Assembly: GCA_945906815.1 (NCBI GenBank)
Contig: CAMDRT010000004.1
Coordinates: 62,001-126,000, forward strand
Source: Bordetella parapertussis
Lineage (GTDB): Bacteria; Pseudomonadota; Gammaproteobacteria; Burkholderiales; SG8-41
DNA: 64,000 nucleotides
Reading direction: 5' to 3'
The notes under the pieces: model-generated
Told to the model about the DNA's origin: nothing
Database searches by the model: none
Seen by the model: only the letters and a program-made list of their open reading frames with translations
Shown here: positions 1 through 64,000 of the stretch, piece by piece
How the letters are laid out: each line of letters begins with the position of its first letter
Numbering within the stretch: position 1 is the first letter of the stretch
Translations under genes and position numbers: made by a program

Positions 1-38
1 CCCACAATGGCAACTTTGTTTTTGAGTTCCAGATCCAT
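1..38 (-). CDS. SDR-family oxidoreductase, N-terminal fragment
   Basis: Only the first 12 codons plus two bases lie in the window; the gene runs off the left edge. The reading is MDLELKNKVAIVG, which resembles the first beta strand of short-chain dehydrogenases (for example MDL-LK-KVAIVTGG). A Shine-Dalgarno-like AAGGA lies about 8 bases upstream of the ATG. It is on the same strand as the lactonase and SDR that follow at higher coordinates, so it may be the last gene of that group. The family call rests on this short stretch only. Confidence 0.5.
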   Translation of the reverse strand, partial: MDLELKNKVAIV

Positions 39-90
39 GATTGAAGTCCTTAAGTAGGTATTTGTTTTTATTGATGTTTTTGTTTGACGA

Positions 91-1155
91 CTAAGAGGCG
101 AAAGCGATGCACGAGGGCGAGCCGGTAGTAATAATCAAACCCGTGGGCACGGGCTTGCCACTCGCCGCGTCCAGTTTGAACGCCACTATGGTATCGCTGT
201 CTTCATTCGCCACGTACAAGTTTTCGCCGGCGGGGTCGAGCGCGAAAAAGCGCGGCTTCCTGCCCTGTGTCGACTCCCATCCAACGGGGGCAAGCGTGGC
301 GTCTTGGGCATCCACAGCAAACGCCGCAATGCTGTTGTGTCCACGGTTCGACACATAAACAAATTTACCGGATGGCGCAACCGCGATCTCCGCGCCGGTG
401 TTGTCGCCCACAAACGTAGCCGGTGTAGTGGTGATGATATGCACCGGCGTCAAAGTGCCGCGCACCGCGTCCCACTGATAGGTGGTGACCGTAGAATCGA
501 GCTCGTTAACCATATACGCAAACGGCCGCGAAGGATGAAACGACAAATGTCGCGGCCCTGCACCGTAGCGCGATTTTACAAACGGCGGATCATTCGCCAC
601 CAGCTTGCCACTCGCCAGATCAAGCCGGTAAATGTGTGTCGCATCCACGCCCTTGTCGGGAGACAGCAGAAAGCGCCCGCCGGGATCGAACACCACTTGA
701 TGCGGATGCGCGCCGAGACCCTGCTCCCGTTTGTATGGCCCCTCTTTACCCGGTGGCACGACCGCATCGGTGGCCGGCGCAAGCGAGCCATCCTGGCTAA
801 TCGGCAGCACCGCAATGCCCGGCCCGTTCGCCACCACCACATAACGATCCCCCGGATCCACCATGAGGTGCGGCCCGTTGTCACCGCTGCTCGGCTGTTG
901 ATTCAAATATTTGAGCCGACGCGTCTGCGCATCAATCGCGTAGGCGCTCACCGTATCGCCATCGCCGTGCGAAGCGTAAAGAAAGCGCTGTTGGCTATCG
1001 AGCGCGACATAGCCAGGATTGGCTAGGGTCTCGAATACTTCAACCAGCGACCAGGTGCTCGATGAGCCGGGCGGTGCATCGATGCGGTAAACGCTGATGC
1101 CTTTGCCGCGCGCCTTGCGATGCGCGGTGGTAAATGAGCCTACGTAGGCAAACAT
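91..1155 (-). CDS. Lactonase family protein (6-phosphogluconolactonase-like beta-propeller)
   Basis: A 354-residue protein starting MFAYVGSFTT. It has the repeated blade pattern of the COG2706 seven-bladed lactonase family: GPHLMVDP near residue 95, HPHQVVFDP near 150, GPRHLSFHP near 200, SGKFVYVSNRGHNSIAAF near 265 and ENLYVANEDSDTIVAF near 320. Members include the YbhE type of 6-phosphogluconolactonase and carboxy-cis,cis-muconate cyclase, so the substrate is open. No signal peptide is evident, so it is probably cytoplasmic. The start lies 21 bases after the stop of the upstream SDR, which suggests co-transcription. Length is normal for the family. Confidence 0.82.
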   Translation of the reverse strand: MFAYVGSFTTAHRKARGKGISVYRIDAPPGSSSTWSLVEVFETLANPGYVALDSQQRFLYASHGDGDTVSAYAIDAQTRRLKYLNQQPSSGDNGPHLMVDPGDRYVVVANGPGIAVLPISQDGSLAPATDAVVPPGKEGPYKREQGLGAHPHQVVFDPGGRFLLSPDKGVDATHIYRLDLASGKLVANDPPFVKSRYGAGPRHLSFHPSRPFAYMVNELDSTVTTYQWDAVRGTLTPVHIITTTPATFVGDNTGAEIAVAPSGKFVYVSNRGHNSIAAFAVDAQDATLAPVGWESTQGRKPRFFALDPAGENLYVANEDSDTIVAFKLDAASGKPVPTGLIITTGSPSCIAFAS

Positions 1156-1176
1156 GCTGTGGATTTCTCCTGTTCA

Positions 1177-1965
1177 CTACAGCCCCAGCCCGCCATCCAG
1201 CAGCAGGGTCTGGCCGGTCATGTAGTCGGATGCATCCGAGGCGAGGTAGAGCGCCAGCAAGCCGACTTCCCTGAGCCGTCCGGGGCGCTTGAGCGGCACC
1301 GTCTGCTCCGCGCGCTGCGCGCTCTGCCGCACGCGTTCTTCGCCGGAAGTCACCACGTCTGGAAATATGCCGGGCGCAATGGCATTGACGTGTACGTGAT
1401 AGGGTGCCCACTCTAGCGCCTGCGCCCGCGTAAATCCGGCAAGCGCGGTCTTGGCCGTGGTGTAGAGCACCATGTCGCGGCCGCCCTGATGCGCGGTCCA
1501 CGACGCAATATTGATGACCTTGCCGGAGCCGCGCGCCAGCATATGCGGGCCAACGGCGCGCGTGCACAGCAGCGCCTCGGTCAGGTTGATGTCCATGATG
1601 AAGCGCAGTTCGTCGTCGGTAGCGCCTTCGCCTTCCTTGCCCGGCAGTGCCACCAGCGGTTTGCGTATGGAGTCTCCCAGCGCATTCACCAGCACATCGA
1701 TGCGCCCGAAGGTGGCGAGCACCGAATCCACCGCGCGCTGGACGTCGTCCGCCTTGGTCACGTCGGCGATGACCGGAACCACGCGTCTTCCGGATGCCGC
1801 AGCGATCTGCGCCGCGACGCCTTCTACGTACTTCGGCGTCAGCGCGTTGAGCGCAATATCCGCGCCCGCCTCGGCCAGCACCTGCGCGATGCCCTTGCCG
1901 ATGCCGCGTCCGGCGCCAGTGATTAAAACAACTTTTCCCGTCACATCAAATTCAGCAGGCATCAT
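1177..1965 (-). CDS. SDR-family NAD(P)-dependent oxidoreductase
   Basis: A 262-residue classical short-chain dehydrogenase. The cofactor-binding motif TGAGRGIG is near residue 17. The NNAG-equivalent is changed to VNALGDS near residue 92. The catalytic Ser lies in INIASWT, followed by Tyr and Lys in YTTAK near 168. The C-terminus has the usual YMTGQTLLLDGG. It probably oxidises or reduces a secondary alcohol or ketone; the substrate cannot be read from sequence. It heads a short minus-strand group with the lactonase downstream. Confidence 0.88.
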   Translation of the reverse strand: MMPAEFDVTGKVVLITGAGRGIGKGIAQVLAEAGADIALNALTPKYVEGVAAQIAAASGRRVVPVIADVTKADDVQRAVDSVLATFGRIDVLVNALGDSIRKPLVALPGKEGEGATDDELRFIMDINLTEALLCTRAVGPHMLARGSGKVINIASWTAHQGGRDMVLYTTAKTALAGFTRAQALEWAPYHVHVNAIAPGIFPDVVTSGEERVRQSAQRAEQTVPLKRPGRLREVGLLALYLASDASDYMTGQTLLLDGGLGL

Positions 1966-2025
1966 GCGGTGTTCTCCGGTGGTATGGCCCTGTGGCCGTC
2001 AAGGTGCATTATCCTGGAAAAGCTG

Positions 2026-2619
2026 TCAGGCCATGACTTTCAAACGCTTGAGTTCAAAATAACATTTGGCGCAGGCGCGCACATCGGCCAGCGCACGGTG
2101 CGCGCCGCTGAATTCTTCGTGAAATAGTTTGCGGTAGAGTTCCTGCAGCGTAGGCCACTTGTTTCCGTACGGGCCGGGTAGGCGGCAGTAATTCGTAGCC
2201 GATTGCATGGTGCATTTTCGTGGCCTGGCCTCGACGTGATTGGGGTAACCGGCACGCAGCAGTTCAGCGCCAAGAATTTTTTCGTCAAACTGCATATTGT
2301 GCGCGATCAGCACCAATGCATTACCGATGTCCGCCACCAGCGGATCAAGAATGGCCTTGATTGCAACCCCGTTTTGCAGTGCCAATGCGGTGCTAATGCC
2401 ATGAATCTTCGCCGCAGCGGGTGGTATGCTGTAGCCGTCCGGTTTGACGATGTGCTCGGCGCTGGCGATTTCGTTGCCTTGCTCGTCGGCGACCAGCCAC
2501 GCTATTTGCACCAGCCGGGGCCAGTTTTCAAAATCGGACGCCGGCGCCTTGTAGTTCTTCGGAATGCCGGTCGTTTCTGTGTCAAAGAACAGGTACATGG
2601 GGCTTCGGATCAGACTCAC
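2026..2619 (-). CDS. DEDD-type 3'-5' exonuclease (DnaQ-like)
   Basis: The three exonuclease motifs are all present: Exo I as FFDTETTG near residue 12, Exo II as HNMQFDEK near 110, and Exo III as HRALADVRA near 180, where His and Asp fit the DEDDh subgroup. At 197 residues it is a stand-alone exonuclease domain. The far-upstream start is GTG with no ribosome site; the ATG at 2598 (MYLFFDTETTG) is equally plausible. The likely role is DNA or RNA 3' trimming or proofreading-like repair. It lies downstream of the HigBA-like pair on the same strand, with 22 bases between. Confidence 0.85.
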   Translation of the reverse strand: MSLIRSPMYLFFDTETTGIPKNYKAPASDFENWPRLVQIAWLVADEQGNEIASAEHIVKPDGYSIPPAAAKIHGISTALALQNGVAIKAILDPLVADIGNALVLIAHNMQFDEKILGAELLRAGYPNHVEARPRKCTMQSATNYCRLPGPYGNKWPTLQELYRKLFHEEFSGAHRALADVRACAKCYFELKRLKVMA

Positions 2620-2641
2620 GAGCTCAGTGGCGGTGCGCGGG

Positions 2642-2902
2642 TTATGCCGCGCTCTTAAGTGGAACCTCCCAGCCGGGAAACACGAGCACGGCAGGATGGC
2701 ACTTCAGAGCGCGGGCAAAGACCTTTGCGCGTTCAACACCCAAATTCACTCTACCGTTTTCAATAGCAGAAATGGTGGCTTGAGGAATGCCCGTAAGTTC
2801 GGAAAGTTGGCTTTGGCTCAATTCCTGGAGTTCACGCAAAATACGAACAGACTCTCCCACTGAGACTTCAACTCGCTTTTTTGCAGGCCTAAACTCTTTC
2901 AT
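2642..2902 (-). CDS. HigA-like antitoxin, XRE helix-turn-helix
   Basis: An 86-residue protein with one XRE-type helix-turn-helix: LSQSQLSELTGIPQATISAI spans helices 2-3 around residues 29-48. The start at 2902 (MKEFRP) is chosen because GGAGG lies 7 bases upstream, inside the last codons of the toxin gene. A longer reading begins at 2923. The stop of the toxin and this ATG are one base apart, so the two are translationally linked. By family knowledge it neutralises the toxin and represses the shared promoter at about 3194-3223. Confidence 0.83.
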   Translation of the reverse strand: MKEFRPAKKRVEVSVGESVRILRELQELSQSQLSELTGIPQATISAIENGRVNLGVERAKVFARALKCHPAVLVFPGWEVPLKSAA

Positions 2903-2903
2903 G

Positions 2904-3188
2904 TCATGGCCTCCGGTAATCATGCGCGGTTACTGGAATGACTTGAATCAGCAGCAGATTGGCGGCACCTCGGTAAATCACCCGCCACTGCAGCCCGAGC
3001 CTGGAGGAGCGATGGTCTTTCCACTCCCCAGACAGCGCTTCGTCGTGAAACCCCTTGATGGCACGCAATCCCGGCGGCCCGGATAATCTGGCGATGTCTT
3101 TCCATTTTTCGTAACGTTTCATAACCTCAATGGGAACAAAGCCCGACAACTGCTTATCCACGCGACGGTGCTCTACGATTTGCCACAT
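2904..3188 (-). CDS. RelE/HigB-like type II toxin
   Basis: A 94-residue basic protein. Features of the RelE/ParE fold include the C-terminal strand pair around LGLQWRVIYRG and LLLIQVIPVTAHDYRRP, and the sequence KDIARLSGPPGLRAIKGF before it. Such toxins are ribosome-associated mRNA endonucleases. The toxin-first order matches HigBA rather than RelBE. It reads from a promoter immediately upstream that carries a palindromic operator in its spacer. ParE-type gyrase poisoning cannot be excluded from sequence. Confidence 0.8.
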   Translation of the reverse strand: MWQIVEHRRVDKQLSGFVPIEVMKRYEKWKDIARLSGPPGLRAIKGFHDEALSGEWKDHRSSRLGLQWRVIYRGAANLLLIQVIPVTAHDYRRP

Positions 3189-3193
3189 ACTGC

Positions 3194-3223
3194 ATTATGT
3201 ATATACCAATAATGGTATGTCAA
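3194..3223 (-). promoter_or_regulatory. Sigma-70-like promoter of the HigBA pair with internal operator
   Basis: On the minus strand TTGACA (3223-3218) is followed after 18 bases by CATAAT (3199-3194). That is a full -35 match and a 5/6 match at -10. The toxin ATG at 3188 starts only about 6 bases beyond the -10 box, so the message must be very short-leadered or leaderless. The spacer contains a perfect palindrome at 3203-3218, the natural place for HigA repression. Confidence 0.75.
3203..3218. promoter_or_regulatory. Palindromic operator 1 of the HigBA pair
   Basis: ATACCA-ATAA-TGGTAT, a perfect 6-base inverted repeat with a 4-base centre, lying between the -35 and -10 boxes of the toxin promoter. 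Binding here would block RNA polymerase. The assignment to the antitoxin is inferred from position. Confidence 0.7.
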
Positions 3224-3224
3224 G

Positions 3225-3237
3225 TACAAGTCTTGTA
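3225..3237. promoter_or_regulatory. Palindromic operator 2 of the HigBA pair
   Basis: TACAAG-T-CTTGTA, a perfect 6-base inverted repeat with one central base, directly upstream of the -35 box. Its sequence differs from operator 1, so it may bind another regulator or serve the divergent gene at 3308. Confidence 0.5.
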
Positions 3238-3307
3238 ATTTCTAATTTTGCCGTGCAGTATAGGCATGTGCAGCGCAGGCTACCCGTGCCCAACCGGAGT
3301 AAGCACT

Positions 3308-3535
3308 ATGTTCAAACTGCAAGTGCAGGACGACGAAAACGATGCGCGCGTTTGGCACGATGTCAAAGGGCCAAACGGCGAACTGCTCAAGTTCGAGAAG
3401 GAAGCCGACGCACGCGCGAGGCTCGAAGAATTGTTCCCGGTACTGGTAAAAATGGAACGCTACGCCGGCCCCAAACGCACGCGGGTGCTTAACATCATTA
3501 GCGACGATGACGATTGGCCCAAGAAAAAATCGTAG
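3308..3535 (+). CDS. Small hypothetical protein
   Basis: A 75-residue acidic protein, MFKLQVQDDENDARVWHDV onward. The start at 3308 is chosen because GGAG lies 8 bases upstream; a longer reading from 3248 has no such site. It has no membrane segment or signal and ends in an Asp-run followed by Lys (SDDDDWPKKKS). I do not recognise a family. It is divergent from the HigBA pair and lies 6 bases from the end of the convergent Bug gene. Confidence 0.6.
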   Translation: MFKLQVQDDENDARVWHDVKGPNGELLKFEKEADARARLEELFPVLVKMERYAGPKRTRVLNIISDDDDWPKKKS

Positions 3536-3541
3536 GGCGGA

Positions 3542-4498
3542 CTAATCTATCCGCAATCCCGCAGTCTTGACCACGTTCGCATACTTGTCGTACTCACGTT
3601 TTAAAAACGCCGCGAATTCCTCCGGACTGTTGCCCACCGGATCAGCGCCCTGCGCTTCGAACTGGCTTGCGGTTTCCGGCGCACGCAACGCTTTGAGCAA
3701 GGTTTCGTGAATGCGCTGCAAGTGCGGCCTCGGCGTTTTGGCCGGCGCGAGCAGCCCGAACCACGCATGGAATTCGTAACCCGGAACGCCGGCTTCGCTG
3801 ATAGTGGGAAGCTCCGGCATTTGCGTTAGGCGTTTGCTATGCGACACCCCCAACGCGCGCAGGCGCCCAGCTTTGACGTGGGGAGCCAGCGGGGGTATTG
3901 ATCCGAAAATCACCCGCACATGTCCACCCAGCACATCGGTCACGCTCTGCGGCGCACCTTTGTAGGGCACATGCAGCAGGTTAATACCCGCCATGTTTTT
4001 GAACAGTTCACTCGCCAGATGATTCGGTGCGCCGTTGCCCGCCGAGGCATAGTTGATTTTGCCCGGTTCGGCCCTGGCCGCCGCGATCAATTCCTTCACG
4101 GTTTTGAACGGCACACCCGGGTGCGTCGTCAACAAGTATGGCCCCGCCGAGATCAAACTCACCGCGGTGAAATCGCGCAGGGCGTCGTAAGGCACGTTCT
4201 TTTGCAGGTGCGGCAGAATGGTGATCGGCCCCTGACTGCACATCAGCAGGGTGTAACCATCGGGCGCTGCACGTGCCGCGAGCTCAGTGCCGATCAGTCC
4301 GCCTGCGCCGCCGCGATTGTCGATCACCATTTGTTGGCCGAGCAGGTTCGACATCGCGGGTGTGAGCATGCGCGCGAGGATATCGACAGTGCCGCCAGCG
4401 GGTACCGGCACCAGTATGCGCACCGGCTTGGTGGGATAGTTTTGTGCGTGAGCGGCGCCTGCAACCGCAAGCGCCGCCACGCAGATAACGCCCCTCAC
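3542..4498 (-). CDS. Bug/TctC-family periplasmic solute receptor
   Basis: A tripartite-tricarboxylate-type receptor of 318 residues from a GTG start. Family marks: YPTKPVRILVPVPAGG just after the signal region, DNRGGAGGLIGTE near 62, DGYTLL near 81 and HVPYKGAPQS near 177. The GTG is preceded in frame by a stop 9 bases upstream and has no ribosome site of its own. It overlaps the TGA of a 17-codon reading frame (4495-4548) that encodes a Tat-like n-region. The visible signal peptide (MRGVICVAALAVAGAAHA) has only a minimal n-region. The gene may therefore carry a frameshift in its signal peptide. It is divergent from the Bug gene at 4626. Confidence 0.88.
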   Translation of the reverse strand: MRGVICVAALAVAGAAHAQNYPTKPVRILVPVPAGGTVDILARMLTPAMSNLLGQQMVIDNRGGAGGLIGTELAARAAPDGYTLLMCSQGPITILPHLQKNVPYDALRDFTAVSLISAGPYLLTTHPGVPFKTVKELIAAARAEPGKINYASAGNGAPNHLASELFKNMAGINLLHVPYKGAPQSVTDVLGGHVRVIFGSIPPLAPHVKAGRLRALGVSHSKRLTQMPELPTISEAGVPGYEFHAWFGLLAPAKTPRPHLQRIHETLLKALRAPETASQFEAQGADPVGNSPEEFAAFLKREYDKYANVVKTAGLRID

Positions 4499-4548
4499 GC
4501 TAAATTAGCTTGCAGAAACGCACGCCGATACAGCCCTGCGTCTTTCAC
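4495..4548 (-). other. Short upstream reading frame encoding a Tat-like n-region (probable frameshifted signal peptide)
   Basis: GTG at 4548 preceded by AGGGAG six bases away opens MKDAGLYRRAFLQANLA and stops at TGA 4497-4495, which overlaps the GTG of the Bug gene in another frame. RRAFLQ fits the Tat twin-arginine consensus. One extra base at the junction would fuse this to RGVICVAALAVAGAAHA, giving a full Tat signal peptide. It could be a leader peptide with translational coupling, a real mutation or a base-call error. Confidence 0.6.
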
Positions 4549-4625
4549 GGCGATCTCCCTGTAAAGTCAGACTTTCCCATTATAATCGCCCGCGTCGCAA
4601 AACACTGTGGGCTTCAGGAGCGTGC

Positions 4626-5594
4626 ATGTCACTGATCTTCAAAGCGTTGACGGTCTGCATCGTATTGGCACTGGACTGCGCACCGGCACTCGCGCAGCAG
4701 TATCCGAGCAAACCGATACGATTCGTCGTCCCCTTCGGTCCCGGTGGCGTCGGCGACATCACTGCGCGCACCGTGGCGCAGAAGATGGGCGAGGCCATGG
4801 GGCAACAAATCGTCATCGACAATCGCCCCGGTGCCGGTGGCATCGTCGCTGCGGAAATGGTCGCCCGGGCCGAGCCCGACGGCTATACGCTGATGCTGCT
4901 CAACAACGCCAACGCGGTGAGCATGGCGATGTTCAAAGCGCTGCCATACGACACGCTCAAAGACTATGCGATGGTCAGCACCATCGCCGCGTTCAGTCTT
5001 GCTGTGCTGGTGGCGCCGGATTCTCCGGTGAAAACCACCCGGGAATTGGTCGCGCAGGCGCGCGCGGCGGGTGGCAAATTTAACGCCGGCAGTATTCAGA
5101 TCGGCAGTGCGCAGTATTTGGCGGCGGAGTTGTTCAAATCGCTGGCAGCGCTCAATCACACCACCGTGCCGTTCAACAACACGGGCGCTGTGATCGGCGC
5201 GCTGCGCGGCAATGAAGTGCAGGTGGCGTTCGAGTTTTTGCCGCCGGTGCTCGGGCAGATTCGCGCTGGCAGCCTGCGCGCAGTGGCGGTGTCGTCGAAA
5301 ACACGTTTCACGCTGCTGCCCCACGTGCCGACGCTCGATGAATCCGGGCTGCCGGGCTACGATGTGATCTCCTGGAATGGCATCGGCGCACCAGCGAAAA
5401 CACCGCGCGCCACGGTAGATCGCCTACACCAGGAAGTTCACGCCGCGGTGAATTCGCCGGCGGTGAAGCAGCGCTTTGCCGAACTGGGCATCGAACAAAA
5501 TCTCAACACGCCCGACGGCATGCGCACCTTTGTCATCAGCGAAATTGCCAAATGGAATGCGCTGATTGATAAGGCGAAGATCCCGCGACTGTGA
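4626..5594 (+). CDS. Bug/TctC-family periplasmic solute receptor
   Basis: 322 residues. A Sec signal peptide, MSLIFKALTVCIVLALDC then APALAQ, is cleaved before QYPSKPIRFVVPFGPGG. Later marks are IDNRPGAGGIVAAE near 62, DGYTLMLL near 82 and a diverged TVPFNN in place of the usual HVPYKG near 180, so the ligand pocket may differ. The start is supported by AGGAG 5 bases upstream. Its stop is 45 bases from the SDR start that follows on the same strand, so the receptor and an oxidoreductase are probably co-expressed. Ligands of this family are usually small carboxylates; the actual one is unknown. Confidence 0.9.
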   Translation: MSLIFKALTVCIVLALDCAPALAQQYPSKPIRFVVPFGPGGVGDITARTVAQKMGEAMGQQIVIDNRPGAGGIVAAEMVARAEPDGYTLMLLNNANAVSMAMFKALPYDTLKDYAMVSTIAAFSLAVLVAPDSPVKTTRELVAQARAAGGKFNAGSIQIGSAQYLAAELFKSLAALNHTTVPFNNTGAVIGALRGNEVQVAFEFLPPVLGQIRAGSLRAVAVSSKTRFTLLPHVPTLDESGLPGYDVISWNGIGAPAKTPRATVDRLHQEVHAAVNSPAVKQRFAELGIEQNLNTPDGMRTFVISEIAKWNALIDKAKIPRL

Positions 5595-5638
5595 CGGCCT
5601 GAAGACGTGAGGACGTGATTCTGGTGAAAGGAAGTTCC

Positions 5639-6394
5639 ATGTTACTCAAAGATAAAATTGCGGTCATCGTGGGCGACGCCTACGGCATTGGACAGGCGGC
5701 GGCTGCACTGTTTGCCAGTGCAGGTGCACAGGCAGTCTGCATCGATGACAAGGCCGGCATGGAAGAGGCTCGCACACTACGCGTAGGTGATCTGGAGGTG
5801 CCGTATTTTCACGCCGATGTCACCGATTCGGTGCAGGTTCAGGCTGCGGTGCGCGCGTGTGCAAAGACCCTCGCCAGGGTGGACATACTTTTCAACGTCG
5901 CCGGGCGCGGCGCGATCAAGCAGTCGTTTGAGGAAACCAGCGAGGACACCTGGGCAACCATGATCGGCCGCAACCTCACCTCGGGATTTTTATGCGCGAA
6001 GTATTTTTTGCCGCTGATGAAGCAGGCAGGATCGGGCTCGATTATCAACCACGCTTCGATAGACGGTTTTCTCGGCAACCCTTCGCTGGTTGCTTATTCG
6101 GTGGCAAAAGGCGGTGTGCTGCCGCTGACCCATGTGATGGCGCACAATTTGGCCCCATACAATATCCGCGTCAACAGTATTTCCACCGGTGGCATACGGG
6201 CATCCACCGCGCCCACTAGTCCCCGCGACCAGGCGCGCGTCGCGGTGACGCCTGCACAACGCATGGGCACCGCGGAGGATGTGGCGAAAGTCGCGCTGTT
6301 TCTCGCGTCGGACATGTCCTCGTACGTGAATGGCGCGAATATCGTCGTCGATGGCGGGCGCACCGCCACCACGCATGGTTGCTACGACGATTAA
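5639..6394 (+). CDS. SDR-family oxidoreductase
   Basis: 251 residues from ATG 5639, which has AAAGGA upstream; a longer reading from 5615 adds eight unneeded residues. The dinucleotide motif is VGDAYGIG in place of TGxxxGIG. The catalytic set is otherwise complete: Asn in GRNLTSGF, Ser in INHASIDG near 137, and Tyr and Lys in YSVAK near 152. The tail YVNGANIVVDGG is typical. It follows the Bug gene at 4626 and probably acts on whatever that receptor's uptake provides, but this is inference from spacing. Confidence 0.87.
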   Translation: MLLKDKIAVIVGDAYGIGQAAAALFASAGAQAVCIDDKAGMEEARTLRVGDLEVPYFHADVTDSVQVQAAVRACAKTLARVDILFNVAGRGAIKQSFEETSEDTWATMIGRNLTSGFLCAKYFLPLMKQAGSGSIINHASIDGFLGNPSLVAYSVAKGGVLPLTHVMAHNLAPYNIRVNSISTGGIRASTAPTSPRDQARVAVTPAQRMGTAEDVAKVALFLASDMSSYVNGANIVVDGGRTATTHGCYDD

Positions 6395-6403
6395 CTTTAC
6401 CGC

Positions 6404-7297
6404 TTAATCTTTCGCCGGCGTGAGCGCTGCGCGCTGCTCGATTATCGTAAAAATCACGCTGGTGTCTTTTTCGCCCAGTCCGGCGGCGAGCGCAGCCTGC
6501 TGATAGTGTTGCGCCATATTCGAGAAGCTCACCGGGACGTGCATTTCCTTCGCGATCGCATGAAAGGTGTCGAGGTCCTTGTTCATCAGCGCTACTTTGA
6601 AGCCGGGCTCGAAGTCGCGCGGAATCAATGCGCGATCGACGCGCGCCAGCGCATTGCTGTTGCCGCTACTCGCCTTGACGATGTCGGACATGGTCTTCAG
6701 ATCAAGCCCCGCCTTCAGGCCGACCGCAAATCCCTCCATCATGGCGCAGGCGTTCACTGTCGACATCATGTTATTGATAGCCTTGATGGTGTTGGCGGCG
6801 CCCGCCGGCCCCACATGGTAAACATTCTTCCCGATGGCGTTGAGGAGCGGCTGCACACGCTCCAGCACCGTCGCATCCCCGCCCGTCATGACCGCGAGCG
6901 TTGCAGCCGCGGCTCCTGTAACGCCACCGCTGACCGGCGCTTCCAGAAAGAACAGGCCGCGGGCCTTGGCGCCGGCTTCGATTTTGCGCGGTGTCGAAGG
7001 CAATACACTGCTAAGGTCTATCAGTATCGTGCCCTTTTTCGCCAACTCGATGGCCCCGCCTGCGCCAAGATAAAAGGGTTCGACTTCCGGTGAACCCGGC
7101 AGGCTGGTGAAAAGCACGTCAACATTTTCGATCACACCCGCAGCCGAAGATGCGCCCTTGGCGCCGGCCGCGACCACGTTTTGCATGGCCTCGGGATTCA
7201 TGTCGAACACCGTCAACGCATAGCCATTCTTGAGCACATTCAACGCCATCGGATTGCCCATGTTTCCGAGACCGATAAAGCCTACCGAGAGTGTCAT
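6404..7297 (-). CDS. 3-hydroxyisobutyrate dehydrogenase-like beta-hydroxyacid dehydrogenase
   Basis: 297 residues starting MTLSVGFIGLGNMGNPMA, the glycine-rich Rossmann motif of the family. Substrate-binding APVSGGVTGAAAATL lies near 118-132, and the catalytic Lys is in NTIKAINNMMS near 167. The start at 7297 has AAGGA 5 bases upstream; a longer open frame to 7396 overlaps the Bug gene and is not supported. Relatives reduce tartronate semialdehyde or oxidise 3-hydroxyisobutyrate with NAD(P). It lies 36 bases downstream of a Bug gene and likely shares its transcript. Confidence 0.88.
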   Translation of the reverse strand: MTLSVGFIGLGNMGNPMALNVLKNGYALTVFDMNPEAMQNVVAAGAKGASSAAGVIENVDVLFTSLPGSPEVEPFYLGAGGAIELAKKGTILIDLSSVLPSTPRKIEAGAKARGLFFLEAPVSGGVTGAAAATLAVMTGGDATVLERVQPLLNAIGKNVYHVGPAGAANTIKAINNMMSTVNACAMMEGFAVGLKAGLDLKTMSDIVKASSGNSNALARVDRALIPRDFEPGFKVALMNKDLDTFHAIAKEMHVPVSFSNMAQHYQQAALAAGLGEKDTSVIFTIIEQRAALTPAKD

Positions 7298-7332
7298 GAT
7301 GTCCTTTGCAAGTGAGATGAGGGAAACGACTA

Positions 7333-8292
7333 TTACAGCACAATTTTTTGCGCGCGTATCACCTGTCCCCAACGTTCGATCTCGGTTTTGATCCACTGCT
7401 CGAACTGCGCGGGCGTGCTGCCCACCGTTTCCAGCCCTAATTCAGAGAAGCGTGATTTAACCTCCGCTTGCGCCAGCACTTTGGCGCTTTCAGCATGCAG
7501 GCGCGCGACGATTTCCGAGGGTAACTTCGCAGGCGCCAACAGACCCACCCACGATTCCGCGCGGAAATTCGGATACACGCTCATCATCAGCGGCACGCCG
7601 GGCAACGCGGCAGAGGGCTTTTCAGAAGTGACTGCTATCGCACGCAAACGTTTGCTGCGCACATGCGGCGCCGCAGTCGACACCGTGGGAAACATCGCGT
7701 CGACGTGGCCGGCGATCAAATCGGTAATCGCACCGCCTGCGCCCTTGTACGGCACGTTAAGGATATCGACACGCGCTTCCAGCTGCAGCAGCTCCAGCAA
7801 CAGCCGTGCCGGCGAACCGGGGCCGACACTGGCGAAATTAAGCGCGCCGGGCCGGGCTTTGGCGAGCGCAATCAGATCCGCTACCGTTTTCGCCGGCACC
7901 CCCGGATTCACCGCCAGCACCAGCGGGCCGCGCACCAGCAGCGAAATCGGCGCCAGATCATTGACCGTGTTGTAGTCAAGGCTCTTGAACAGGTGCAGAT
8001 TGGTGGCATGGCTGTCGAACACCACCAGCAGCGTGTAGCCATCGGGCGCTGCGCGTACCGCCGCTGCCGTGCCCAGCGTGCTGCCGGCACCGACGCGGTT
8101 TTCAACTATGAACTGCTGCGCGAAGGCTTCGGAAAGTTTCGCCGCCACGATGCGCGCACTCACGTCGGCCAGACCGCTGGGTGCATTGGGCACGATGATG
8201 CGCACGGGTTTGACAGGATAGCTTTGTGCGGCGGCGCACCCGGCCACCCACACGCTTGCACTCAGTAACCCGTTTTTCAGTATGTGACGCAT
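7333..8292 (-). CDS. Bug/TctC-family periplasmic solute receptor
   Basis: 319 residues from ATG 8292, chosen because MRHILKNGLLSASVWVAGCA is a good signal peptide ending before QSYPVKPVRIIVPNAPSG. The open frame extends to 8424, but those 44 residues look non-coding. No strong ribosome site is visible at any candidate start. Family marks: VENRVGAGSTLG near 64, DGYTLLVV near 84 and NVPYKGAGGAITDLI near 175. The start region faces the FAH gene at 8430, so the two probably share a divergent control region at 8293-8429. Confidence 0.87.
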   Translation of the reverse strand: MRHILKNGLLSASVWVAGCAAAQSYPVKPVRIIVPNAPSGLADVSARIVAAKLSEAFAQQFIVENRVGAGSTLGTAAAVRAAPDGYTLLVVFDSHATNLHLFKSLDYNTVNDLAPISLLVRGPLVLAVNPGVPAKTVADLIALAKARPGALNFASVGPGSPARLLLELLQLEARVDILNVPYKGAGGAITDLIAGHVDAMFPTVSTAAPHVRSKRLRAIAVTSEKPSAALPGVPLMMSVYPNFRAESWVGLLAPAKLPSEIVARLHAESAKVLAQAEVKSRFSELGLETVGSTPAQFEQWIKTEIERWGQVIRAQKIVL

Positions 8293-8429
8293 AAGGCTGC
8301 CATCGGGATTAAAACCACTACTGTAAAGGAACTTTGGCACTTCACTCATCCGCTTTTGTTGCGCGGCATTATACGGTGGCCCTGCTGACATCATGTTAAA
8401 GTTTCGCTTTAAATAGAAGGTCATACCAC

Positions 8430-9344
8430 ATGTCGAGCTTCAAACTGCTGAACTACGCGGACGCCGATGGCGCACCGCGCGCGGGAATATTGGCCGGTGG
8501 CAATACGGTGATTGATCTGCGCGAAGCGCTGCCCCATAGCGCGTGGTCGACCTCCACGCTCGCGGTGTTGGGTGCGTGGGATGAAGCCCTGCCCGCGCTG
8601 CACGCGCTCGCCGCTGCGCCGCGCGGCAGGCAACTGCCGCTGGCGTCGCTGCGTTTGCTGGCACCGATTTATTATCCGCCGGCTATTTATTGCACCGGCG
8701 CCAACTACATGGCGCACGCCGAAGAGATGTCCGCCGAGGGCGCAGGCGTGAACAAGGCGACCACGCAGCCTTATCTGTTTCTGAAATCCGCACATCATTG
8801 CATGATCGGCCCCGGTGATGCCATTCATCTGCCGAACACCTCGAAGAAAGTTGATTGGGAAGCCGAATGCGCCGTGGTCATCGGCAAAAAGGGCCGCAAC
8901 ATCAGCGTGGCCGATGCGATGAAGCATGTCGCCGGCTACACCATCATGAACGACGTGTCCGCGCGTGATTTGTCACGCCGCCCCGACTGGCCGCGCTGGG
9001 GCATCGACTGGTTCGGCCACAAGAATTTCGAGACCGCAGCACCCATGGGCCCGTGGATCACGCCCGCTGATGAAGTGCCCGACATATACCAGTGCCGGTT
9101 ACAACTGTGGGTGAATCAGGAAAAAATGCAGGACACGCTGGTCGCTCAACTGATTTTCAATATCGCGGAATTGATCGAATACCTGAGCCGCCGCATGACA
9201 CTACTGCCCGGCGACGTAATCGCCACCGGCACGCCGTCGGGTGTAGGCCGCCCGCGTGGGATTTTTTTGAAACCCGGCGACACCGTGCGCATCGAGCTGG
9301 ATGGCGTGGGCACGCTGGAAAATCCGGTGGTACAAGGCATCTGA
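8430..9344 (+). CDS. Fumarylacetoacetate hydrolase (FAH) family protein
   Basis: 304 residues. The C-terminal FAH fold carries the metal site: YCTGANYMAHAEEM near 87, DWEAECAVVIGKKG near 142, and NDVSARD near 173. The acidic residues there bind the Mg or Mn of the family. GDVIATGTPSGVG near 263 is the usual C-terminal signature. Relatives cleave beta-diketones or act as oxaloacetate, acylpyruvate or 2-hydroxyhepta-dienedioate hydrolases or isomerases in aromatic degradation. It is 13 bases upstream of an unknown gene on the same strand. Confidence 0.9.
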   Translation: MSSFKLLNYADADGAPRAGILAGGNTVIDLREALPHSAWSTSTLAVLGAWDEALPALHALAAAPRGRQLPLASLRLLAPIYYPPAIYCTGANYMAHAEEMSAEGAGVNKATTQPYLFLKSAHHCMIGPGDAIHLPNTSKKVDWEAECAVVIGKKGRNISVADAMKHVAGYTIMNDVSARDLSRRPDWPRWGIDWFGHKNFETAAPMGPWITPADEVPDIYQCRLQLWVNQEKMQDTLVAQLIFNIAELIEYLSRRMTLLPGDVIATGTPSGVGRPRGIFLKPGDTVRIELDGVGTLENPVVQGI

Positions 9345-9357
9345 TACAAAGCCTGTA

Positions 9358-10386
9358 ATGTCTGGCGCCATCGACGAATTCGAATTCTTCCTCGAGAAGG
9401 CATGGTCTGACGGATTGCCGGTGGTCACGCCGACCGAGGCGCGTGTGGCGCGCCTGTTAACCGGCACCACACGCGACCCGGATGAAATCATCGGTCGCAT
9501 ACCCCCGGCGCTGGAAGAAGTCACGGTGCGCGGCGTGGCCATTCATGCCTTGATGGCCGGCTGCAAACCCGAGTATCTGCCGGTGGTGCTGGGCGCGCTA
9601 GCGCTGATGCTGCGCGAAGAATTCAATCTCAACGGCGTGCAGGGCACCATGCACGGCGTGGCACCCTTGATGATCGTCAGCGGTCCTTACGCGCAAAAAA
9701 TCGGCATCCACGGCGGCAACGGCTGTTTCGGCCCCGGCTTTCGCGCCAACGCAGCCATAGGCCGCGCCATACGCTTGATGTTGATGAATCTTGGCGGCGG
9801 CATTGCCGGGCTGGCTTCGGCCACCATCTTCGCCACACCCATGCGCTACACCGCGTGCCTCGGCGAAAACATCGAAAGCAGTCCGTGGGAATCGCTGGCG
9901 GTATCCCAAGGTTACCAGCCCACGGATAACGTGATCACCTGCGCCATGGTGGAAAGCCCGCGCCTCACCTTCGATGATGTGAGCGATGAACCGCAGCAGC
10001 TGCTCACCGGCATTGCCGATGCCATGACCGCAATGGGTTCATGGAACATGCACGCACGCTCCGACATGGTGGTGGCAATGGGGCCGCAGCACGCGGCGCT
10101 TTGCGCCAGGGCCGGCATGAGCCGCGCCGCTGTGCATGCGTGGCTCACGCAACACGCAGGACGCAAGGTGCGCGATCTCAAAGGTGGGGGCAACTGGCGG
10201 CGCGAGCGCGCCTTGGCGTTTCCGCTCAAGGTCGATCCTGATGACGATGATTGCTTTATTCCGGCCATCAAAGACCCCGTTGATTTGCAACTGATCGTGG
10301 CCGGCGGGTGGGGTCCCTGCACCGCTGTTTGTCACGGTTGGAGCGGCGGCAGCCGCGCCGTGCATGGCGCCTATGCCATAGCATGA
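9358..10386 (+). CDS. Conserved protein of unknown function with SDGLPVVTPT motif
   Basis: 342 residues from ATG 9358. A longer reading from 9301 overlaps the FAH gene and has no ribosome site. The N-terminal WSDGLPVVTPTEARV pattern is conserved in a family I have seen but whose biochemical role I cannot name. A Gly-rich stretch, IHGGNGCFGPGFRANAAIGR, lies near 125. Two Cys-containing segments (CLGENIESSPWESLAV near 165 and CTAVCHGW near 325) could matter. No signal peptide. It follows FAH after 13 bases, so an operon is likely, and it ends two bases before the convergent LysR gene. Confidence 0.7.
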   Translation: MSGAIDEFEFFLEKAWSDGLPVVTPTEARVARLLTGTTRDPDEIIGRIPPALEEVTVRGVAIHALMAGCKPEYLPVVLGALALMLREEFNLNGVQGTMHGVAPLMIVSGPYAQKIGIHGGNGCFGPGFRANAAIGRAIRLMLMNLGGGIAGLASATIFATPMRYTACLGENIESSPWESLAVSQGYQPTDNVITCAMVESPRLTFDDVSDEPQQLLTGIADAMTAMGSWNMHARSDMVVAMGPQHAALCARAGMSRAAVHAWLTQHAGRKVRDLKGGGNWRRERALAFPLKVDPDDDDCFIPAIKDPVDLQLIVAGGWGPCTAVCHGWSGGSRAVHGAYAIA

Positions 10387-10387
10387 T

Positions 10388-11338
10388 TCACGACACGGCA
10401 GCGCCTTCTTGCTTGCGGTGTGGCCGCAATTTCCTGCCGGCGATTTCTTGCGCCTGTGCTTTCAGCATTTCAATCAGCCGCCGGGCTGCAGGAGAGAGGT
10501 AGCCGTCCTTGCGATAGATGATCGACATGCGGCGGACGTGGGTTATTTCCTTCATCGGCAGCTCGACCAGCGGGAACTTACGCGCTTCCTGGCGCACGAA
10601 TTGCCCGGAGCTGATCCCGAGGTAATCGGAGAACGCGATGGCACGAATCCGCAACGCCTGCGAATTCGTTTCCAGCGCAATGACGGGCGCTGGCAGACCC
10701 TTGTTGGTCAACGCCCGCAACAACTGCTGCCAGTGTGGACGCAACGTCGTAGTCGTCGACGCCCAGCGCTCGCCGGCAAGATCTGCAAGCGTAATCCGCT
10801 TGCGTCCGGCGAGCCGGTGACTGGCGGACGCAAAGATCACATACTGATCGTCGTACAGATGTTCCTGCACGATATCCGTAGCAGACGTCGCGCGCGTGCC
10901 AGCGACGAAAAAATCGATCTCCCCTTTGCGCAGCGCATCCATGAGTACGTCCCCATGGAGTATAGAAACTTTGAGCGTAATCCTCGAGGCTTCGCGGGAC
11001 AGTGCTATGCATGCCTCCATCAGGAAGCCTTCCGGCCCGCCGGTGCCAGCGCCCACATGCACAAGTCCGGCGCGGCCCTCAGCCAGGTCCGCCGCTTCGT
11101 GCCTCACATCGTTCAGCATCCCCTGCAGCGGTCCGATCCGGGCCAACAGCGCGGCGCCGACAGTGGTGAGGGCTATCCCGTTCGACGCACGCTTGACCAG
11201 TTTAGCCCCCACGGACTTTTCCAGCCGGCGCAGGCTCTTGCTGAGCGCCGTCGCACTCAGACCCAGCTTCTCCGCGGCGTGGGCGACGTTCTGGTTTTCG
11301 GCCACCACCGCGAAATACCTGATGTCGCGAAGCTCCAT
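10388..11338 (-). CDS. LysR-type transcriptional regulator
   Basis: 316 residues. The N-terminal winged helix reads MELRDIRYFAVVAENQNVAHAAEKLG and continues through LSATALSKSLRRLEKSVG, with the recognition helix near residues 28-46. A type 2 periplasmic-binding-like effector domain follows. It is divergently placed from the Bug gene at 11445 with about 100 bases between them, the classical arrangement for a LysR protein controlling its neighbour. The effector is unknown. Confidence 0.92.
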   Translation of the reverse strand: MELRDIRYFAVVAENQNVAHAAEKLGLSATALSKSLRRLEKSVGAKLVKRASNGIALTTVGAALLARIGPLQGMLNDVRHEAADLAEGRAGLVHVGAGTGGPEGFLMEACIALSREASRITLKVSILHGDVLMDALRKGEIDFFVAGTRATSATDIVQEHLYDDQYVIFASASHRLAGRKRITLADLAGERWASTTTTLRPHWQQLLRALTNKGLPAPVIALETNSQALRIRAIAFSDYLGISSGQFVRQEARKFPLVELPMKEITHVRRMSIIYRKDGYLSPAARRLIEMLKAQAQEIAGRKLRPHRKQEGAAVS

Positions 11339-11444
11339 GTCCGTAACCAGAATTCAGCACATACTGAAAGTTGGATCATTGCGGATGTGATTGGGCAGTG
11401 TCAAGCTATTTGCAGTTTCAAGCAGAGCAACACCAGGAGGCGCC

Positions 11445-12425
11445 ATGCATGCCTTGTACAGAAGCCTGTTCACAACGGCCATCGCGGCTGGAGTCATCGC
11501 AGCGGCGCCGGGTCTTGCGCAAACGGAACTGAATTTCCCCAGCAGGCCGATCCGTCTGGTAGTGCCCTTCTCGGCCGGCAGTGGCGTTGACATCAACGCC
11601 CGCCTGGTGGCCCTGAAACTGCAGGAGGGCTGGGGACAGTCGGTCGTCATTGAAAACCGCACGGGCGGCGGTGGCAGGCTCGGCGCAGCGACTGTCGCCA
11701 AGGCCACGCCTGACGGCTACACACTGCTGTGGACCAGCGGCGCCTTTACCATTTCTGCAGCGCTTTATTCAGACCTGCCGTACGACCCGATCAAGGATTT
11801 TGCCGGCGTTACCCGCATCGGCCTCGGCACCGGCGTATTGGTGGTGTCACAGGCGCTGGGAGTCAAGTCGGTGCAAGACTTCATCGCGTACGCCCAGGCA
11901 CGGCCCGGGAAGATGCTCATGGGTTCCGCCGGTGCCGGCAGCAATACCCACATGACCGGGGAACGATTCCGGTTTGCCGCCGGCATCAAGTCGGTGCATG
12001 TGGGATTCAAGGGCGTGCCGGAGTTCCTGGTGGAAATCATGGCGGACCGCATCCATTTCGCATTCGGGGGCTTGGCGTCGGCACTGCCCTTGATCAGAGA
12101 CGGAAAGTTGCTGGCGCTGGCGGTCACCACGCCGGAGCGCTCCACGCTGCTGCCGGACGTGCCGGCGCTACCGGAGGTGATACCGGGCTGGACCAGGGAA
12201 GGCGCATCTGGGCTGCTGGCGCCCGCCGGGACGCCGCGCCCCATCCTGAAGAAGATCAGCAAGGAGGTAGGACGGATACTTCGCCTCCCCGACATCACGG
12301 AACGGATGCTGGGGTTTGGTTTTGTACCGGATCCCTGCACCCCGGAGGAGCACGACCGCTTCCTGCGCGCCCAGATCGAGAACTTTGCGGGGATCGTCAG
12401 GCTGGCGGGCCTGCGCGCCCCGTAG
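11445..12425 (+). CDS. Bug/TctC-family periplasmic solute receptor, LysR-linked
   Basis: 326 residues from ATG 11445, with a strong AGGAGG ending 4 bases upstream. The signal peptide ends at APGLAQ before TELNFPSRPIRLVVPFSAG. ENRTGGGGRLGAAT near 71 and DGYTLLWT near 90 are family marks. The usual HVPYKG is HVGFKGVPEF near 183, as in the Bug protein at 48241, with which it also shares the GSNTHMTGERFRFAAG-type segment. The two may form a subfamily with a common ligand. It probably answers to the divergent LysR gene. Confidence 0.9.
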   Translation: MHALYRSLFTTAIAAGVIAAAPGLAQTELNFPSRPIRLVVPFSAGSGVDINARLVALKLQEGWGQSVVIENRTGGGGRLGAATVAKATPDGYTLLWTSGAFTISAALYSDLPYDPIKDFAGVTRIGLGTGVLVVSQALGVKSVQDFIAYAQARPGKMLMGSAGAGSNTHMTGERFRFAAGIKSVHVGFKGVPEFLVEIMADRIHFAFGGLASALPLIRDGKLLALAVTTPERSTLLPDVPALPEVIPGWTREGASGLLAPAGTPRPILKKISKEVGRILRLPDITERMLGFGFVPDPCTPEEHDRFLRAQIENFAGIVRLAGLRAP

Positions 12426-12439
12426 AGGGCATCCGGTAA

Positions 12440-12456
12440 CTGTTACGGCGTAACAG
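12440..12456. terminator. Hairpin between convergent genes
   Basis: CTGTTAC-GGC-GTAACAG, a perfect 7-base stem with a 3-base loop, sits between the stop of the Bug gene (12425) and the end of the convergent ThDP-enzyme gene (12468). No T-run follows on either strand, so it is at best a weak or Rho-assisted bidirectional terminator. Confidence 0.5.
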
Positions 12457-12467
12457 TCCCTGCAGTC

Positions 12468-14387
12468 CTACACTTTCCGTGTGCGCTCCCGCGCGCCGCT
12501 GATCGGCGGCACCCACGGCTGCTCCGCCCACGCCACGCCCACCCGTGCCAACTGCGCGTCTATCAGGTAAGGCTTGCCCTCGACCGTCGCACGGCGCGCG
12601 CGCGCCAGCGCCGCCTTGAGCTCACCCGGTGACGACACCACCTCGCCGTCGACACCAAAGCCCTTGGCAATGTGCGCCATGTTCATGTCCGGCTTGCCGA
12701 GGTAGTCGTGAACGAACTGGCCGGTTTGCACCATGCGTCCTCCGGGCACTTTATCGATGACGCGCCCGTGCGGTCCGCTGTAGGCGTGATTGTTGTAGAC
12801 CACGGTGATCACCGGCAATTCGAGGCGCGCCATGTTCCATAGCGCGGTGGGGCCAAAAATGAACGAGCCGTCGCCGACCAGACAAATCACCTGCTGGTTC
12901 GGACGCGCGAGCTTCACTCCCGCCGCGGTGCCCACACCCGAGCCGAGGTGCGCGCCGTAGTAGAAAAACAGTTCGCGCCCGCCGAGCGGATTGAAGCCGA
13001 AACTGTGCGCGCTCACCGAACCTGCCTCGTGCACGATGATCGCGTCCTGGTCGGCAAACTGGGCAATCTCCCAGGTGAGGCGGTCGGCGAGCATCGGGCT
13101 GCGGTTCCAGTCGGGGTTCTTGGTGACCAGCGCCCGCATTCCCTTCGCTTGGTCGGTGAAGCGGCGCACTTCGTCCGCCCGCTCCTGCGCCTTTTGCTTG
13201 AGTGACGGCGTCATCAGGCCCTCGACAGCCGCAATGAGGTCGTCCAGTCCGTAGGCGACATCCGCGACCAGTGGCACATCGGTGGCGATCACGTTGCCCA
13301 TACTCCAGCTATCGATTCTCAAGTCGATGAATTTCACGTTGCGCCCGACCATCAACGCCGGCGACTGGTGCTGAAGCTTGTTGCCGACGTTGATGACGAC
13401 GTCGGGTTCCTTCGGGTAGCTCAGCGAGTTGATGCGCGCCACCGGCAGGTTACCCACCCACAGCGGATGTGCACTCGGAAAATTCGCGTACATCTGCCGC
13501 GCCTGCGCCACCGGCATGCCGAGCAACTCGGCTAGCTTGACCGCCTTGGCCACCGACTTGGTATGGTACAGCTCATCGCCGACGATCAGCAGCGGCAGTT
13601 TGGCCTCGACCAGCAGCTTCGCTGCCCGCTCTACCTCTACAGGGTTGGGCCGCACGCGCATGCGCGGGTCCACCTTGTCCTGTGAAATGATTTCGGTGCG
13701 CACTTTCTCGTCGATCAAATCCGAATGCCACGACGCATAGGTTGGGCCATAGGGCGGCGTCCACGCCGCCTTGAAAGCGCGGCGCAGGGTTTCGGGAATC
13801 ATGTCGGCGCGGCGCGCCATCCAGCTGTACTTGGTAAGCGGCGCAACGATCTGCTCCTGATTCGCCACCTCCTCAAAACCGTCGCGCCCGGAGCGCCGTG
13901 TCTGGTCAGTGCGGTAGCTGTAGAACACCAGCGGCGTCTGCTCCTTGAACGCGTTATACATCTGCCCCATCGCATTCATCAGACCGACCACCGCCGCCTG
14001 CATCACCAGCGTGGGCTCGCCAGAGGCCTTGACGTAGCCCGCGGCCATCGCTGCGCCCGGCCCCTCGTGCGGCGTCAGGATGTACTTGAGCTGCGGCCGG
14101 TCGACCAGCGCCTCGTAGAACTGCGCGTCCTCGCTCGACGAATTGCCGAAAACGTATTTAACGCCCGAGGCGATTAGCTGCTCGGCCATGCACGCGCCGC
14201 CGCTGCCTTCGAATACCTTGATCCCGCGCGCCGCCGCACCGCCCGCCTCTTGTGCATGCACCACCGGCACCAACGTGCTCAGGACAGACTCCGCCGCGGC
14301 GAGCGACACGCCGGTGGCGGTTAGACTCTTCAGGAAATCACGCCGTGAAATCGAATGCCGAAGGTAGCGCGCGACCAGTTCTCTCAT
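12468..14387 (-). CDS. Tat-exported thiamine-diphosphate-dependent enzyme
   Basis: 639 residues. The N-terminus has a Tat signal: HSISRRDFLKSLTATGVSLA (residues 11-30) and a cleavage-like VHAQ near 46. The rest is a full ThDP enzyme of the acetolactate synthase/benzoylformate decarboxylase class. The cofactor-activating Glu is in LTPHEGPGAAMAAGY near 102. The ThDP/Mg motif starts at GDGSFIFGP and ends at VVYNNHAYS near 505-533. Tat export of a folded holoenzyme would place the reaction in the periplasm, which is unusual. It is the last gene of a minus-strand operon, 26 bases after a c-type cytochrome gene, and that cytochrome could take its electrons. Substrate unknown; a 2-oxo acid is likely. 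Confidence 0.88.
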   Translation of the reverse strand: MRELVARYLRHSISRRDFLKSLTATGVSLAAAESVLSTLVPVVHAQEAGGAAARGIKVFEGSGGACMAEQLIASGVKYVFGNSSSEDAQFYEALVDRPQLKYILTPHEGPGAAMAAGYVKASGEPTLVMQAAVVGLMNAMGQMYNAFKEQTPLVFYSYRTDQTRRSGRDGFEEVANQEQIVAPLTKYSWMARRADMIPETLRRAFKAAWTPPYGPTYASWHSDLIDEKVRTEIISQDKVDPRMRVRPNPVEVERAAKLLVEAKLPLLIVGDELYHTKSVAKAVKLAELLGMPVAQARQMYANFPSAHPLWVGNLPVARINSLSYPKEPDVVINVGNKLQHQSPALMVGRNVKFIDLRIDSWSMGNVIATDVPLVADVAYGLDDLIAAVEGLMTPSLKQKAQERADEVRRFTDQAKGMRALVTKNPDWNRSPMLADRLTWEIAQFADQDAIIVHEAGSVSAHSFGFNPLGGRELFFYYGAHLGSGVGTAAGVKLARPNQQVICLVGDGSFIFGPTALWNMARLELPVITVVYNNHAYSGPHGRVIDKVPGGRMVQTGQFVHDYLGKPDMNMAHIAKGFGVDGEVVSSPGELKAALARARRATVEGKPYLIDAQLARVGVAWAEQPWVPPISGARERTRKV

Positions 14388-14412
14388 GTGTGACTCCCTG
14401 GATATTGTGCGA

Positions 14413-14733
14413 TCACTTGGCGGGCGAGCTGGCCGCTGTCGAGTAGACCGCGCCGAGATAACCCGCCATGGCGTTGACCTCGTCCTCGGTCCACAGTGCC
14501 CCCCGCCCCACCATGCGGTAGATCACGCCTTCCCATCCTCTGCGGTCCTGGCGATGGTCCCGCCACATGGCGTCGGAATGACACTGAAAACAAAGCTTCA
14601 GCGTCGTTTCTCTGCCTGGCGCGTCGGGAAATCCCAGCGGTTTCGCCTGTTGCGCCTGCGCTGCGAGGGACGCAAGCAGCAATGCTGCGCCCAACAGGAC
14701 CGTCATGCTATTTTTTTGCGAACCGAACATCAC
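14413..14733 (-). CDS. Small periplasmic c-type cytochrome
   Basis: 106 residues. A signal peptide (TVLLGAALLLASLAAQAQ, residues 11-28) is followed by one haem site, CFQCH, at residues 48-52. A likely axial Met is in YRMVGRGALW near 73-82, and an ending MAGYLGAVYS helix follows. It lies 40 bases downstream of the deacetylase gene and 26 upstream of the Tat-exported ThDP enzyme. The best reading is a dedicated electron acceptor in the periplasm; that pairing is inferred from context. A TTG or second Met start would trim the n-region slightly. Confidence 0.87.
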   Translation of the reverse strand: MMFGSQKNSMTVLLGAALLLASLAAQAQQAKPLGFPDAPGRETTLKLCFQCHSDAMWRDHRQDRRGWEGVIYRMVGRGALWTEDEVNAMAGYLGAVYSTAASSPAK

Positions 14734-14772
14734 CCCTCCCGAAAAACCAGACAGTGCGCCTGGTGCGCAATT

Positions 14773-15690
14773 CTAGCCACCCGGCAACGTCCCCTGCGGC
14801 AGACTGTAGCAATAGTCGGCAACGTCGGCCGGCTTGCACTTCCACACGCGATCCATGAATTTATTTGAAAAACAGTGTCTGAGCGCGTTGCGCAGCGGAC
14901 GCAGCCGGAACGGCTGGCCGAATACGAAGGGGTGGATCGAAATGTTGCACACCAGCGGATGCTGCGCGCTCTGCTCGACCATCTCTTCGAACTGGTCCAC
15001 TAGCATGTCACAAAACTCGCGCGCCGTATGCTGGCGGTGAATGATCTGCGGCGAATCGTTGAGCTCCACCGGGTACGGCACCAGCAGCAGCGGCCCCGAG
15101 CGCGTGCGCATCCAGATCGGCTGATCGTCGCATGGCCAGTCCATAGCGTAGGTGTATCCCGCCTCTTTCAGCAGATCGGGGGTCCACGCATTTTCGTAGG
15201 CGCCGGCCCCCATCCAGCCCTTGGGCGGTTTGCCCTCGTGGCGGGCGAAAGTAGCGGTCACCTCGCGAATCACGCGCGCCTCGTCGTCTTCCCAGCGAAA
15301 GTCGTGCAGGTTCTCGGAATTGGTGCGGCCGTGGCCGACGATTTCATCATTGCGGCTGCGGATACGCTGCATGATCTGCGGCGCATGCTCATACAGCAGA
15401 CTGTTGGCGTTGTGCGCGAGCGGCATCTGCAATTCCTCGGCAAGGTCAAACAGCCGCCAGATGCCGATGCGGTTGCCGTAGTCGCGCCATGAATAGTTGC
15501 GCTGCGTCTGCGGCTCGCCGTGCTTGGCGTTGTCGTGACCGCGCCCTTTGCCGTAGGCGTAGACCTCGACATTGGTGGTAACGCAAAAAGCCAGCCGCTT
15601 GCCGCCGGGCCAGGCGTAATCCTTGCGCTCGGTCAGCGGTACGTAGTCGTAGCGCGTGTGCCGGGGAACCAGATACGACGGGGATGACAT
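14773..15690 (-). CDS. Polysaccharide-deacetylase (NodB-fold) family protein
   Basis: 305 residues from ATG 15690, which has a GAGAGG site; the open frame extends to 15918 but that part is antisense to the Bug gene. The first motif, usually TFDDG, reads VTTNVEVYAYG near 45. The second His-rich motif reads VGHGRTNSENLHD near 118. ISIHPFVFG near 257 is the C-terminal His motif. Such sequences resemble the allantoinase PuuE/peptidoglycan-deacetylase branch, which hydrolyses C-N bonds of small molecules. No signal peptide, so it probably acts in the cytoplasm. It lies 40 bases after the Bug gene in the operon. Confidence 0.82.
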   Translation of the reverse strand: MSSPSYLVPRHTRYDYVPLTERKDYAWPGGKRLAFCVTTNVEVYAYGKGRGHDNAKHGEPQTQRNYSWRDYGNRIGIWRLFDLAEELQMPLAHNANSLLYEHAPQIMQRIRSRNDEIVGHGRTNSENLHDFRWEDDEARVIREVTATFARHEGKPPKGWMGAGAYENAWTPDLLKEAGYTYAMDWPCDDQPIWMRTRSGPLLLVPYPVELNDSPQIIHRQHTAREFCDMLVDQFEEMVEQSAQHPLVCNISIHPFVFGQPFRLRPLRNALRHCFSNKFMDRVWKCKPADVADYCYSLPQGTLPGG

Positions 15691-15730
15691 GGGCGGCCTC
15701 TCAGGAAAGCGGTCAACTGCCGTTTCTAGT

Positions 15731-16705
15731 TCAATCAATGCGTGCACCGGAAAGCTGCACCAGCTTGCCCAGCTTGACCATTTCCGACTGGATATGCGCG
15801 GCAAACTCTTCCGGCGTGTTGGTGACCGGCAGCGCCCCGACCTTGCTGTAGATAGTCTGCACTTCGGGCAGCCGCACCGCCTTGCCGAACTCCGCGTTGA
15901 GCTTGTCGACGACGGCACGCGGCACGCCGCGCGGCGCGAGTATGCCGCTGTAGAGCACCAGTTCGAAATCTTTCAGCCCCGACTCTTTCATCGTCGGCAC
16001 CTCCGGCGCGGCGGCAGTGCGCTGCGGCGTGGTGACGCCCAGCGCACGCAGCTTGCCCGCCGCCACCATCGGCATCGCCGGTGGCATAGTAGAAAACAGC
16101 AGCCCAATCTCGCCACCCAGCAATCCGCTAATCGCCTGCGGGCTGCCCTTGTACGGCACGTGTACCATGCGAATATCCGCCATCGTTTTCAGCATCTCGC
16201 CGGCGAGATGCACGATGGTGCCGTTGCCCGATGAGCCGAAGGCAATGTCGTTGGGACGCTTTCTGGCCAGCGCCGTGAGCGCCTGCACCGATGTCACCGG
16301 CAGCGAAGGATGCACCACCAGCATCAGCGGCGTGGCGGCAATCAGCGTGACCGGAGTGAAATCACGCACCGCGTCATACGGCAGCCGCCGGTAGAGGCTG
16401 GCGTTGATCGCATGCGTGGTGATGTCCTGTAGAAATAAGGTGTAGCCGTCGGCGGGCGCCTTGGCGATCTGCTCCGAGGCGATGGTGGTCCCGGCGCCGG
16501 GACGCGGATCAACCACCACCTGCTGGCCAAGGTTCGCCGTGAGCCGGGCGCCTATCGAGCGCGCCAGCACGTCGGATATCCCGCCGGCAGTAAAACCATG
16601 TACCAAACGCACGCTCTTGGCAGGAAAGTCCGTTTGCGCCACAGCGTGCGGCATAAGCAGCGCGAGGCCGCCCACAACGGCCGTCACGAAACAGGTTATG
16701 CGCAA
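15731..16705 (-). CDS. Bug/TctC-family periplasmic solute receptor, operon leader
   Basis: 324 residues with signal peptide MRITCFVTAVVGGLALLMPH followed by AVAQTDFPAKSVRLVHGFTAGG. Other marks: VDPRPGAGTTIASE near 62, DGYTLFLQ near 82 and HVPYKGSPQA near 178. It is the first gene of the 12.5-16.7 kb operon (receptor, deacetylase-like enzyme, cytochrome, ThDP enzyme), so its ligand is probably the substrate, or a precursor of it, for the enzymes behind it. Divergent from the UGSC gene at 16853. Confidence 0.9.
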   Translation of the reverse strand: MRITCFVTAVVGGLALLMPHAVAQTDFPAKSVRLVHGFTAGGISDVLARSIGARLTANLGQQVVVDPRPGAGTTIASEQIAKAPADGYTLFLQDITTHAINASLYRRLPYDAVRDFTPVTLIAATPLMLVVHPSLPVTSVQALTALARKRPNDIAFGSSGNGTIVHLAGEMLKTMADIRMVHVPYKGSPQAISGLLGGEIGLLFSTMPPAMPMVAAGKLRALGVTTPQRTAAAPEVPTMKESGLKDFELVLYSGILAPRGVPRAVVDKLNAEFGKAVRLPEVQTIYSKVGALPVTNTPEEFAAHIQSEMVKLGKLVQLSGARID

Positions 16706-16852
16706 ACCGTGTGCGACTTGCGGAGGGAAAAAATAGGAAATTCAAACACCCCTTTTTACTGATTGGACTATATCGCCACACCAACATACGGTCAAACAGG
16801 ATAATCAAGATCAAAAGCGGTGTAAATTACGACGGATAAAATAGAGGCTTTC

Positions 16853-17395
16853 ATGACCAACCCCACGAGCGAAGAACTGGGTTTCATCGACCCCACCGCT
16901 GGCACTGGCCGCAAAAAAGTGCCGCTTGCGCCGCGTCCCGCCGATCTCGCGGGCAAAGTGGTAGGGCTGCTCGACAACACCAAGGAACAGGGCAATCTGA
17001 TCCTTGAAACCATCGGCGCCACACTGATGGAGAAATACGGCGTCGCGCGCGTGGTCACGCGGCGCAAAGAACACTACTCCAAGCCGGCTGCCGATGTGCT
17101 GATCGACGAGATGGCCAAGGAGGTTGATGTCGCCATTGCGGCGCTGGGCGGATGAGGCTCCTGCACGTTGTGCAGTGTGCACGACGCCATCGAATTTGAA
17201 AAACGCGGCATTCCAGCGGCGGTGATCATCACGCAGGCCTTTCGCAATGCCGCAATATTTCAGTTCAGGAGCAAAGGCATGGAAGGCCACGCTTACGTCG
17301 AAATGCCGCACCCGGTGAGCAATCTTTCCGCCGACGAGATGCGCGCGTTGACGCTGACGTTCGTGAGTGACGTCGCGCGCCAGTTGCAAGAATAG
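16853..17395 (+). CDS. UGSC-family selenoprotein, UGA read as selenocysteine at codon 101
   Basis: Two short open frames, 16853-17155 and 17156-17395, are in the same frame and separated only by TGA at 17153-17155. Read through, they give a 180-residue protein with [19 protein letters not shown], the signature of the UGSC (seleno)protein family known from metagenomic selenoproteome surveys. U101 and C104 form a UxxC pair like a thiol redox site, with C107 nearby. Upstream, [18 protein letters not shown] is the usual N-terminal strand of the family. A hairpin at 17167-17185 fits a bacterial SECIS. AGAGG precedes the ATG. The exact reaction is unknown. A nonsense mutation is the alternative, but the UGA falls exactly on the motif's U. 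Confidence 0.9.
17167..17185 (+). promoter_or_regulatory. Candidate bacterial SECIS hairpin of the UGSC gene
   Basis: GTTGTGCA (17167-17174), loop GTG (17175-17177), TGCACGAC (17178-17185) gives 8 pairs including one G-T pair. The loop begins 20 bases after the UGA and opens with GU, matching the bacterial SECIS rule of a short stem with a GU-containing loop in the coding region downstream of UGA. An alternative CTGCAC/GTGCAG stem at 17161-17175 competes. Confidence 0.7.
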
Positions 17396-17469
17396 CGCGG
17401 CCATGGTTGTGCAAACGCCGCCGCACTAACTGCGTTAACATAGTGATTCCCACGAACGGAGAAATCATC

Positions 17470-18228
17470 ATGACCACCCACAATAAAGTCGCCGTCATCA
17501 CCGGCGGCGGCACCGGCATCGGCAAGGCCACCGCGCTCGCCTTCATCAAGGACGGCTATCGCGTGGTGATTACGGGGCGGCGCCCCGAACCCCTCGACGA
17601 AACCATCAAAGAAGCGGGTGTGGACAGCTCGCGCATGATCGGGGTACCCACCGATGTGGGAGACCCCGCCGCGGTGGCAGCGCTGTTCGCCAAAACCATG
17701 ACGGCGTTCGGCCGCGTCGACGTGCTATTCAACAATGCTGGCACCAACGCGCCCGGCGTGCTGTTTGAAGATCTGCCATGGGAAAAATGGAAAGCCGTGG
17801 TGGATGCCAACCTCAACGGCATGTTTTTGTGCTCGCAGGAAGCCTACAAGATCATGAAGGATCAGACGCCGCGTGGCGGCCGCATCATCAACAACGGCTC
17901 CATCTCCGCGCATATTCCGCGCCCTGATTCCGCGCCCTACACCTCGACCAAACACGCGGTATCGGGCCTCACGCGCACCATCGCACTCGATGGCCGCAAA
18001 TACGACATCGCCTGCTGTCAGGTGGATGTGGGCAACGCCATGTCGTCGCTCGCGTCACGCATGGCCAAGGGCGTCAAACAAGCGAATGGCACCGTCGCGC
18101 CGGAACCGATGATCACCTGCGATGACGTGGCGCGTTCCGTGCTGTTCATGGCCAGCCAGCCGCCGGAAGTGAATATCTATCACCTGATGGTGATGGCTAC
18201 CACGATGCCCTACGCAGGACGGGGTTAG
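17470..18228 (+). CDS. SDR-family oxidoreductase
   Basis: 252 residues from ATG 17470, with GGAG upstream. Motifs: [13 protein letters not shown] near 8, NNAGTN near 95, Ser in INNGSISAH near 143, and Tyr and Lys in YTSTK near 157. The C-terminus ([19 protein letters not shown]) is that of a subgroup without the GGxx lid tail. The last codons and stop lie inside the first unit of a 32-base tandem repeat that continues into the intergenic region. It follows the UGSC gene by 74 bases on the same strand. Confidence 0.88.
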
Positions 18229-18366
18229 TCCTGCGTCGTAATCTTCCAGGACGCGGTTAGTCCTGCGTCGTAATCTTCCAGGACGCGGTTAGTCCTGCGT
18301 CGTAATTTTCCGGGACGGGGTTAGTCCTGCGTCGTAATTTTCCGGGACGGGGTTAGTCCTGCGTCA
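18216..18366 (+). repeat. Five-copy 32-base tandem repeat seeded by the SDR stop codon
   Basis: Units start at 18216, 18248, 18280, 18312 and 18344 with a period of exactly 32 bases; the last is truncated. The core is AGGACG(G/C)GGTTAGTCCTGC then GTCGTAAT(C/T)TTCC. Copy 1 contains the end of the SDR gene, so the array was made by duplicating that gene's tail. Each unit holds AGGAC...GTCCT, able to form a hairpin. Spacing and sequence are constant with no variable spacers. Confidence 0.9.
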
Positions 18367-18375
18367 TCAAGAACC

Positions 18376-18456
18376 GTAGCGTGCGCTGTGCGCGCGATGA
18401 ACCACCCGTCGCGCACCACGCCTGCTGCGGTTGATCGTGCGCACAGCGCACGCTAC
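18376..18456. repeat. Large inverted repeat, TAGCGTGCGC family
   Basis: Arms of 23 bases at 18376-18398 and 18434-18456 (GTAGCGTGCGCTGTGCGC then ACGAT) with one mismatch, separated by 35 bases. It lies between convergent genes and could act as a bidirectional terminator. Related single copies are at 45568 and 51526. Confidence 0.8.
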
Positions 18457-18485
18457 CGGGTACTGCCTATAGGATCTCCTGCGCT

Positions 18486-19247
18486 CTACGGCTTGGTCCT
18501 GCCCGGCGCTGTTTTCGACTGCGGGATATTGGAAGTATCCCTATCCAGCCCCACGGGTATAAACACACCCTGCAGGTCTTTCATCACCAAACCCGCCAGC
18601 CCCAGGAGACGGTCAAAATCTCCGACCGGCGAGAACATATTCATACGTATCGCCATGCGCGGATTTTCGGGGTGCTGGCGGAACAGAATCACCGATGAAT
18701 ACGGATCTTCCTCGCCCTCGTAAATATTGGCTTCACGCATACCGAAAGTGCCATCGGCAAGCCGGATCAAACGCGCCTGATAACGCGGGTCTTTCTTGGC
18801 GCGCGTGGCCGCCGTCTGGCGTGCGTGCTTCCATACTTCTTCACGCGTCTCGTCCCAGGATTCAAAGCTATCCAGCGGCATGGCGTTGAGCACGATGCCG
18901 ATATTGCCCGCCGGCGTGAATAGCCGCGTGCGTTTGCCATCGTCAAAACCGCGCCACCCCATCGGCACCGGCACCAGCAGGCGCGAAGAGGGTGCCAGCG
19001 CTAATACATAACCCTCCGATACCCGCCGCACAGCCACCGGAAAGCCGAACCCCTTGTCGAGCAAACCTTTGTTTTCCGGGCTATCCGGCGAAAAACTTGA
19101 GCTGTCCTGGGCCAGCGCAAAGGTCGTATAGATCGCGCTGGGCAAAGTGGTTTCAAGCAACAGCAACTGCGTCTGTGCGCGCACCAGCCCTGCCATCAGC
19201 AGCGCCGCCACCAGCAACCCTCGTAACCAATTTCGCTGCGCTCGCAT
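18486..19247 (-). CDS. Secreted protein of unknown function
   Basis: 253 residues. Signal peptide MRAQRNWLRGLLVAALLMAG then LVRAQ, so the product is probably periplasmic. No further membrane segment. Charged, mixed sequence follows, with a conserved-looking WRGFDDGKRTRLFTPAGNIG near 98 and PYSSVILFRQHPENPRMAIR near 184. I do not recognise a family. It sits alone, convergent with the SDR gene and divergent from the ketopantoate-reductase-like gene at 19350. Confidence 0.75.
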   Translation of the reverse strand: MRAQRNWLRGLLVAALLMAGLVRAQTQLLLLETTLPSAIYTTFALAQDSSSFSPDSPENKGLLDKGFGFPVAVRRVSEGYVLALAPSSRLLVPVPMGWRGFDDGKRTRLFTPAGNIGIVLNAMPLDSFESWDETREEVWKHARQTAATRAKKDPRYQARLIRLADGTFGMREANIYEGEEDPYSSVILFRQHPENPRMAIRMNMFSPVGDFDRLLGLAGLVMKDLQGVFIPVGLDRDTSNIPQSKTAPGRTKP

Positions 19248-19349
19248 CGCGGCTCCGATTTACGACAGCTTGAGCTTAGCTGCCGCACGGGAGCCGTGCA
19301 AGTTATCCGTTAAAATGCCAGGCCATTCAACGTCGCAAGGAAATGCCTC

Positions 19350-20330
19350 ATGAAGGTCTGTGTTTTTGGCGCGGGTGCGCTCGGCGGACATCTCGCCGCA
19401 CGCTTGATCGCCGCAAAAAATTGCGAACTGTCGCTGGTCACGCGCGGCGCGCACCTCGCCGCCATCCGCGAACGAGGCATCACGCTTAAAGCCGACGGAC
19501 GCGAAGTCGGCGGCAAAGCGGCGGCAGCCACCGACAATCCCGCCACCCTGCCAGCGCAGGACATCGTGTTCGTGGCGTTAAAAGCGCAAACGCTGTCGGT
19601 CGCCGCTGCGGCCATCGGCAAACTGATAAAACCCGACGGTTGCGCGGTGTTCCTGATGAATGGCATTCCGTGGTGGTTCAATAGTGGCCTGCCCGGCAAC
19701 CAGGGCACGTTGCCGCTGCTCGACCCGGATGGCGCGCTATGGCGCGAGGTGCGTCCCGAGCGCACAGTCGGCTCAGTGATCTCTTCGCCCAACGAAGTCG
19801 TCGCGCCCGGCGTGATCGTGACTTCAGCTCAAAGCCGCTGGATGTTCGGCGAACCCGATTTATCCTCTAGCGCGCGGCTTAAAACCATCGTCGATCTGGT
19901 CAGCGCCACCGGTGTCGATAGCGTGGCTGTCGCGGACATCCGCCGCGAGATTTTCCGCAAGCTCGCCAACAACGCGTCGAACAACACGCTGTGTTCCTTG
20001 ACGCGCCTTGATTCGACGGGTGTCGCCAACGATGACGCGCTGGTCGGACTTTCCGCGGGCATCATCAGAGAAACCCTGGCAGTGGCTGCCAGACTCGGCT
20101 GGGATATGAGCAGCGAAATCAACGTGCAGCAAGTCGCCTTGCGCTCACGCGGCAAACCCGGCATGCGCCCCTCTACGTTTCAGGACGTGCTCGCGGGCAA
20201 GTCACTCGAAATCGATGGCCTGCTGGGGCAAACGCAGGCGTTTGCGCGCGAGCATGGCATTGCCACGCCGGTGATTGATGTTTGTTTGCCGCTGTTGCGG
20301 GGACTGGATGCATCGCTGCGCACGCAATAA
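19350..20330 (+). CDS. Ketopantoate reductase (ApbA/PanE) family protein
   Basis: 326 residues starting MKVCVFGAGALGGHLAARLI, the NADPH-binding Rossmann motif. Further marks are VALKAQTL near 71, the conserved Lys region in FRKLANNASNNTLCSL near 207-222, and CAVFLMNGIPWW near 96, with the NGI that contacts NADP. Many members beyond PanE reduce other 2-oxo acids, and no pantothenate gene is nearby, so I keep the family name only. It has its own upstream region, divergent from the secreted protein gene. Confidence 0.87.
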   Translation: MKVCVFGAGALGGHLAARLIAAKNCELSLVTRGAHLAAIRERGITLKADGREVGGKAAAATDNPATLPAQDIVFVALKAQTLSVAAAAIGKLIKPDGCAVFLMNGIPWWFNSGLPGNQGTLPLLDPDGALWREVRPERTVGSVISSPNEVVAPGVIVTSAQSRWMFGEPDLSSSARLKTIVDLVSATGVDSVAVADIRREIFRKLANNASNNTLCSLTRLDSTGVANDDALVGLSAGIIRETLAVAARLGWDMSSEINVQQVALRSRGKPGMRPSTFQDVLAGKSLEIDGLLGQTQAFAREHGIATPVIDVCLPLLRGLDASLRTQ

Positions 20331-20389
20331 GTAGCCGTGCACGGGTGCAGGCTGGGCTAAGCGTGCGTAGCCCAACACCGCACCACTGC

Positions 20390-22102
20390 TCACCCATTCG
20401 CAATCGACTTCCAGGACTCCGTCAGGTACTCGGCAGTCCGCCACCCCAGCGCCTGCGCGGTCAGCGTCGGATTGTGCGAACCGCTGGTGCCCATCACTGA
20501 TGCGCCGATGATGCCGAGATTGGGTACTTCGTGCGCGAAACCCCAACGGTTGACGACGTTGGTTTGCTTGTTGTCGCCCATGCGCGTGCCACCATAGGCG
20601 TGGGTGGATGGCCCCATGGTGCCGGCCGGACCACGCTGGACGGCAATCGCACCCGCCTCGTTGAACCACTGCGTCATGCGATCCTGCATGTAGGCACCGA
20701 GGCGTTTGTCGTTGTCCTTGAAGTCGGCAGTGATGCGCGTGACCGGAAACCCCAGCGGGTCTTTTACCGTGGGATCGAGGTCGAGATAATTATCTTCATA
20801 GGGCAGTGTACTTTTCTGGATGTAAGCGAGGTTCCAGCGGTCGGCGTTCTGGCGAATGAACGATTTCCATCCGGCACCCCAGGTGGGCGCTTTGCCGAAG
20901 GTACTCATGCTGGCCGCGACGATGGGCCGGCGGTCGGAGTACACCCACATATTGCCGCCGCCGATAAAATCGAGATTCGAGTGATCGAAGTTATCGTCGG
21001 CATAGTTGTCAACCGCCACGCCCTGCGCCGGTAGGCCATACCAGGCGTTGATGTCGAACGGAAACAGCGCCGTGAGCGTCGAACCCGTGTTGTGCGTGAA
21101 ATAATGTCGCCCTACTTGACCATTGTTGTTCGCAAGGCCGTTTGGAAACGGCTTTGATTTCGACAGCAGCATCAGACGCACGTTTTCGTAGGTGTAGCCC
21201 CCCAGCAGCACCACCTCAGCCGGCTGAAAATATTCCTGTCCACCTTTGAGGTAGTTCACGCCGCTGACGCGCCCCGTGCGCTCATCGACCGCGATGGTGG
21301 TGACATGCGCCTGATCGACAACCTTGAACCGCCCGGTCTTCTGCGCCTTCGGTATGGTGCTGACCGCAGTCGAATTCTTGGCATGAATGTGACAGCCGCC
21401 ACGATTGCAGTAGCCGTGGTAGACGCAGCCGGGCCGGTCATCGTAGGCCTGCGAATTGATCGCTGCCGGCCCCGGAAACGGATGCCAGCCCAAGCGCCTG
21501 GCCGCTGCGCCCATGCGTTCGGTGAACTCGGTGCCACGCAACGGCGGCATGGGAAACTCGCGCCTGCGCGGGCCTTCGAATATGTTGCCCGCCGGATCAA
21601 TCTTGCCATTGATGTTGCCCGCTTTGCCGGAGATGCCGACTTCGAATTCCACTTTATCGTAATAAGGCTCAAGTTCGTCCAGACCAAACGGCCAGTCCTC
21701 CACCGTCGAGCCTTTGGGTATGCGCGCAGCACCATAGCGCCGGATGGTCTCGCTCGCCGTTTTGAAGTCCCACGGATTCAGCCGCCAGCTCTGCGCCCAA
21801 TAGTGCAGCGAGGTGCCACCCACGGCATTCATCATCGGGTGCAGCGGAAAACGCGGCGAATAGGGCGCCTTGTCATGCGGACGATGGGTGGGAATCTCGC
21901 GATTCGCCTTCTGCACCGACCTGGGCCAGCCACGAAAGTTATTGCTGATCTCGTCGGGTGCAAAATCTTTTGCAGACAGCCACGCACCCGCCTCCAGCCC
22001 GATTACCTCGCACCCGGCGCGCGCAAGCGGCAGCACAGCAACGCCGCCCACTGCACCTAGCCCGACTACCACCACATCGGTCTTCTTCAGATTAATGGCC
22101 AT
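20390..22102 (-). CDS. GMC-family flavoprotein dehydrogenase, large subunit
   Basis: 570 residues from ATG 22102, with GGGAGG 5 bases upstream. The FAD motif VVVGLGAVGGVAVLPLARAG is at residues 10-29. GGTSLHYWAQSWRL near 97 and the C-terminal STHAYGGTRMGD and SGSHNPTLTAQALG are the GMC/gluconate 2-dehydrogenase-type signatures. A CVYHGYCNRGGCHIHAKN Cys cluster lies near 228. It overlaps the small-subunit gene by 11 bases. By analogy with gluconate and sorbitol dehydrogenases, the pair is exported together on the small subunit's Tat signal and oxidises a polyol or sugar acid in the periplasm. Confidence 0.88.
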   Translation of the reverse strand: MAINLKKTDVVVVGLGAVGGVAVLPLARAGCEVIGLEAGAWLSAKDFAPDEISNNFRGWPRSVQKANREIPTHRPHDKAPYSPRFPLHPMMNAVGGTSLHYWAQSWRLNPWDFKTASETIRRYGAARIPKGSTVEDWPFGLDELEPYYDKVEFEVGISGKAGNINGKIDPAGNIFEGPRRREFPMPPLRGTEFTERMGAAARRLGWHPFPGPAAINSQAYDDRPGCVYHGYCNRGGCHIHAKNSTAVSTIPKAQKTGRFKVVDQAHVTTIAVDERTGRVSGVNYLKGGQEYFQPAEVVLLGGYTYENVRLMLLSKSKPFPNGLANNNGQVGRHYFTHNTGSTLTALFPFDINAWYGLPAQGVAVDNYADDNFDHSNLDFIGGGNMWVYSDRRPIVAASMSTFGKAPTWGAGWKSFIRQNADRWNLAYIQKSTLPYEDNYLDLDPTVKDPLGFPVTRITADFKDNDKRLGAYMQDRMTQWFNEAGAIAVQRGPAGTMGPSTHAYGGTRMGDNKQTNVVNRWGFAHEVPNLGIIGASVMGTSGSHNPTLTAQALGWRTAEYLTESWKSIANG

Positions 22103-22751
22103 GGCCGCCTCCCTTCGCGAACATCGGATCCGCATAGGCCGACTGGCGATGCGGCTTCACTTTCACGCCGAGACGCTGCTCCTCCGGCGCCACCGCCATA
22201 CGTATGCCGGGGTATCCGATCATGTCCCAGCCGACAAAATTGGCATTGCCGCCATAAAAAGGATCGCAGAACGTGCCCTGTATGGTGTGGTTGCGCACCA
22301 GATTAAAAAACGCCGCCGAGTTTGGGGTAAATCCTTGGGCTGCGTTTTTTTGCATCGCCGTCAACAACTCATCCTGAGCGGCAGGCGCCAGCGTGGCGAA
22401 CGCAGCACCTTGGCTCGACTGCGCGTACGCATCCAATGCCGCCAGCCCGGCAGCGTAGGCTTTGCGCGAACCGGCAAGCGCACCCGCAAGCGAACGATCG
22501 ATGTAATCGGCAGCACGCGCTTCCTTCGCCCCCGGCCCGCTTTCGTCGCTGGGAATAAGTCGCGCGACCATGGCTTCGAGAATAGCGGATTCGGCGGCAG
22601 TGAGCGCCTGCAGTGCGCCGCGTTGCAGCACCACGTCCGCCGCGATAGCGGTCGCGGGCGTCAACACAGCCGCAGGCAATGTTGCCACGGCGCCGGCTGC
22701 GGCTACGTGTTTTAGCGCTTTGCGCCGGCCGTTGTTTTCGTAGTCTGCCAT
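22092..22751 (-). CDS. Gluconate 2-dehydrogenase subunit 3-type protein, Tat signal
   Basis: 219 residues. The Tat motif is NNGRRKALKHVAAAGAVATL (residues 6-25) with cleavage near ATAIAA. The body, TAAESAILEAMVARLIPSDE near 50-70 and GWDMIGYPG near 180, is the small subunit fold of GMC-type membrane dehydrogenases, which chaperones the flavoprotein through Tat. No haem motif is present, and the usual dihaem or trihaem cytochrome subunit is not next to it in this window. Confidence 0.86.
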   Translation of the reverse strand: MADYENNGRRKALKHVAAAGAVATLPAAVLTPATAIAADVVLQRGALQALTAAESAILEAMVARLIPSDESGPGAKEARAADYIDRSLAGALAGSRKAYAAGLAALDAYAQSSQGAAFATLAPAAQDELLTAMQKNAAQGFTPNSAAFFNLVRNHTIQGTFCDPFYGGNANFVGWDMIGYPGIRMAVAPEEQRLGVKVKPHRQSAYADPMFAKGGGHGH

Positions 22752-22879
22752 GCTCGCTCTCCTTTTTGATGAATCGCCACGTTTAGCACTTGTAGACTTT
22801 TTTGCGCAAGCGCAGGAAATTACATCAGTATATGTATTATTTTATCTATTACACAATGCGCGCGCGGTTCTGTGGTGCC

Positions 22880-23491
22880 TTACCTGCGCGACGGCACCGC
22901 GGTCGCCACGAATGACGCTCGCGTGGCAATCCGCTCAAACCAGGCGCTAAGCTTCGGATGCCCCGGCCGCCATTGCAGATCGGGATTGCGGACTTCCATG
23001 CCGAGGGCGCAGCCGAGCGTGATCTGCGCCATGTTGAGCGTGCCACACATCCACGGCTGATCGATTTGCGCCTCCCACAGGTTAATCATGCGCACGCTGC
23101 GCGCGCTTTCGTGCCGGAGGGTTGTCGGCGAACGCTCATTCTCGGGCCGCGCATTCTCGCGGCTCCACACCGCGAGCCCATCCGCCAGGCTGCGCGCCAA
23201 GGCTTCGAGACGGCGCGCTTCCCAGTCTGCTTCGCCCGCCGCCACATTGAAGACCGGCTTGCCGTCCAGTTGATCGAGGTAGGCGCAGATCAGCGCGGAT
23301 TCCTCCAGCCCGACGCCGTCATCACGCATAAGATAAGGCACGCGACCGGACGGATTGATGTGATAGTAGGGGCTGTTTCCACTACGCGTTTGCGCGAGGA
23401 TGATGTCGACGCGGCTTTCCAGCCCTTTTTCGATAATCACCACGCGCACCATGCGTGCGTAGGGGGAACCTTCAGTGATGTAGAGTTTCAT
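22880..23491 (-). CDS. Glutathione S-transferase family protein
   Basis: 203 residues. The N-terminal thioredoxin-like domain starts MKLYITEGSPYARMVRVVII, where the Ser/Tyr near residue 9-11 would activate glutathione. NPSGRVPYLMRDDGVGLEES (residues 47-66) contains the cis-Pro and the glutathione-binding Glu-Ser. An alpha-helical C-terminal domain follows. It may detoxify electrophiles. It is isolated between the GMC pair and the RND operon, so context adds nothing on its substrate. Confidence 0.88.
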   Translation of the reverse strand: MKLYITEGSPYARMVRVVIIEKGLESRVDIILAQTRSGNSPYYHINPSGRVPYLMRDDGVGLEESALICAYLDQLDGKPVFNVAAGEADWEARRLEALARSLADGLAVWSRENARPENERSPTTLRHESARSVRMINLWEAQIDQPWMCGTLNMAQITLGCALGMEVRNPDLQWRPGHPKLSAWFERIATRASFVATAVPSRR

Positions 23492-23598
23492 GGCAGTGGA
23501 TACTCCGTTCTCAGTAACGCCACCAGATGCATAAGGCGCTTGTGGTTATTGTGGGGTGCAGATGCCGCTGATGCGCAGGGTAGCCCGGGCCATTAGCC

Positions 23599-25077
23599 TT
23601 ACTTTCCCGCCACTTGCTCCTCTACCGTCCACCCGCCGCCCAGCGCGCGCACCAGTAGTGCGGCTGCATTCAGCCGGCGGCCGAGCAGCGACAGTGCAGT
23701 GCGTTCATTGCTCAGCAACGTGGTCTGCACACTCACCACATTGAGATAGCTGACGAGGCCCGCTTTGTATTGATTGAGGGTGAGTGCTACCGACTGCCGC
23801 GCGGCGCGCACCGCTTCTTCCTGCACTTTTGCTTCCTGTTCGAGTATGCGCAGTGTGGCGAGGTTATCCTCGACATCCTGAAACGCGGCGAGCACGGTCT
23901 GCCGGTAGCTGGCAGCGCTGGCGTCATACGACGCCAGCGCCTGCGCGCTCAATGCGCGGCGCAAACCACCGTCAAACAGGGAGAGCGCCAGCTCCGGGCC
24001 CAGCGACCACACGCGGCTGGGTGCGCTAAACCAGGGCGCGAAGCTGCTGTTGTGGAAACCGGCGCTGCCGGATAACGTCAACGACGGATAAAGCGCCGCC
24101 TGAGCTACGCCGATTTGTGCGTTGGCGGCCGCCACCCGCCGTTCCGCCGCGGCAATGTCGGGCCTACGCTCCAAGAGCTCGGAGGGTAAGCCGGCCGGGA
24201 TCGACGGCATGGCCACCTTGACGGGCGCAACCGGCAGCGCAAACTCCGCCGGCGCCGCGCCCAGCAACACCGCGATGGCGTGCTCCAGTTGCGCGCGCTG
24301 CACGCCGGTGTCGATGGCTTGCGCCTGTGTGCTCTTCAGTTGCGCTTCGGCTTGTGCCACGTCCACGCGCCCGGCGAGGCCGGCCTTGTAACGGTTTAGC
24401 GTGAGCTGCAATGATCGGGCGTAGGCTGCTGCGGTTTCGTCGAGCAGTTTCTTCTGCGTATCGAGCACACGTATTTGCAGGTAATGGATCACCAATTCCG
24501 ACTGCACCAACAAGCGCACTGATTCCACATCCGCGGCGCTGGCCGCAGCCGATGCCTCGCTCGTTTCCACGTTGCGGCGCACACGCCCCCACAAGTCCGC
24601 ATCCCATCCGGCGCTGGCGCCCAGGTCATAGTTAGTCGCCGCGCCGCGTGTGGCCGCACCGCTGCGGGAAACGCCGAGCGCAGCCGTCAGCGACGGGAAT
24701 AACGGCGCGCGCGCGGACAGCACCAGCGCCTGCGCATGCCGATACTGCGCCTCGGCCAGGCGCAAACTCTGGTTGGATACGCTCACTCTGTCCGCCAGCG
24801 CGTTCAACTGCGTGTCCGCAAATATCTCCCACCACTTGCCGCGCGCTACATTATCGCGCGGCTCGGCGATCTTCCAGTCTTGGGATGCTTTGTAGGCCGG
24901 CGGCGTCACCTGTTGCGGACGGCGGTAATCCGGCCCACTGACACAGGCCGTGAGCAACAGAGCGCCTAGCATCAAAAAAACTTTTGCCACAGAGGACACA
25001 GAGAACACAGAAACAATCGACCTCAAAAACTCGCTCTGTGCTTGCTGTGTCCTCTGTGGTTTGCCTTTGACCTTCAT
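23599..25077 (-). CDS. RND efflux outer-membrane lipoprotein (NodT/OprM family)
   Basis: 492 residues. The lipobox LLTAC puts the lipidated Cys at residue 45, then [11 protein letters not shown], typical of the family. Two repeated OEP domains follow, with repeats such as [15 protein letters not shown]-type and [20 protein letters not shown]. Its ATG overlaps the TGA of mdtC by ATGA, so it is translationally coupled and is the exit duct of the pump. The first 35 residues are odd: codons about 5-31 are made of a palindromic repeat (24986-25064), which lengthens the n-region while keeping frame. A later start at 24972 would give too short a signal. Confidence 0.9.
24986..25064. repeat. Palindromic element A (CCACAGAGGACACAG) inside a signal-peptide coding region
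   Basis: CCACAGAGGACACAG at 24987-25001 is repeated inverted at 25045-25059, with further imperfect pairing inwards (AGAACACAG against CAAGCACAG). The arms are built from short CACAGAG-like units. It lies within the N-terminal codons of the outer-membrane factor gene. Two elements of the same design but different sequence are at 35287 and 36929. Confidence 0.85.
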
Positions 25078-28000
25078 AGTCTACCTTCCGTGACTTGCAC
25101 ACCCATCATCGCCGGCTTGCCGCGCAAACGCAAACACCACAAGCGGAAACGGTCGAGATAAAGATAAACCACCGGCGTGGTGTAGAGCGTCAGCAACTGG
25201 CTCATCACCAACCCGCCGACGATGGCGATGCCCAGCGGCTGGCGCAGTTCCGCGCCGTCGCCGGTGCCGATGGCGAGCGGTATCGCGCCCAGCAACGCCG
25301 CCATCGTGGTCATCATGATCGGGCGGAAACGCAACACACACGCCTGATAAATCGCCTCACGCGGACCGATCTTATTATCACGCTCGGCGGCAATGGCAAA
25401 ATCGATCATCATAATCGCGTTCTTTTTGACGATACCGATCAACAGAATCACGCCGATCATGGCGATAATACTGAACTCGGTATTGAACAGCCACAAGGCC
25501 AGCAGCGCGCCCACGCCTGCCGAGGGCAGCGTGGAAAGTATCGTGAGCGGATGGATGTAACTCTCATACAGTATGCCGAGCACGATATACACCGTAATCA
25601 GCGCCGCCAGTATCAGCCACGGCTGGCTGTCGAGTGACGCCTGGAAGGTGCGCGCGGTGCCCTGAAAACTGCCGTGGATGGTGCTCGGCACGCCTATCTG
25701 CGCCATCGTCGCATTGACCACAGTCACCGCATCGGACAGTGACACCCCCACCGGCAGATTGAACGATATCGTCGCTGCCGCGAACTGCCCCTGATGATTC
25801 ACCGACAGTGCGGTGTTGGTGAGTTCGTAACGCGCCACTGCCGACAGCGGCACCTGCCCGCGCGTGGGTGACAGCACATACAGCTTGTCGAGCGCTTCGG
25901 GTCCCTGCCAGTACTGCGGGGCGACTTCCATCACCACGCGATACTGATTGACTGAGGTATAGATGGTCGCCACCTGCGCCTGTCCGTAGGCGAGGTTGAG
26001 CGCGGTATCAATAGCGCGCGTGGTAATGCCCATACGTGCCGCAGTTGCACGATCGATGGTGAGCGTGGTTTGCAGGCCGCGCACCTGCTGGTCGGAATTC
26101 ACATCCGCCAGTTGCGGCAGGTCCTGCAACGCGCGCTGCAGCAGCGGCGTCCATCGTCGCAGATCTTCCAGGTTTTCGGAGCGCAGTGTGTACTGATACG
26201 CCGTGTTGCTTTGGCGCCCGCCGATACGGATATCCTGCACCGGGTTCAAAAACAGATTCGCACCCGCCACCGCAGCGAGTTTAGGCCGCAGCCGCGCGAT
26301 GACCTTATCTGCCGAAATGCCGCGCTCCTTCAGCGGCTTTAACGAAATAAACATGAAACCGCCGTTGCGCGCGCCGCCGCCGGTGAAGCCGGTAACGCTG
26401 GCCACCGCCGGATCGCTTTGCACGATGTCGATGAATTGCGCCAGTTTCACACGCACCGCCTGAAACGAGCTGGCCTGATCCGCCTGTATCGATCCGGTCA
26501 AACGGCCTGTGTCCTGCTGCGGGAAAAACCCCTTGGGAACAATGATATACATATAAACGTTGAGTGCGATGGTGGCTGTCAGCACCAGCATCACCAGCAG
26601 CGGATGGCGCAGCGACCAGCCCAAGCTGCGTTCATAGGCACGCAGCACCCATGCGAACACCGCCTCGCTCCACAGCACCAGCCGGCCCGGTTTGCCGTCG
26701 CGTTTTTTGAGCAGGCGCGCGCACATCATCGGCGTGGTGGTCAGCGATATCACCATGGAAATCAAAATCGCCACCGACAAGGTAACGGCGAATTCACGGA
26801 ACAAGCGCCCGATAATTCCGCCCATCATCAAGATCGGTATGAACACCGCAATCAGCGAAATGCTGATCGAGATGACCGTGAACGCAACCTCCTGCACGCC
26901 CTGCAAAGCGGCATCGAAAGGGGTGGCGCCTTTTTCGATGTGCCGCGACACGTTTTCCAGCACCACGATGGCGTCGTCCACCACAAAGCCGGCGGCGATG
27001 GTCAGCGCCATCAACGACAGATTATTCAGACTGAAGCCACACAGGTACATCACACTGAAAGTGCCGATCAGCGACACCGGCACCGCGATGCTGGGGATCA
27101 GCGTGGCACGCCAGTTACGCAAGAAAATAAACACCACCATAATCACCAGCGCCATCGAAATCATCAGCGTGCGCTCGATCTCATTCAACGAGGCACGGAT
27201 GGTGGTGGTGCGCTCCATCACCACATTCATGTCGATGGCCCCCGGCAGCGCTGCCGCCAATTGCGGCATCACCGCGCGCACGCGGTCGGCGGTTTCGATG
27301 ATGTTGGCCCCGGGCTGCCGGTAGAGCAGCACCAGCACCGCCGGTTTGCCGTTGGAAATGCCGGCGTTGCGTAAATCCTGCACCGAATCCACCACCTCGG
27401 CTACCTCACCCAGACGCACTGCCGCACCACCGCGATAAGCCACGATCAGCGGGATGTATTCAGCGGCGGTGCGCGCCTGATCGTTGGCGTAAATCTGCCA
27501 CTGTTTATCGCCCTCTTCGACCACGCCCTTGGGCCGATTGGCGTTGGTGGCATTGATGGCGGCGCGCACTTCCTCGAAGCCGATGGCGTACTTGTTCAGC
27601 GCGGTGGGATTGAGTTCCACACGCACCGCCGGCAGCGCGCTGCCGGCGACTGTCACCTGTCCCACGCCTTTTACCTGCGATAGCTTCTCCGCGACCAGGG
27701 TCGAAGCTGCGTCGTACATCTGGCCGCGGTCGTAGGTATCGGAGGTGAGCGCCAGTATCATGATCGGCGCATCCGCCGGATTCACCTTGCGATAGACCGG
27801 GTTGCGCGGCAGGCTGGTGGGCAGCTCGGAGCGTGAAGCGTTGATTGCCGCCTGCACGTCGCGTGCAGCGCCATCGATGCTGCGGCTCAACTCGAATTGC
27901 AGCGTGACGCGCGTATTGCCCAGCGAACTGGTTGAGGTAATCTCGGTGACGCCCGCGATCTTACCCAGCGCGCGCTCCAGCGGAGTAGCCACCGTGGCCG

Positions 28001-28178
28001 CCATCGTCTCCGGGCTGGCACCGGGTAGCGATGCCTGCACCGAAATGGTCGGAAAATCCACCTGCGGCAGCGGCGACACCGGCAACAGATTAAACGACAG
28101 CGCACCCGCCAGCGCGAGACCGAGGGTCAGCAGGGTGGTGGCTACCGGTCGGCGGATGAACGGTTCAGCGAAGCTCAT
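25074..28178 (-). CDS. mdtC: RND multidrug efflux permease, MdtC type
   Basis: 1034 residues with the standard 12-helix RND layout. The N-terminus [20 protein letters not shown] and the stretch [20 protein letters not shown] are closest to E. coli MdtC. The TM4 proton relay region reads [20 protein letters not shown] near 400, with the paired Asp residues. [15 protein letters not shown] ends it. It starts with a 4-base overlap with mdtB and ends with a 4-base overlap with the outer-membrane factor. MdtB and MdtC form a hetero-trimeric pump for bile-salt-like and other amphiphiles in enterics. Confidence 0.95.
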
Positions 28179-31100
28179 GAGGGCGTGCGCTCCGCTACTG
28201 CTGCTACGGATTCAACCGCCTCACCCCGCGCGCGCCGCGACAGGCGGTCAAATGCAAGATAAATCACCGGCGTGGTAAACAAGGTGAGTATCTGGCTCAC
28301 GATCAAGCCGCCCACCATGGTAACGCCCAGCGGATGGCGCAACTCGGAACCGACACCAGTGCCTATCATCAGCGGCAGCGCGCCGAGCAGGGCGCACAGG
28401 GTCGTCATCATGATCGGCCTGAAGCGCAGCAGACACGCCTGATAAATCGCCTCGCGTGGCGTTTTTCCTTCATAACGCTCGGCATCGAGCGCGAAGTCGA
28501 TCATCATGATCGCGTTCTTTTTAACGATGCCGATCAGCAGAATAATACCGATGATGCCGATGATGCCCAGATCCATGCGCGCCATCAGCAGCGCCAGCAG
28601 CGCGCCCACGCCCGCCGAGGGCAGCGTGGAGAGTATCGTCACCGGATGAATATAACTCTCGTAGAGCACGCCCAGCACTATGTACATGGTGACAATCGCG
28701 GCGAGTATCAGTAGCAAGGTATCGGTGAGTGAGGCGCGAAACGCCAGTGCCGCACCCTGAAAACTGGTGCGTATGCTGGCGGGCAGCGCCAGTTCGCGCT
28801 CGGCAGACTCGATCGCTTTCACCGCGTCGCCCAACGCCACGCCGGGCGCCAAATTAAATGACACCGTGGCCGACGGAAACTGCGCCATTTGATTGATCGC
28901 CAGCATCGCTGGTTTTTCGACCAGCCGCGTCACTTCGCTCAGACGTATTTGCGTGCCATTGGATGTCGGCACATAAATCTCGGTAAGCGCCGCCGGCCCC
29001 ACGCGATACTCGGGTTTTACTTCGAGCACTACGCGATACTGGCTGGTCTGCGTGAAGATGGTGGAAATCAGCCGCTGGCCGAAGGCGTTGTAGAGTGCGG
29101 TATTGATCGACGCCGGTGTGACGCCCAAGCGCCCTGCAGTATCGCGGTCAATCTCCAGAAACGCCTGCAAGCCCTCATTCTGCAAGTCACTCGCCACGTC
29201 GCTTAACTGCGGCAGTCGCGACAAGCGCTCCACCACGCGCGGCGTCCACAGCGTGAGGTCTTCCAGCTTCGCGGTATCGAGCGTAAATTGATACTGCGTG
29301 CGGCTGACACGATCTTCGATGGTGAGATCCTGCACCGGCTGCATATAGAGTGTGATGCCGGAGAGGTGCGAGGCGCGCTCTTGCAGGCGGCGCATCACCA
29401 CGCCGGCCGCCGGACGCTGCGCGTGCGGTTTGAGGTTAATCAGCATGCGCCCGCTGTTGAGCGTGGTGTTCTGGCCGTCAACGCCGATGAACGACGAGAC
29501 GCTTTCCACCGCCGGGTCGGTGAGCAACACTTTCGCCAACGACTCCTGCCGTTCCGACATCGCGGCGAATGACACCGACTGCGGCGCTTCGGAAATACCC
29601 TGAATGACTCCCGTATCTTGGTGCGGGAAAAATCCTTTAGAAACAAATACATACAACACAACCGCCAAGCCTAGCGTGGCGACGGCCACGAGCAAGGTCA
29701 AGCCCTGACGATCCAGCACCCAGGTCAGCATGCGGCCATACTGCGCGATGATGGCATCGAACCACTGCCCGGTCACACGATAAAACGTGGTTTGCTCGGC
29801 GACCGGCGTGTGATGCAACAGCCGCGCGCACATCATCGGCGTCAGCGTCAGCGACACCACCGCGGAGATCAAAATCGCCACTGCCAGCGTGATCGCGAAT
29901 TCACGGAACAGGCGGCCCACCACGTCGCCCATGAATAACAGCGGTATCAGCACGGCGATCAAGGAAATCGTCAACGAGATGATGGTAAAGCCGATCTGCT
30001 GTGAACCTTTTAACGCCGCCGCCATCGGCGAGTCGCCTTTTTCGATATAGCGATTGATGTTTTCGATCATCACAATCGCGTCGTCGACCACGAAGCCAGT
30101 GGCGATGGTGAGCGCCATCAGCGTCAGGTTGTTGATCGAAAACCCCGCGAGGTACATGACGCCGAAGGTGCCCACCAGCGACAGCGGCACCGCCACGCTG
30201 GGAATAACCGTTGCCGCCACGTTGCGCAGAAACAGAAAAATCACCATCACCACCAGCGCCACCGCCAGCAACAGATCAAACTGCACATCCTTCACCGATG
30301 CGCGTATGGTCACGGTGCGATCGGTGAGCACCTGAATATCCACTGACGCCGGCAATGCGCCCTGCAGTTGCGGCAACAGCGCCTTGATGCGGTCCACCAC
30401 TTCAATCACGTTGGCGCCCGGCTGGCGCTGGATGTTCATGATGATCGCGGGTGCATCGTTCATCCACGCCGCCAGCCGCGTGTTCTCGGCATCTTCAATC
30501 ACATCAGCGACATCCGACAGATGCAGCGGCGCGCCGTTGCGAAAGGCGACCACCACCTTTTTGTATTCCAACGCCGATTGCAACTGATCATTGGCGTCGA
30601 TGGTGTAAGCGCGCTCGGGGCCGTCAAAACTGCCCTTGGCCGCATTGACGTTGGCGGCGGCGATCGCCGTGCGCACATCCTCCATACTCAGATTGTTCGA
30701 CGCCAGCGCGCGCGGGTTGGCCTGCACGCGCACCGCCGGACGCTGCCCGCCCGACAGCGTGACCAGCCCCACGCCGGACATTTGCGAAATTTTTTGTGCC
30801 ACGCGCGTGTCGGCGAGATTCTGCACCTGCGTCATCGGCAGCGATTTTGACGAAATGCCGAGCGTCAGTATCGGCGCGTCCGCCGGATTGACTTTGCTGT
30901 AGATCGGCGGCGCCGGCAGATCCGCAGGCAGCAGATTGGCGCCGGCGTTGATCGCCGCCTGCACACTCTGCACCGCCACGTCGAGCTCCAGCTCAAGATT
31001 GAATTGCAGCGTCACCACCGAAGCGCCACCGGAACTGGTGGAGGACATCTGCTTTAAGCCCGGCATCTGCCCAAACTGGCGCTGCAGGGGCGCTGTGATC

Positions 31101-31285
31101 GACGAGGCGGTAACCTCGGGACTCGCCCCCGGATAAAACGTCACCACCTGTATCGTCGGGTAGTCCACCTGCGGCAATGCCGACAGCGCCAGCAGGCGGT
31201 AGGCGATGATGCCGGACAGCAATATCGCCACCATCATGAGCGAGGTCGCCACCGGCCGCGCGATGAACAGGCGTGAGGGGTTCAT
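28175..31285 (-). CDS. mdtB: RND multidrug efflux permease, MdtB type
   Basis: 1036 residues. [20 protein letters not shown] then [20 protein letters not shown] and [16 protein letters not shown] match E. coli MdtB closely. The TM4 relay Asp pair is in [20 protein letters not shown] near 400. It has two large periplasmic loops as expected. Its gene is second in the operon, 53 bases after mdtA and overlapping mdtC by 4 bases. Two consecutive permeases of distinct type, rather than a simple duplication, support an MdtBC/MuxBC heteromultimer. Confidence 0.95.
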
Positions 31286-31338
31286 GCGAAAACCCTCAAT
31301 GCATTAGCGCAAAGGCGCAGGTCGCATGGCACTCAAAT

Positions 31339-32925
31339 TTACTCATTCGCCTGTTCCTTCTTGCCCCAGTTGCCTTTACCTTTTTTGCGCGGCTCGCCGT
31401 CGCTAGCGGGCGCGTCCGTGGCAGCCTTTGCCGCTGCACCTGGCGCGCCCTCGACCCCACCTTTGTCACGCTTGGGTCTATCGCCGCGTGGCGCATCTTG
31501 CTTCGGCGCATCGCTGCTGGCGGCTGCGTCTTTTTCACTCTTTTCAACTTTAGCCGGTTCACCCTTGGCGGCATCCGCTTTCGCACCACCGCCTTTGCCC
31601 TCGTCGCCCTTGGTTGCTGCTGCTGCCTCGGCTTCGGCCGCAGCCCGCCGCCCGCCTTTTTTGCCGCCGCCCTTGCCTTTGCCGTCGCCTGTGCCTGCGC
31701 TTTCACGATTGGCGAGCTCCACTTTCATGCCATCGCGCAACCGGTCCATGCCGTCCGTCACCACGCGCTCACCGGACTTGACGCCGGTTTCAATGACGAT
31801 GCGGTTGCCTTCAACCGCGCCGGTTTTCACCGCACGCATGGACACCGTCAAATCCTCGCTCACCACGTAGACAAAAATACCCTGCGCGCCGCGCTGGATG
31901 GCGGCGCTCGGCACGGTGATGGCGTCTGCGCGCGTATCGACCAGCATGCGCACGTTGACGAATTGATTCGGGAACAACAAGCCTTCGTCATTCGACACCT
32001 GCGCCTTTAGACGCACGGTGCCGGTGGTGGTATCGATTTGATTATCGATGGTCAGCAGCACGCCGCGGGCCAGCCGCGTTTTTTGTTCGCGGTCATAAAT
32101 CTCAACCGGAATTTTTTCGCCGGTGCGCCGGCGCGCCAGCACCGCCTGCAGATTGTCCTGTGGAATCGTGAACAGCACCGTGATCGGTTTTAACTGCGTA
32201 ATCACCACGATGCCGGTGGCGTCGCCCGCGCGCACGATATTGCCCTGATCCACCAGGCGCAAGCCCAATTCACCGGGAATCGGCGCGGTAATGCGCGCAT
32301 AGCTCAGTTGCAGGCGTGCGTTATCCACCTGTCCCTGATCGATCTTGACCGTGCCCTCGAGTTGGCGCACCAGCGCCTCCTGACTACTCACCTGTTGCTC
32401 GGCAATCGAATCCTGCTTGAGCAGCGTGCGATAACGTTCAAGATCAACCCGCGCATGGGCCAGTAGCGCCTGGTCGCGCTGCATCTGCCCTTGCGCCTGC
32501 AACAGTTGCGCCTGGTACGCACGCGGATCAATTTCGGCAAGCAAATCGCCTTGCTTGACGGATTGCCCTTCCTTGAACAACACGCGCATCAACTGCCCTT
32601 CAACGCGGCTGCGCACCGTCACCGTACGCAGCGGCGTCACCGTGCCGAGGCCGTTAAGGAAAATATTGACGTTGCCGGAGCGCGCAAACGCGGTAGCCAC
32701 CGGCGCGGGCGTTCCCCTGCCGCCCTTGCCCCCGCCTTTGCCACCTTTGCCGCCTTTGCCATCCTTGCCATCTTTGCCGGCCGCGACGGGGTCTGCCTTG
32801 GCGTCGCCCTTGGCAACTGCCGCCGGTGCAGTCGATGCCTGCCATGTCAGGTAGCCCCAATAACCGCCGCCGCCCAGCGCCGCCACGCCCGCCAGCCCGC
32901 ACAGCCACTTTGATAATTTAGACAT
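31339..32925 (-). CDS. mdtA: RND periplasmic adaptor (MdtA type) with long low-complexity tail
   Basis: 528 residues, about 110 longer than usual MdtA. An N-terminal anchor (residues 5-28) is followed by a Gly/Lys-rich linker ([20 protein letters not shown] near 50-69). The adaptor core runs from [19 protein letters not shown] to [18 protein letters not shown] near 395, with lipoyl and beta-barrel domains. The last 125 residues are a Lys/Ala/Gly/Asp-rich disordered tail, for example [19 protein letters not shown]. Such tails are seen in some Betaproteobacteria adaptors; the function is unknown. It is the first gene of the pump operon. Confidence 0.93.
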
Positions 32926-32973
32926 CGGATTCTGAATAGTTGGTCAAAGACATCGCCTTTCGATTTGCCGCCG

Positions 32974-33834
32974 CTACGATCCGCCCGCCACTTCCTTGAA
33001 GCGGCGCAGAGTCTCAATCTGATCCTCGAACTTCGGTATGCGATACATCGGATAAAGCATCACCAGGTTGGCGCCGAGCCGGCGCCAGCCGTCAGCCGCT
33101 GCGGCCCACTGTTGCGGGTCTGCATCATGCATGCGCAGCCAGCCCTCAAGGCCGAACTTCGCCGGGTCGCGGCCATGACTGCTGAGTTCCGCGCGCAATA
33201 GGGCGAGCTTCTGCTCGGCCTGTGCATCCGGCGCGAGGATCGGCATCCAGCCATCGGCGAACCGGGCCGCGCGTTTCACCACGGCATCGGACGAGCCGCC
33301 CAGCCAAATCGGTATCGGCCGCTGCAGCGGTGGCGGCACGATGTTGACTCCGTTTAGATGATGGAAGCGGCCGTCATAGTTGACCACCTCCCCGGACCAC
33401 AGCCGGCGCAACACCTCGATCTGCTCTGCCTGCCGTGCGCCGCGCGTGTTCCAGTCAGTGCCGAGCGCCTCATATTCGACAGGGTTCCAGCCCACACCGA
33501 TGCCTAGCCTAAGGCGGCCACCGCTGAGCAGATCCACCTCGGCCGCCTGCTTGGCGATGAGCCCGGTTTGCCGCTGCGGTGAAATGAGAATACCGCTCGA
33601 CAGCCGGATGCGCCGGGTAACCGCGGCAAGAAAGCCCAGTATCACGAAGGTTTCGTGAAAGGGATCACGTTCGTTGTAAACCGGCGTCCAACCCTCCCTG
33701 GCGGCGGCCCCGAACACGTGATCGGGCACTTCGATATAGGCATAGCCGAGATCCTCCGCCGCCTGCGCCCAGTCGCGGATTTTGGCGGGATCGGTGCCGA
33801 TATCGCGCGTCGGAAATATTGCGTTGAGTTGCAT
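32974..33834 (-). CDS. Luciferase-like flavin-dependent oxidoreductase (LLM class)
   Basis: 286 residues from ATG 33834, with GGAG 8 bases upstream; a reading from 33855 lacks one. Pattern of the TIGR03619-like LLM group: QLNAIFPTRDIGTDPAKIRD at the start, GRLRLGIGVGWNPVEYEALG near 104, and PIPIWLGGSSDAVVKRAARF near 170. These residues form the TIM-barrel flavin or F420 site. Group members use F420 in actinobacteria; in a proteobacterium FMN is likelier. It lies 49 bases upstream of mdtA on the same strand, but a functional link to efflux is unproven. Confidence 0.85.
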   Translation of the reverse strand: MQLNAIFPTRDIGTDPAKIRDWAQAAEDLGYAYIEVPDHVFGAAAREGWTPVYNERDPFHETFVILGFLAAVTRRIRLSSGILISPQRQTGLIAKQAAEVDLLSGGRLRLGIGVGWNPVEYEALGTDWNTRGARQAEQIEVLRRLWSGEVVNYDGRFHHLNGVNIVPPPLQRPIPIWLGGSSDAVVKRAARFADGWMPILAPDAQAEQKLALLRAELSSHGRDPAKFGLEGWLRMHDADPQQWAAAADGWRRLGANLVMLYPMYRIPKFEDQIETLRRFKEVAGGS

Positions 33835-33866
33835 GATGCTGCTCCGTATGGTCAATAAGGTTCCGG

Positions 33867-34142
33867 CTAAGCGGCGCGTTTTTGCGTCCGCCTTGTAGCG
33901 GCGGCGAGTTGTCGTGAATGATGCTCGGCGTAGGCGTCGAGCAACCGCCGAATCATCCGCTGATACTGCGTGTTGTTCTTTTGCGCCTCGGTTTTGAAAA
34001 AGTCAACGCTACGCTTGCTCAGAGCGATGGTGACCTTGACGCCTTCGTCCTGAAACACAAGATCTTCAGGCCGTGGCAGAAAGTCAGCCACGACCTTAGG
34101 GCTTCCGAGGGGTTCGTTGCTGTACTTTATTTTCGCGCTCAT
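33867..34142 (-). CDS. brnA: BrnA-like antitoxin
   Basis: 91 residues from ATG 34142 (MSAKIKYSNEPLGSPKVV). A C-terminal ribbon-helix-helix is visible: VKVTIALSKRSVDFFKTEAQ near 36-55, then NTQYQRMIRRLLDAYAEHH. That is the BrnA/CopG-like DNA-binding fold. The ATG lies inside the 3' end of the BrnT gene, overlapping by 47 bases; a reading from 34178 is possible. It should bind and neutralise BrnT and repress the operon. Confidence 0.82.
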   Translation of the reverse strand: MSAKIKYSNEPLGSPKVVADFLPRPEDLVFQDEGVKVTIALSKRSVDFFKTEAQKNNTQYQRMIRRLLDAYAEHHSRQLAAATRRTQKRAA

Positions 34143-34404
34143 AGATTTGTTTGCCCTTCCGCCAATAGCCTGCGCCAAATATACGTATTACATTGTCACG
34201 GTAGGTGAAGCGTACCGTGAGGATGCCTACTCCAACCCAGCCAAAACAGTAGTGCCGTACTTCAATGGAACTGTGGGCATGGTCTTCCGCGATGACACGA
34301 CGAGGATCTGCAAAGGCGAACTGCGCTTCCGAGAAGGACACGCCATGCTTGGTCTGGTTCTCGCTATCTTTCCTGGCATCCCATTCAAACCGCGACTTGG
34401 CCAT
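34096..34404 (-). CDS. brnT: BrnT-family ribonuclease toxin
   Basis: 102 residues. FEWDARKDSENQTKHGVSFS near 6-25 and the core VGILTVRFTYRDNVIRIFGA then GYWRKGKQIYER match the BrnT (DUF497) family, a RelE-like ribonuclease. The toxin precedes the antitoxin, as in known BrnTA loci. The ATG at 34404 is preferred; a GTG at 34419 would add five residues. Neither has a clear ribosome site. Confidence 0.85.
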   Translation of the reverse strand: MAKSRFEWDARKDSENQTKHGVSFSEAQFAFADPRRVIAEDHAHSSIEVRHYCFGWVGVGILTVRFTYRDNVIRIFGAGYWRKGKQIYERENKVQQRTPRKP

Positions 34405-34521
34405 GTAAAAGTCTATCACGAGTTAGGACAGCTAGCCATACGATCATATGGCTTTCCGCACCAGATGCCCCGGGCAGCTTAGGCCGTATAATCAAAACAA
34501 AACCAACTTTGGGAGATGCGT

Positions 34522-35262
34522 GTGAATAATGTCGATCGTGGCATCTGGATGACCTGGTACAACCTGCCACAACAGGGGCGCGAAGATTATCTGCAGTGGC
34601 TGCACGGCCATTACATTCCCAACATGCTGAAGCAGCCGGGCTATTTGTGGGGCGCGCATTATGCGTCGGAAAGCAACGTCCTAATGACCGGGGCGCCGAA
34701 CCGCCTGGGTCATGTTAGCGACCCCTCCATCCCTACCGGCGACCGCTACATTCTGCTGTTCGGCGCGAAAGACGCGCATGTGTTCGCGAACCCCACGCCA
34801 GCGCAACTGCGCGAACGGCTGTCCGACGCTGACAAGAAAATGCTCGCCCTGCGCATCGGCGAGCGTTCGAATATCGCCACCGAAGAAGCGCGCATACACG
34901 GTCCGGCTGCACAATCGCCGCCGGAACTGGGCCTCGCGCCCGGCATACAACTGGGCAGCTTCAACGCCGGCCCTGGTCAGGATGAAGACGAGCTCGCGGC
35001 GTGGTACGCGCAGTGGCGCATGCCCTCGATGCAAAAGCTGCCGGGCTGCGTGCGCGTGCGCAAATACGCCTCGGTGTCGGGGTGGGCCAAGCACATGATT
35101 CTGTATGAATTCACCTCGACCCGCGCGCGCGACGGCAGTTTTGTCGAGCACGAAAAAGCAAACCCGAAGATGGAGCAGTGGACCGACGATGTGGTGCGCA
35201 AGCTGGTGCATGCGCCGGGGTCGCCTAATCTGGCAGCGCGGATTTGGCCGGCACTGGGGTGA
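34522..35262 (+). CDS. Dimeric alpha/beta-barrel (EthD-like) protein, two-domain
   Basis: 246 residues from GTG 34522, which GGGAG precedes by 6 bases. An ATG at 34516 overlaps that site and is less likely. Two ferredoxin-like halves can be seen: IWMTWYNLPQQGREDYLQWL with HGHYIPNMLKQPGYLWGAHY, and DELAAWYAQWRMPSMQKLPG with CVRVRKYASVSGWAKHMILY. This W-H-P-L-PG pattern is that of EthD-like dimeric alpha/beta barrels. Function unknown; some relatives take part in ring or side-chain cleavage. It is followed by palindromic element B. Confidence 0.7.
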   Translation: MNNVDRGIWMTWYNLPQQGREDYLQWLHGHYIPNMLKQPGYLWGAHYASESNVLMTGAPNRLGHVSDPSIPTGDRYILLFGAKDAHVFANPTPAQLRERLSDADKKMLALRIGERSNIATEEARIHGPAAQSPPELGLAPGIQLGSFNAGPGQDEDELAAWYAQWRMPSMQKLPGCVRVRKYASVSGWAKHMILYEFTSTRARDGSFVEHEKANPKMEQWTDDVVRKLVHAPGSPNLAARIWPALG

Positions 35263-35286
35263 TTTCGATCTTGTAAGTCAACTTCC

Positions 35287-35373
35287 ACCGCAAAGACGCA
35301 AAGAAGAACCGCAAAGGAGACACTTACTCTAGCTTTTCTCTGCGTGTCCTTTGCGTCTTTGCGCCTTTGCGGT
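35287..35373. repeat. Palindromic element B (ACCGCAAAGACGCAAAG)
   Basis: The left arm from 35287 (ACCGCAAAGACGCAAAGAAG) pairs with the right arm ending at 35373 (CTTTGCGTCTTTGCGCCTTT then GCGGT). Arms are made of CGCAAAG(A/G) units in near-tandem, the same design as element A. It lies between convergent genes and could end transcription on both strands. Confidence 0.85.
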
Positions 35374-35395
35374 AAAGCCGTTTTTGACGCCCGAA

Positions 35396-35875
35396 TCAAT
35401 CCGCCTTGGCTGCACTCTTCACCCGGATCGGCAAACACATCTGCGTCTGCGTCACGATCGCCACACGGCTGCGATCGCCACTATTGGTGATGGTGGTCTG
35501 CCACACCGACGTGGTGCGTCCTATGTGCAGCGGTATCGACACCGCGCGTATCACCGGCCCCACCCCGGCGGAGAAGAAATTGGTTTTGGATTCCAGCGTA
35601 CCGCCGCCGTGATCCGGCGGCATACTGAGGCGCGCACCCGCAGCACCTGCGGCATCGGCCAGCGCCATGATGGCGCCACCGTTGACACGGCCATTCCAGT
35701 TGCGGTGCATATCGGTGACCGGCATTTCGGCGACGACTTTTTTCTTGGTAAGGGAAACCAGCTGCATGCCGAGCGTGGTGGGCATGCCTCCCCTAAACAC
35801 GCGATTGCTATCGGGTTGCTGTGGTTGCGCGGCAGTCCTGGGTTTTTTAGCCACGCTGGGTTTTTGGGTTGCCAT
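35396..35875 (-). CDS. Hotdog-fold thioesterase, PaaI type
   Basis: 159 residues from ATG 35875; the open frame reaches 35932. A basic N-terminal tail (KPSVAKKPRTAAQPQQPDSN) precedes the hotdog core: MPTTLGMQLVSLTKKKVVAE, then RNWNGRVNGGAIMALADAAG with the catalytic-helix Asp, and KTNFFSAGVGPVIRAVSIPL. The usual HGG of PaaI-like enzymes is NGG, so one expected His is Asn. It probably hydrolyses an acyl-CoA. The neighbours are an SDR and an acyl-CoA dehydrogenase on the same strand. Confidence 0.82.
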   Translation of the reverse strand: MATQKPSVAKKPRTAAQPQQPDSNRVFRGGMPTTLGMQLVSLTKKKVVAEMPVTDMHRNWNGRVNGGAIMALADAAGAAGARLSMPPDHGGGTLESKTNFFSAGVGPVIRAVSIPLHIGRTTSVWQTTITNSGDRSRVAIVTQTQMCLPIRVKSAAKAD

Positions 35876-36119
35876 TGCTGCGGTTGCTCCGATTGATCTA
35901 GTGTTGTTTGCGAAACGCACGACGTTCAGCATAAGGAATTGCCGTAACCCCCGCTAGCACGAACTCGTGCACGGATAGGCGGAGGAATTCGTGGGCCGCA
36001 TTGTAAATGGGATTGGCGGATTTTGCGTTGTTGTTGCTGATGCAATCTGACGCAATGGCGGCCAATGCTTTGGGGATGGCGGCAGAGCGGCCAAAATTAG
36101 GGGGTAACCGCCATACCCG

Positions 36120-36881
36120 CTACGCCAGCGACGCCACCATTCCCCCATCCACCTGTATCGCAGCGCCGGTGGTAAATCCCGCAAGGTCGGAACAAAGAAA
36201 CGCCACCATCGCCCCCAACTCTTCCGGGCGGCCGATGCGGCGCATCGGCACTTGCTGCGCACGCAGCTTGAGGTCGTAGCTTTTTTCCATCGCTTCGGTG
36301 CCGACTGACGCCGGGCACACCGTATTGACCGTCACGCCCGTGGTGGCGATTTCATTGGCGAGGTGACGCAAATAGCCAGTAAGCCCTGCGCGAAACACCG
36401 TGGACAGGCCGTGTTTGGTCATGGGCTGTTTGACCGAGGCGGAGGTGATGCCGACGATGCGGCCCCAGCCACGCGCGACCAGCAGCGGCGCGACTTTGCC
36501 CACCACGCGTATCGCGCCGCGCAACTGCGTTTCGTAGGCATCCTGCCAGCGTTCGTCATCAGTTTCGTCGAGCACTTCGCGCATCGGCACCGGCGGGCGT
36601 CCGGTGTTGAGCACAAGAATATCCGCGCCACCGCATTCGCGCCGGGTTTCGTTGAGCAGCCGCTCGACGTCGGCCGCGATACGCATGTCCCCGGCTACCG
36701 GCAGCACGCGCACGCCATATTGTTTGGCCATGTCCACGGCCTTGGCGCGCAAGGTATCGGCCGAGCGCGCAAACAGCACCAGATTGACCCCTTCAGCCGC
36801 CAGTGCGCGCGCGGCGAATTCACCGAGGCCGCCGCTGGCGGCGGTGACGATGGCGGTTTTTCCTGTGATGCCAAGATTCAT
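36120..36881 (-). CDS. SDR-fold protein lacking the Tyr-Lys catalytic pair
   Basis: 253 residues. TAASGGLGEFAARALAAEG near 14 binds the cofactor, LNTGRPP stands for NNAG near 87, and GITSASVKQPMTKHGLSTVF near 139 has the Ser but no YxxxK; Tyr is replaced around Leu-Ser and Lys by Phe or Arg. The substitution is known in a branch annotated as 3-oxoacyl-ACP-reductase-like. It either uses other residues or is not a classical dehydrogenase. It is separated by palindromic element C from the acyl-CoA dehydrogenase upstream. Confidence 0.85.
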   Translation of the reverse strand: MNLGITGKTAIVTAASGGLGEFAARALAAEGVNLVLFARSADTLRAKAVDMAKQYGVRVLPVAGDMRIAADVERLLNETRRECGGADILVLNTGRPPVPMREVLDETDDERWQDAYETQLRGAIRVVGKVAPLLVARGWGRIVGITSASVKQPMTKHGLSTVFRAGLTGYLRHLANEIATTGVTVNTVCPASVGTEAMEKSYDLKLRAQQVPMRRIGRPEELGAMVAFLCSDLAGFTTGAAIQVDGGMVASLA

Positions 36882-36928
36882 GGTTGATCCCCGGGGAAAT
36901 CAATTAGAGACAAAGGAAGAGCAAGACC

Positions 36929-37007
36929 ATTAACCGCGGAATACACGGAACACGCGGACAAACTCAGCGCGGTTCGTTCCGTGTGTTCCGTGTATTCCGC
37001 GGTTAAT
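36929..37007. repeat. Palindromic element C, perfect 25-base arms
   Basis: ATTAACCGCGGAATACACGG then AACAC at 36929-36953 is repeated exactly inverted at 36983-37007, with a 29-base centre that pairs partly. Arms contain repeated CACGGAA/CGCGGA units, the same architecture as elements A and B. It lies between two same-strand genes, so it probably shapes the transcript between the acyl-CoA dehydrogenase and the SDR. Confidence 0.92.
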
Positions 37008-37030
37008 TGACTTGATATTTCGGGCCCAAC

Positions 37031-38215
37031 TCAAAACGGCAGTCCATTTTTCAACAAATCACGCGCCACCACCCAGCGATGCACCTCGCTCGGCCCCTCG
37101 ACGATGCGGTAGATGCGCACCACGCGCGAAATGAATTCGAGTGGCAGCTCTTTCGACATCCCCATGCCGCCGAACAACTGCATCGCCCTGTCCACCACCG
37201 CTGCGACCATTTCGGTGGCCTGCACCTTCACCATCGAAGCGTCGCGCCGCACGTCGTGCTGGTGATCGAGGTCCCATGCGAGCTTGTAGAGAGCCAGCCG
37301 CGTCAGTTCGATTTCGCGATAGCTGTCGGCTATCCACCACTGCACCGCCTGCCTATCTGCGAGCGGCGCACCAAAGGTGCTGCGTTGCTTGGCGTGCTCG
37401 ATCATCATTTTGAGGCAGCGTGTGGCGAGGCCCACGCAGGTGGCGGCGATTTCCATACGCCGCAGGCCGAGGCGGCCTTGCAGCGGCGCGAACGCCCCGC
37501 CGACTTCCCCCAGCACCTGGCTGTCGTCCGCCTCCACGTCATCGAAATGCACGGCATAAGGCACATAATCACCGATCATCGGATAGGCGGTGGGCACCGT
37601 GATGCCGCGCTGCTTGGCGTCCAGCAGAAAAGTGGTCATGCCGCCGCGCGCGCCCTTGGCCGGATCAGTCACAGTGACCACAATCATGAAATCCGCGTAG
37701 CGTGCATGGGTAATGAAAATTTTGCTGCCGTTGAGCACCCATTTGCCATTTTTACGCTCGGCGCGCATTTTGATGCCGGAGGCGTCCGCCCCCGCGCCTG
37801 GTTCGGTAATGGCGATGCAGGATTGCGTTTCGCCGCGCAGAAACGGCTTCAGATACTTGTCGATCTGGGCACCCTTGCACGATTCGAGCAGCATGAACAC
37901 ATCCGGAAAGTTCGGCGCAAAACCGAAAGGAAACAGGATGCTGTGCTTCAATTGCTCCACTACCACGCACTTGGCGAGGATGCTCGCACCGGCGCCGCCG
38001 TACGCCTCGGGCACTTCCAGGCCCACCAGCCCGGCGGCTTGCGCCTTGTCCATGATCTGTTTTTCGAGTTCTGGCGGCAGCAGCGGCGTGTCGGTGTAAC
38101 CGCGCTCGGCCTCGCGGCGGATCACCAACGGCTCGTGTGGTATGAGTTCACGCGCGGTGAAGCGCGCGGCGCTCGCGCGCAACATGCGCAGCTCTTCGGG
38201 AAGTTCAAAATTCAT
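37031..38215 (-). CDS. Acyl-CoA dehydrogenase family protein
   Basis: 394 residues. The mid-domain flavin signature is SCIAITEPGAGADASGIKMR near 131-150 and the C-terminal one is QLFGGMGMSKELPLEFISRV near 340. The catalytic-region motif reads RIVEGPSEVHRWVVARDLL near 370, with Glu at the expected place. It oxidises an acyl-CoA to the 2-enoyl form and passes electrons to ETF. The first residues (MNFELPEELRMLRASAARFT) are the normal N-terminus. Divergent from the Ldh2-type gene. Confidence 0.92.
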   Translation of the reverse strand: MNFELPEELRMLRASAARFTARELIPHEPLVIRREAERGYTDTPLLPPELEKQIMDKAQAAGLVGLEVPEAYGGAGASILAKCVVVEQLKHSILFPFGFAPNFPDVFMLLESCKGAQIDKYLKPFLRGETQSCIAITEPGAGADASGIKMRAERKNGKWVLNGSKIFITHARYADFMIVVTVTDPAKGARGGMTTFLLDAKQRGITVPTAYPMIGDYVPYAVHFDDVEADDSQVLGEVGGAFAPLQGRLGLRRMEIAATCVGLATRCLKMMIEHAKQRSTFGAPLADRQAVQWWIADSYREIELTRLALYKLAWDLDHQHDVRRDASMVKVQATEMVAAVVDRAMQLFGGMGMSKELPLEFISRVVRIYRIVEGPSEVHRWVVARDLLKNGLPF

Positions 38216-38343
38216 GGCGGCTCGATTGGGCTTAAGCGATGTGCAGGTCCGGTTGCATCTTGTTCCACTGGGCGAACCTTGTTATTGTCGGCGTCCGCCA
38301 CGGCAGATTCTGCCACAGCCACTCCACCGCATCGAGATTAAAC

Positions 38344-39360
38344 ATGGAAATGATTTCCCCCGACCGCGTACGCCTGACCGCCCCTGAAGCGCACGCGCTT
38401 GCCGTCGCCGCACTGCAAAAAACCGGCTACGACGACGAACAAGCCGGCGTGATTGCCGAGCACGTGATGGACGCCGCGCTGTGCGGCTACGAGTATTCGG
38501 GGCTGCCCAAGCTGCTGAATGTATTCGAGCACAGAAATCTGCGCCAGCCGCGCCAGCGGCTTAAAACAGTTTATGAGACGCCGGTGTCCGCGATGATCGA
38601 TGGCGGCAACAACTGCGGCATGTATACGCTGATGCGCGCCGCGCACATGGCCATTGAACGCGCGCAACAACACGGCTTTGGCGTCATTGGCATGAACAAC
38701 AGCTGGATGAGCGGGCGCGGCGCGATTTACGTCGAGACCATTGCGCGCGCCGGATTGATCGGCATCCATACCGTGAGTTCGACGCAGCAGGTGGCGCCAC
38801 CGGGCGCGGCCAAGGCAGCGTATGGCACCAATCCGCTGTCGTTTGGGTTCCCCACGGCGAGCGAGCCGTTTGTGATCGACCTCGGTACCTCAGCCTTTAT
38901 GGCCACCGACTTGCAGTTTCGCGAGCGGCGCAGCGAAGTGTTGCCCGAAGGGGTGGCCATCGACGCGCAGGGCAGGCCCACGCGCAACGCCACAGACGCG
39001 CGCGCGGGCGCACTGCTTGCGTTCGGCGGCTACAAGGGTTTCGCACTGGCGATGGCGGCACAGGCGCTGGGCGTGTTCGGCGGTTCCGGCAGCGATGCGG
39101 AAAAAAATTCCGGCTATGTGATGATAGCGATGAAGCCCGATCTGCTGATGCCGCTAGCGGATTATCGTCAGCAGCTCAGCGACAACCTCGCGCGCATCAA
39201 GGCTACGCCACGTCAGCCGGGAGTGGATGAAATCCGTCTGCCCGGAGAACGCTCCTTCAAACAGCGCACGAACAATCTGCAAGCAGGCATCGTGATTGAC
39301 CGTTTCATTTACGATGCGCTGCAGGCCGTGCCGCAAGCGACGCTTGCGCCGTACACCTGA
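38344..39360 (+). CDS. Ldh2-family (malate/L-lactate/ureidoglycolate type) dehydrogenase
   Basis: 338 residues from ATG 38344; the open frame begins at 38239 but the extra part looks non-coding. Family signature: AAHMAIERAQQHGFGVIGMN near 101-120, GTNPLSFGFPT near 162, DLGTSAFMATDLQF near 181 and AFGGYKGFALAMAAQALG near 224. These enzymes use NAD(P)H on 2-hydroxy acids. A second possible ATG lies two codons later. Its stop is 62 bases before the DMT transporter start. Confidence 0.87.
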   Translation: MEMISPDRVRLTAPEAHALAVAALQKTGYDDEQAGVIAEHVMDAALCGYEYSGLPKLLNVFEHRNLRQPRQRLKTVYETPVSAMIDGGNNCGMYTLMRAAHMAIERAQQHGFGVIGMNNSWMSGRGAIYVETIARAGLIGIHTVSSTQQVAPPGAAKAAYGTNPLSFGFPTASEPFVIDLGTSAFMATDLQFRERRSEVLPEGVAIDAQGRPTRNATDARAGALLAFGGYKGFALAMAAQALGVFGGSGSDAEKNSGYVMIAMKPDLLMPLADYRQQLSDNLARIKATPRQPGVDEIRLPGERSFKQRTNNLQAGIVIDRFIYDALQAVPQATLAPYT

Positions 39361-39421
39361 TGAAACAAGCCCTGAGTGGCTGGCGGCACGCCGTCAGGGC
39401 TGCGCAGGCGACCGCGCACTG

Positions 39422-40318
39422 ATGGCGCCGCATCGCAGTGCGATGGACTGGATGTTGCTCGCCGCACTGGTGGCGATGTGGGGTTCGTCGTTCATGTTCA
39501 TCAAGCTCGGCGTGGCAACGGTGCCGACGTCCACCCTGGTGGCTACGCGTCTGATACTCGGCGCGTTCATTTTACTGGTGGTGGTGTATGGGCGTGGCGC
39601 GCGTCTGCCGCCGTGGGGCAAGGTATGGGGCAACTACCTGATACTCGCCTTGCTCGGCAACTGCATTCCATTCACCGCCATTACCTGGGGCCAGCAACGC
39701 ACCGACAGCGCGCTTGCAGGCATTCTGATGGCGGTAATGCCGCTCGCCACCATGCTACTGGCGCATTTTTTCGTCAAAGGCGAACACATGACGCGCGCCC
39801 GTGTGAGCGGATTCATCCTGGGCTTTGCGGGCATCGCTGTGCTGATGGGGCCGCCGGCGCTGGATCCGCTAGCCGGGCAGTCGGCGGCAACGCTTTCACA
39901 ATCCGCGATCCTGCTCGGTGCCCTGTGTTATGCGGCCAACAGCGTGCTCACACGCATCCTCGCGCGCGGTGACAACGTGCTGGTGGCGTCGGCAGCGATG
40001 TTATTGATCGCCAGCGTGATCGCGTTGCCGGTGGCGCTGGTGCTGGACCAGCCGTGGCGCATAGACCCGAGCATGGCATCGTTATGGGCGATACTGTGGC
40101 TGGGCGTGGGACCCACCGCGATAGCCACGGTGGTGTACTTCAAGCTCATCGCCTCGGCCGGGCCGACGTTTATGTCGCTGGTCAATTATATGAGCCCGGC
40201 AGTGGCGGTGTTTCTGGGCGTAGCGCTGCTGGGTGAGACGCCGGGCCTGCACGCCTACCTGGCTTTGGTGCTGATTTTGACCGGTATTGCCGTGTCGCAG
40301 TGGCGGCGCAGGTCTTGA
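39422..40318 (+). CDS. EamA/DMT-family transporter
   Basis: 298 residues from ATG 39422, with ten predicted hydrophobic segments in two repeats. The first helix is MDWMLLAALVAMWGSSFMFI and the last is AYLALVLILTGIAVSQW. AMWGSSFMFIKLG and NYMSPAVAVFLGVALLGETP are the conserved EamA patterns at the ends of helices. Such proteins export amino acids or metabolites across the inner membrane. No clear ribosome site. It follows the Ldh2 gene on the same strand, which may hint at export or uptake of the same acid. Confidence 0.88.
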   Translation: MAPHRSAMDWMLLAALVAMWGSSFMFIKLGVATVPTSTLVATRLILGAFILLVVVYGRGARLPPWGKVWGNYLILALLGNCIPFTAITWGQQRTDSALAGILMAVMPLATMLLAHFFVKGEHMTRARVSGFILGFAGIAVLMGPPALDPLAGQSAATLSQSAILLGALCYAANSVLTRILARGDNVLVASAAMLLIASVIALPVALVLDQPWRIDPSMASLWAILWLGVGPTAIATVVYFKLIASAGPTFMSLVNYMSPAVAVFLGVALLGETPGLHAYLALVLILTGIAVSQWRRRS

Positions 40319-40491
40319 AATCACCGGTTTCATCCTCAAATCAACACTATAGCGCCGCGCGCCGCGTATGCCCCCAGCTGCAGTGTGGGATATAGCAAAC
40401 GCCGAACGGCAGCGTGTAGGCGACCGGCGGGCTCGCGCGTTATAGGCAGTAGGCGTTAAATGGTTTCAGCGCAGGTAACAGGAGGTGGCCC

Positions 40492-40725
40492 ATGAACGTG
40501 GTCTACAACAGCGAAAACTATTACGTGGTCGAGTACGCCGACCAGCGCGGTTTTGAACTGGTGGACAAGTGCAGCCGCCGCAGCACCTTCTTTCACGGCG
40601 ACGTGGCGCAGCGTTTCGCGCAATCCATCAATGGCGTGATCGCCGAAGACGCCTCACCTGAAAACATCGACGAGTTTCTGGGCAACTTCGATGCGCTAAT
40701 GGGACAGCCGCTGGTACTGCACTAG
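40492..40725 (+). CDS. DUF3567 family protein
   Basis: 77 residues. MNVVYNSENYYVVEYADQRG at the start and DEFLGNFDALMGQPLVLH at the end match the DUF3567 family, which I know from Betaproteobacteria. AGGAGGT lies 5 bases upstream of the ATG. No catalytic motif is visible; function unknown. It stands alone and is convergent with the VOC-family gene. Confidence 0.88.
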   Translation: MNVVYNSENYYVVEYADQRGFELVDKCSRRSTFFHGDVAQRFAQSINGVIAEDASPENIDEFLGNFDALMGQPLVLH

Positions 40726-40762
40726 CCGGGGTGAGGTCGAGCGTTTGCAGCAAACGCGGTTG

Positions 40763-41335
40763 CTAAGGGGTAAGCAGCGCCTTATCGTGCAACACCGGTT
40801 GTTGTCCCGCTGGCGGATTAGCGAGCGCTTCTTCGAGTGATTTTGCCCCGCGCCATTGTGCGCTGGGGCGCGCGCCGCCCTCGCTGCCGATCTGATCGAG
40901 TCCCCAATAGATTTCGAGGTTATGGCCGTCGGGGTCGAGAAACTCCACCGCAATTTGCACACCGGCACGGCGGCGTCCTTCAAACAGGATGGTGGCGCCA
41001 CTCTCACGCAGGTGCTTGCGCGCGCGAAAAACCTCGTCGAGTGTAGCAACCTCGAACGCCATATGATGCAGCTCACGCTTTTGTGACGGCGCCGACGCGC
41101 CGCCGATCAGCGCGACGCCGTGATGATCCGGGTTGCAACGCATGAACACCATGCCTCCGGGCATCATGTCGTCGCCGTAGATGTCCGACACCTTAAAGCC
41201 CAGCACACCGGTGTAAAACGCAATCGAGCGTTGCAGGTCAGTCACCATCAGCACCACATGGCCGATTTTGCGCAGCTCAAACGGCGGCGGTGCACTGCTG
41301 ATGGCGGCACGCAGTGCTGCGGTATCGACGGTCAT
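40763..41335 (-). CDS. VOC-family (glyoxalase/extradiol dioxygenase-like) protein
   Basis: 190 residues. One clear VOC module: IGHVVLMVTDLQRSIAFYTG near 23-42, ELHHMAFEVATLDEVFRARK near 90, and FLDPDGHNLEIYWG near 133. Two His and the final Glu are the expected metal ligands. The C-terminal 50 residues are outside the module. It is the last gene of a minus-strand group (Bug, hypothetical membrane protein, class II aldolase, VOC), so a joint catabolic role is plausible. Confidence 0.87.
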   Translation of the reverse strand: MTVDTAALRAAISSAPPPFELRKIGHVVLMVTDLQRSIAFYTGVLGFKVSDIYGDDMMPGGMVFMRCNPDHHGVALIGGASAPSQKRELHHMAFEVATLDEVFRARKHLRESGATILFEGRRRAGVQIAVEFLDPDGHNLEIYWGLDQIGSEGGARPSAQWRGAKSLEEALANPPAGQQPVLHDKALLTP

Positions 41336-41388
41336 CTAGGTCTCCTTGGTTTAAGCTGGAGCGCGAGGCGCATCACGTTGCACTGCAT

Positions 41389-42129
41389 CTACTCCAGCCG
41401 TGACCACCCCGGTTCATCACGGTCCAGCATGCGCTTGAGCGCCTCCAGATGCAATTCTGCCTGCTGACTTTCTTCATTCATCTGGCGGCCCGTTTTAGCC
41501 GCGATGGCGTCCGGCACGATGCGCAGCGGTTTGCCGGTGCCCATCGCCAGCACTTGCAGCTGGCACGCGCGTTCAAGGTAATACAAGTCATCAAACGTTG
41601 CCTGCACCGTAGGCCCGCACACGATGATGCCATGATTGCCGAGGAACAGCACATCGGCGCTGCCCATCGCTTTACACATACGTTCGCCTTCGGCGTCGTC
41701 GAGCGCCAGACCGTTGTAGTTTTCGTCATACGCCACACGCTGGTAAAACTTCAGCGCAACCTGGCTCGCCCACTGCAGCCGTCCGCCTTGCAGCACGCTG
41801 AGCGTCGTCGCATACGGCATATGCGTATGCATCACGCACGCGGCGTTGGCGTTGCCGCGATGAATTGCGCTGTGTATGAAAAACGCCGTCGGCTCCACGC
41901 TGTGCTTGCCGGCAACCTTGCGCCCCTGTGCATCCACCACCACCAGATCGGCGGGCGTGATTTCCGACCAGTGAAAGCCTTGCGGGTTGATCAAAAAATT
42001 TCCCGGCTGGCCGGGCATGGCGAGGCTGAAATGATTGCAGATGCCTTCGCCGAGATGCAGGCGCGAAGCGCTGCGCAGCGCTGCAGCAAGGTCGATACGC
42101 GCCTGGGTTTGCTCTGGAATATTATTCAT
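41389..42129 (-). CDS. Class II aldolase/adducin family protein
   Basis: 246 residues from ATG 42129. Zn-binding and active-site elements: LHLGEGICNHFSLAMPGQPG near 25-44, CVMHTHMPYATTLSVLQGG near 102 with the HTH pair, and FLGNHGIIVCGPTVQAT near 163 with the second His. Members are fuculose- or ribulose-phosphate aldolases and decarboxylases of related acids. The start overlaps the preceding membrane-protein gene by 8 bases, so they are coupled. The substrate is not evident. Confidence 0.88.
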   Translation of the reverse strand: MNNIPEQTQARIDLAAALRSASRLHLGEGICNHFSLAMPGQPGNFLINPQGFHWSEITPADLVVVDAQGRKVAGKHSVEPTAFFIHSAIHRGNANAACVMHTHMPYATTLSVLQGGRLQWASQVALKFYQRVAYDENYNGLALDDAEGERMCKAMGSADVLFLGNHGIIVCGPTVQATFDDLYYLERACQLQVLAMGTGKPLRIVPDAIAAKTGRQMNEESQQAELHLEALKRMLDRDEPGWSRLE

Positions 42130-42709
42130 AACTTTTTGTTTTAAAAACGTTATTATCCATCTGTAGCGCACTGCAAATCAAGCTATGCAGTTCGCTCATG
42201 AGTGCCTGTCCGAGCAGGTCTTCGGCGACCACCACGTCCTTGCCGCCTGCGCTGCCATGTTTCGCGACTAAGGCGTAGCGCGGCGTTGCACTGAACACAT
42301 TCTGATAACGCGCGCCGATGCGCGGCTCGATATCCACGATATCCGCGCGCGCGATGGCACACCGTTTCGTCATCCGTCCCAACACCCGCCGTTCACTGCG
42401 CACACCCTGTGCGTCGATTTCAACATGCAGTGAGTTCGCGATCAAGTATAGCGCCAGCAGCGCGAACACCACGCTCGCCAGCATGAACGGCGCGGCGAAT
42501 CCGCCGATCAACACCAACGACAGCAGCGCCGCGGCGTTGGCACTTTCCAGCGGCAGCAGCGCGGACAACCCCAACGCCGGCATCACGCCGCACAACAGCG
42601 CGAACCCGCCCAAGCCGAGCGCCACGCCGGGTACCCGCAACACCGGGAATTCCAACGTGATGCCAGTGGCGGTGCGCCGCGCGACAAACACCGCGCCTTG
42701 CGCCAGCAC
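42122..42709 (-). CDS. Hypothetical inner-membrane protein
   Basis: 195 residues from a GTG at 42709, which begins five bases after the stop of the Bug gene. The longer open frame to 42874 is antisense-like overlap and is rejected. Two or three hydrophobic segments: VALGLGGFALLCGVMPALGL, AALLSLVLIGGFAAPFML and ASVVFALLALYLIANSL. A C-terminal soluble part, IDIEPRIGARYQ-like with YALVAKHGSAGGKDVVVAED, resembles a membrane-linked PH-type domain, but I cannot confirm the family. It is coupled to the aldolase downstream. Confidence 0.6.
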   Translation of the reverse strand: MLAQGAVFVARRTATGITLEFPVLRVPGVALGLGGFALLCGVMPALGLSALLPLESANAAALLSLVLIGGFAAPFMLASVVFALLALYLIANSLHVEIDAQGVRSERRVLGRMTKRCAIARADIVDIEPRIGARYQNVFSATPRYALVAKHGSAGGKDVVVAEDLLGQALMSELHSLICSALQMDNNVFKTKSYE

Positions 42710-42716
42710 TGCGCAC

Positions 42717-43679
42717 TCAGTCGAGCTGGATGTTGGCAAACTTCGCAACCTTCGCCCACTTTTCCATTTCGAGCCTGGCGAACGCAACGAACTGATCCGG
42801 CGGCATGCCCGAGGCAAGCGCGCCCTGTGCCAGAAAACGCGCCCGCACTTCCGGCGATTTGAGCATGCCGGCAAGCTCCTGATAGACTTTGCCGACGATC
42901 TCGCGCGGCGTGTTCGCCGGCATCACTACCGATTGCCATGAGCTGCCGTCGAAACCCTTGATGCCACCCTCCTCCACCGTCGGCAAATTCGGCAGCGGCG
43001 GAAACCGTTCACGGGTCGAGATCGCAATCGGTTTCAACTTGCCCGCCTGCACATGCTGCAGCACGGTAGCCGCGGTGTTAAACGCGAGTTGTATTTGCCC
43101 TGCGATCTGATCGACTACCGCGGGCGCCTGGCCTTTGTAGGGCACATGCACCATTTTCACGCCAGCCATCGCGTTGAACATTTCCATCAGCATGTGCGGG
43201 CTGGTGCCGTTGCCGGTGGAGGCGTAGGTCAACTGGCCGGGACTCGTTTTGGCGAGGGCAATCACCTCTTTCACCGTTTTCACCGGCAGCGCCGGATGCA
43301 CCGTCAGCATGCTGGGCAGCATCGCCATCAGCGTGACATGGCTGAAATCGCGGATCGGATCAAAGCCGAGTTTTTTGTAGACCGCCGGTGAGATGGTTTG
43401 CGCCACCGTCATCATGCACAGGGTGTAACCATCCGGCAGCGCTTTGGCGCACAGCTCAGTGCCGATGTTGCCGCCCGCGCCCGCGCGATTATCCGCAATC
43501 ACCTGAACGTTCCACGCCCTGGCTATGCGGTCAGCCGCCGCACGGCCCATCAAATCGGTGGGCCCACCCGGCGGAAACGGAATGATGAAACGTATCGGCT
43601 TGGACGGGTAGCCCTGCGCAAGCGTGGCTGGCGCCCACGCCAGCAGCGCCAGCAGCGTCAACGAAACTCGTGCGAACAT
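42717..43679 (-). CDS. Bug/TctC-family periplasmic solute receptor
   Basis: 320 residues. Signal peptide MFARVSLTLLALLAWAPATL then AQ, mature start GYPSKPIRFIIPFPPGGPTD. ADNRAGAGGNIGTE near 61, DGYTLCMM near 81 and HVPYKGQAPAVVDQI near 176. It heads the group that includes the membrane protein, class II aldolase and VOC protein, so its ligand may feed those enzymes. Divergent from the FecR-domain gene at 43803. Confidence 0.9.
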   Translation of the reverse strand: MFARVSLTLLALLAWAPATLAQGYPSKPIRFIIPFPPGGPTDLMGRAAADRIARAWNVQVIADNRAGAGGNIGTELCAKALPDGYTLCMMTVAQTISPAVYKKLGFDPIRDFSHVTLMAMLPSMLTVHPALPVKTVKEVIALAKTSPGQLTYASTGNGTSPHMLMEMFNAMAGVKMVHVPYKGQAPAVVDQIAGQIQLAFNTAATVLQHVQAGKLKPIAISTRERFPPLPNLPTVEEGGIKGFDGSSWQSVVMPANTPREIVGKVYQELAGMLKSPEVRARFLAQGALASGMPPDQFVAFARLEMEKWAKVAKFANIQLD

Positions 43680-43802
43680 GAATGCCTCCTGGTGGGTATG
43701 GCAGCGAGTTTACCGCTACCGGCAGGATGCGCAACAGGGACAGTCGTGCGGCAGCGTCATTGCGCGTGGCCCGCGCGCCCGCATCAGCGGTATTATCAGC
43801 GG

Positions 43803-44519
43803 ATGCAAAACACCTTTGGCGATGTTTTTGCCGGCCTTCCCCTGGCGTGCGCCACGGTGTGTATGGCGCTGGCGAGTGCCGCTGCGGCGCTGGCGCAGGT
43901 GGGCATCGTGCGCACGATCGAAGGTCGGGTCAGTGTGTTTTCTGGCAGGCCTGAATGCGCACCGCGCCATGGCCTTGATGTCGATGAAGGCGATGTGGTG
44001 CGCACCGGTGAAAAATCGTGGGCGCTGCTCACCATGATGGATGGCGCGCGCATCATCGTGCGGCCCGACACCGAAGTACGCCTCGACACCTATCGCTATA
44101 CCGAGGCCGGCGAATCCGCGCAGAATCGCGCCGCATTCACACTCACGCACGGGGCAGTGCGCGTAACGTCAGGGCGCATCTCGGGCGCGCGCAACAGCGG
44201 CGTCATTTTCAACACCCCCGATGCCAGCATGGACATGCGCGGCACCGACAGCGATGTCGCTTACATCACCCCGAAATTTTCACTATCGCCCGCTGCACAA
44301 GCCGGCACCTACGGCAGATCGTTCGCGGGTAATGCGGCACTCAAAAACCCCCACGGGGAAGTGACGCTGCGCGCCGGCCAAACCGCCTACACCGAACCAC
44401 GCGACAAAAAACCGCCGCGAGTACTGCCATCAGACCCTTATTTTTATCATTGGTACAGCCACATCGACCACCGTGTGGTGACAGTGCTGGATCAGTTGGA
44501 GGCGGGGACTGCGCGGTAA
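43803..44519 (+). CDS. FecR-domain secreted protein
   Basis: 238 residues from ATG 43803. Signal peptide CATVCMALASAAAALAQ. The FecR-type core follows: IVRTIEGRVSVFSGR near 33, LDVDEGDVVRTGEKSWALLT near 58, MDGARIIVRPDTEVRLDTYR near 80 and FTLTHGAVRVTSGRI near 115. NTPDASMDMRGTDSDVAY near 145 is typical. Such domains occur in periplasmic or surface proteins and in anti-sigma regulators; no sigma factor or TonB receptor is nearby. It faces away from the Bug gene. Confidence 0.8.
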   Translation: MQNTFGDVFAGLPLACATVCMALASAAAALAQVGIVRTIEGRVSVFSGRPECAPRHGLDVDEGDVVRTGEKSWALLTMMDGARIIVRPDTEVRLDTYRYTEAGESAQNRAAFTLTHGAVRVTSGRISGARNSGVIFNTPDASMDMRGTDSDVAYITPKFSLSPAAQAGTYGRSFAGNAALKNPHGEVTLRAGQTAYTEPRDKKPPRVLPSDPYFYHWYSHIDHRVVTVLDQLEAGTAR

Positions 44520-44555
44520 CTGCAACACCACTGCTTGCGGACTGCACACCCCTCG

Positions 44556-45524
44556 TCAGTCGGTCATCGGAATCTTCGCGCGCGTCACCACATCCTTCCA
44601 CAGCGCGAGGTCCGCCAGATACAAGCGCGTGTAGGCTTCAACCGTTTTGTTGGCCGGCTCCAGTCCAATCGTAAGAAAACTTTTTGTCATCTCGGGTGTT
44701 GCGGTGATACGGTTGATTTCGGCATTCAGCCTGCGCACCACGTTCGCGGGCGTGCCGCCGGTGGTGTAGACGCCAAACTGCGCGCCGCTGATAAAGTCGG
44801 GCAGGCCTGCCTCCTGCGTGGTAGGTACCCCTGGCAGGATGGCGATACGCTTCGCCCCCATCACCGCCAGCGCGCGCACGCGTGTCGCTGGGATAAACGG
44901 CAGCCACGCGGAGGCATCCATGATTGCAAAATCCGCTTCGCCGGTGGCGACCGCGAGCGCGGCGTGGCCGGTGCCTTTGTAGGAAATGATTTCCATGCGC
45001 GTCCCGGTTTTGATGCGGAACAACGCAATCGCCATTTCCGAAGAATTGCCGCCTGCAGAGCCGTTCAGCTTCCCCGGATGCGCGGCGGCGAGCTTGATCA
45101 GCGCGGCGAGGCTGTGCGCGGGGACATTGGGATTGACCGCAATGACGTACGGGATCGTTCCCAGCTCGGCGACAGGCTGGATCTGGCGCAGAGGGTCCCA
45201 GGCTACGTTTTTGCGCAGCGCCGGAATCAAAGTTACCGCCCCGCCACTAAACAGGATCGTATAACCATCCGGCGTAGCTTTGGCCACCACCTCGATGCCA
45301 ATGCGGCCGTCGGCGCCCGGCCGATTCTCGATAATGACCTGCTGCCCCAGCGCCTTCGCCAAATACGGCGCGACGCGGCGCGCGATGACATCATTGGAAG
45401 CGCCGGCGGCGAACGGCACGATGGCGGCGAGATGACGCTCCGGGTACTGCGCCCACGCTGCGCGGCTAAGCAGCAGCGCCGCCAGCATTACAGTTACGGT
45501 GCTGTCGCGGGTTGCTCGCATCAT
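44556..45524 (-). CDS. Bug/TctC-family periplasmic solute receptor
   Basis: 322 residues from ATG 45524, with AAAGG 9 bases upstream; a second ATG follows at once. A GTG at 45554 adds ten residues without a signal benefit. Signal peptide MLAALLLSRAAWAQ ends before YPERHLAAIVPFAAGASND. IENRPGADGRIGIE near 60 and DGYTILFS near 80; the usual HVPYKG is ISYKGTGHAAL near 175, a local divergence. Upstream lies the TAGCGTGCGC repeat and the terminator of the ThDP-enzyme gene. Confidence 0.89.
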   Translation of the reverse strand: MMRATRDSTVTVMLAALLLSRAAWAQYPERHLAAIVPFAAGASNDVIARRVAPYLAKALGQQVIIENRPGADGRIGIEVVAKATPDGYTILFSGGAVTLIPALRKNVAWDPLRQIQPVAELGTIPYVIAVNPNVPAHSLAALIKLAAAHPGKLNGSAGGNSSEMAIALFRIKTGTRMEIISYKGTGHAALAVATGEADFAIMDASAWLPFIPATRVRALAVMGAKRIAILPGVPTTQEAGLPDFISGAQFGVYTTGGTPANVVRRLNAEINRITATPEMTKSFLTIGLEPANKTVEAYTRLYLADLALWKDVVTRAKIPMTD

Positions 45525-45567
45525 TTTTAGAGACCTTTCTCTAATGGTCGTCACCCTCTTCAGAAAC

Positions 45568-45597
45568 TAGCATGCGCCGTGCGCACAGCGCACGCTA
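45568..45597. repeat. Single copy of the TAGCGTGCGC palindrome
   Basis: A 30-base near-palindrome, TAGCATGCGCCGTGCGCACA then GCGCACGCTA. The four non-identical positions are A/G or C/T and would become G-U pairs in RNA, so the whole unit can fold into one hairpin. Related sequences are at 18376-18456 and 51526-51548. Confidence 0.75.
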
Positions 45598-45662
45598 CAC
45601 ACTGGCGACGGGCGCGCGCTGGCAGGCCATTTGGATGTTTGCGCGAACGCTCTCTTAAGCGC

Positions 45663-45695
45663 AAAAAAAACCCCTCGGATGTTTTCGAGGGGTTT
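45663..45695 (-). terminator. Rho-independent terminator of the ThDP-enzyme gene
   Basis: On the minus strand, AAACCCCTCG pairs with CGAGGGGTTT around an 8-base loop (arms 45686-45695 and 45668-45677), and eight T residues close it. It lies 17 bases beyond the stop at 45713. The best terminator in the window. Confidence 0.92.
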
Positions 45696-45712
45696 GGTAT
45701 AGCTAAACGCTT

Positions 45713-47362
45713 TTATACATCTTCGCCGTAGTGAACGCGGCGATACGGCAGCGTCACCACCGAGCGTGACACGCGCACGTCGATGATCATCGGGCCCGGC
45801 TTGGCCACCCATTCCGCGGTCGCCTTCTTCACTTCGTCCACCGTGCGGCACAGTGCGCCGCGGCCGCCGAACGCGCGTGCTACCGCGCCCAGGTCCGCGG
45901 TCGGGATGCATGACGACTCCACTTCCATTTTATGCGCGTCGAGTTTGTAGTACTCGGCGCCCAGACACTGGTTGTTCATGCACAGAATCAGCAGCGGCAC
46001 GTTGTAACGCACCATGGTGTCAAAGTCGCCGATGTGCATCATGGTACTGGCGTCGCCATCCATCAGAATCGCCGGTTTCATGCCGGTACCGATGACCGCA
46101 CCCACCGCGGTGGGCATCATCTGCCCGATACAGCCAAAGAAGTGACCGGGCATCACGATCGGCCGGCTCTTTCTGAACAAGATGTTGGTAAAGCCCGCGG
46201 TGCAGCCGCTGCCCGCGAACAGGCTGATGTCGGTGGGAACCAGGTCGTCCAGCGCCACGCACAGCGGGCGCGGATCGAGCGTGCCCTCTTCCAGCTCGTA
46301 CTCCGTACGGTCTTCCCACGCGTTGGCGAGTTTTTCCTTGACCTCGCCGGTGCGGTAACCCAGTTGCTTGAAGTTGCGCTTGGCAAGCTCGCCCTCGAGC
46401 GCGGCCACGCCGGCCTTGCCGTCGGACTGCACATAGTGATCTGCGCCTTTGCCGCGCGACAGCAGCACATGCGCCTTGGGGTCGATGTGGATGAACTGGG
46501 CATCCGGATAGAGCAGCCCTTCGTGCGTGGTGTAACGGTTAAGGCTGGCGCCGACGGCGACCACCACGTCCGAGCCACTCAGCAACTGGATCGCCGTCTT
46601 GGTGGCATAGGTGCCGGAGATGCCGATGTGGTACTCGTCGTCGCTTAGCCAGTTCTTGGCCTGCAGCGTGGTCGCAATCAGCGCGCCGGTACGCGCAGCC
46701 AGCTTGCGCACCTCGTCGCCCGCGCCTGACCACATGGCACCGCGCCCAACCACGATCACCGGCCGCTTAGCCTTGGCAAGCATATCGGCAGCCTGTTCGA
46801 TCGCGGATTGATGCGGGGCAACACTGCGTTTGGGAATGATCGCGGTCGACGGCACGTACGGTTCGTCATCGTCCCAATTTTTCTGCTGCAAATCCATCGG
46901 CACGCTCAACAGCACCGGACGCGATTGCGTGCGCGCAATGTAGAACGCCTTGCGCACCGCCTCGTCGGCGTCGTCGGCGGTGCCCATGCGCACAAACGCA
47001 GCTTCGACGCCGTGGGCAAACGCCGATTGGTCGAGCGCCTGGGTATATTCGTCGTCGCTGGTCGGATATTCGCCGCAGAACGCAACCAGCGGCGACGAGG
47101 CGCGCGCCGCCGTCACAAACGCGGTGGCGAGCTGGGTGGTGCCCGGGCCGCAGGTTGCAGTGCAAACACCGGGCGTGCGGGTTGCACGTGCCCAGCCATC
47201 CGCCATGCCGAGGCCGACGCCTTCGTGGCGCACCTCGTGCATTTTGATACCGTTACTGTTGTTGGCGTACTGCCAGTACATATTGCCATCGCCCATCATG
47301 CCGAATACGTTGGTGGTGCCTTCGGCCTTGAAGGCCAGCGAAAGTCTTTCATACACCTTCAT
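45713..47362 (-). CDS. Thiamine-diphosphate-dependent decarboxylase/synthase-like enzyme
   Basis: 549 residues. The activating Glu is in IKMHEVRHEGVGLGMADGWA near 40-58. The ThDP/Mg motif starts LMDGDASTMMHIGD near 435 and ends with LCMNNQCLG. The central domain is that of the acetolactate-synthase group. Unlike the 14.4 kb homologue it has no signal peptide (MKVYERLSLAFKAEGTTNVF), so it is cytoplasmic. It follows a CoxG-like gene by 69 bases and ends in a strong terminator, giving a two-gene operon. Substrate unknown, likely a 2-oxo acid. Confidence 0.88.
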   Translation of the reverse strand: MKVYERLSLAFKAEGTTNVFGMMGDGNMYWQYANNSNGIKMHEVRHEGVGLGMADGWARATRTPGVCTATCGPGTTQLATAFVTAARASSPLVAFCGEYPTSDDEYTQALDQSAFAHGVEAAFVRMGTADDADEAVRKAFYIARTQSRPVLLSVPMDLQQKNWDDDEPYVPSTAIIPKRSVAPHQSAIEQAADMLAKAKRPVIVVGRGAMWSGAGDEVRKLAARTGALIATTLQAKNWLSDDEYHIGISGTYATKTAIQLLSGSDVVVAVGASLNRYTTHEGLLYPDAQFIHIDPKAHVLLSRGKGADHYVQSDGKAGVAALEGELAKRNFKQLGYRTGEVKEKLANAWEDRTEYELEEGTLDPRPLCVALDDLVPTDISLFAGSGCTAGFTNILFRKSRPIVMPGHFFGCIGQMMPTAVGAVIGTGMKPAILMDGDASTMMHIGDFDTMVRYNVPLLILCMNNQCLGAEYYKLDAHKMEVESSCIPTADLGAVARAFGGRGALCRTVDEVKKATAEWVAKPGPMIIDVRVSRSVVTLPYRRVHYGEDV

Positions 47363-47431
47363 CGTCTACTCCCCTTGGAAAGTCCTGCCAGTAAAAAACA
47401 AAATGACATCCACTGCAAACGGGTGCGGCTA

Positions 47432-47905
47432 TCACGGTGCCTTGCTGCCGCCGGCACCACCGCAGCGTTCGGCCAGCTTCTCCGCAAAACTCGTCGTCAT
47501 GCGGTTGATGACGAGGTTTGCGCCGGATTCGATCAAATGGGCGAGCCGCCCCGTGAGTTCGCACTCCGCTTTGATCGGCAATGCGCTTTGTGGCGGTTCG
47601 TTCTGGCCTTCCACCTTGAATTGCATGGTGGTGCGGAACTTGGTGCCGCTGATGGAATCCTTGCCACGCGCGGTGACACTGCCAGACTTGTTCGCTTCAT
47701 CGTACTCGACCAGCACGTTGGCGCCAAACGCGACTTTGGCCGGGCCGAATTTCACCGTCAACTTGGCATTGAACGAACCGTCCTCCTGTTTATCACCCAA
47801 AACCGCGCCTTCCACGCAGTCCACCACCGCTGCAGGATCAGACAAAATGGCCCACACCGCTTGCGGCGTTGATGCGACTTCAATGCGTTGGTTAACTTCT
47901 ATCAT
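47432..47905 (-). CDS. CoxG/SRPBCC-family protein
   Basis: 157 residues. MIEVNQRIEVASTPQAVWAI, CVEGAVLGDKQEDGSFNAKL near 30-49 and SALPIKAECELTGRLAHLIE near 107 follow the CoxG (carbon monoxide dehydrogenase subunit G) fold, a hydrophobic-cavity domain. CoxG proteins usually accompany molybdenum hydroxylases, where they help recruit the enzyme to the membrane. Here the partner is a ThDP enzyme, which is odd; the Mo hydroxylase of the window is about 9 kb away. Confidence 0.85.
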   Translation of the reverse strand: MIEVNQRIEVASTPQAVWAILSDPAAVVDCVEGAVLGDKQEDGSFNAKLTVKFGPAKVAFGANVLVEYDEANKSGSVTARGKDSISGTKFRTTMQFKVEGQNEPPQSALPIKAECELTGRLAHLIESGANLVINRMTTSFAEKLAERCGGAGGSKAP

Positions 47906-48240
47906 GAGGAGGGCAGTCGATGTCGGAAAGCGTTATCTGGAATAGCTGGAGTTGCCGGGGGGTTGGTGCAGCGCGTGATTAGGTACTGTGGCACGCTCGC
48001 GCCTGATTCGTGCAGGGCACGATGATAGCAATACCTGGGCGTCCACAGGAATAGCCCTGTGTCAAAATAAAAATATAAGCAAAAACAATTACTTAATAGC
48101 GTAGCGCAGTGCTGCGCAAAGAAATATGTCGCAATGCGAACTTTGCAAAACATCGGCCGCGTGTAGCCGGGCAAGTTGATCAAGGGCACCCTAGCCGTGG
48201 CAAACGGATTACGATAGCGAAAATCACTAAAGGAGGCGCG
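47906..48240. other. Intergenic region between divergent CoxG and Bug genes
   Basis: No supported gene. It is AT-rich around 48060-48100 (AAAATAAAAATATAAGC), which fits promoters for one or both genes. A perfect 14-base palindrome, GCGCAG-TG-CTGCGC, lies at 48104-48117. A 95-codon minus-strand open frame here (47902-48189) has no family features. Confidence 0.6.
48104..48117. promoter_or_regulatory. Perfect 14-base palindrome upstream of a Bug gene
   Basis: GCGCAGTGCTGCGC, 124 bases before the Bug start. Could be an operator or a small hairpin; no regulator gene is adjacent. Confidence 0.4.
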
Positions 48241-49230
48241 ATGTTTTTATGGTATTCACGGCTGCGGTCCACACTGTTCATCGCAGTCACAACGGTCGCT
48301 GCGACCACGCCCGTGCTGGGTTTCGCGCAGAAAAGCCAGCACTACCCCAACAAGCCGATTCGAATAGTGACCGCATCGGCAGCCAGCCAAAGCGACATCG
48401 TGACGCGCTTGATCGGCGACAAAATGAGCGTAGGTTTTGGACAGCCGGTGGTGATAGAGAATCGCGCGGGGGCGGGTGGCGCGATCGGCGCGAACGTTGT
48501 TGCCAAGGCGACAGCGGACGGCTACACCCTCTTATTGCAATCGAGCCAATTCGCGATCCGTGCGGCGATCCATCCCAACCTGCCTTACGATTCGCACCGA
48601 GATTTCACCGGCGTTACTCAGATCGGGTATTCCACCCAGGTATTGATAGTAGCGCCGTCCCTTGCCGCGAGATCGGCCAAGGCGTTCATCGCATGGGCAC
48701 AGGCGCGGCCAGACCAAACGCTGTTTAGCACCAGCGGCGCCGGTACCGGTACCCACATGGACGTGGAGCGATTCCGCTTTGCCGCCGGTATCAAGGCGCG
48801 ACACGTAGCGTTTAAGACCACGTCGGAATCCATGATAGAGGTTGTGGCTGGCCGCACACACTTTGCCGCTGCCCCGCTGGGACCGGCTTTGCCCTTGATC
48901 AAGGACGGGAAATTAATGGCATTGGCGGTGTTTACGCCACAGCGCTCGCCGCTATTGCCGGATACGCCGGCTATGGCAGAAGTTTTGCCCGGCTATCAGC
49001 GGGATGGCTCGTACGGTCTGCTGGCACCGGCAAAAACGCCGCGCCCGCTTCTGCATCAGCTCGCGCAAGAAGTGGCGCGCATTGTTGGGTTACCCGACAT
49101 CCAGGAACGCATGCGCATCATGGGCTTTGTTCCCGCCACCAGCACGCCGGAGGAATACGACAAGATACGGCGCGCCGAGATCGAGACCTTTACCCAAGTG
49201 GCCAAGCTGGTTGGACTGCGCACGCAGTGA
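48241..49230 (+). CDS. Bug/TctC-family periplasmic solute receptor
   Basis: 329 residues from ATG 48241, with AAGGAGG 5 bases upstream. Signal peptide LFIAVTTVAATTPVLGFAQ, mature start near KSQHYPNKPIRIVTASAASQ. It diverges from the standard VPFPPGG. ENRAGAGGAIGANV near 73. HVAFKTTSES near 185 replaces HVPYKG. It shares GTGTHMDVERFRFAAG with the 11445 Bug protein, which has GSNTHMTGERFRFAAG, so the two form a subfamily. No enzyme gene follows on this strand. Confidence 0.9.
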   Translation: MFLWYSRLRSTLFIAVTTVAATTPVLGFAQKSQHYPNKPIRIVTASAASQSDIVTRLIGDKMSVGFGQPVVIENRAGAGGAIGANVVAKATADGYTLLLQSSQFAIRAAIHPNLPYDSHRDFTGVTQIGYSTQVLIVAPSLAARSAKAFIAWAQARPDQTLFSTSGAGTGTHMDVERFRFAAGIKARHVAFKTTSESMIEVVAGRTHFAAAPLGPALPLIKDGKLMALAVFTPQRSPLLPDTPAMAEVLPGYQRDGSYGLLAPAKTPRPLLHQLAQEVARIVGLPDIQERMRIMGFVPATSTPEEYDKIRRAEIETFTQVAKLVGLRTQ

Positions 49231-49314
49231 GTGGGGATGAGTAGTGCCCCCATCCCCACCCTGGTGCTCCGCTGTCAGCGCTGCTGCTCCGTCAAGAGAA
49301 GCGGCCAGCGAAAA

Positions 49315-49773
49315 TTAAAGCTTGCCCAACTCCGCCAGCAACTCTTTACTCTCCGGAATCGTGCCCGGCTCGTACACCTTGGCGAACCGCACGACGCCTT
49401 GTTCGTCAAGCACATACGCCGCGCGCTTATCAAAACCTTTTTCTTCGTTCAATACGCCATAGGCCGTGCCCACCGCTGCATGCGGCCAGTAATCCGACAG
49501 CAGGGGGAACGGCAGTCCGCCTAATTGTTCGGCCCATGCTTTAAGGCTGGGGATAGTGTCTGCGCTGATTTGCAAGATCTCAACGTTCAATGCTTTGAAT
49601 GCCTCGTAGTTCTCACGGAACCCGGATACTTGATTCTTTCAGCCACCGGTAAAGGCAAACGGCAGAAACGACACCACGGTCTTGCGACCTTTGAAACTCG
49701 CGAGCGACACCGAGGCTCCGGTGTGTGCGGCGAGCGTGAAATCCGGCGCGGCTGCGCCTACTTGCACGGACAT
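49315..49773 (-). CDS. Peroxiredoxin with selenocysteine (UGA) at the peroxidatic position
   Basis: One continuous frame from ATG 49773 (AGGAG 7 bases upstream) to 49315, interrupted only by TGA at 49641-49639. Read through, it is 152 residues. MSVQVGAAAPDFTLAAHTGA starts the AhpC/TSA fold. PFAFTGGUKNQVSGFRENYE (residues 38-57) matches PxxxTxxC, where C is the peroxidatic residue that reduces peroxides; here it is U45. The product contains no Cys at all, so it would be a 1-Sec enzyme needing an external reductant. A GU-loop hairpin follows the UGA. Sec-containing Prx is a known bacterial selenoprotein family. A UGA-truncated pseudogene is the alternative, but all other family positions are intact. 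Confidence 0.88.
49606..49629 (-). promoter_or_regulatory. Candidate bacterial SECIS hairpin of the Sec-peroxiredoxin gene
   Basis: On the minus strand, GTTC (49621-49618), loop CGTGA (49617-49613), GAAC (49612-49609), extended by a G-T pair and an outer GTA/TAC helix. The loop G and U are 23 and 24 bases after the UGA, a typical bacterial SECIS distance. The stem is shorter than that of the UGSC gene. Confidence 0.55.
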
Positions 49774-49923
49774 GGGGTTCTCCTGATTGTGAAAGTTGTT
49801 GGGGGGGCGTCAAGGTTACCCGTATGCGCAGAAGCAGGCAACATCTATACGCGCCGTTGGCTATGTGATTGTTTTTTTGTGCAATGTGCAGCCATAATGC
49901 TCAGTAGATAAACCATCCCCATC

Positions 49924-50814
49924 GTGCCGTCTATGTTGACCCACATCCAAGCCGGCGTGCTGGATATCGCCTACGAAGAAAACGGCCCCGCCAACGGCAA
50001 TCCGGTCGTATTACTACACGGCTTTCCGTATGATATTCACGCCTACCACGAGGCGACGCCGCTCTTGGTCGCGCAGGGTTGTCGCGTGCTTACGCCTTAC
50101 CTGCGTGGGTACGGTCCGACACGTTTTCTAGCGGCCGCCACGCCGCGCTCGGGCCAGCAGGCAGTGCTCGCGCATGATCTGCTCGCATTCATGGATGCGC
50201 TCGCGATTCCGAACGCAGTACTGGCTGGTTACGACTGGGGTGGCCGCGCGGCGTGCATCGTCGCCGCTTTGTGGCCCGAACGTGCGCGCGGACTGGTGAC
50301 GGTGAACGGTTACAACGTCCAGGACATCGCGAACTCGGGCAAGCCGCATGCGCCGGAAAACGAGCACCGGCACTGGTACCAGTATTATTTTCACAGCGAG
50401 CGCGGACGCGCCGGCCTCGCAAAATACCGCCGCGAATTCTGCAAGCTGCTGTGGCAATTGTGGTCTCCCAACTGGCGTTTCGATGATGCAACCTACGAGC
50501 GTACCGCACCCGCATTCGACAATCCGGATTTTGTGGACGTCGTCATCCATTCCTACCGGCACCGCTACGCGCTGGTCCCCGGTGATCCCGCTGTCGAGGA
50601 CACCGAGCGCCGCCTCATCGCACAGCCGCCGATCACCGTCCCGACTATCGTGCTTGAGGGCGATGGCGACGGCGTCGCGGGTGTCGGCGGCAGCGCGCAC
50701 CATCGCCGGCATTTCACTGCCGCCTACGAACGCCGCGAAATTCCGCTAGTCGGCCACAATCTGCCGCAGGAAGCGCCGCAGGATTTCGCATTGGCAGTGC
50801 TCGCGTTGGTCTGA
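49924..50814 (+). CDS. Alpha/beta hydrolase, Asp-nucleophile (epoxide hydrolase/haloalkane dehalogenase-like)
   Basis: 296 residues from a GTG; an ATG three codons on is also possible. Oxyanion motif VVLLHGFPYDIHAYHEA near 28. The nucleophile elbow is AGYDWGGRAACIV near 102, so Asp rather than Ser attacks, as in epoxide hydrolases and dehalogenases. The catalytic His is in VGHNLPQEAPQ near 279. A cap domain sits between (RHWYQYYFHSERGRAGLAKY near 157). It is divergent from the peroxiredoxin gene. Confidence 0.87.
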   Translation: MPSMLTHIQAGVLDIAYEENGPANGNPVVLLHGFPYDIHAYHEATPLLVAQGCRVLTPYLRGYGPTRFLAAATPRSGQQAVLAHDLLAFMDALAIPNAVLAGYDWGGRAACIVAALWPERARGLVTVNGYNVQDIANSGKPHAPENEHRHWYQYYFHSERGRAGLAKYRREFCKLLWQLWSPNWRFDDATYERTAPAFDNPDFVDVVIHSYRHRYALVPGDPAVEDTERRLIAQPPITVPTIVLEGDGDGVAGVGGSAHHRRHFTAAYERREIPLVGHNLPQEAPQDFALAVLALV

Positions 50815-50922
50815 ACATGCACTGGTACGCGAAGCCGTCAGCCGCCACCGGGCGAGCACTTACCTGGATGCGGTTACTTCGCCGGTCGCAGGGGCCAAGC
50901 AACTGATGTCCACGGCCGTCTG

Positions 50923-51471
50923 ATGGTCAGCCAAAGTCGCGATGCCCTTCTGCACTGTTTGCCGCGATCCCTCTCAGCATGCTGGCTGATCGCTCTTGCT
51001 TTAATCCACACCCCGGCCGCATTGTCAGCGGAGTTCAGTGGATTCGTGATCGGCATCAAGGATGGAGACAGCATCGCCGTAGTGACGCAGGATCAGATCA
51101 AACATGAAGTCAGGCTTGCGGGCATTGATGCGCCGGAAAAGCGACAGCCTTATGGCGACGCTGCGCAGGCCCACCTTGCAAAACTGATCGCCAGACGGTT
51201 GGTCAGAGTCATTGGAAACAAAAGGGATCGTTACGGCCGGACCGTTGCCAAAATCATGCTCGGCGACCAAGATATTTCACTCGCCCAACTCGAAGCAGGT
51301 TTTGCATGGCATTACAAACAATACCAACGTGAACAATCCGCGCATGACGTTGTTGCGTATGCGCTGGCGGAGCGGCGTGCGCAGCAAACCAATGCAGGGC
51401 TGTGGCAAAACCCTGATGCAGTAGCGCCATGGGTGTGGCGAACACAGAAGCGCATCTCGCTGGCGGACTGA
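50923..51471 (+). CDS. Thermonuclease (SNase)-family nuclease, probably secreted
   Basis: 182 residues. A hydrophobic N-terminal segment, LSACWLIALALIHTPAALSA near 17-36, is a likely signal peptide. The SNase core has GIKDGDSIAVVTQDQ near 47, VRLAGIDAPEKRQPYGD near 67 with the Arg and Glu of the catalytic set, and GNKRDRYGRTVAKI near 97 with the second Arg. Function: Ca-dependent DNA/RNA hydrolysis. An ordinary, intact copy; it is convergent with a Bug gene. Confidence 0.87.
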   Translation: MVSQSRDALLHCLPRSLSACWLIALALIHTPAALSAEFSGFVIGIKDGDSIAVVTQDQIKHEVRLAGIDAPEKRQPYGDAAQAHLAKLIARRLVRVIGNKRDRYGRTVAKIMLGDQDISLAQLEAGFAWHYKQYQREQSAHDVVAYALAERRAQQTNAGLWQNPDAVAPWVWRTQKRISLAD

Positions 51472-51525
51472 GTCGGACTCGGCTCGGCACTGCCGCTGAT
51501 CAAAAACGGGCTGTTGTTGCCGCTG

Positions 51526-51548
51526 GCCGTGCGCATGGCGCACGCTAC
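51526..51548. repeat. Partial copy of the TAGCGTGCGC repeat
   Basis: GCCGTGCGCATGGCGCACGC then TAC, read on the other strand as GTAGCGTGCGCCATGCGCAC. It lies between convergent genes, like the copy at 18376. It can fold as a short GC-rich hairpin. Confidence 0.65.
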
Positions 51549-51559
51549 TGTGCGGCGGG

Positions 51560-52534
51560 TTAATTACTTTCCGTCATCCCTGACGCCTTCACAATGGCGG
51601 CGGCTTTTTTCATCTCGATTAGCAAAAACGCGGCGAACTGATCAGGCGTGCTGGCCACCAGCGTTGCGCCCTCGTTGGTGAGGCGCTTTTCGACATCCGG
51701 CTGCTTGAGTATGCGCGCCATTTGCACTTGCAGCTTGTTGACCGAAGCCTGCGGCGTGCCGCCTCGCACAAACAAACCATACCAGTGCGTCAGCTCGTAG
51801 CCTGGCACGCCGGCTTCGGCAATGGGCGGCACGCCGGGCAGTGCGGCGGAGCGCGTGGTGTTCGACAGGCCCAGCGCGCGCACCTGGCCGGAGCGCACGT
51901 AGGGCACGACTTGCAGCGCGTTCATGAAATACAGCGCGATCTGTCCGGAAATCAGATCGATCACCGCCGGTCCCGCGCCCTTGTAGGGAATATGCGTCAT
52001 GCGCGTGCCGGAAAGATGCTTGAACAACTCGGCGGCCATGTGCGGCGGCGACCCGTTGCCCGAGGTGCCAAAATTGATTTCGTTGGGACGCGCTTTCGCA
52101 AATGCGACCAGTTCCTTGACCGAGCGCGGTGGAAATGACGGATGCACCGCGAGCACCAGCGGACTCGACGCCAACTGCGTCACCGGCGCGAGGTCCTTGA
52201 GCGTGTCGTACGGCAGTGTCTTGCGTATCGCGGGATTGACCGCGATACCGCCCGGCACGATCAGCAGGGTGTGCCCGTCGGGCGCGGCGCGCGCAACCTG
52301 CGCGGTGCCGATCACGCCATTCGCGCCGCTGCGGTTATCGACGACTACCGGCTGGCCCCAGGCCTCGCTCAGTTTTTGCGCGATGGCGCGAGCGAGAATA
52401 TCCGTGCCGCCGCCGGGAGGGAACGGCACCACCATAGTCATCGGGCCGGATGGGTACACTTGCGCGCCTGCTGTGGCGGCGAGTATCAATGCCATCCAGG
52501 GCGCGAGTTTAATTGCATTACCAAGTAGCGCCAT
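51560..52534 (-). CDS. Bug/TctC-family periplasmic solute receptor
   Basis: 324 residues. Signal peptide MALLGNAIKLAPWMALILAA then TAGAQ, mature start VYPSGPMTMVVPFPPGGGTD. DNRSGANGVIGTAQ near 62, DGHTLLIV near 82 (Tyr to His in DGYT), and HIPYKGAGPAVIDLI near 178. It is isolated; the control region 52535-52761 is shared with the divergent Phd/PIN module. Confidence 0.9.
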   Translation of the reverse strand: MALLGNAIKLAPWMALILAATAGAQVYPSGPMTMVVPFPPGGGTDILARAIAQKLSEAWGQPVVVDNRSGANGVIGTAQVARAAPDGHTLLIVPGGIAVNPAIRKTLPYDTLKDLAPVTQLASSPLVLAVHPSFPPRSVKELVAFAKARPNEINFGTSGNGSPPHMAAELFKHLSGTRMTHIPYKGAGPAVIDLISGQIALYFMNALQVVPYVRSGQVRALGLSNTTRSAALPGVPPIAEAGVPGYELTHWYGLFVRGGTPQASVNKLQVQMARILKQPDVEKRLTNEGATLVASTPDQFAAFLLIEMKKAAAIVKASGMTESN

Positions 52535-52694
52535 AAGATTTTTAATTTACAAAAAGTACAACAAAAACAATGGGTTAAACATCGCCACACGAGATGTGTC
52601 AACCGCGTTCGCACGGTTCGCCAATCAAGTTTACGCTTTGCAGCGCCCGCTAGCGACAGGTATACGCTGGTCGTGATTCGGGTTACTTGCAGCC

Positions 52695-52744
52695 TTGACA
52701 AGCGGAATCACACCTTGCATAGTCTAGTCCGTTAAACAGACTAG
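52695..52744 (+). promoter_or_regulatory. Promoter with palindrome of the Phd/PIN toxin-antitoxin operon
   Basis: TTGACA (52695-52700), 17 bases, CATAGT (52718-52723): a sigma-70 pattern with a perfect -35 box. A palindrome CTAGTC (52724-52729) and GACTAG (52739-52744) follows directly after the -10 box, the place where a Phd-type antitoxin would repress. Confidence 0.65.
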
Positions 52745-52761
52745 TTCAGGCGGAACCATCC

Positions 52762-53034
52762 GTGCGCCAAACTCAATGGCAATTGCAAACAGCCAAGGCG
52801 CAACTCAGCGAAGTGGTTGAGGCGGCGTTGCGTGGTAATCCGCAGCGCATAACGCGGCGCGGCAAGGATGCGGTGATGGTGCTTTCCGAGAAGGCTTATG
52901 TCGCGCTGAAAAACAGCGCCAAAAAGGATGCGCCGAATTTTGTTGCGCATTTGCTCGCGATGCCACGCCGCGCGGCGCAATCCGCGCCGGTCACGTCTGC
53001 GTCGAAGCTCGTGCTGCGCGACATAGCATTGTGA
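52762..53034 (+). CDS. Phd/YefM-type antitoxin
   Basis: 90 residues from GTG. WQLQTAKAQLSEVVEAALRG near 6-25 and NPQRITRRGKDAVMVLSEKA near 26-45 are the Phd/YefM N-terminal dimerisation and DNA-binding fold. The C-terminal tail is longer and would wrap the toxin. The stop is six bases before the toxin start. It probably represses the promoter above. Confidence 0.85.
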   Translation: MRQTQWQLQTAKAQLSEVVEAALRGNPQRITRRGKDAVMVLSEKAYVALKNSAKKDAPNFVAHLLAMPRRAAQSAPVTSASKLVLRDIAL

Positions 53035-53039
53035 AATGA

Positions 53040-53459
53040 GTGGTGAGTTTTTTGCTCGACACGGTGCTGCTGTCGGAACTGCGCAAAACCAAGCCATCGC
53101 GCAAGGTCATACGTTGGGTGCAAGGGCAAAAGCCGGAGACCTTGTTTATCAGCGTCGTCAGTATCGGCGAAATCGAGCGCGGCATTGAAATGGCGCGCAA
53201 GACAGATGCGGCATTCGCGACTGAGTTGGAGCTTTGGCTGGAGGCCCTGCTGAGACTTTACGATGACCAGGTGCTGCCAGTGTCCGCCCACGCCGCACGG
53301 CTGTGGGGACGGCTCTCGGCCAAGCTGGGTCATGATGGTGTTGATCTATTGATCGCAGCCACAGCGTTGACGAACGGGTTAACCGTGGCGACACGAAACG
53401 TGAAGCATTTTGCACCGACGGGTGTTGCTGTTATCAACCCGTTTGATGACATTAAATAG
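53040..53459 (+). CDS. PIN-domain (VapC-like) ribonuclease toxin
   Basis: 139 residues from a GTG, with a second GTG one codon later. PIN acidic residues: Asp in FLLDTVLLSELRKTKP near 6, Glu in SIGEIERGIEMARK near 44, and Asp in HDGVDLLIAATAL near 102. The usual LLDTNVLSEL reads LLDTVLLSEL, so the Asn after DT is Val. VapC enzymes cleave tRNA or rRNA. A Phd-type antitoxin with a PIN toxin is a common hybrid pair. Confidence 0.87.
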   Translation: MVSFLLDTVLLSELRKTKPSRKVIRWVQGQKPETLFISVVSIGEIERGIEMARKTDAAFATELELWLEALLRLYDDQVLPVSAHAARLWGRLSAKLGHDGVDLLIAATALTNGLTVATRNVKHFAPTGVAVINPFDDIK

Positions 53460-53469
53460 CTTACTCGTG

Positions 53470-54438
53470 ATGACAACTGTGCGTGCAGCTACCGCGGCTG
53501 TGACGCTGCTCATGGCGCTCGGGTCGCCGGCATTCGCACAACCGTATCCCTCAAAACCCATACGCCTAATCCTGCCGTACCCGCCCGGCGGCGGCACTGA
53601 CATCGTCGCGCGAACACTGGCGCAACGGGTCAGCACCAGCATGGGGCAGCAGATGGTGGTTGAAAATCGCGGCGGCGCGGGCGGCAACATCGGCATGGAG
53701 TTGGCCGCGAAAGCGCCGCCAGATGGCTACACGCTGGTGTTTGCGCTCACCGCGCAGTTGGCGGTGAATCCGAGTTTGTATCCGAAGCTGCCGTATGACG
53801 TGCTGCGTGACTTTGCACCGATATCGCTGCTGGGCAAGGCGCCTTTTCTGCTGGTGGTGCATCCGGCGCTACCGGTGCGGTCGGTGAAGGAACTGGTGGC
53901 GCTGGCGCGCGCCCAACCCGATGCACTACGCTACGGCTCGGCGGGCAACGGCAGCGGCTCGCATCTTGCCGGCGAAATGCTCAATGCGCTGGCGCGCGTG
54001 AAGTCGCTGCACATACCGTACAAGGGTGGCGCGCCGGCGCTGACCGATCTGGTGGCGGGGCAATTGCAATTGAGTTACCTCACTTACACCTCGACCAGCG
54101 GTTTCATCCGCGCCGGCCGTTTGCGCGCACTGGGCGTGACCACCAGCAAACGTTCGCCGGCCCTGCCCGATCTGCCGACGATAGCGGAGAGCGTGCCGGG
54201 TTATGATTCCGCAGTGTGGTACGGCGTGCTGGCCCCGGCCGGCACGCCCGCTGATATCATTGCGCGCTTGAATCGCGAATTTCTCGCCGCGCTAAAGCAC
54301 AGCGAACTGCGCCAGCGATTGATTCCCGAAGCATTTGAACCGCTAGGCACCACGCCGGAATATCTCGGCGAGTACATGAAAAGCGAAATCGCGCGCTGGG
54401 GGAAGCTGGTGCAAGCGATCGGCGCCAAGATTGACTGA
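53470..54438 (+). CDS. Bug/TctC-family periplasmic solute receptor, operon leader
   Basis: 322 residues from ATG 53470, which lies 10 bases after the toxin stop. Open frame extends to 53410, overlapping the toxin. Signal peptide VRAATAAVTLLMALGSPAFA, then QPYPSKPIRLILPYPPGGGT. ENRGGAGGNIGME near 62, DGYTLVFA near 82 and HIPYKGGAPALTDLV near 178. It begins a co-directional run: two alpha/beta hydrolases, Mo hydroxylase, MoaD-like protein and a further Bug gene. No ribosome site is clear. Confidence 0.9.
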   Translation: MTTVRAATAAVTLLMALGSPAFAQPYPSKPIRLILPYPPGGGTDIVARTLAQRVSTSMGQQMVVENRGGAGGNIGMELAAKAPPDGYTLVFALTAQLAVNPSLYPKLPYDVLRDFAPISLLGKAPFLLVVHPALPVRSVKELVALARAQPDALRYGSAGNGSGSHLAGEMLNALARVKSLHIPYKGGAPALTDLVAGQLQLSYLTYTSTSGFIRAGRLRALGVTTSKRSPALPDLPTIAESVPGYDSAVWYGVLAPAGTPADIIARLNREFLAALKHSELRQRLIPEAFEPLGTTPEYLGEYMKSEIARWGKLVQAIGAKID

Positions 54439-54446
54439 TAATTTTA

Positions 54447-55331
54447 TTGGAGCACCTCATAGACCACCACCACAGCGCAAGCAAAGCCTTGACGCCTGCG
54501 CCCTACACCGATCACTACCTCGAAGTCGCCGGCCTCAAACTGCACGTGCAGGATTACGGCACCGCCGGTAAGCCACCGATGCTTTGCATGCACGGCAGTG
54601 CGGCGCACGCACACTGGTTTGACTTTGTCGCAGCGGGATTAACCAGCGACTATCACGTGCTGGCGGCGGATCAGCGCGGACACGGCGACAGTCAGTGGGA
54701 TCGTTCGGCGGAGCCTGAATATACGTATGACCGCTATGCAGCGGATATACACGCCTTGACCGAAAAACTGGATTTGCGCGATTTCATCCTGGTCGGCCAT
54801 TCGATGGGCGGTCTGGTATCGATCGTGTATGCGGCAACCTACCCGGGCCGCGCCAAGGCGTTCATCATGATTGATTCCTCGGTCAACATGCCGGCAGAAC
54901 GTATCGCGGCGATGAACGAGATTGGCGGCCGCGAAGGCAGCAGCTACGCCGACCAGAGCGAATTTGTGGCGAAGTACAAGGTGCGTCCTACTGGCAGCAG
55001 CAGCGCCACGCCCGGCATGGTGCGGCATCTTGCGCTGCACAGCGGCCGGCAATTCGAGGACGGCCGCTGGCGCAGCAAGGTCGATCGTAATGTCTATGCC
55101 AGGCGCGTCGGCAACAACCTCACACCGTACTGGGCCCACATCAAAATTCCGGCGCTGCTGATGAAAGGCGACCGCAGCGGGCGCGTGTCGCCCGAGATCA
55201 TCGCCGGCATCCAAGCACTCGCGCCGCAGGTGGCAGTAGCTGAAGTAGCGGGCTGCGATCATCATGTGACGCTCGACAATCCCTTGGGATTTGTTCAGAC
55301 CGCAAAAGAATTTCTGAATAAAATAAAATAG
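54447..55331 (+). CDS. Alpha/beta hydrolase, Ser nucleophile (tandem copy 1)
   Basis: 294 residues from a TTG at 54447, nine bases after the Bug stop. Oxyanion region PPMLCMHGSAAHAHWFDFVA near 44-63, nucleophile elbow LVGHSMGGLVS near 115 with Ser, Asp in ALLMKGDRSGRVSP near 235, and His in CDHHVTLDNPLG near 270. Close relative of the next gene throughout (DLRDFILVGHSMGG in both; GRQFEDGRWR in both). Cytoplasmic. Probably hydrolyses an ester, lactone or C-C bond of a catabolic intermediate. Confidence 0.88.
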   Translation: MEHLIDHHHSASKALTPAPYTDHYLEVAGLKLHVQDYGTAGKPPMLCMHGSAAHAHWFDFVAAGLTSDYHVLAADQRGHGDSQWDRSAEPEYTYDRYAADIHALTEKLDLRDFILVGHSMGGLVSIVYAATYPGRAKAFIMIDSSVNMPAERIAAMNEIGGREGSSYADQSEFVAKYKVRPTGSSSATPGMVRHLALHSGRQFEDGRWRSKVDRNVYARRVGNNLTPYWAHIKIPALLMKGDRSGRVSPEIIAGIQALAPQVAVAEVAGCDHHVTLDNPLGFVQTAKEFLNKIK

Positions 55332-55362
55332 AACGCCCTGACGACGCCACGCAAAGGCCAGC

Positions 55363-56256
55363 ATGTCTGCACCACTACACAACCCCAACACCCACAACAC
55401 AAATAGCGCATTGCGGCCTGCCCCGTACACCGAGCACTACGTCGAAATCGCAGGTCTGCGGCTGCGCATGCAGGACTACGGCAGCGCCGGCAAGCCCGCC
55501 ATGCTGTGCCTGCACGGCGGCGCCGCCAACGCGCACTGGTACGATTTTGTCGCGCACGGATTCACTGCGGATTACCACATGCGCGCGATAGACCTGCGCG
55601 GTCATGGCGATAGCCAATGGGATACCTTAGCTACGCCCGACTACGATTACCCGCGCCATGCAGCCGATATACATGAACTGGCGGAAAAACTCGACCTGCG
55701 CGACTTTATTCTGGTCGGGCATTCGATGGGCGGCATGATATCCAGCATTTACACCGCAACCTACCCCGGCCGCGTCAAAGCGCTGATGGTGGTGGACACC
55801 ACGATCACCATGACGCCCGCGCGCATTGCCGGTTTTAGCGCGATCGGCAATCGCGAAGGCCGCCACTACGCCACCCAGGATGAATTCATTGCCCACTACA
55901 AAGTGCACCCCGGCGGCAGCACGGCCGCACCGGAAGTGCTGCGCCATATTGCACAACACAGTGGACGCCAGTTCGAAGATGGCCGCTGGCGTCACAAAGT
56001 GGATCGCAGGGTGTACGCCAACCGCGAACTGGTGGATAGTTTTCCGCTGTGGAACAAAATCAAGATTCCGGCCTTGCTGATGAAAGGTGAACGCAGCCAG
56101 CGCATCAACCCGGAAACGATAAGCGACGTCAAATCACGCGCACCGCAAGTGCAGGTGGCAGAGGTCGCCGACAGCGATCACCACATCACTTTGGATAATC
56201 CTGCTGGCTTTATTCGGGCAGCAAACGAATTTCTTAATAATATCAATTCGTTATAA
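55363..56256 (+). CDS. Alpha/beta hydrolase, Ser nucleophile (tandem copy 2)
   Basis: 297 residues, a paralogue of the gene before it: PAPYTEHYVEIAGLRLRMQD aligns with PAPYTDHYLEVAGLKLHVQD. Nucleophile motif LVGHSMGGMISSIY near 122, Asp region LLMKGERSQRINP near 240 and His region SDHHITLDNPAG near 276 are intact, so both copies look active. The copy has diverged by many substitutions, so the duplication is not recent. Start at ATG 55363, 31 bases after the first copy. Confidence 0.88.
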   Translation: MSAPLHNPNTHNTNSALRPAPYTEHYVEIAGLRLRMQDYGSAGKPAMLCLHGGAANAHWYDFVAHGFTADYHMRAIDLRGHGDSQWDTLATPDYDYPRHAADIHELAEKLDLRDFILVGHSMGGMISSIYTATYPGRVKALMVVDTTITMTPARIAGFSAIGNREGRHYATQDEFIAHYKVHPGGSTAAPEVLRHIAQHSGRQFEDGRWRHKVDRRVYANRELVDSFPLWNKIKIPALLMKGERSQRINPETISDVKSRAPQVQVAEVADSDHHITLDNPAGFIRAANEFLNNINSL

Positions 56257-56332
56257 CTATTTGACATACTGGCGAGCCCGGCATAACGTTCACTCCGGTG
56301 AACTTTAGATGCCACTATCCAAGGAGCGTGCG

Positions 56333-58633
56333 ATGAACGATATCACCACCATAGGTCTGACCGAACGCGAATTCAAGATAGTGGGCACGCGGCCGCCGCG
56401 TCCCGACGGCGTGGACAAAGTCACCGGTCGCGCCAAGTTCGGCGCTGATCTCTACATGGCGAATATGCTGATGGGCAGGGTGCTGCGCAGCCCGCACGCG
56501 CATGCACGCATCAAATCGATCGACACCTCGAAGGCTCTCGCCTTGCGCGGCGTGAAGGCCGTGGTCACCGCCGCCGACTTCAGCGATCTACCGTCGGAAT
56601 TCATACCGGCGGGCGAGATGATGGTGAACTACCGCGATATGACACGCAATGTCATGGCGCGCGAGAAAGCGCTATATGCCGGGCACGCGGTGGCGGCGGT
56701 GGCGGCCACCAGCGAGGCCATTGCGGTGCAGGCGCTCGCACTGATCAAGGTCGACTACGAAGTGCTGCCGCATGTGATCGACGTGGAGGAAGCGATGGCG
56801 CCCGGCGCGCCCTTGCTGCACGACAATATGTATCCCATCGGAGTCGATCCCAGGCCGGCGCAACCGTCCAACATTGCCAAGCGTGTCGAGTTCAATCTCG
56901 GGGACATCGCCGCCGGCTTTGCGCAGGCGGACGTCGTCGTCGAGCGCGAGTTCACCACCGCGCCCGTGCATCAGGGTTACATCGAGCCGCACGCCTGCCT
57001 CGCCAGCGTATCCGAGGATGGCCAGGCGGAACTGTGGTGCACCACGCAAGGACAATTCATCGTGCGCAGCTTTTGCGCCAGGCTGCTCGGCATGGAGCAC
57101 GCCAAGCTGCGTGTGACTGCTTCCGAGATCGGCGGCGGCTTCGGCGGCAAGACCGTGGTCTACCTCGAGCCGTTGGCACTTGCGCTGTCGCGCAAGGCAG
57201 GGCAGCCGGTAAAGATGGTGATGTCGCGCAGCGAAGTGTTCCAGGCCACCGGCCCCACTTCCGGCTCGAAACTGTGGGTCAAGGTCGGCGCCACCCGCGA
57301 CGGGCGCATCACCGCGGGCGATGCGCTGCTTAAGTATCAGGCGGGCGCGTTCCAGGGGTCTCCCGTACAGCCCGGCGCGATGTGCGCTTTTGCGCCATAC
57401 GATCTGGACAACGTGCGCGTGATCGGATTCGACGTGGTGTCGAACCGGCCCAAGGTTGCCGCGTACCGGGCGCCGGGCGGGCCCATTTCCGAGTACGCCG
57501 TGGAGAGCGTGATTGACGAACTCGCCAAGCGGCTCAATATCGACCCCATCGAATTTCGCCTGAAGAATGCGGCCAAGGAAGGCACCAAGGCAGCGTATGG
57601 ACCGAAATTCGGTCCGATCGGCATGGTGCAGACGCTGGAAGCGGCGCGTGCCCACGCACACTATAGTGCGCCACTCAAAGCCAACCAGGGCCGCGGCGTT
57701 GCCTCGGGGTTCTGGTTCAACATCGGCGGCGAGACTTGCGCCACGTTGAATCTCGGCGAGGACGGCAGTGTAACGCTGGTCGCCGGCACGCCGGATGTCG
57801 GCGGCTCGCGCGCCTCGCTCGCCATGATGGCAGCCGAGGCGCTGGGCATTGCGCTCGACAAGGTGCGCCCGCTGATCGGCGACACCAGCTCCCTGGGCTT
57901 CACCTTCCTCACCGGTGGCAGCCGAGCTACCTTCTCCAGCGGTATGGCGGTAATCGAGGCGGCGCGCGATTTGGTGCGCCAGGCGCGCGAACGGGCGGCG
58001 AAGATGTGGGAGATTCCGCTCGACCAGGTGATCTGGGAAGATGGCTGTGCGCGCTCGGCCAGCGGCAGTGCGTCCGCAACGAAAAAAATGTCGCTCGCCG
58101 AGATCGCTGCAAGTGCGGGCAAGACCGGCGGCCCCATCGTAGCCGCCGCAGCCATCAACGCGCAGGGTGCGGGGCCCAGCCTCGCCACACACCTCGTCGA
58201 TGTCGAAGTCGACCGCGAGACCGGCCGGGTCACCATACTGCGCTATACCGCCATTCAGGACGCCGGTAAGGCCGTGCATCCGTCCTATGTCGAAGGACAG
58301 ATGCAAGGCGGCGCGGTACAGGGCATCGGCTGGGCGCTTAACGAAGAGTACGTCTACGATGCCAAGGGACAGCTCGAAAACCCGGGGTTCCTCGACTATC
58401 GCATCCCGGTGGCCTCCGACGTACCCATGATCGACACCGTGATTGTCGAAGTGCCGAATCCGCGCCACCCCTACGGCGTGCGCGGCATAGGCGAGACCCC
58501 GATCGTGCCACCGATGGCCGCGATCGCGAATGCGGTGGCGAATGCGCTCGGCATACGCTTCACGCACCTGCCGATGTCGCCGCCACGCGTGCTCGATGCG
58601 ATCGACAGAACTGCCGCCACAGCCGGAGCGTAA
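56333..58633 (+). CDS. Molybdenum hydroxylase large subunit (xanthine dehydrogenase/CO dehydrogenase family), orphan
   Basis: 766 residues from ATG 56333, with AAGGAG 6 bases upstream. RPDGVDKVTGRAKFGADLYM near 24-43 is the N-terminal family start. The Mo-cofactor loop is SEIGGGFGGKTVVY near 268 and the catalytic Glu motif is VRGIGETPIVPPMAAIANAV near 720. The enzyme class hydroxylates heteroaromatics, aldehydes or CoA thioesters. The Fe-S and FAD subunits that normally accompany it are absent on both sides. It is followed after 3 bases by a MoaD/ThiS-like gene, an uncommon companion. Confidence 0.9.
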   Translation: MNDITTIGLTEREFKIVGTRPPRPDGVDKVTGRAKFGADLYMANMLMGRVLRSPHAHARIKSIDTSKALALRGVKAVVTAADFSDLPSEFIPAGEMMVNYRDMTRNVMAREKALYAGHAVAAVAATSEAIAVQALALIKVDYEVLPHVIDVEEAMAPGAPLLHDNMYPIGVDPRPAQPSNIAKRVEFNLGDIAAGFAQADVVVEREFTTAPVHQGYIEPHACLASVSEDGQAELWCTTQGQFIVRSFCARLLGMEHAKLRVTASEIGGGFGGKTVVYLEPLALALSRKAGQPVKMVMSRSEVFQATGPTSGSKLWVKVGATRDGRITAGDALLKYQAGAFQGSPVQPGAMCAFAPYDLDNVRVIGFDVVSNRPKVAAYRAPGGPISEYAVESVIDELAKRLNIDPIEFRLKNAAKEGTKAAYGPKFGPIGMVQTLEAARAHAHYSAPLKANQGRGVASGFWFNIGGETCATLNLGEDGSVTLVAGTPDVGGSRASLAMMAAEALGIALDKVRPLIGDTSSLGFTFLTGGSRATFSSGMAVIEAARDLVRQARERAAKMWEIPLDQVIWEDGCARSASGSASATKKMSLAEIAASAGKTGGPIVAAAAINAQGAGPSLATHLVDVEVDRETGRVTILRYTAIQDAGKAVHPSYVEGQMQGGAVQGIGWALNEEYVYDAKGQLENPGFLDYRIPVASDVPMIDTVIVEVPNPRHPYGVRGIGETPIVPPMAAIANAVANALGIRFTHLPMSPPRVLDAIDRTAATAGA

Positions 58634-58636
58634 CGT

Positions 58637-58882
58637 TTGGCGCGTGTCTTTCTCAGCGGCACCCTCAGACAGTTAGCCGGCGGCGCAGCGGAGATCGAGA
58701 TCGATGCGCGCGATGTGCGCCAGTTACTGCGCGCACTCGGCGAGCGCTGCCCGCAGCTCGCCCCTCATCTCGAAAGCGGTTACGCCATCGCCATCGATGG
58801 TGAAATCTTCCAGGACGCATGGTTCGCGCCGATTCGTACGGACAGCGAGGTGCACCTGGTGCCGGCGATACGCGGGGGATAA
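58637..58882 (+). CDS. MoaD/ThiS-like sulfur-carrier protein
   Basis: 81 residues from a TTG that starts 3 bases after the Mo-hydroxylase stop. Ubiquitin-like beta-grasp pattern: RVFLSGTLRQLAGGAAEIEI near 3-22, LLRALGERCPQLAPHL near 31, and the ending VHLVPAIRGG with the C-terminal Gly-Gly that is activated as a thiocarboxylate. In molybdopterin synthesis MoaD supplies sulfur; here it may serve cofactor maturation of the neighbour, though the function is inferred. Confidence 0.83.
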   Translation: MARVFLSGTLRQLAGGAAEIEIDARDVRQLLRALGERCPQLAPHLESGYAIAIDGEIFQDAWFAPIRTDSEVHLVPAIRGG

Positions 58883-58897
58883 CTGCTGCAATACCTC

Positions 58898-59884
58898 ATG
58901 GGCTTAAGGACGATCGTTCCGCTTGCCGCGGTTTGCTGTCTCAGCAGCAGTGCAGCGCTTTGCGCATCTTCCTCTGATTCCGCGGCGACCTTTCCGTCGC
59001 GGCCCATACGCCTCGTCAGCGGTTTCACAACAGGCGGGCCGCCCGACACCATCGGGCGCATACTTGCGGCCAAGCTGAGCGAACGACTCGGCCAGCACGG
59101 CATCGTCGACAATCGACCGGGCGCGGGCGGAACGATGGGCACCAAGATTGTCACGGAAGCGACACCCGACGGACACACGCTGCTTGTAGTGTCGGCCTCT
59201 TATGCAGTGGTCCCGGCGCTCTACGCAAAGCTCCCGTTCGATCCGCGCAAGGACCTCGCGGGAATCACGGCGATATACAGCGCGTCATACGTGGTGGTGG
59301 TGCCGAGTTCGCTGGGCGCCAAAAGCGTTCAGGAGCTGATTGCCCTCGCCAAATCAAAACCCGGTCAGCTCAACTTCGGCTCGGCGGGTGTCGGCAGCGC
59401 TACCCATTTCGCAGCAGAACTTTTCAAGGCGACCGCGCAGATCGACATCGTACACGTCCCTTACAAAGGCATCGCCGAGGCAGTTACCGACACCATGACC
59501 GGCCGCGTGCAGTTGCTGATGGCGGCGCCTTCGACCATGGGAACACCGGTGCAGGAAGGCAGACTGCGCGCGCTAGCCACCACTGGCAGACAGCGCACGC
59601 CGGTTTATCCCGATACACCAACGGTCGCGGAAGCGGGCCTACCCGGTTACTTCTGGGAATCGTGGGGTGGGATGTTCGCACCGGCTCGCACGCCGCGCCT
59701 CATCATCGACAAGCTTAACCGCGCCATTCTGACGGCGCTCAAGATGCCCGATGTTCGGAGCCGCTATGCAATGCTCGGTGTGGAAGCGTTTCCCACCACG
59801 CCGGCAGATTTCGACAGGTTCGTCGACGCGGAGATCACGCGCATTGCCGAGCTTGCACGCAGGGCGGGGATCAAGCCGCAGTAG
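58898..59884 (+). CDS. Bug/TctC-family periplasmic solute receptor
   Basis: 328 residues. Signal peptide LRTIVPLAAVCCLSSSAALC, then ASSSDSAATFPSRPIRLVSG. DNRPGAGGTMGTK near 70, DGHTLLVV near 90 (His for Tyr) and HVPYKGIAEAVTDTM near 187. Starts 16 bases after the MoaD-like gene, closing the run that opened with the Bug gene at 53470, so one operon would carry two receptors. Confidence 0.9.
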   Translation: MGLRTIVPLAAVCCLSSSAALCASSSDSAATFPSRPIRLVSGFTTGGPPDTIGRILAAKLSERLGQHGIVDNRPGAGGTMGTKIVTEATPDGHTLLVVSASYAVVPALYAKLPFDPRKDLAGITAIYSASYVVVVPSSLGAKSVQELIALAKSKPGQLNFGSAGVGSATHFAAELFKATAQIDIVHVPYKGIAEAVTDTMTGRVQLLMAAPSTMGTPVQEGRLRALATTGRQRTPVYPDTPTVAEAGLPGYFWESWGGMFAPARTPRLIIDKLNRAILTALKMPDVRSRYAMLGVEAFPTTPADFDRFVDAEITRIAELARRAGIKPQ

Positions 59885-59890
59885 TACCCT

Positions 59891-60457
59891 TCACGGACAC
59901 TTAGGCGCCTTGCCATCCGGCGGCCACGGCGCGGCGCCTTCTTCGATCTCGACCTCCAGTGACTGGAGCAACTGCGCAAACATCGTCCAGTTCCCGATCG
60001 CGACGACCATTTCCACGAGCACGGCGGGCTCCTTGAACTCCCGCGCACATTCCGCCCATACGACGTCGGAAATCTTCCCCCGCTCGCAAGTGTCGTCGGC
60101 GGCCGCGAGTACCGCGCGCTCTGCGGAGCCGAAGAGATCCGATTTCCTCCAATCGCGAACCGCAACGATTTCCCCGGGGGTAATCCCGGCCTGCGTCGCG
60201 ATGCGGTAATGCTGGAACCAGGCATACTCGCTGCCCGCCCTCCACGCGAGACGCATAATGATGAGCTCGCGCAGCCGCGTCGGAAGCTGGTTGCGGCTGG
60301 AAAGCATCGTCAGCAATCCATAGACGTGCTTTACGAGGTCGGGATGGTTCGCAAGCATGCGAAAAGCGCTGCGACCCGCCTGCGCTTCGCTGATACCGAA
60401 TTCGCGCCCCAGACGCCGGGCTTCTTCCACGGGAACGTATTCCACACGTCTTGCCAT
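59891..60457 (-). CDS. Carboxymuconolactone decarboxylase (CMD/AhpD-fold) family protein
   Basis: 188 residues from ATG 60457, with GGAGGAG upstream; a GTG at 60463 is also possible. LPTRLRELIIMRLAWRAGSE near 60-79 and YAWFQHYRIATQAGITPGEI near 80-99 are the CMD core. The redox CxxC of AhpD is absent (GSEYAWFQH in its place), so a peroxidase role is unlikely. SDLFGSAERAVLAAADDTCE near 107 follows. Convergent with the Bug gene. Function unknown, possibly lactone decarboxylation. Confidence 0.85.
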   Translation of the reverse strand: MARRVEYVPVEEARRLGREFGISEAQAGRSAFRMLANHPDLVKHVYGLLTMLSSRNQLPTRLRELIIMRLAWRAGSEYAWFQHYRIATQAGITPGEIVAVRDWRKSDLFGSAERAVLAAADDTCERGKISDVVWAECAREFKEPAVLVEMVVAIGNWTMFAQLLQSLEVEIEEGAAPWPPDGKAPKCP

Positions 60458-60573
60458 GTTCACTCTCCTCCGTTATTCGATCTTGATGCCCGTGAACGCC
60501 TCCCGCTTGTCGGCTCAAGCGGATGAAGGCGAGCACGTGAAAAATGGTTTTTCTATAGGCTCAACGTTCGGGT

Positions 60574-60921
60574 TCAGCGGCGGCCCGAGCGCGTAGCGCG
60601 AGGGACGTCGGCTGGAACCTGTTGTTGGGCCACAACGCGCCAAGGGCGAATCTTGGACAATACCTTGGATAGAACATCCTTTGTATGCGCAGCCTCGTAG
60701 TCCACCTGTAGCCCGATCCAAAAGCCCTCGGACATTCCAAAGAAGCGCGCAAGCCGCAGACCCGTATCGGCCGTGACGCCACGAGCGCCGACAACGATCT
60801 CGCCGATGCGGCGCTGCGAGACACCAATTTCCTTGGCCAGCCGGCACTGCGTGATGCCCATGGGCTTCAGAAACTCTTCGAGGAGAATCTCGCCAGGGTG
60901 GGGATACGGAACTTTGCGCAT
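60574..60921 (-). CDS. higA: HigA-family antitoxin
   Basis: 115 residues. HPGEILLEEFLKPMGITQCR near 8-27, then LAKEIGVSQRRIGEIVVGAR near 28, is the HigA pattern with its helix-turn-helix; GLRLARFFGMSEGFWIGLQV follows. It starts 12 bases after the toxin gene. The basic C-terminus (from about residue 90, VVAQQQVPADVPRATRSGRR) is longer than usual. Confidence 0.9.
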   Translation of the reverse strand: MRKVPYPHPGEILLEEFLKPMGITQCRLAKEIGVSQRRIGEIVVGARGVTADTGLRLARFFGMSEGFWIGLQVDYEAAHTKDVLSKVLSKIRPWRVVAQQQVPADVPRATRSGRR

Positions 60922-60933
60922 GGCAGTACTCGG

Positions 60934-61215
60934 TTAGTGGCAGTCCACAATATCAACGTCCTCTGGACCTTCGGGTGCCCACCGAAAGCACACGCGAAAC
61001 TGGTCATTGACGCGAATGCTGTGCAGTCCGGCGAGATTACCTTTCAGGGCCTCTAATCTGTTTGCAGGCGGCACTCGGAGGTCATCAAGCCTTCCTGCAC
61101 GGTTAAGCATGGCTAATTTTCGCATCGCCACAGCTTCGCTATTCACGCAGCGCTTCACGCGCGCGCCATCGAACAAGCTTTCGCTGTTCGCGCATTTGAA
61201 CGACCTGATCGCCAT
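60934..61215 (-). CDS. higB: HigB-family toxin
   Basis: 93 residues from ATG 61215; a TTG two codons earlier is possible. MAIRSFKCANSESLFDGARV at the start, RLDDLRVPPANRLEALKG near 42 and IRVNDQFRVCFRWAPEGPED near 67-86 match HigB. HigB cleaves mRNA on the ribosome. A palindrome lies 9 bases upstream of the start. Confidence 0.9.
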   Translation of the reverse strand: MAIRSFKCANSESLFDGARVKRCVNSEAVAMRKLAMLNRAGRLDDLRVPPANRLEALKGNLAGLHSIRVNDQFRVCFRWAPEGPEDVDIVDCH

Positions 61216-61223
61216 AACCAATA

Positions 61224-61240
61224 CTAACGGATATCGTTAG
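61224..61240. promoter_or_regulatory. Palindromic operator of the higBA operon
   Basis: CTAACG-GATAT-CGTTAG, perfect 6-base arms with a 5-base centre, directly upstream of the higB start. Likely HigA site by position. Confidence 0.6.
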
Positions 61241-61455
61241 CACTGCAAACGGTCGGTCAGCCTGGGCTGGCAACTATCACCGACTGCCCGCGACGCCGGC
61301 CGCATGTGCCGCGCGCCTGCACGCCGAGGCCCACAAGTGGTCAAAGTTGATGAAGGATGCGAATATACGGCCAGCGCTGTAGCGGGTACACGGGTGCACG
61401 AGTCAGGTCGTTGAGAAACACCATCTGTACCATCTTTATAATCGAGAGGGAGAAC

Positions 61456-61580
61456 ATGAAGCAGTTACTGGCCGCGGCACCGTACTGTCCGGGGCGGGCG
61501 GCAGCTCCGCTGCGCGCTACACCAGGAATAAAGTGTCCGCCGGCGGTTCGATGTGGACTTTCACGGTGATGCAGGATTGA
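61456..61580 (+). pseudogene. Remnant of a PQQ-dependent dehydrogenase with a large internal deletion
   Basis: A strong ribosome site (GAGAGGGAGAAC) precedes ATG 61456 and MKQLLAAA, the start of a signal peptide. The frame then changes: from 61479 another frame reads TVLSGAGGSSAARYTRNKVS and AGGSMWTFTVMQD, stopping at 61580. That matches the C-terminus of the intact gene downstream (TVLSGRGGSNPSRSAGAF, GGSAWTFALMPD). Start and end of a roughly 550-codon gene have thus been joined with the middle missing. The small open frame 61357-61569 is not itself a gene. The 214 bases before it (61241-61455) hold nothing I can name. Confidence 0.82.
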
Positions 61581-61587
61581 TTTTACG

Positions 61588-61896
61588 TTGAAGAAAATTT
61601 ATGGCTTTAGTCTTGTGCTAGCGTGCGCGGGCGCCGTGGCGCAGAACGCACCGGTCACAGGGGAGCAAATCAAGGCCGGCGCGGAAATCTACGCTGCCAA
61701 CTGCGCGAGTTGCCACGGCAACCGCATGAAAAATCCCGAGTGGGCGATCGATCTGGCGACGATACCGAAGGACGACCGGATGCGGTTTATGCAGTCGGTG
61801 ACGCTCGGCAAGAACAGCATGCCGCCGTGGGGCGATGTGTTAAAGCCCGCGCAGATCGAGGCGTTGTGGGCGTATTTTGTGGCTGGGGAAAAATAA
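61588..61896 (+). CDS. Periplasmic c-type cytochrome of the PQQ dehydrogenase
   Basis: 102 residues from TTG 61588. Signal peptide MKKIYGFSLVLACAGAVAQ. One haem site, CASCH, at residues 39-43, and an axial Met in NSMPPWGDVLKPAQIEALWA near 74-93. It lies between the fossil and the intact PQQ dehydrogenase, 24 bases before the latter, and should accept its electrons. The TTG start is inferred; no ATG is available upstream in frame. Confidence 0.88.
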   Translation: MKKIYGFSLVLACAGAVAQNAPVTGEQIKAGAEIYAANCASCHGNRMKNPEWAIDLATIPKDDRMRFMQSVTLGKNSMPPWGDVLKPAQIEALWAYFVAGEK

Positions 61897-61920
61897 ATCA
61901 GGTTTACCCAAGGGAGAACG

Positions 61921-63585
61921 ATGGTGAAAAAACTATTGGCAGGATTGCTGTTAAGCGCGTGCTGTGGATTCAGTGGGGCCCAAACTACGGAGGAACTGCT
62001 CACCGACGGCAGGAACACGGACAACGTGCTGTCCCACGGCATGGGTTATGACGCGAGAAGCTGGAGCACGTTAAAGCAAATCAACAAGTCGAACGTCCGA
62101 CGGCTGGTGCCGGTGTGGAACTTCAGCCTCGCCAACGACATGGGCGAGCTGTCACAGCCGACGGTGTACAACGGCGTGATGTATGTGGTGAACGGCAACT
62201 GGACCTTCGCCATCGACGTTGCGACTGGCCGGCAAATCTGGCGCACGCCGGTGAACTATGACCGTGCAGCACTGCGCGTGACCACGGGCGGCGCCTATCT
62301 GCGCGGTCACGCCACCCTCTACAACGGCAAACTGTTCCGGCAAAACATCGATGGCCATGTCGCTGCGCTCGACATGAAAACCGGCAAGGAGTTGTGGAAA
62401 ACAAAATTCGGGGAATGGAAAGAAAGTTACGGCGGCATCGTGCAACCCATGATCGCCAACGGTGTGCTGATTTCGGGCATGGCGGGCGGCGATCGTACCG
62501 CACGTGGTTTTATTGAGGGCTATGATCCGGATACCGGCAAGCAACTGTGGCGACGCTGGACCATCCCCGCGCCGGGCGAGCCCGGATCCGAGACCTGGCC
62601 GAACGACACACAGCCCGACGCATGGAAGTATGGCGGCGGCGCAACCTGGCAGCCGGTCACCTATGATCCGGGACTAGACCTCGTTTTTGTCGGCACCGGC
62701 AACGCCGAGCCGTACAACCCGAAATACCGCGCGGGCATGGACAGCCTGTTTGCGGCGAGCGTGATCGCGATCAGGCCCAAAACCGGCGAAATGGTGTGGC
62801 ATTATCAATTTCTGCCCAATGACAGTTTCGACTTTGATGCCACCGCAGAAAACATCGTTGCGGATATTCAGGTTGAGGGCAAGCCGCGCAAGGTGCTGAT
62901 CAATGTCAACAAGAATGGCTTCGTTTACGTGCTCGATCGCACCAACGGCAAGGTAATCGCCGCGCATGCGTTCACCAATCAAAACTGGGCCAAATACATT
63001 GATCTGAAAACCGGCAAGCCGGTGTTGACCGATCTGCTGGAGCGCGCGATCAAGGGCGAAACCATCGATTTGAATCCACGGCTCGGCACCAATGCGTCGC
63101 TGTCGGCGTACAACCAGAGAAGCGGCATGCTTTATCTGAATTCGTGGGAAATTTTGCGCGTGATGAAATTCGTGGATGTGAAGCTGCAGGTGGGCCAGGG
63201 TTACACCGGCATCGAGACCAGCTCCAAGATCCCTGAAATTACGGGCTATCACGTCGCGATGAATCCGCTGACCGGCAAGGTGGCGTGGAAAATACCGTTG
63301 CGCGACTTTGCTGTATCTGCGGGCACGCTGGGCACCGATGGCGGTTTGTTGTTTACCGGCAAACTCACCGGCGAAGTCATTGCGCTCGATCAGGACAGCG
63401 GCAAACAGTTATGGCAATTTAAAACGGGTTCGAGCGTCAACGCGCCTCCGATCACTTACACGCACAAAGGTGTGCAGTATGTAACGGTATTGTCCGGGCG
63501 CGGCGGCAGCAACCCCAGCCGCTCGGCGGGCGCTTTCGTCCCCACCGGCGGCTCGGCGTGGACGTTTGCGTTGATGCCGGATTAG
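61921..63585 (+). CDS. PQQ-dependent methanol/ethanol-type alcohol dehydrogenase
   Basis: 554 residues. Signal peptide MVKKLLAGLLLSACCGFSGA, then an eight-bladed propeller with tryptophan-docking repeats such as DVATGRQIWR, DMKTGKELWK, DPDTGKQLWR, NPLTGKVAWK and DQDSGKQLWQ. FVGTGNAEP near 265 has the metal-ligand Asn. The catalytic region is PNDSFDFDATAEN with Asp304 and Asp306; the extra Asp is the mark of lanthanide-dependent (XoxF/ExaF-like) enzymes. The vicinal Cys-Cys of methanol dehydrogenase is absent. Periplasmic oxidation of an alcohol, with electrons to the adjacent cytochrome. Confidence 0.9.
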   Translation: MVKKLLAGLLLSACCGFSGAQTTEELLTDGRNTDNVLSHGMGYDARSWSTLKQINKSNVRRLVPVWNFSLANDMGELSQPTVYNGVMYVVNGNWTFAIDVATGRQIWRTPVNYDRAALRVTTGGAYLRGHATLYNGKLFRQNIDGHVAALDMKTGKELWKTKFGEWKESYGGIVQPMIANGVLISGMAGGDRTARGFIEGYDPDTGKQLWRRWTIPAPGEPGSETWPNDTQPDAWKYGGGATWQPVTYDPGLDLVFVGTGNAEPYNPKYRAGMDSLFAASVIAIRPKTGEMVWHYQFLPNDSFDFDATAENIVADIQVEGKPRKVLINVNKNGFVYVLDRTNGKVIAAHAFTNQNWAKYIDLKTGKPVLTDLLERAIKGETIDLNPRLGTNASLSAYNQRSGMLYLNSWEILRVMKFVDVKLQVGQGYTGIETSSKIPEITGYHVAMNPLTGKVAWKIPLRDFAVSAGTLGTDGGLLFTGKLTGEVIALDQDSGKQLWQFKTGSSVNAPPITYTHKGVQYVTVLSGRGGSNPSRSAGAFVPTGGSAWTFALMPD

Positions 63586-63641
63586 TTACTGCGCCCGCTT
63601 TCGCATGCGCGAGGGCGGGCGCATGGGTAGTGGCGTAACGA

Positions 63642-64000
63642 TCAGCGGTAGCGGTGCAGCTCTTCGTAGAACTCGTGCATCATGAATTCTTCAAGACCCG
63701 AATTGTCGCGCGCGCGCGCTGACAGGGTCATGTTTTTTCCGCTGCGTTTCGAATTCCAGGTGAAGTCGCCGTGTTCGTAGTCGCGGATGATTGCAATGAT
63801 TTTGCGAATGACCGCTATGTCGATGTCGCTGTTGTCGCCCTTGCGCACTTCGATCAACTGCGGGACTGCGCGGCCAAAATTCTGGTTCCAGCCGTAAAAC
63901 ATGAACTCCGCGTAGTCGTAACCCCGGCGCCGAATCTGAAACACGCCACCGCTGGGGGGGGGTGGCTTGTCTCCAAACCGGATCGGCGGTGCTTGCCTGA
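63642..64000 (-). CDS. Hypothetical protein, C-terminal part (5' end outside the window)
   Basis: The frame is open from 63642 to the right edge, so the GTG at 63944 is probably internal. Visible residues: RRRGYDYAEFMFYGWNQNFG, VPQLIEVRKGDNSDIDIAVI and RKIIAIIRDYEHGDFTWNSK. A run of nine C on the coding strand (63954-63962) encodes a Pro run just upstream. I do not recognise the family. No signal or membrane segment in this part. Confidence 0.6.
   Translation of the reverse strand, partial: RQAPPIRFGDKPPPPSGGVFQIRRRGYDYAEFMFYGWNQNFGRAVPQLIEVRKGDNSDIDIAVIRKIIAIIRDYEHGDFTWNSKRSGKNMTLSARARDNSGLEEFMMHEFYEELHRYR

Follow-up and report, generated by a model that had tools for sequence, protein, structure and literature searches.

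The gene at 49315 to 49773 on the minus strand of the window, the 64,000-nucleotide stretch of DNA analyzed here, very probably encodes an AhpE-like peroxiredoxin (Prx) with a single selenocysteine (Sec), whose internal UGA codon would be recoded through SelB and a SECIS element within the gene. We give this reading a probability of about 96%. The recoded frame, most of the decoding machinery, and the conservation of the UGA have direct support from the sequence, as does the constraint acting on the protein beyond the UGA and on the presumed SECIS bases. The features of the gene are as follows.

49315..49773, minus strand: gene predicted to encode the Sec-containing AhpE-like peroxiredoxin; start codon ATG at 49773, 152 codons, then a TAA stop
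49639..49641, minus strand: UGA read as Sec45, the peroxidatic position of PxxxTxxU, from the frame and the aligned TGA in orthologues
49605..49624, minus strand: hairpin with seven pairs and loop CGUGA, +15 to +34 downstream of the UGA; candidate SECIS
49615..49616, minus strand: GU in the loop of the candidate SECIS, +23/+24

Translation of the minus strand from 49773 to 49315 gives 152 residues with one internal stop, a TGA between PFAFTGG and KNQVSGF, and the read-through protein matches Pfam AhpC-TSA over residues 5-130 (2.8e-35; 121.4 bits, with a gathering cut-off of 26). This bears out an earlier note on this DNA, which described a UGA interrupting an otherwise complete 152-residue AhpC/TSA protein at PFAFTGGU. 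The same note held that the product has no other cysteine, and apart from position 45, where the UGA stands, the translation indeed contains none.

Conservation of the UGA and of the protein beyond it

At a threshold of 1e-20, 62 of the 74 family genomes gave a match, 61 of them by an orthologue (the window's own counted) and one, G040, by a paralogue only, which is 41% identical. Orthologues and paralogues together make up 73 match rows in the family genomes, of which 72 contain one internal TGA; the remaining row is a fragment that starts at residue 46, after the site. The exact site is TGA in each of the 30 loci fetched from the family search, including the window's own. In 56 fetched loci (L011-L066), the aligned position is TGA in 50 and Cys in 5, and one fragment begins past the site. 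The 50 TGA loci include the window gene (L011), a locus from a Chloroflexi record (L062), and several genomes fetched from two collections, while the five Cys homologues are about 45% identical or less. All 49 ortholog loci that cover the site (L011-L058 and L060, counting the window gene and some duplicates) have TGA there, including those with as little as 64% protein identity. Alignment of Sec and Cys forms, which had been proposed as a check, thus places TGA in the orthologues and Cys only in more distant homologues. When Cys orthologues were sought in 369 sampled genomes of the class, only the window's own genome matched at 1e-25, a threshold that would miss weaker homologues, and the matches among plasmid records (219 records) were all under 60% identity.

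Several other observations were made in these searches. Ten family genomes contain TGA-bearing peroxiredoxin matches that form a second, divergent group, 11 in all and 39-45% identical; in 9 of these genomes the orthologue is present as well. The match in the Chloroflexi record (L062, 3001-3444), from another phylum, is 40% identical and likewise carries TGA at the aligned position. Close orthologues were present in six MAG records (L041, L042, L044, L049, L051, and L055) titled Bordetella parapertussis or Klebsiella pneumoniae; these labels are probably wrong, because the genes cluster with sequences from uncultured betaproteobacteria.

After 8 of the 56 loci (fragments and distant homologues) had been omitted and identical ones merged, the 48 orthologues yielded 35 distinct sequences. 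Pro38, Thr42, U45, and Arg117 are invariant in all 35, and cysteine is lacking in 28 and occurs once in 7, at four different places. A simple Nei-Gojobori count, with saturated pairs dropped (488 of 595 pairs usable before the TGA and 538 after it), gave dN/dS values of 0.17 before and 0.13 after the codon, calculated as ratios of means over the 35 distinct orthologues. By this measure, purifying selection acts strongly on the sequence downstream of the TGA, which argues that the product does not end at residue 44, since the next 107 residues would then not be conserved.

Among the alternatives, the one that survives best, though we consider it very improbable, is termination at the UGA, with reinitiation at a second start yielding a separate C-terminal domain. 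A TTG-started open frame of 91 amino acids at 49590-49315 would suit such a restart, but a thioredoxin-fold protein would be severed through its active site, and residues 46-61, which lie between the UGA and the TTG, are conserved too, with nine of them invariant in the 35 orthologues. A lone in-frame stop in a gene from a draft genome often signals a pseudogene or an assembly error, here TGA for TGC or TGT, yet we regard this as even less credible given a TGA retained throughout the 49 covering loci and a dN/dS of about 0.13 downstream of it. The earlier note had named a base error at 49641-49639 as the observation that would overturn the Sec reading; such an error is excluded because orthologues from other assemblies also have TGA at the aligned site.

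Decoding machinery, other candidate selenoproteins, and the candidate SECIS

The assembly to which the window belongs comprises 4.77 Mb in 97 contigs and is 95% complete. Three components of the Sec machinery were found together on contig C12, which runs counter to the other refuting observation named in the earlier note, an assembly lacking such machinery.

C12:4683-6038: selA, adjoining selB on the same strand, 578 bits
C12:2566-4590: selB, on the same strand as selA, 456 bits
C12:1467-1557: tRNA-Sec (selC), 75.8 bits, gathering score 47

The 13 further tRNA-Sec matches all fell under the gathering score of 47, and among 14 control genomes the cut-off of the selA profile was passed by E. coli alone. 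No selD above the cut-off was found in the assembly, so that the search for sel genes suggested by the earlier note succeeded for selA, selB, and tRNA-Sec but not for selD. Two TIGR00476 matches, both under the cut-off, were considered as selD and rejected, their open frames reading as thiL-like and purM-like. The gene is present in 13 of 14 genus genomes, the exception being the window's own. Within the 3.9-kb selD neighborhood of a relative (L077), bases 2533-3307 align to contig C57 from base 106 onward; this segment starts some 110 bases after the selD match of L077. The 1.5 kb preceding selD in this relative gave just a 39-base match elsewhere in the window's genome. As the post-selD DNA of the relative begins at base 106 of C57, selD was probably lost at a contig break, and its absence is probably an assembly gap. 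Taken together, the sel genes in the assembly and the TGA kept in the orthologues support the Sec reading of the codon that had been put forward from the window alone.

Two further observations concern these loci. On the minus strand of contig C12, selB and tRNA-Sec flank a gene that resembles thioredoxin reductase (L002:1634-2542); its score against TIGR01292 is 225 bits, below the cut-off of 343, and nothing ties it to the window peroxiredoxin. In all 12 fetched genus loci (L077-L088; 12 of the 13 selD loci), SelD is a selenoprotein in its own right (GGGUGCK), and the bases after its UGA are very alike among these 12.

Within the family, selA matches at 1e-60 were obtained in 67 of the 74 genomes. 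The Sec-Prx gene and selA are associated: both occur in 59 genomes, selA alone in 8, the Prx gene alone in 3, and neither in 4 (Fisher p 0.011, in a test that ignores relatedness and a table that counts G040, with its paralogue only, as having the gene). The three genomes with the Prx gene but without a selA match are 84, 88, and 72% complete.

The window holds a second selenoprotein gene.

16826..17395, plus strand: UGSC family open frame, second selenoprotein of the window; TGA 17153-17155; NF041046

With 143.1 bits against NCBIfam NF041046 (cut-off 125) and a TGA at 17153, this open frame agrees with the claim that a UGSC gene is the window's second selenoprotein, and, as a different protein from Prx, it provides independent support for Sec decoding. 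On contig C10, a TlpA/ResA-like gene (C10:1506-1859; L075) has an in-frame TGA at its redox site, WATWUxxC, and adjoins a gene for an apparently exported peroxiredoxin (C10:2033-2440; L071), which likewise has an in-frame TGA at the redox site, AFTKTU. The assembly thus has at least four candidate selenoproteins, two in the window and two on C10.

The candidate SECIS coincides with a stretch of unusual constraint. Codons 51-56 (+16 to +33) have a synonymous observed/expected ratio of 0.0 in the 35 distinct orthologues, compared with 0.785 for the whole gene and 0.52 for the lowest nonoverlapping window. RNAalifold applied to 22 chosen sequences gave a seven-pair hairpin from +15 to +34 in which the last loop base is A or C. 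Two of the 22 lack its outermost pair, and compensatory changes number zero, because the hairpin scarcely varies. The 50-base fold is no stabler than shuffled sequences (z 0.72; 150 of 200 shuffles equally or more stable). The hairpin with a GU 23-24 bases after the UGA that had been described earlier is thus seen again with its loop GU and has synonymous conservation in its favor, but its folding energy is unremarkable and it remains a candidate SECIS; the support for this candidate comes from sequence constraint in the expected place and not from structure statistics. In the fdhF SECIS of E. coli, the GU that contacts SelB is at the same place, +23/+24. This spacing is not common to the other candidates checked here, as the UGSC gene has GU at +20 and +22 and the C10 peroxiredoxin gene has none from +1 to +38. 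An Rfam gathering scan of the window, which is not suited to a gene-specific SECIS, gave no matches.

A reassignment of UGA to Cys or Trp in the lineage, with no SECIS recoding, would account for a UGA at the Cys position of homologues but is hardly tenable: UGA is the terminal stop of the same gene in 15 of the 35 distinct orthologues and therefore still means stop in this lineage, SelA, SelB, and tRNA-Sec are present, and synonymous sites are constrained in the stretch where the SECIS must lie.

Enzyme class, proposed mechanism, and relation to known systems

The best solved chains for the window protein are the MT2298/Rv2238c peroxiredoxins (E 1.3e-32, residues 3-142), which we take to be AhpE, and the first two-Cys chain follows at 4.4e-17. 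Against the NCBIfam PrxU equivalog NF040737 (length 233), the protein scores 83.2 bits, below the cut-off of 270, which places it outside the PrxU subfamily. In light of the wide margin for MT2298/Rv2238c and a score far under the PrxU cut-off, we refer to the protein as AhpE-like, an assignment drawn from sequence matches among solved chains.

Sec insertion itself and the peroxidase chemistry would be expected from family knowledge, and the following mechanism can be proposed. The protein would be a one-Sec, AhpE-like peroxiredoxin with no evident signal peptide. SelB would deliver Sec-tRNA to UGA codon 45, directed by the in-gene SECIS hairpin just downstream. Sec45, sharing a pocket with Pro38, Thr42, and Arg117, would attack the peroxide and become a selenenic acid. 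No resolving Cys is conserved across the 35 distinct orthologues, and hence an outside thiol would have to reduce the selenenic acid; glutathione/glutaredoxin or thioredoxin may serve, although the identity of this thiol is a guess. To look for conserved neighbors that could name the reductant, the gene neighborhood was compared between the window gene and 18 named loci with flanks of up to 3 kb. The Prx gene recurs in all 18, and a neighboring receptor-like frame (48109-49230) recurs in 11, with about 50% identity, whereas a hydrolase-like frame (49924-50814) had no match in the 18 loci; both names are our reading of the neighboring frames.

It is conceivable, although we would put the odds slightly below even, that all of this belongs to one larger picture, in which an AhpE-type one-Sec Prx has become fixed in one uncultured betaproteobacterial family, with no Cys orthologue seen there and an external thiol in place of the resolving Cys, as part of a wider set of Sec-containing proteins of redox function in this lineage (SelD, UGSC, the apparently exported TxxU peroxiredoxin, and the TlpA-like UxxC protein). 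If this is true, the clade would depend on selenium for a peroxidase. The gene adds a well-supported Sec peroxiredoxin of the AhpE-like subclass, and an annotation in which the TGA ends the protein would break the gene in two or miss it. In addition, the presumed SECIS is tightly conserved within an otherwise variable gene and may offer a natural test of the SelB requirements in this lineage.

A Sec peroxiredoxin with TxxU is an already known kind of protein, here kept within a lineage. Passages of a 2008 ocean survey (PMC2398784) and of a 2026 review (PMC13188914) include the Prx TxxU and UGSC selenoprotein families. Novelty may lie in the AhpE-like subclass and in the regularity of its retention in the family. 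Among the titles in an incomplete literature collection, searches for AhpE or 1-Cys peroxiredoxin with selenocysteine gave none about a bacterial Sec form, and searches for the Burkholderiales selenoproteome and for UGSC plus peroxiredoxin selenoproteins gave none on an AhpE-like Sec subclass.

Compared with AhpE (MT2298/Rv2238c), the window protein has the Pro, the Thr, the peroxidatic residue, and the Arg in alignment, but the peroxidatic residue is Cys in AhpE and would be Sec here. The reductant of actinobacterial AhpE is mycothiol/mycoredoxin, which is not expected in this lineage. The Sec Prx proteins (PF00578, TxxU), such as that of Eubacterium acidaminophilum, share with the window protein the AhpC/TSA fold and Sec in PxxxTxxU, as passages of both sources describe them (PMC13188914, PMC2398784). 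In contrast to the Eubacterium acidaminophilum type, however, the window protein is shorter and has no conserved second Cys.
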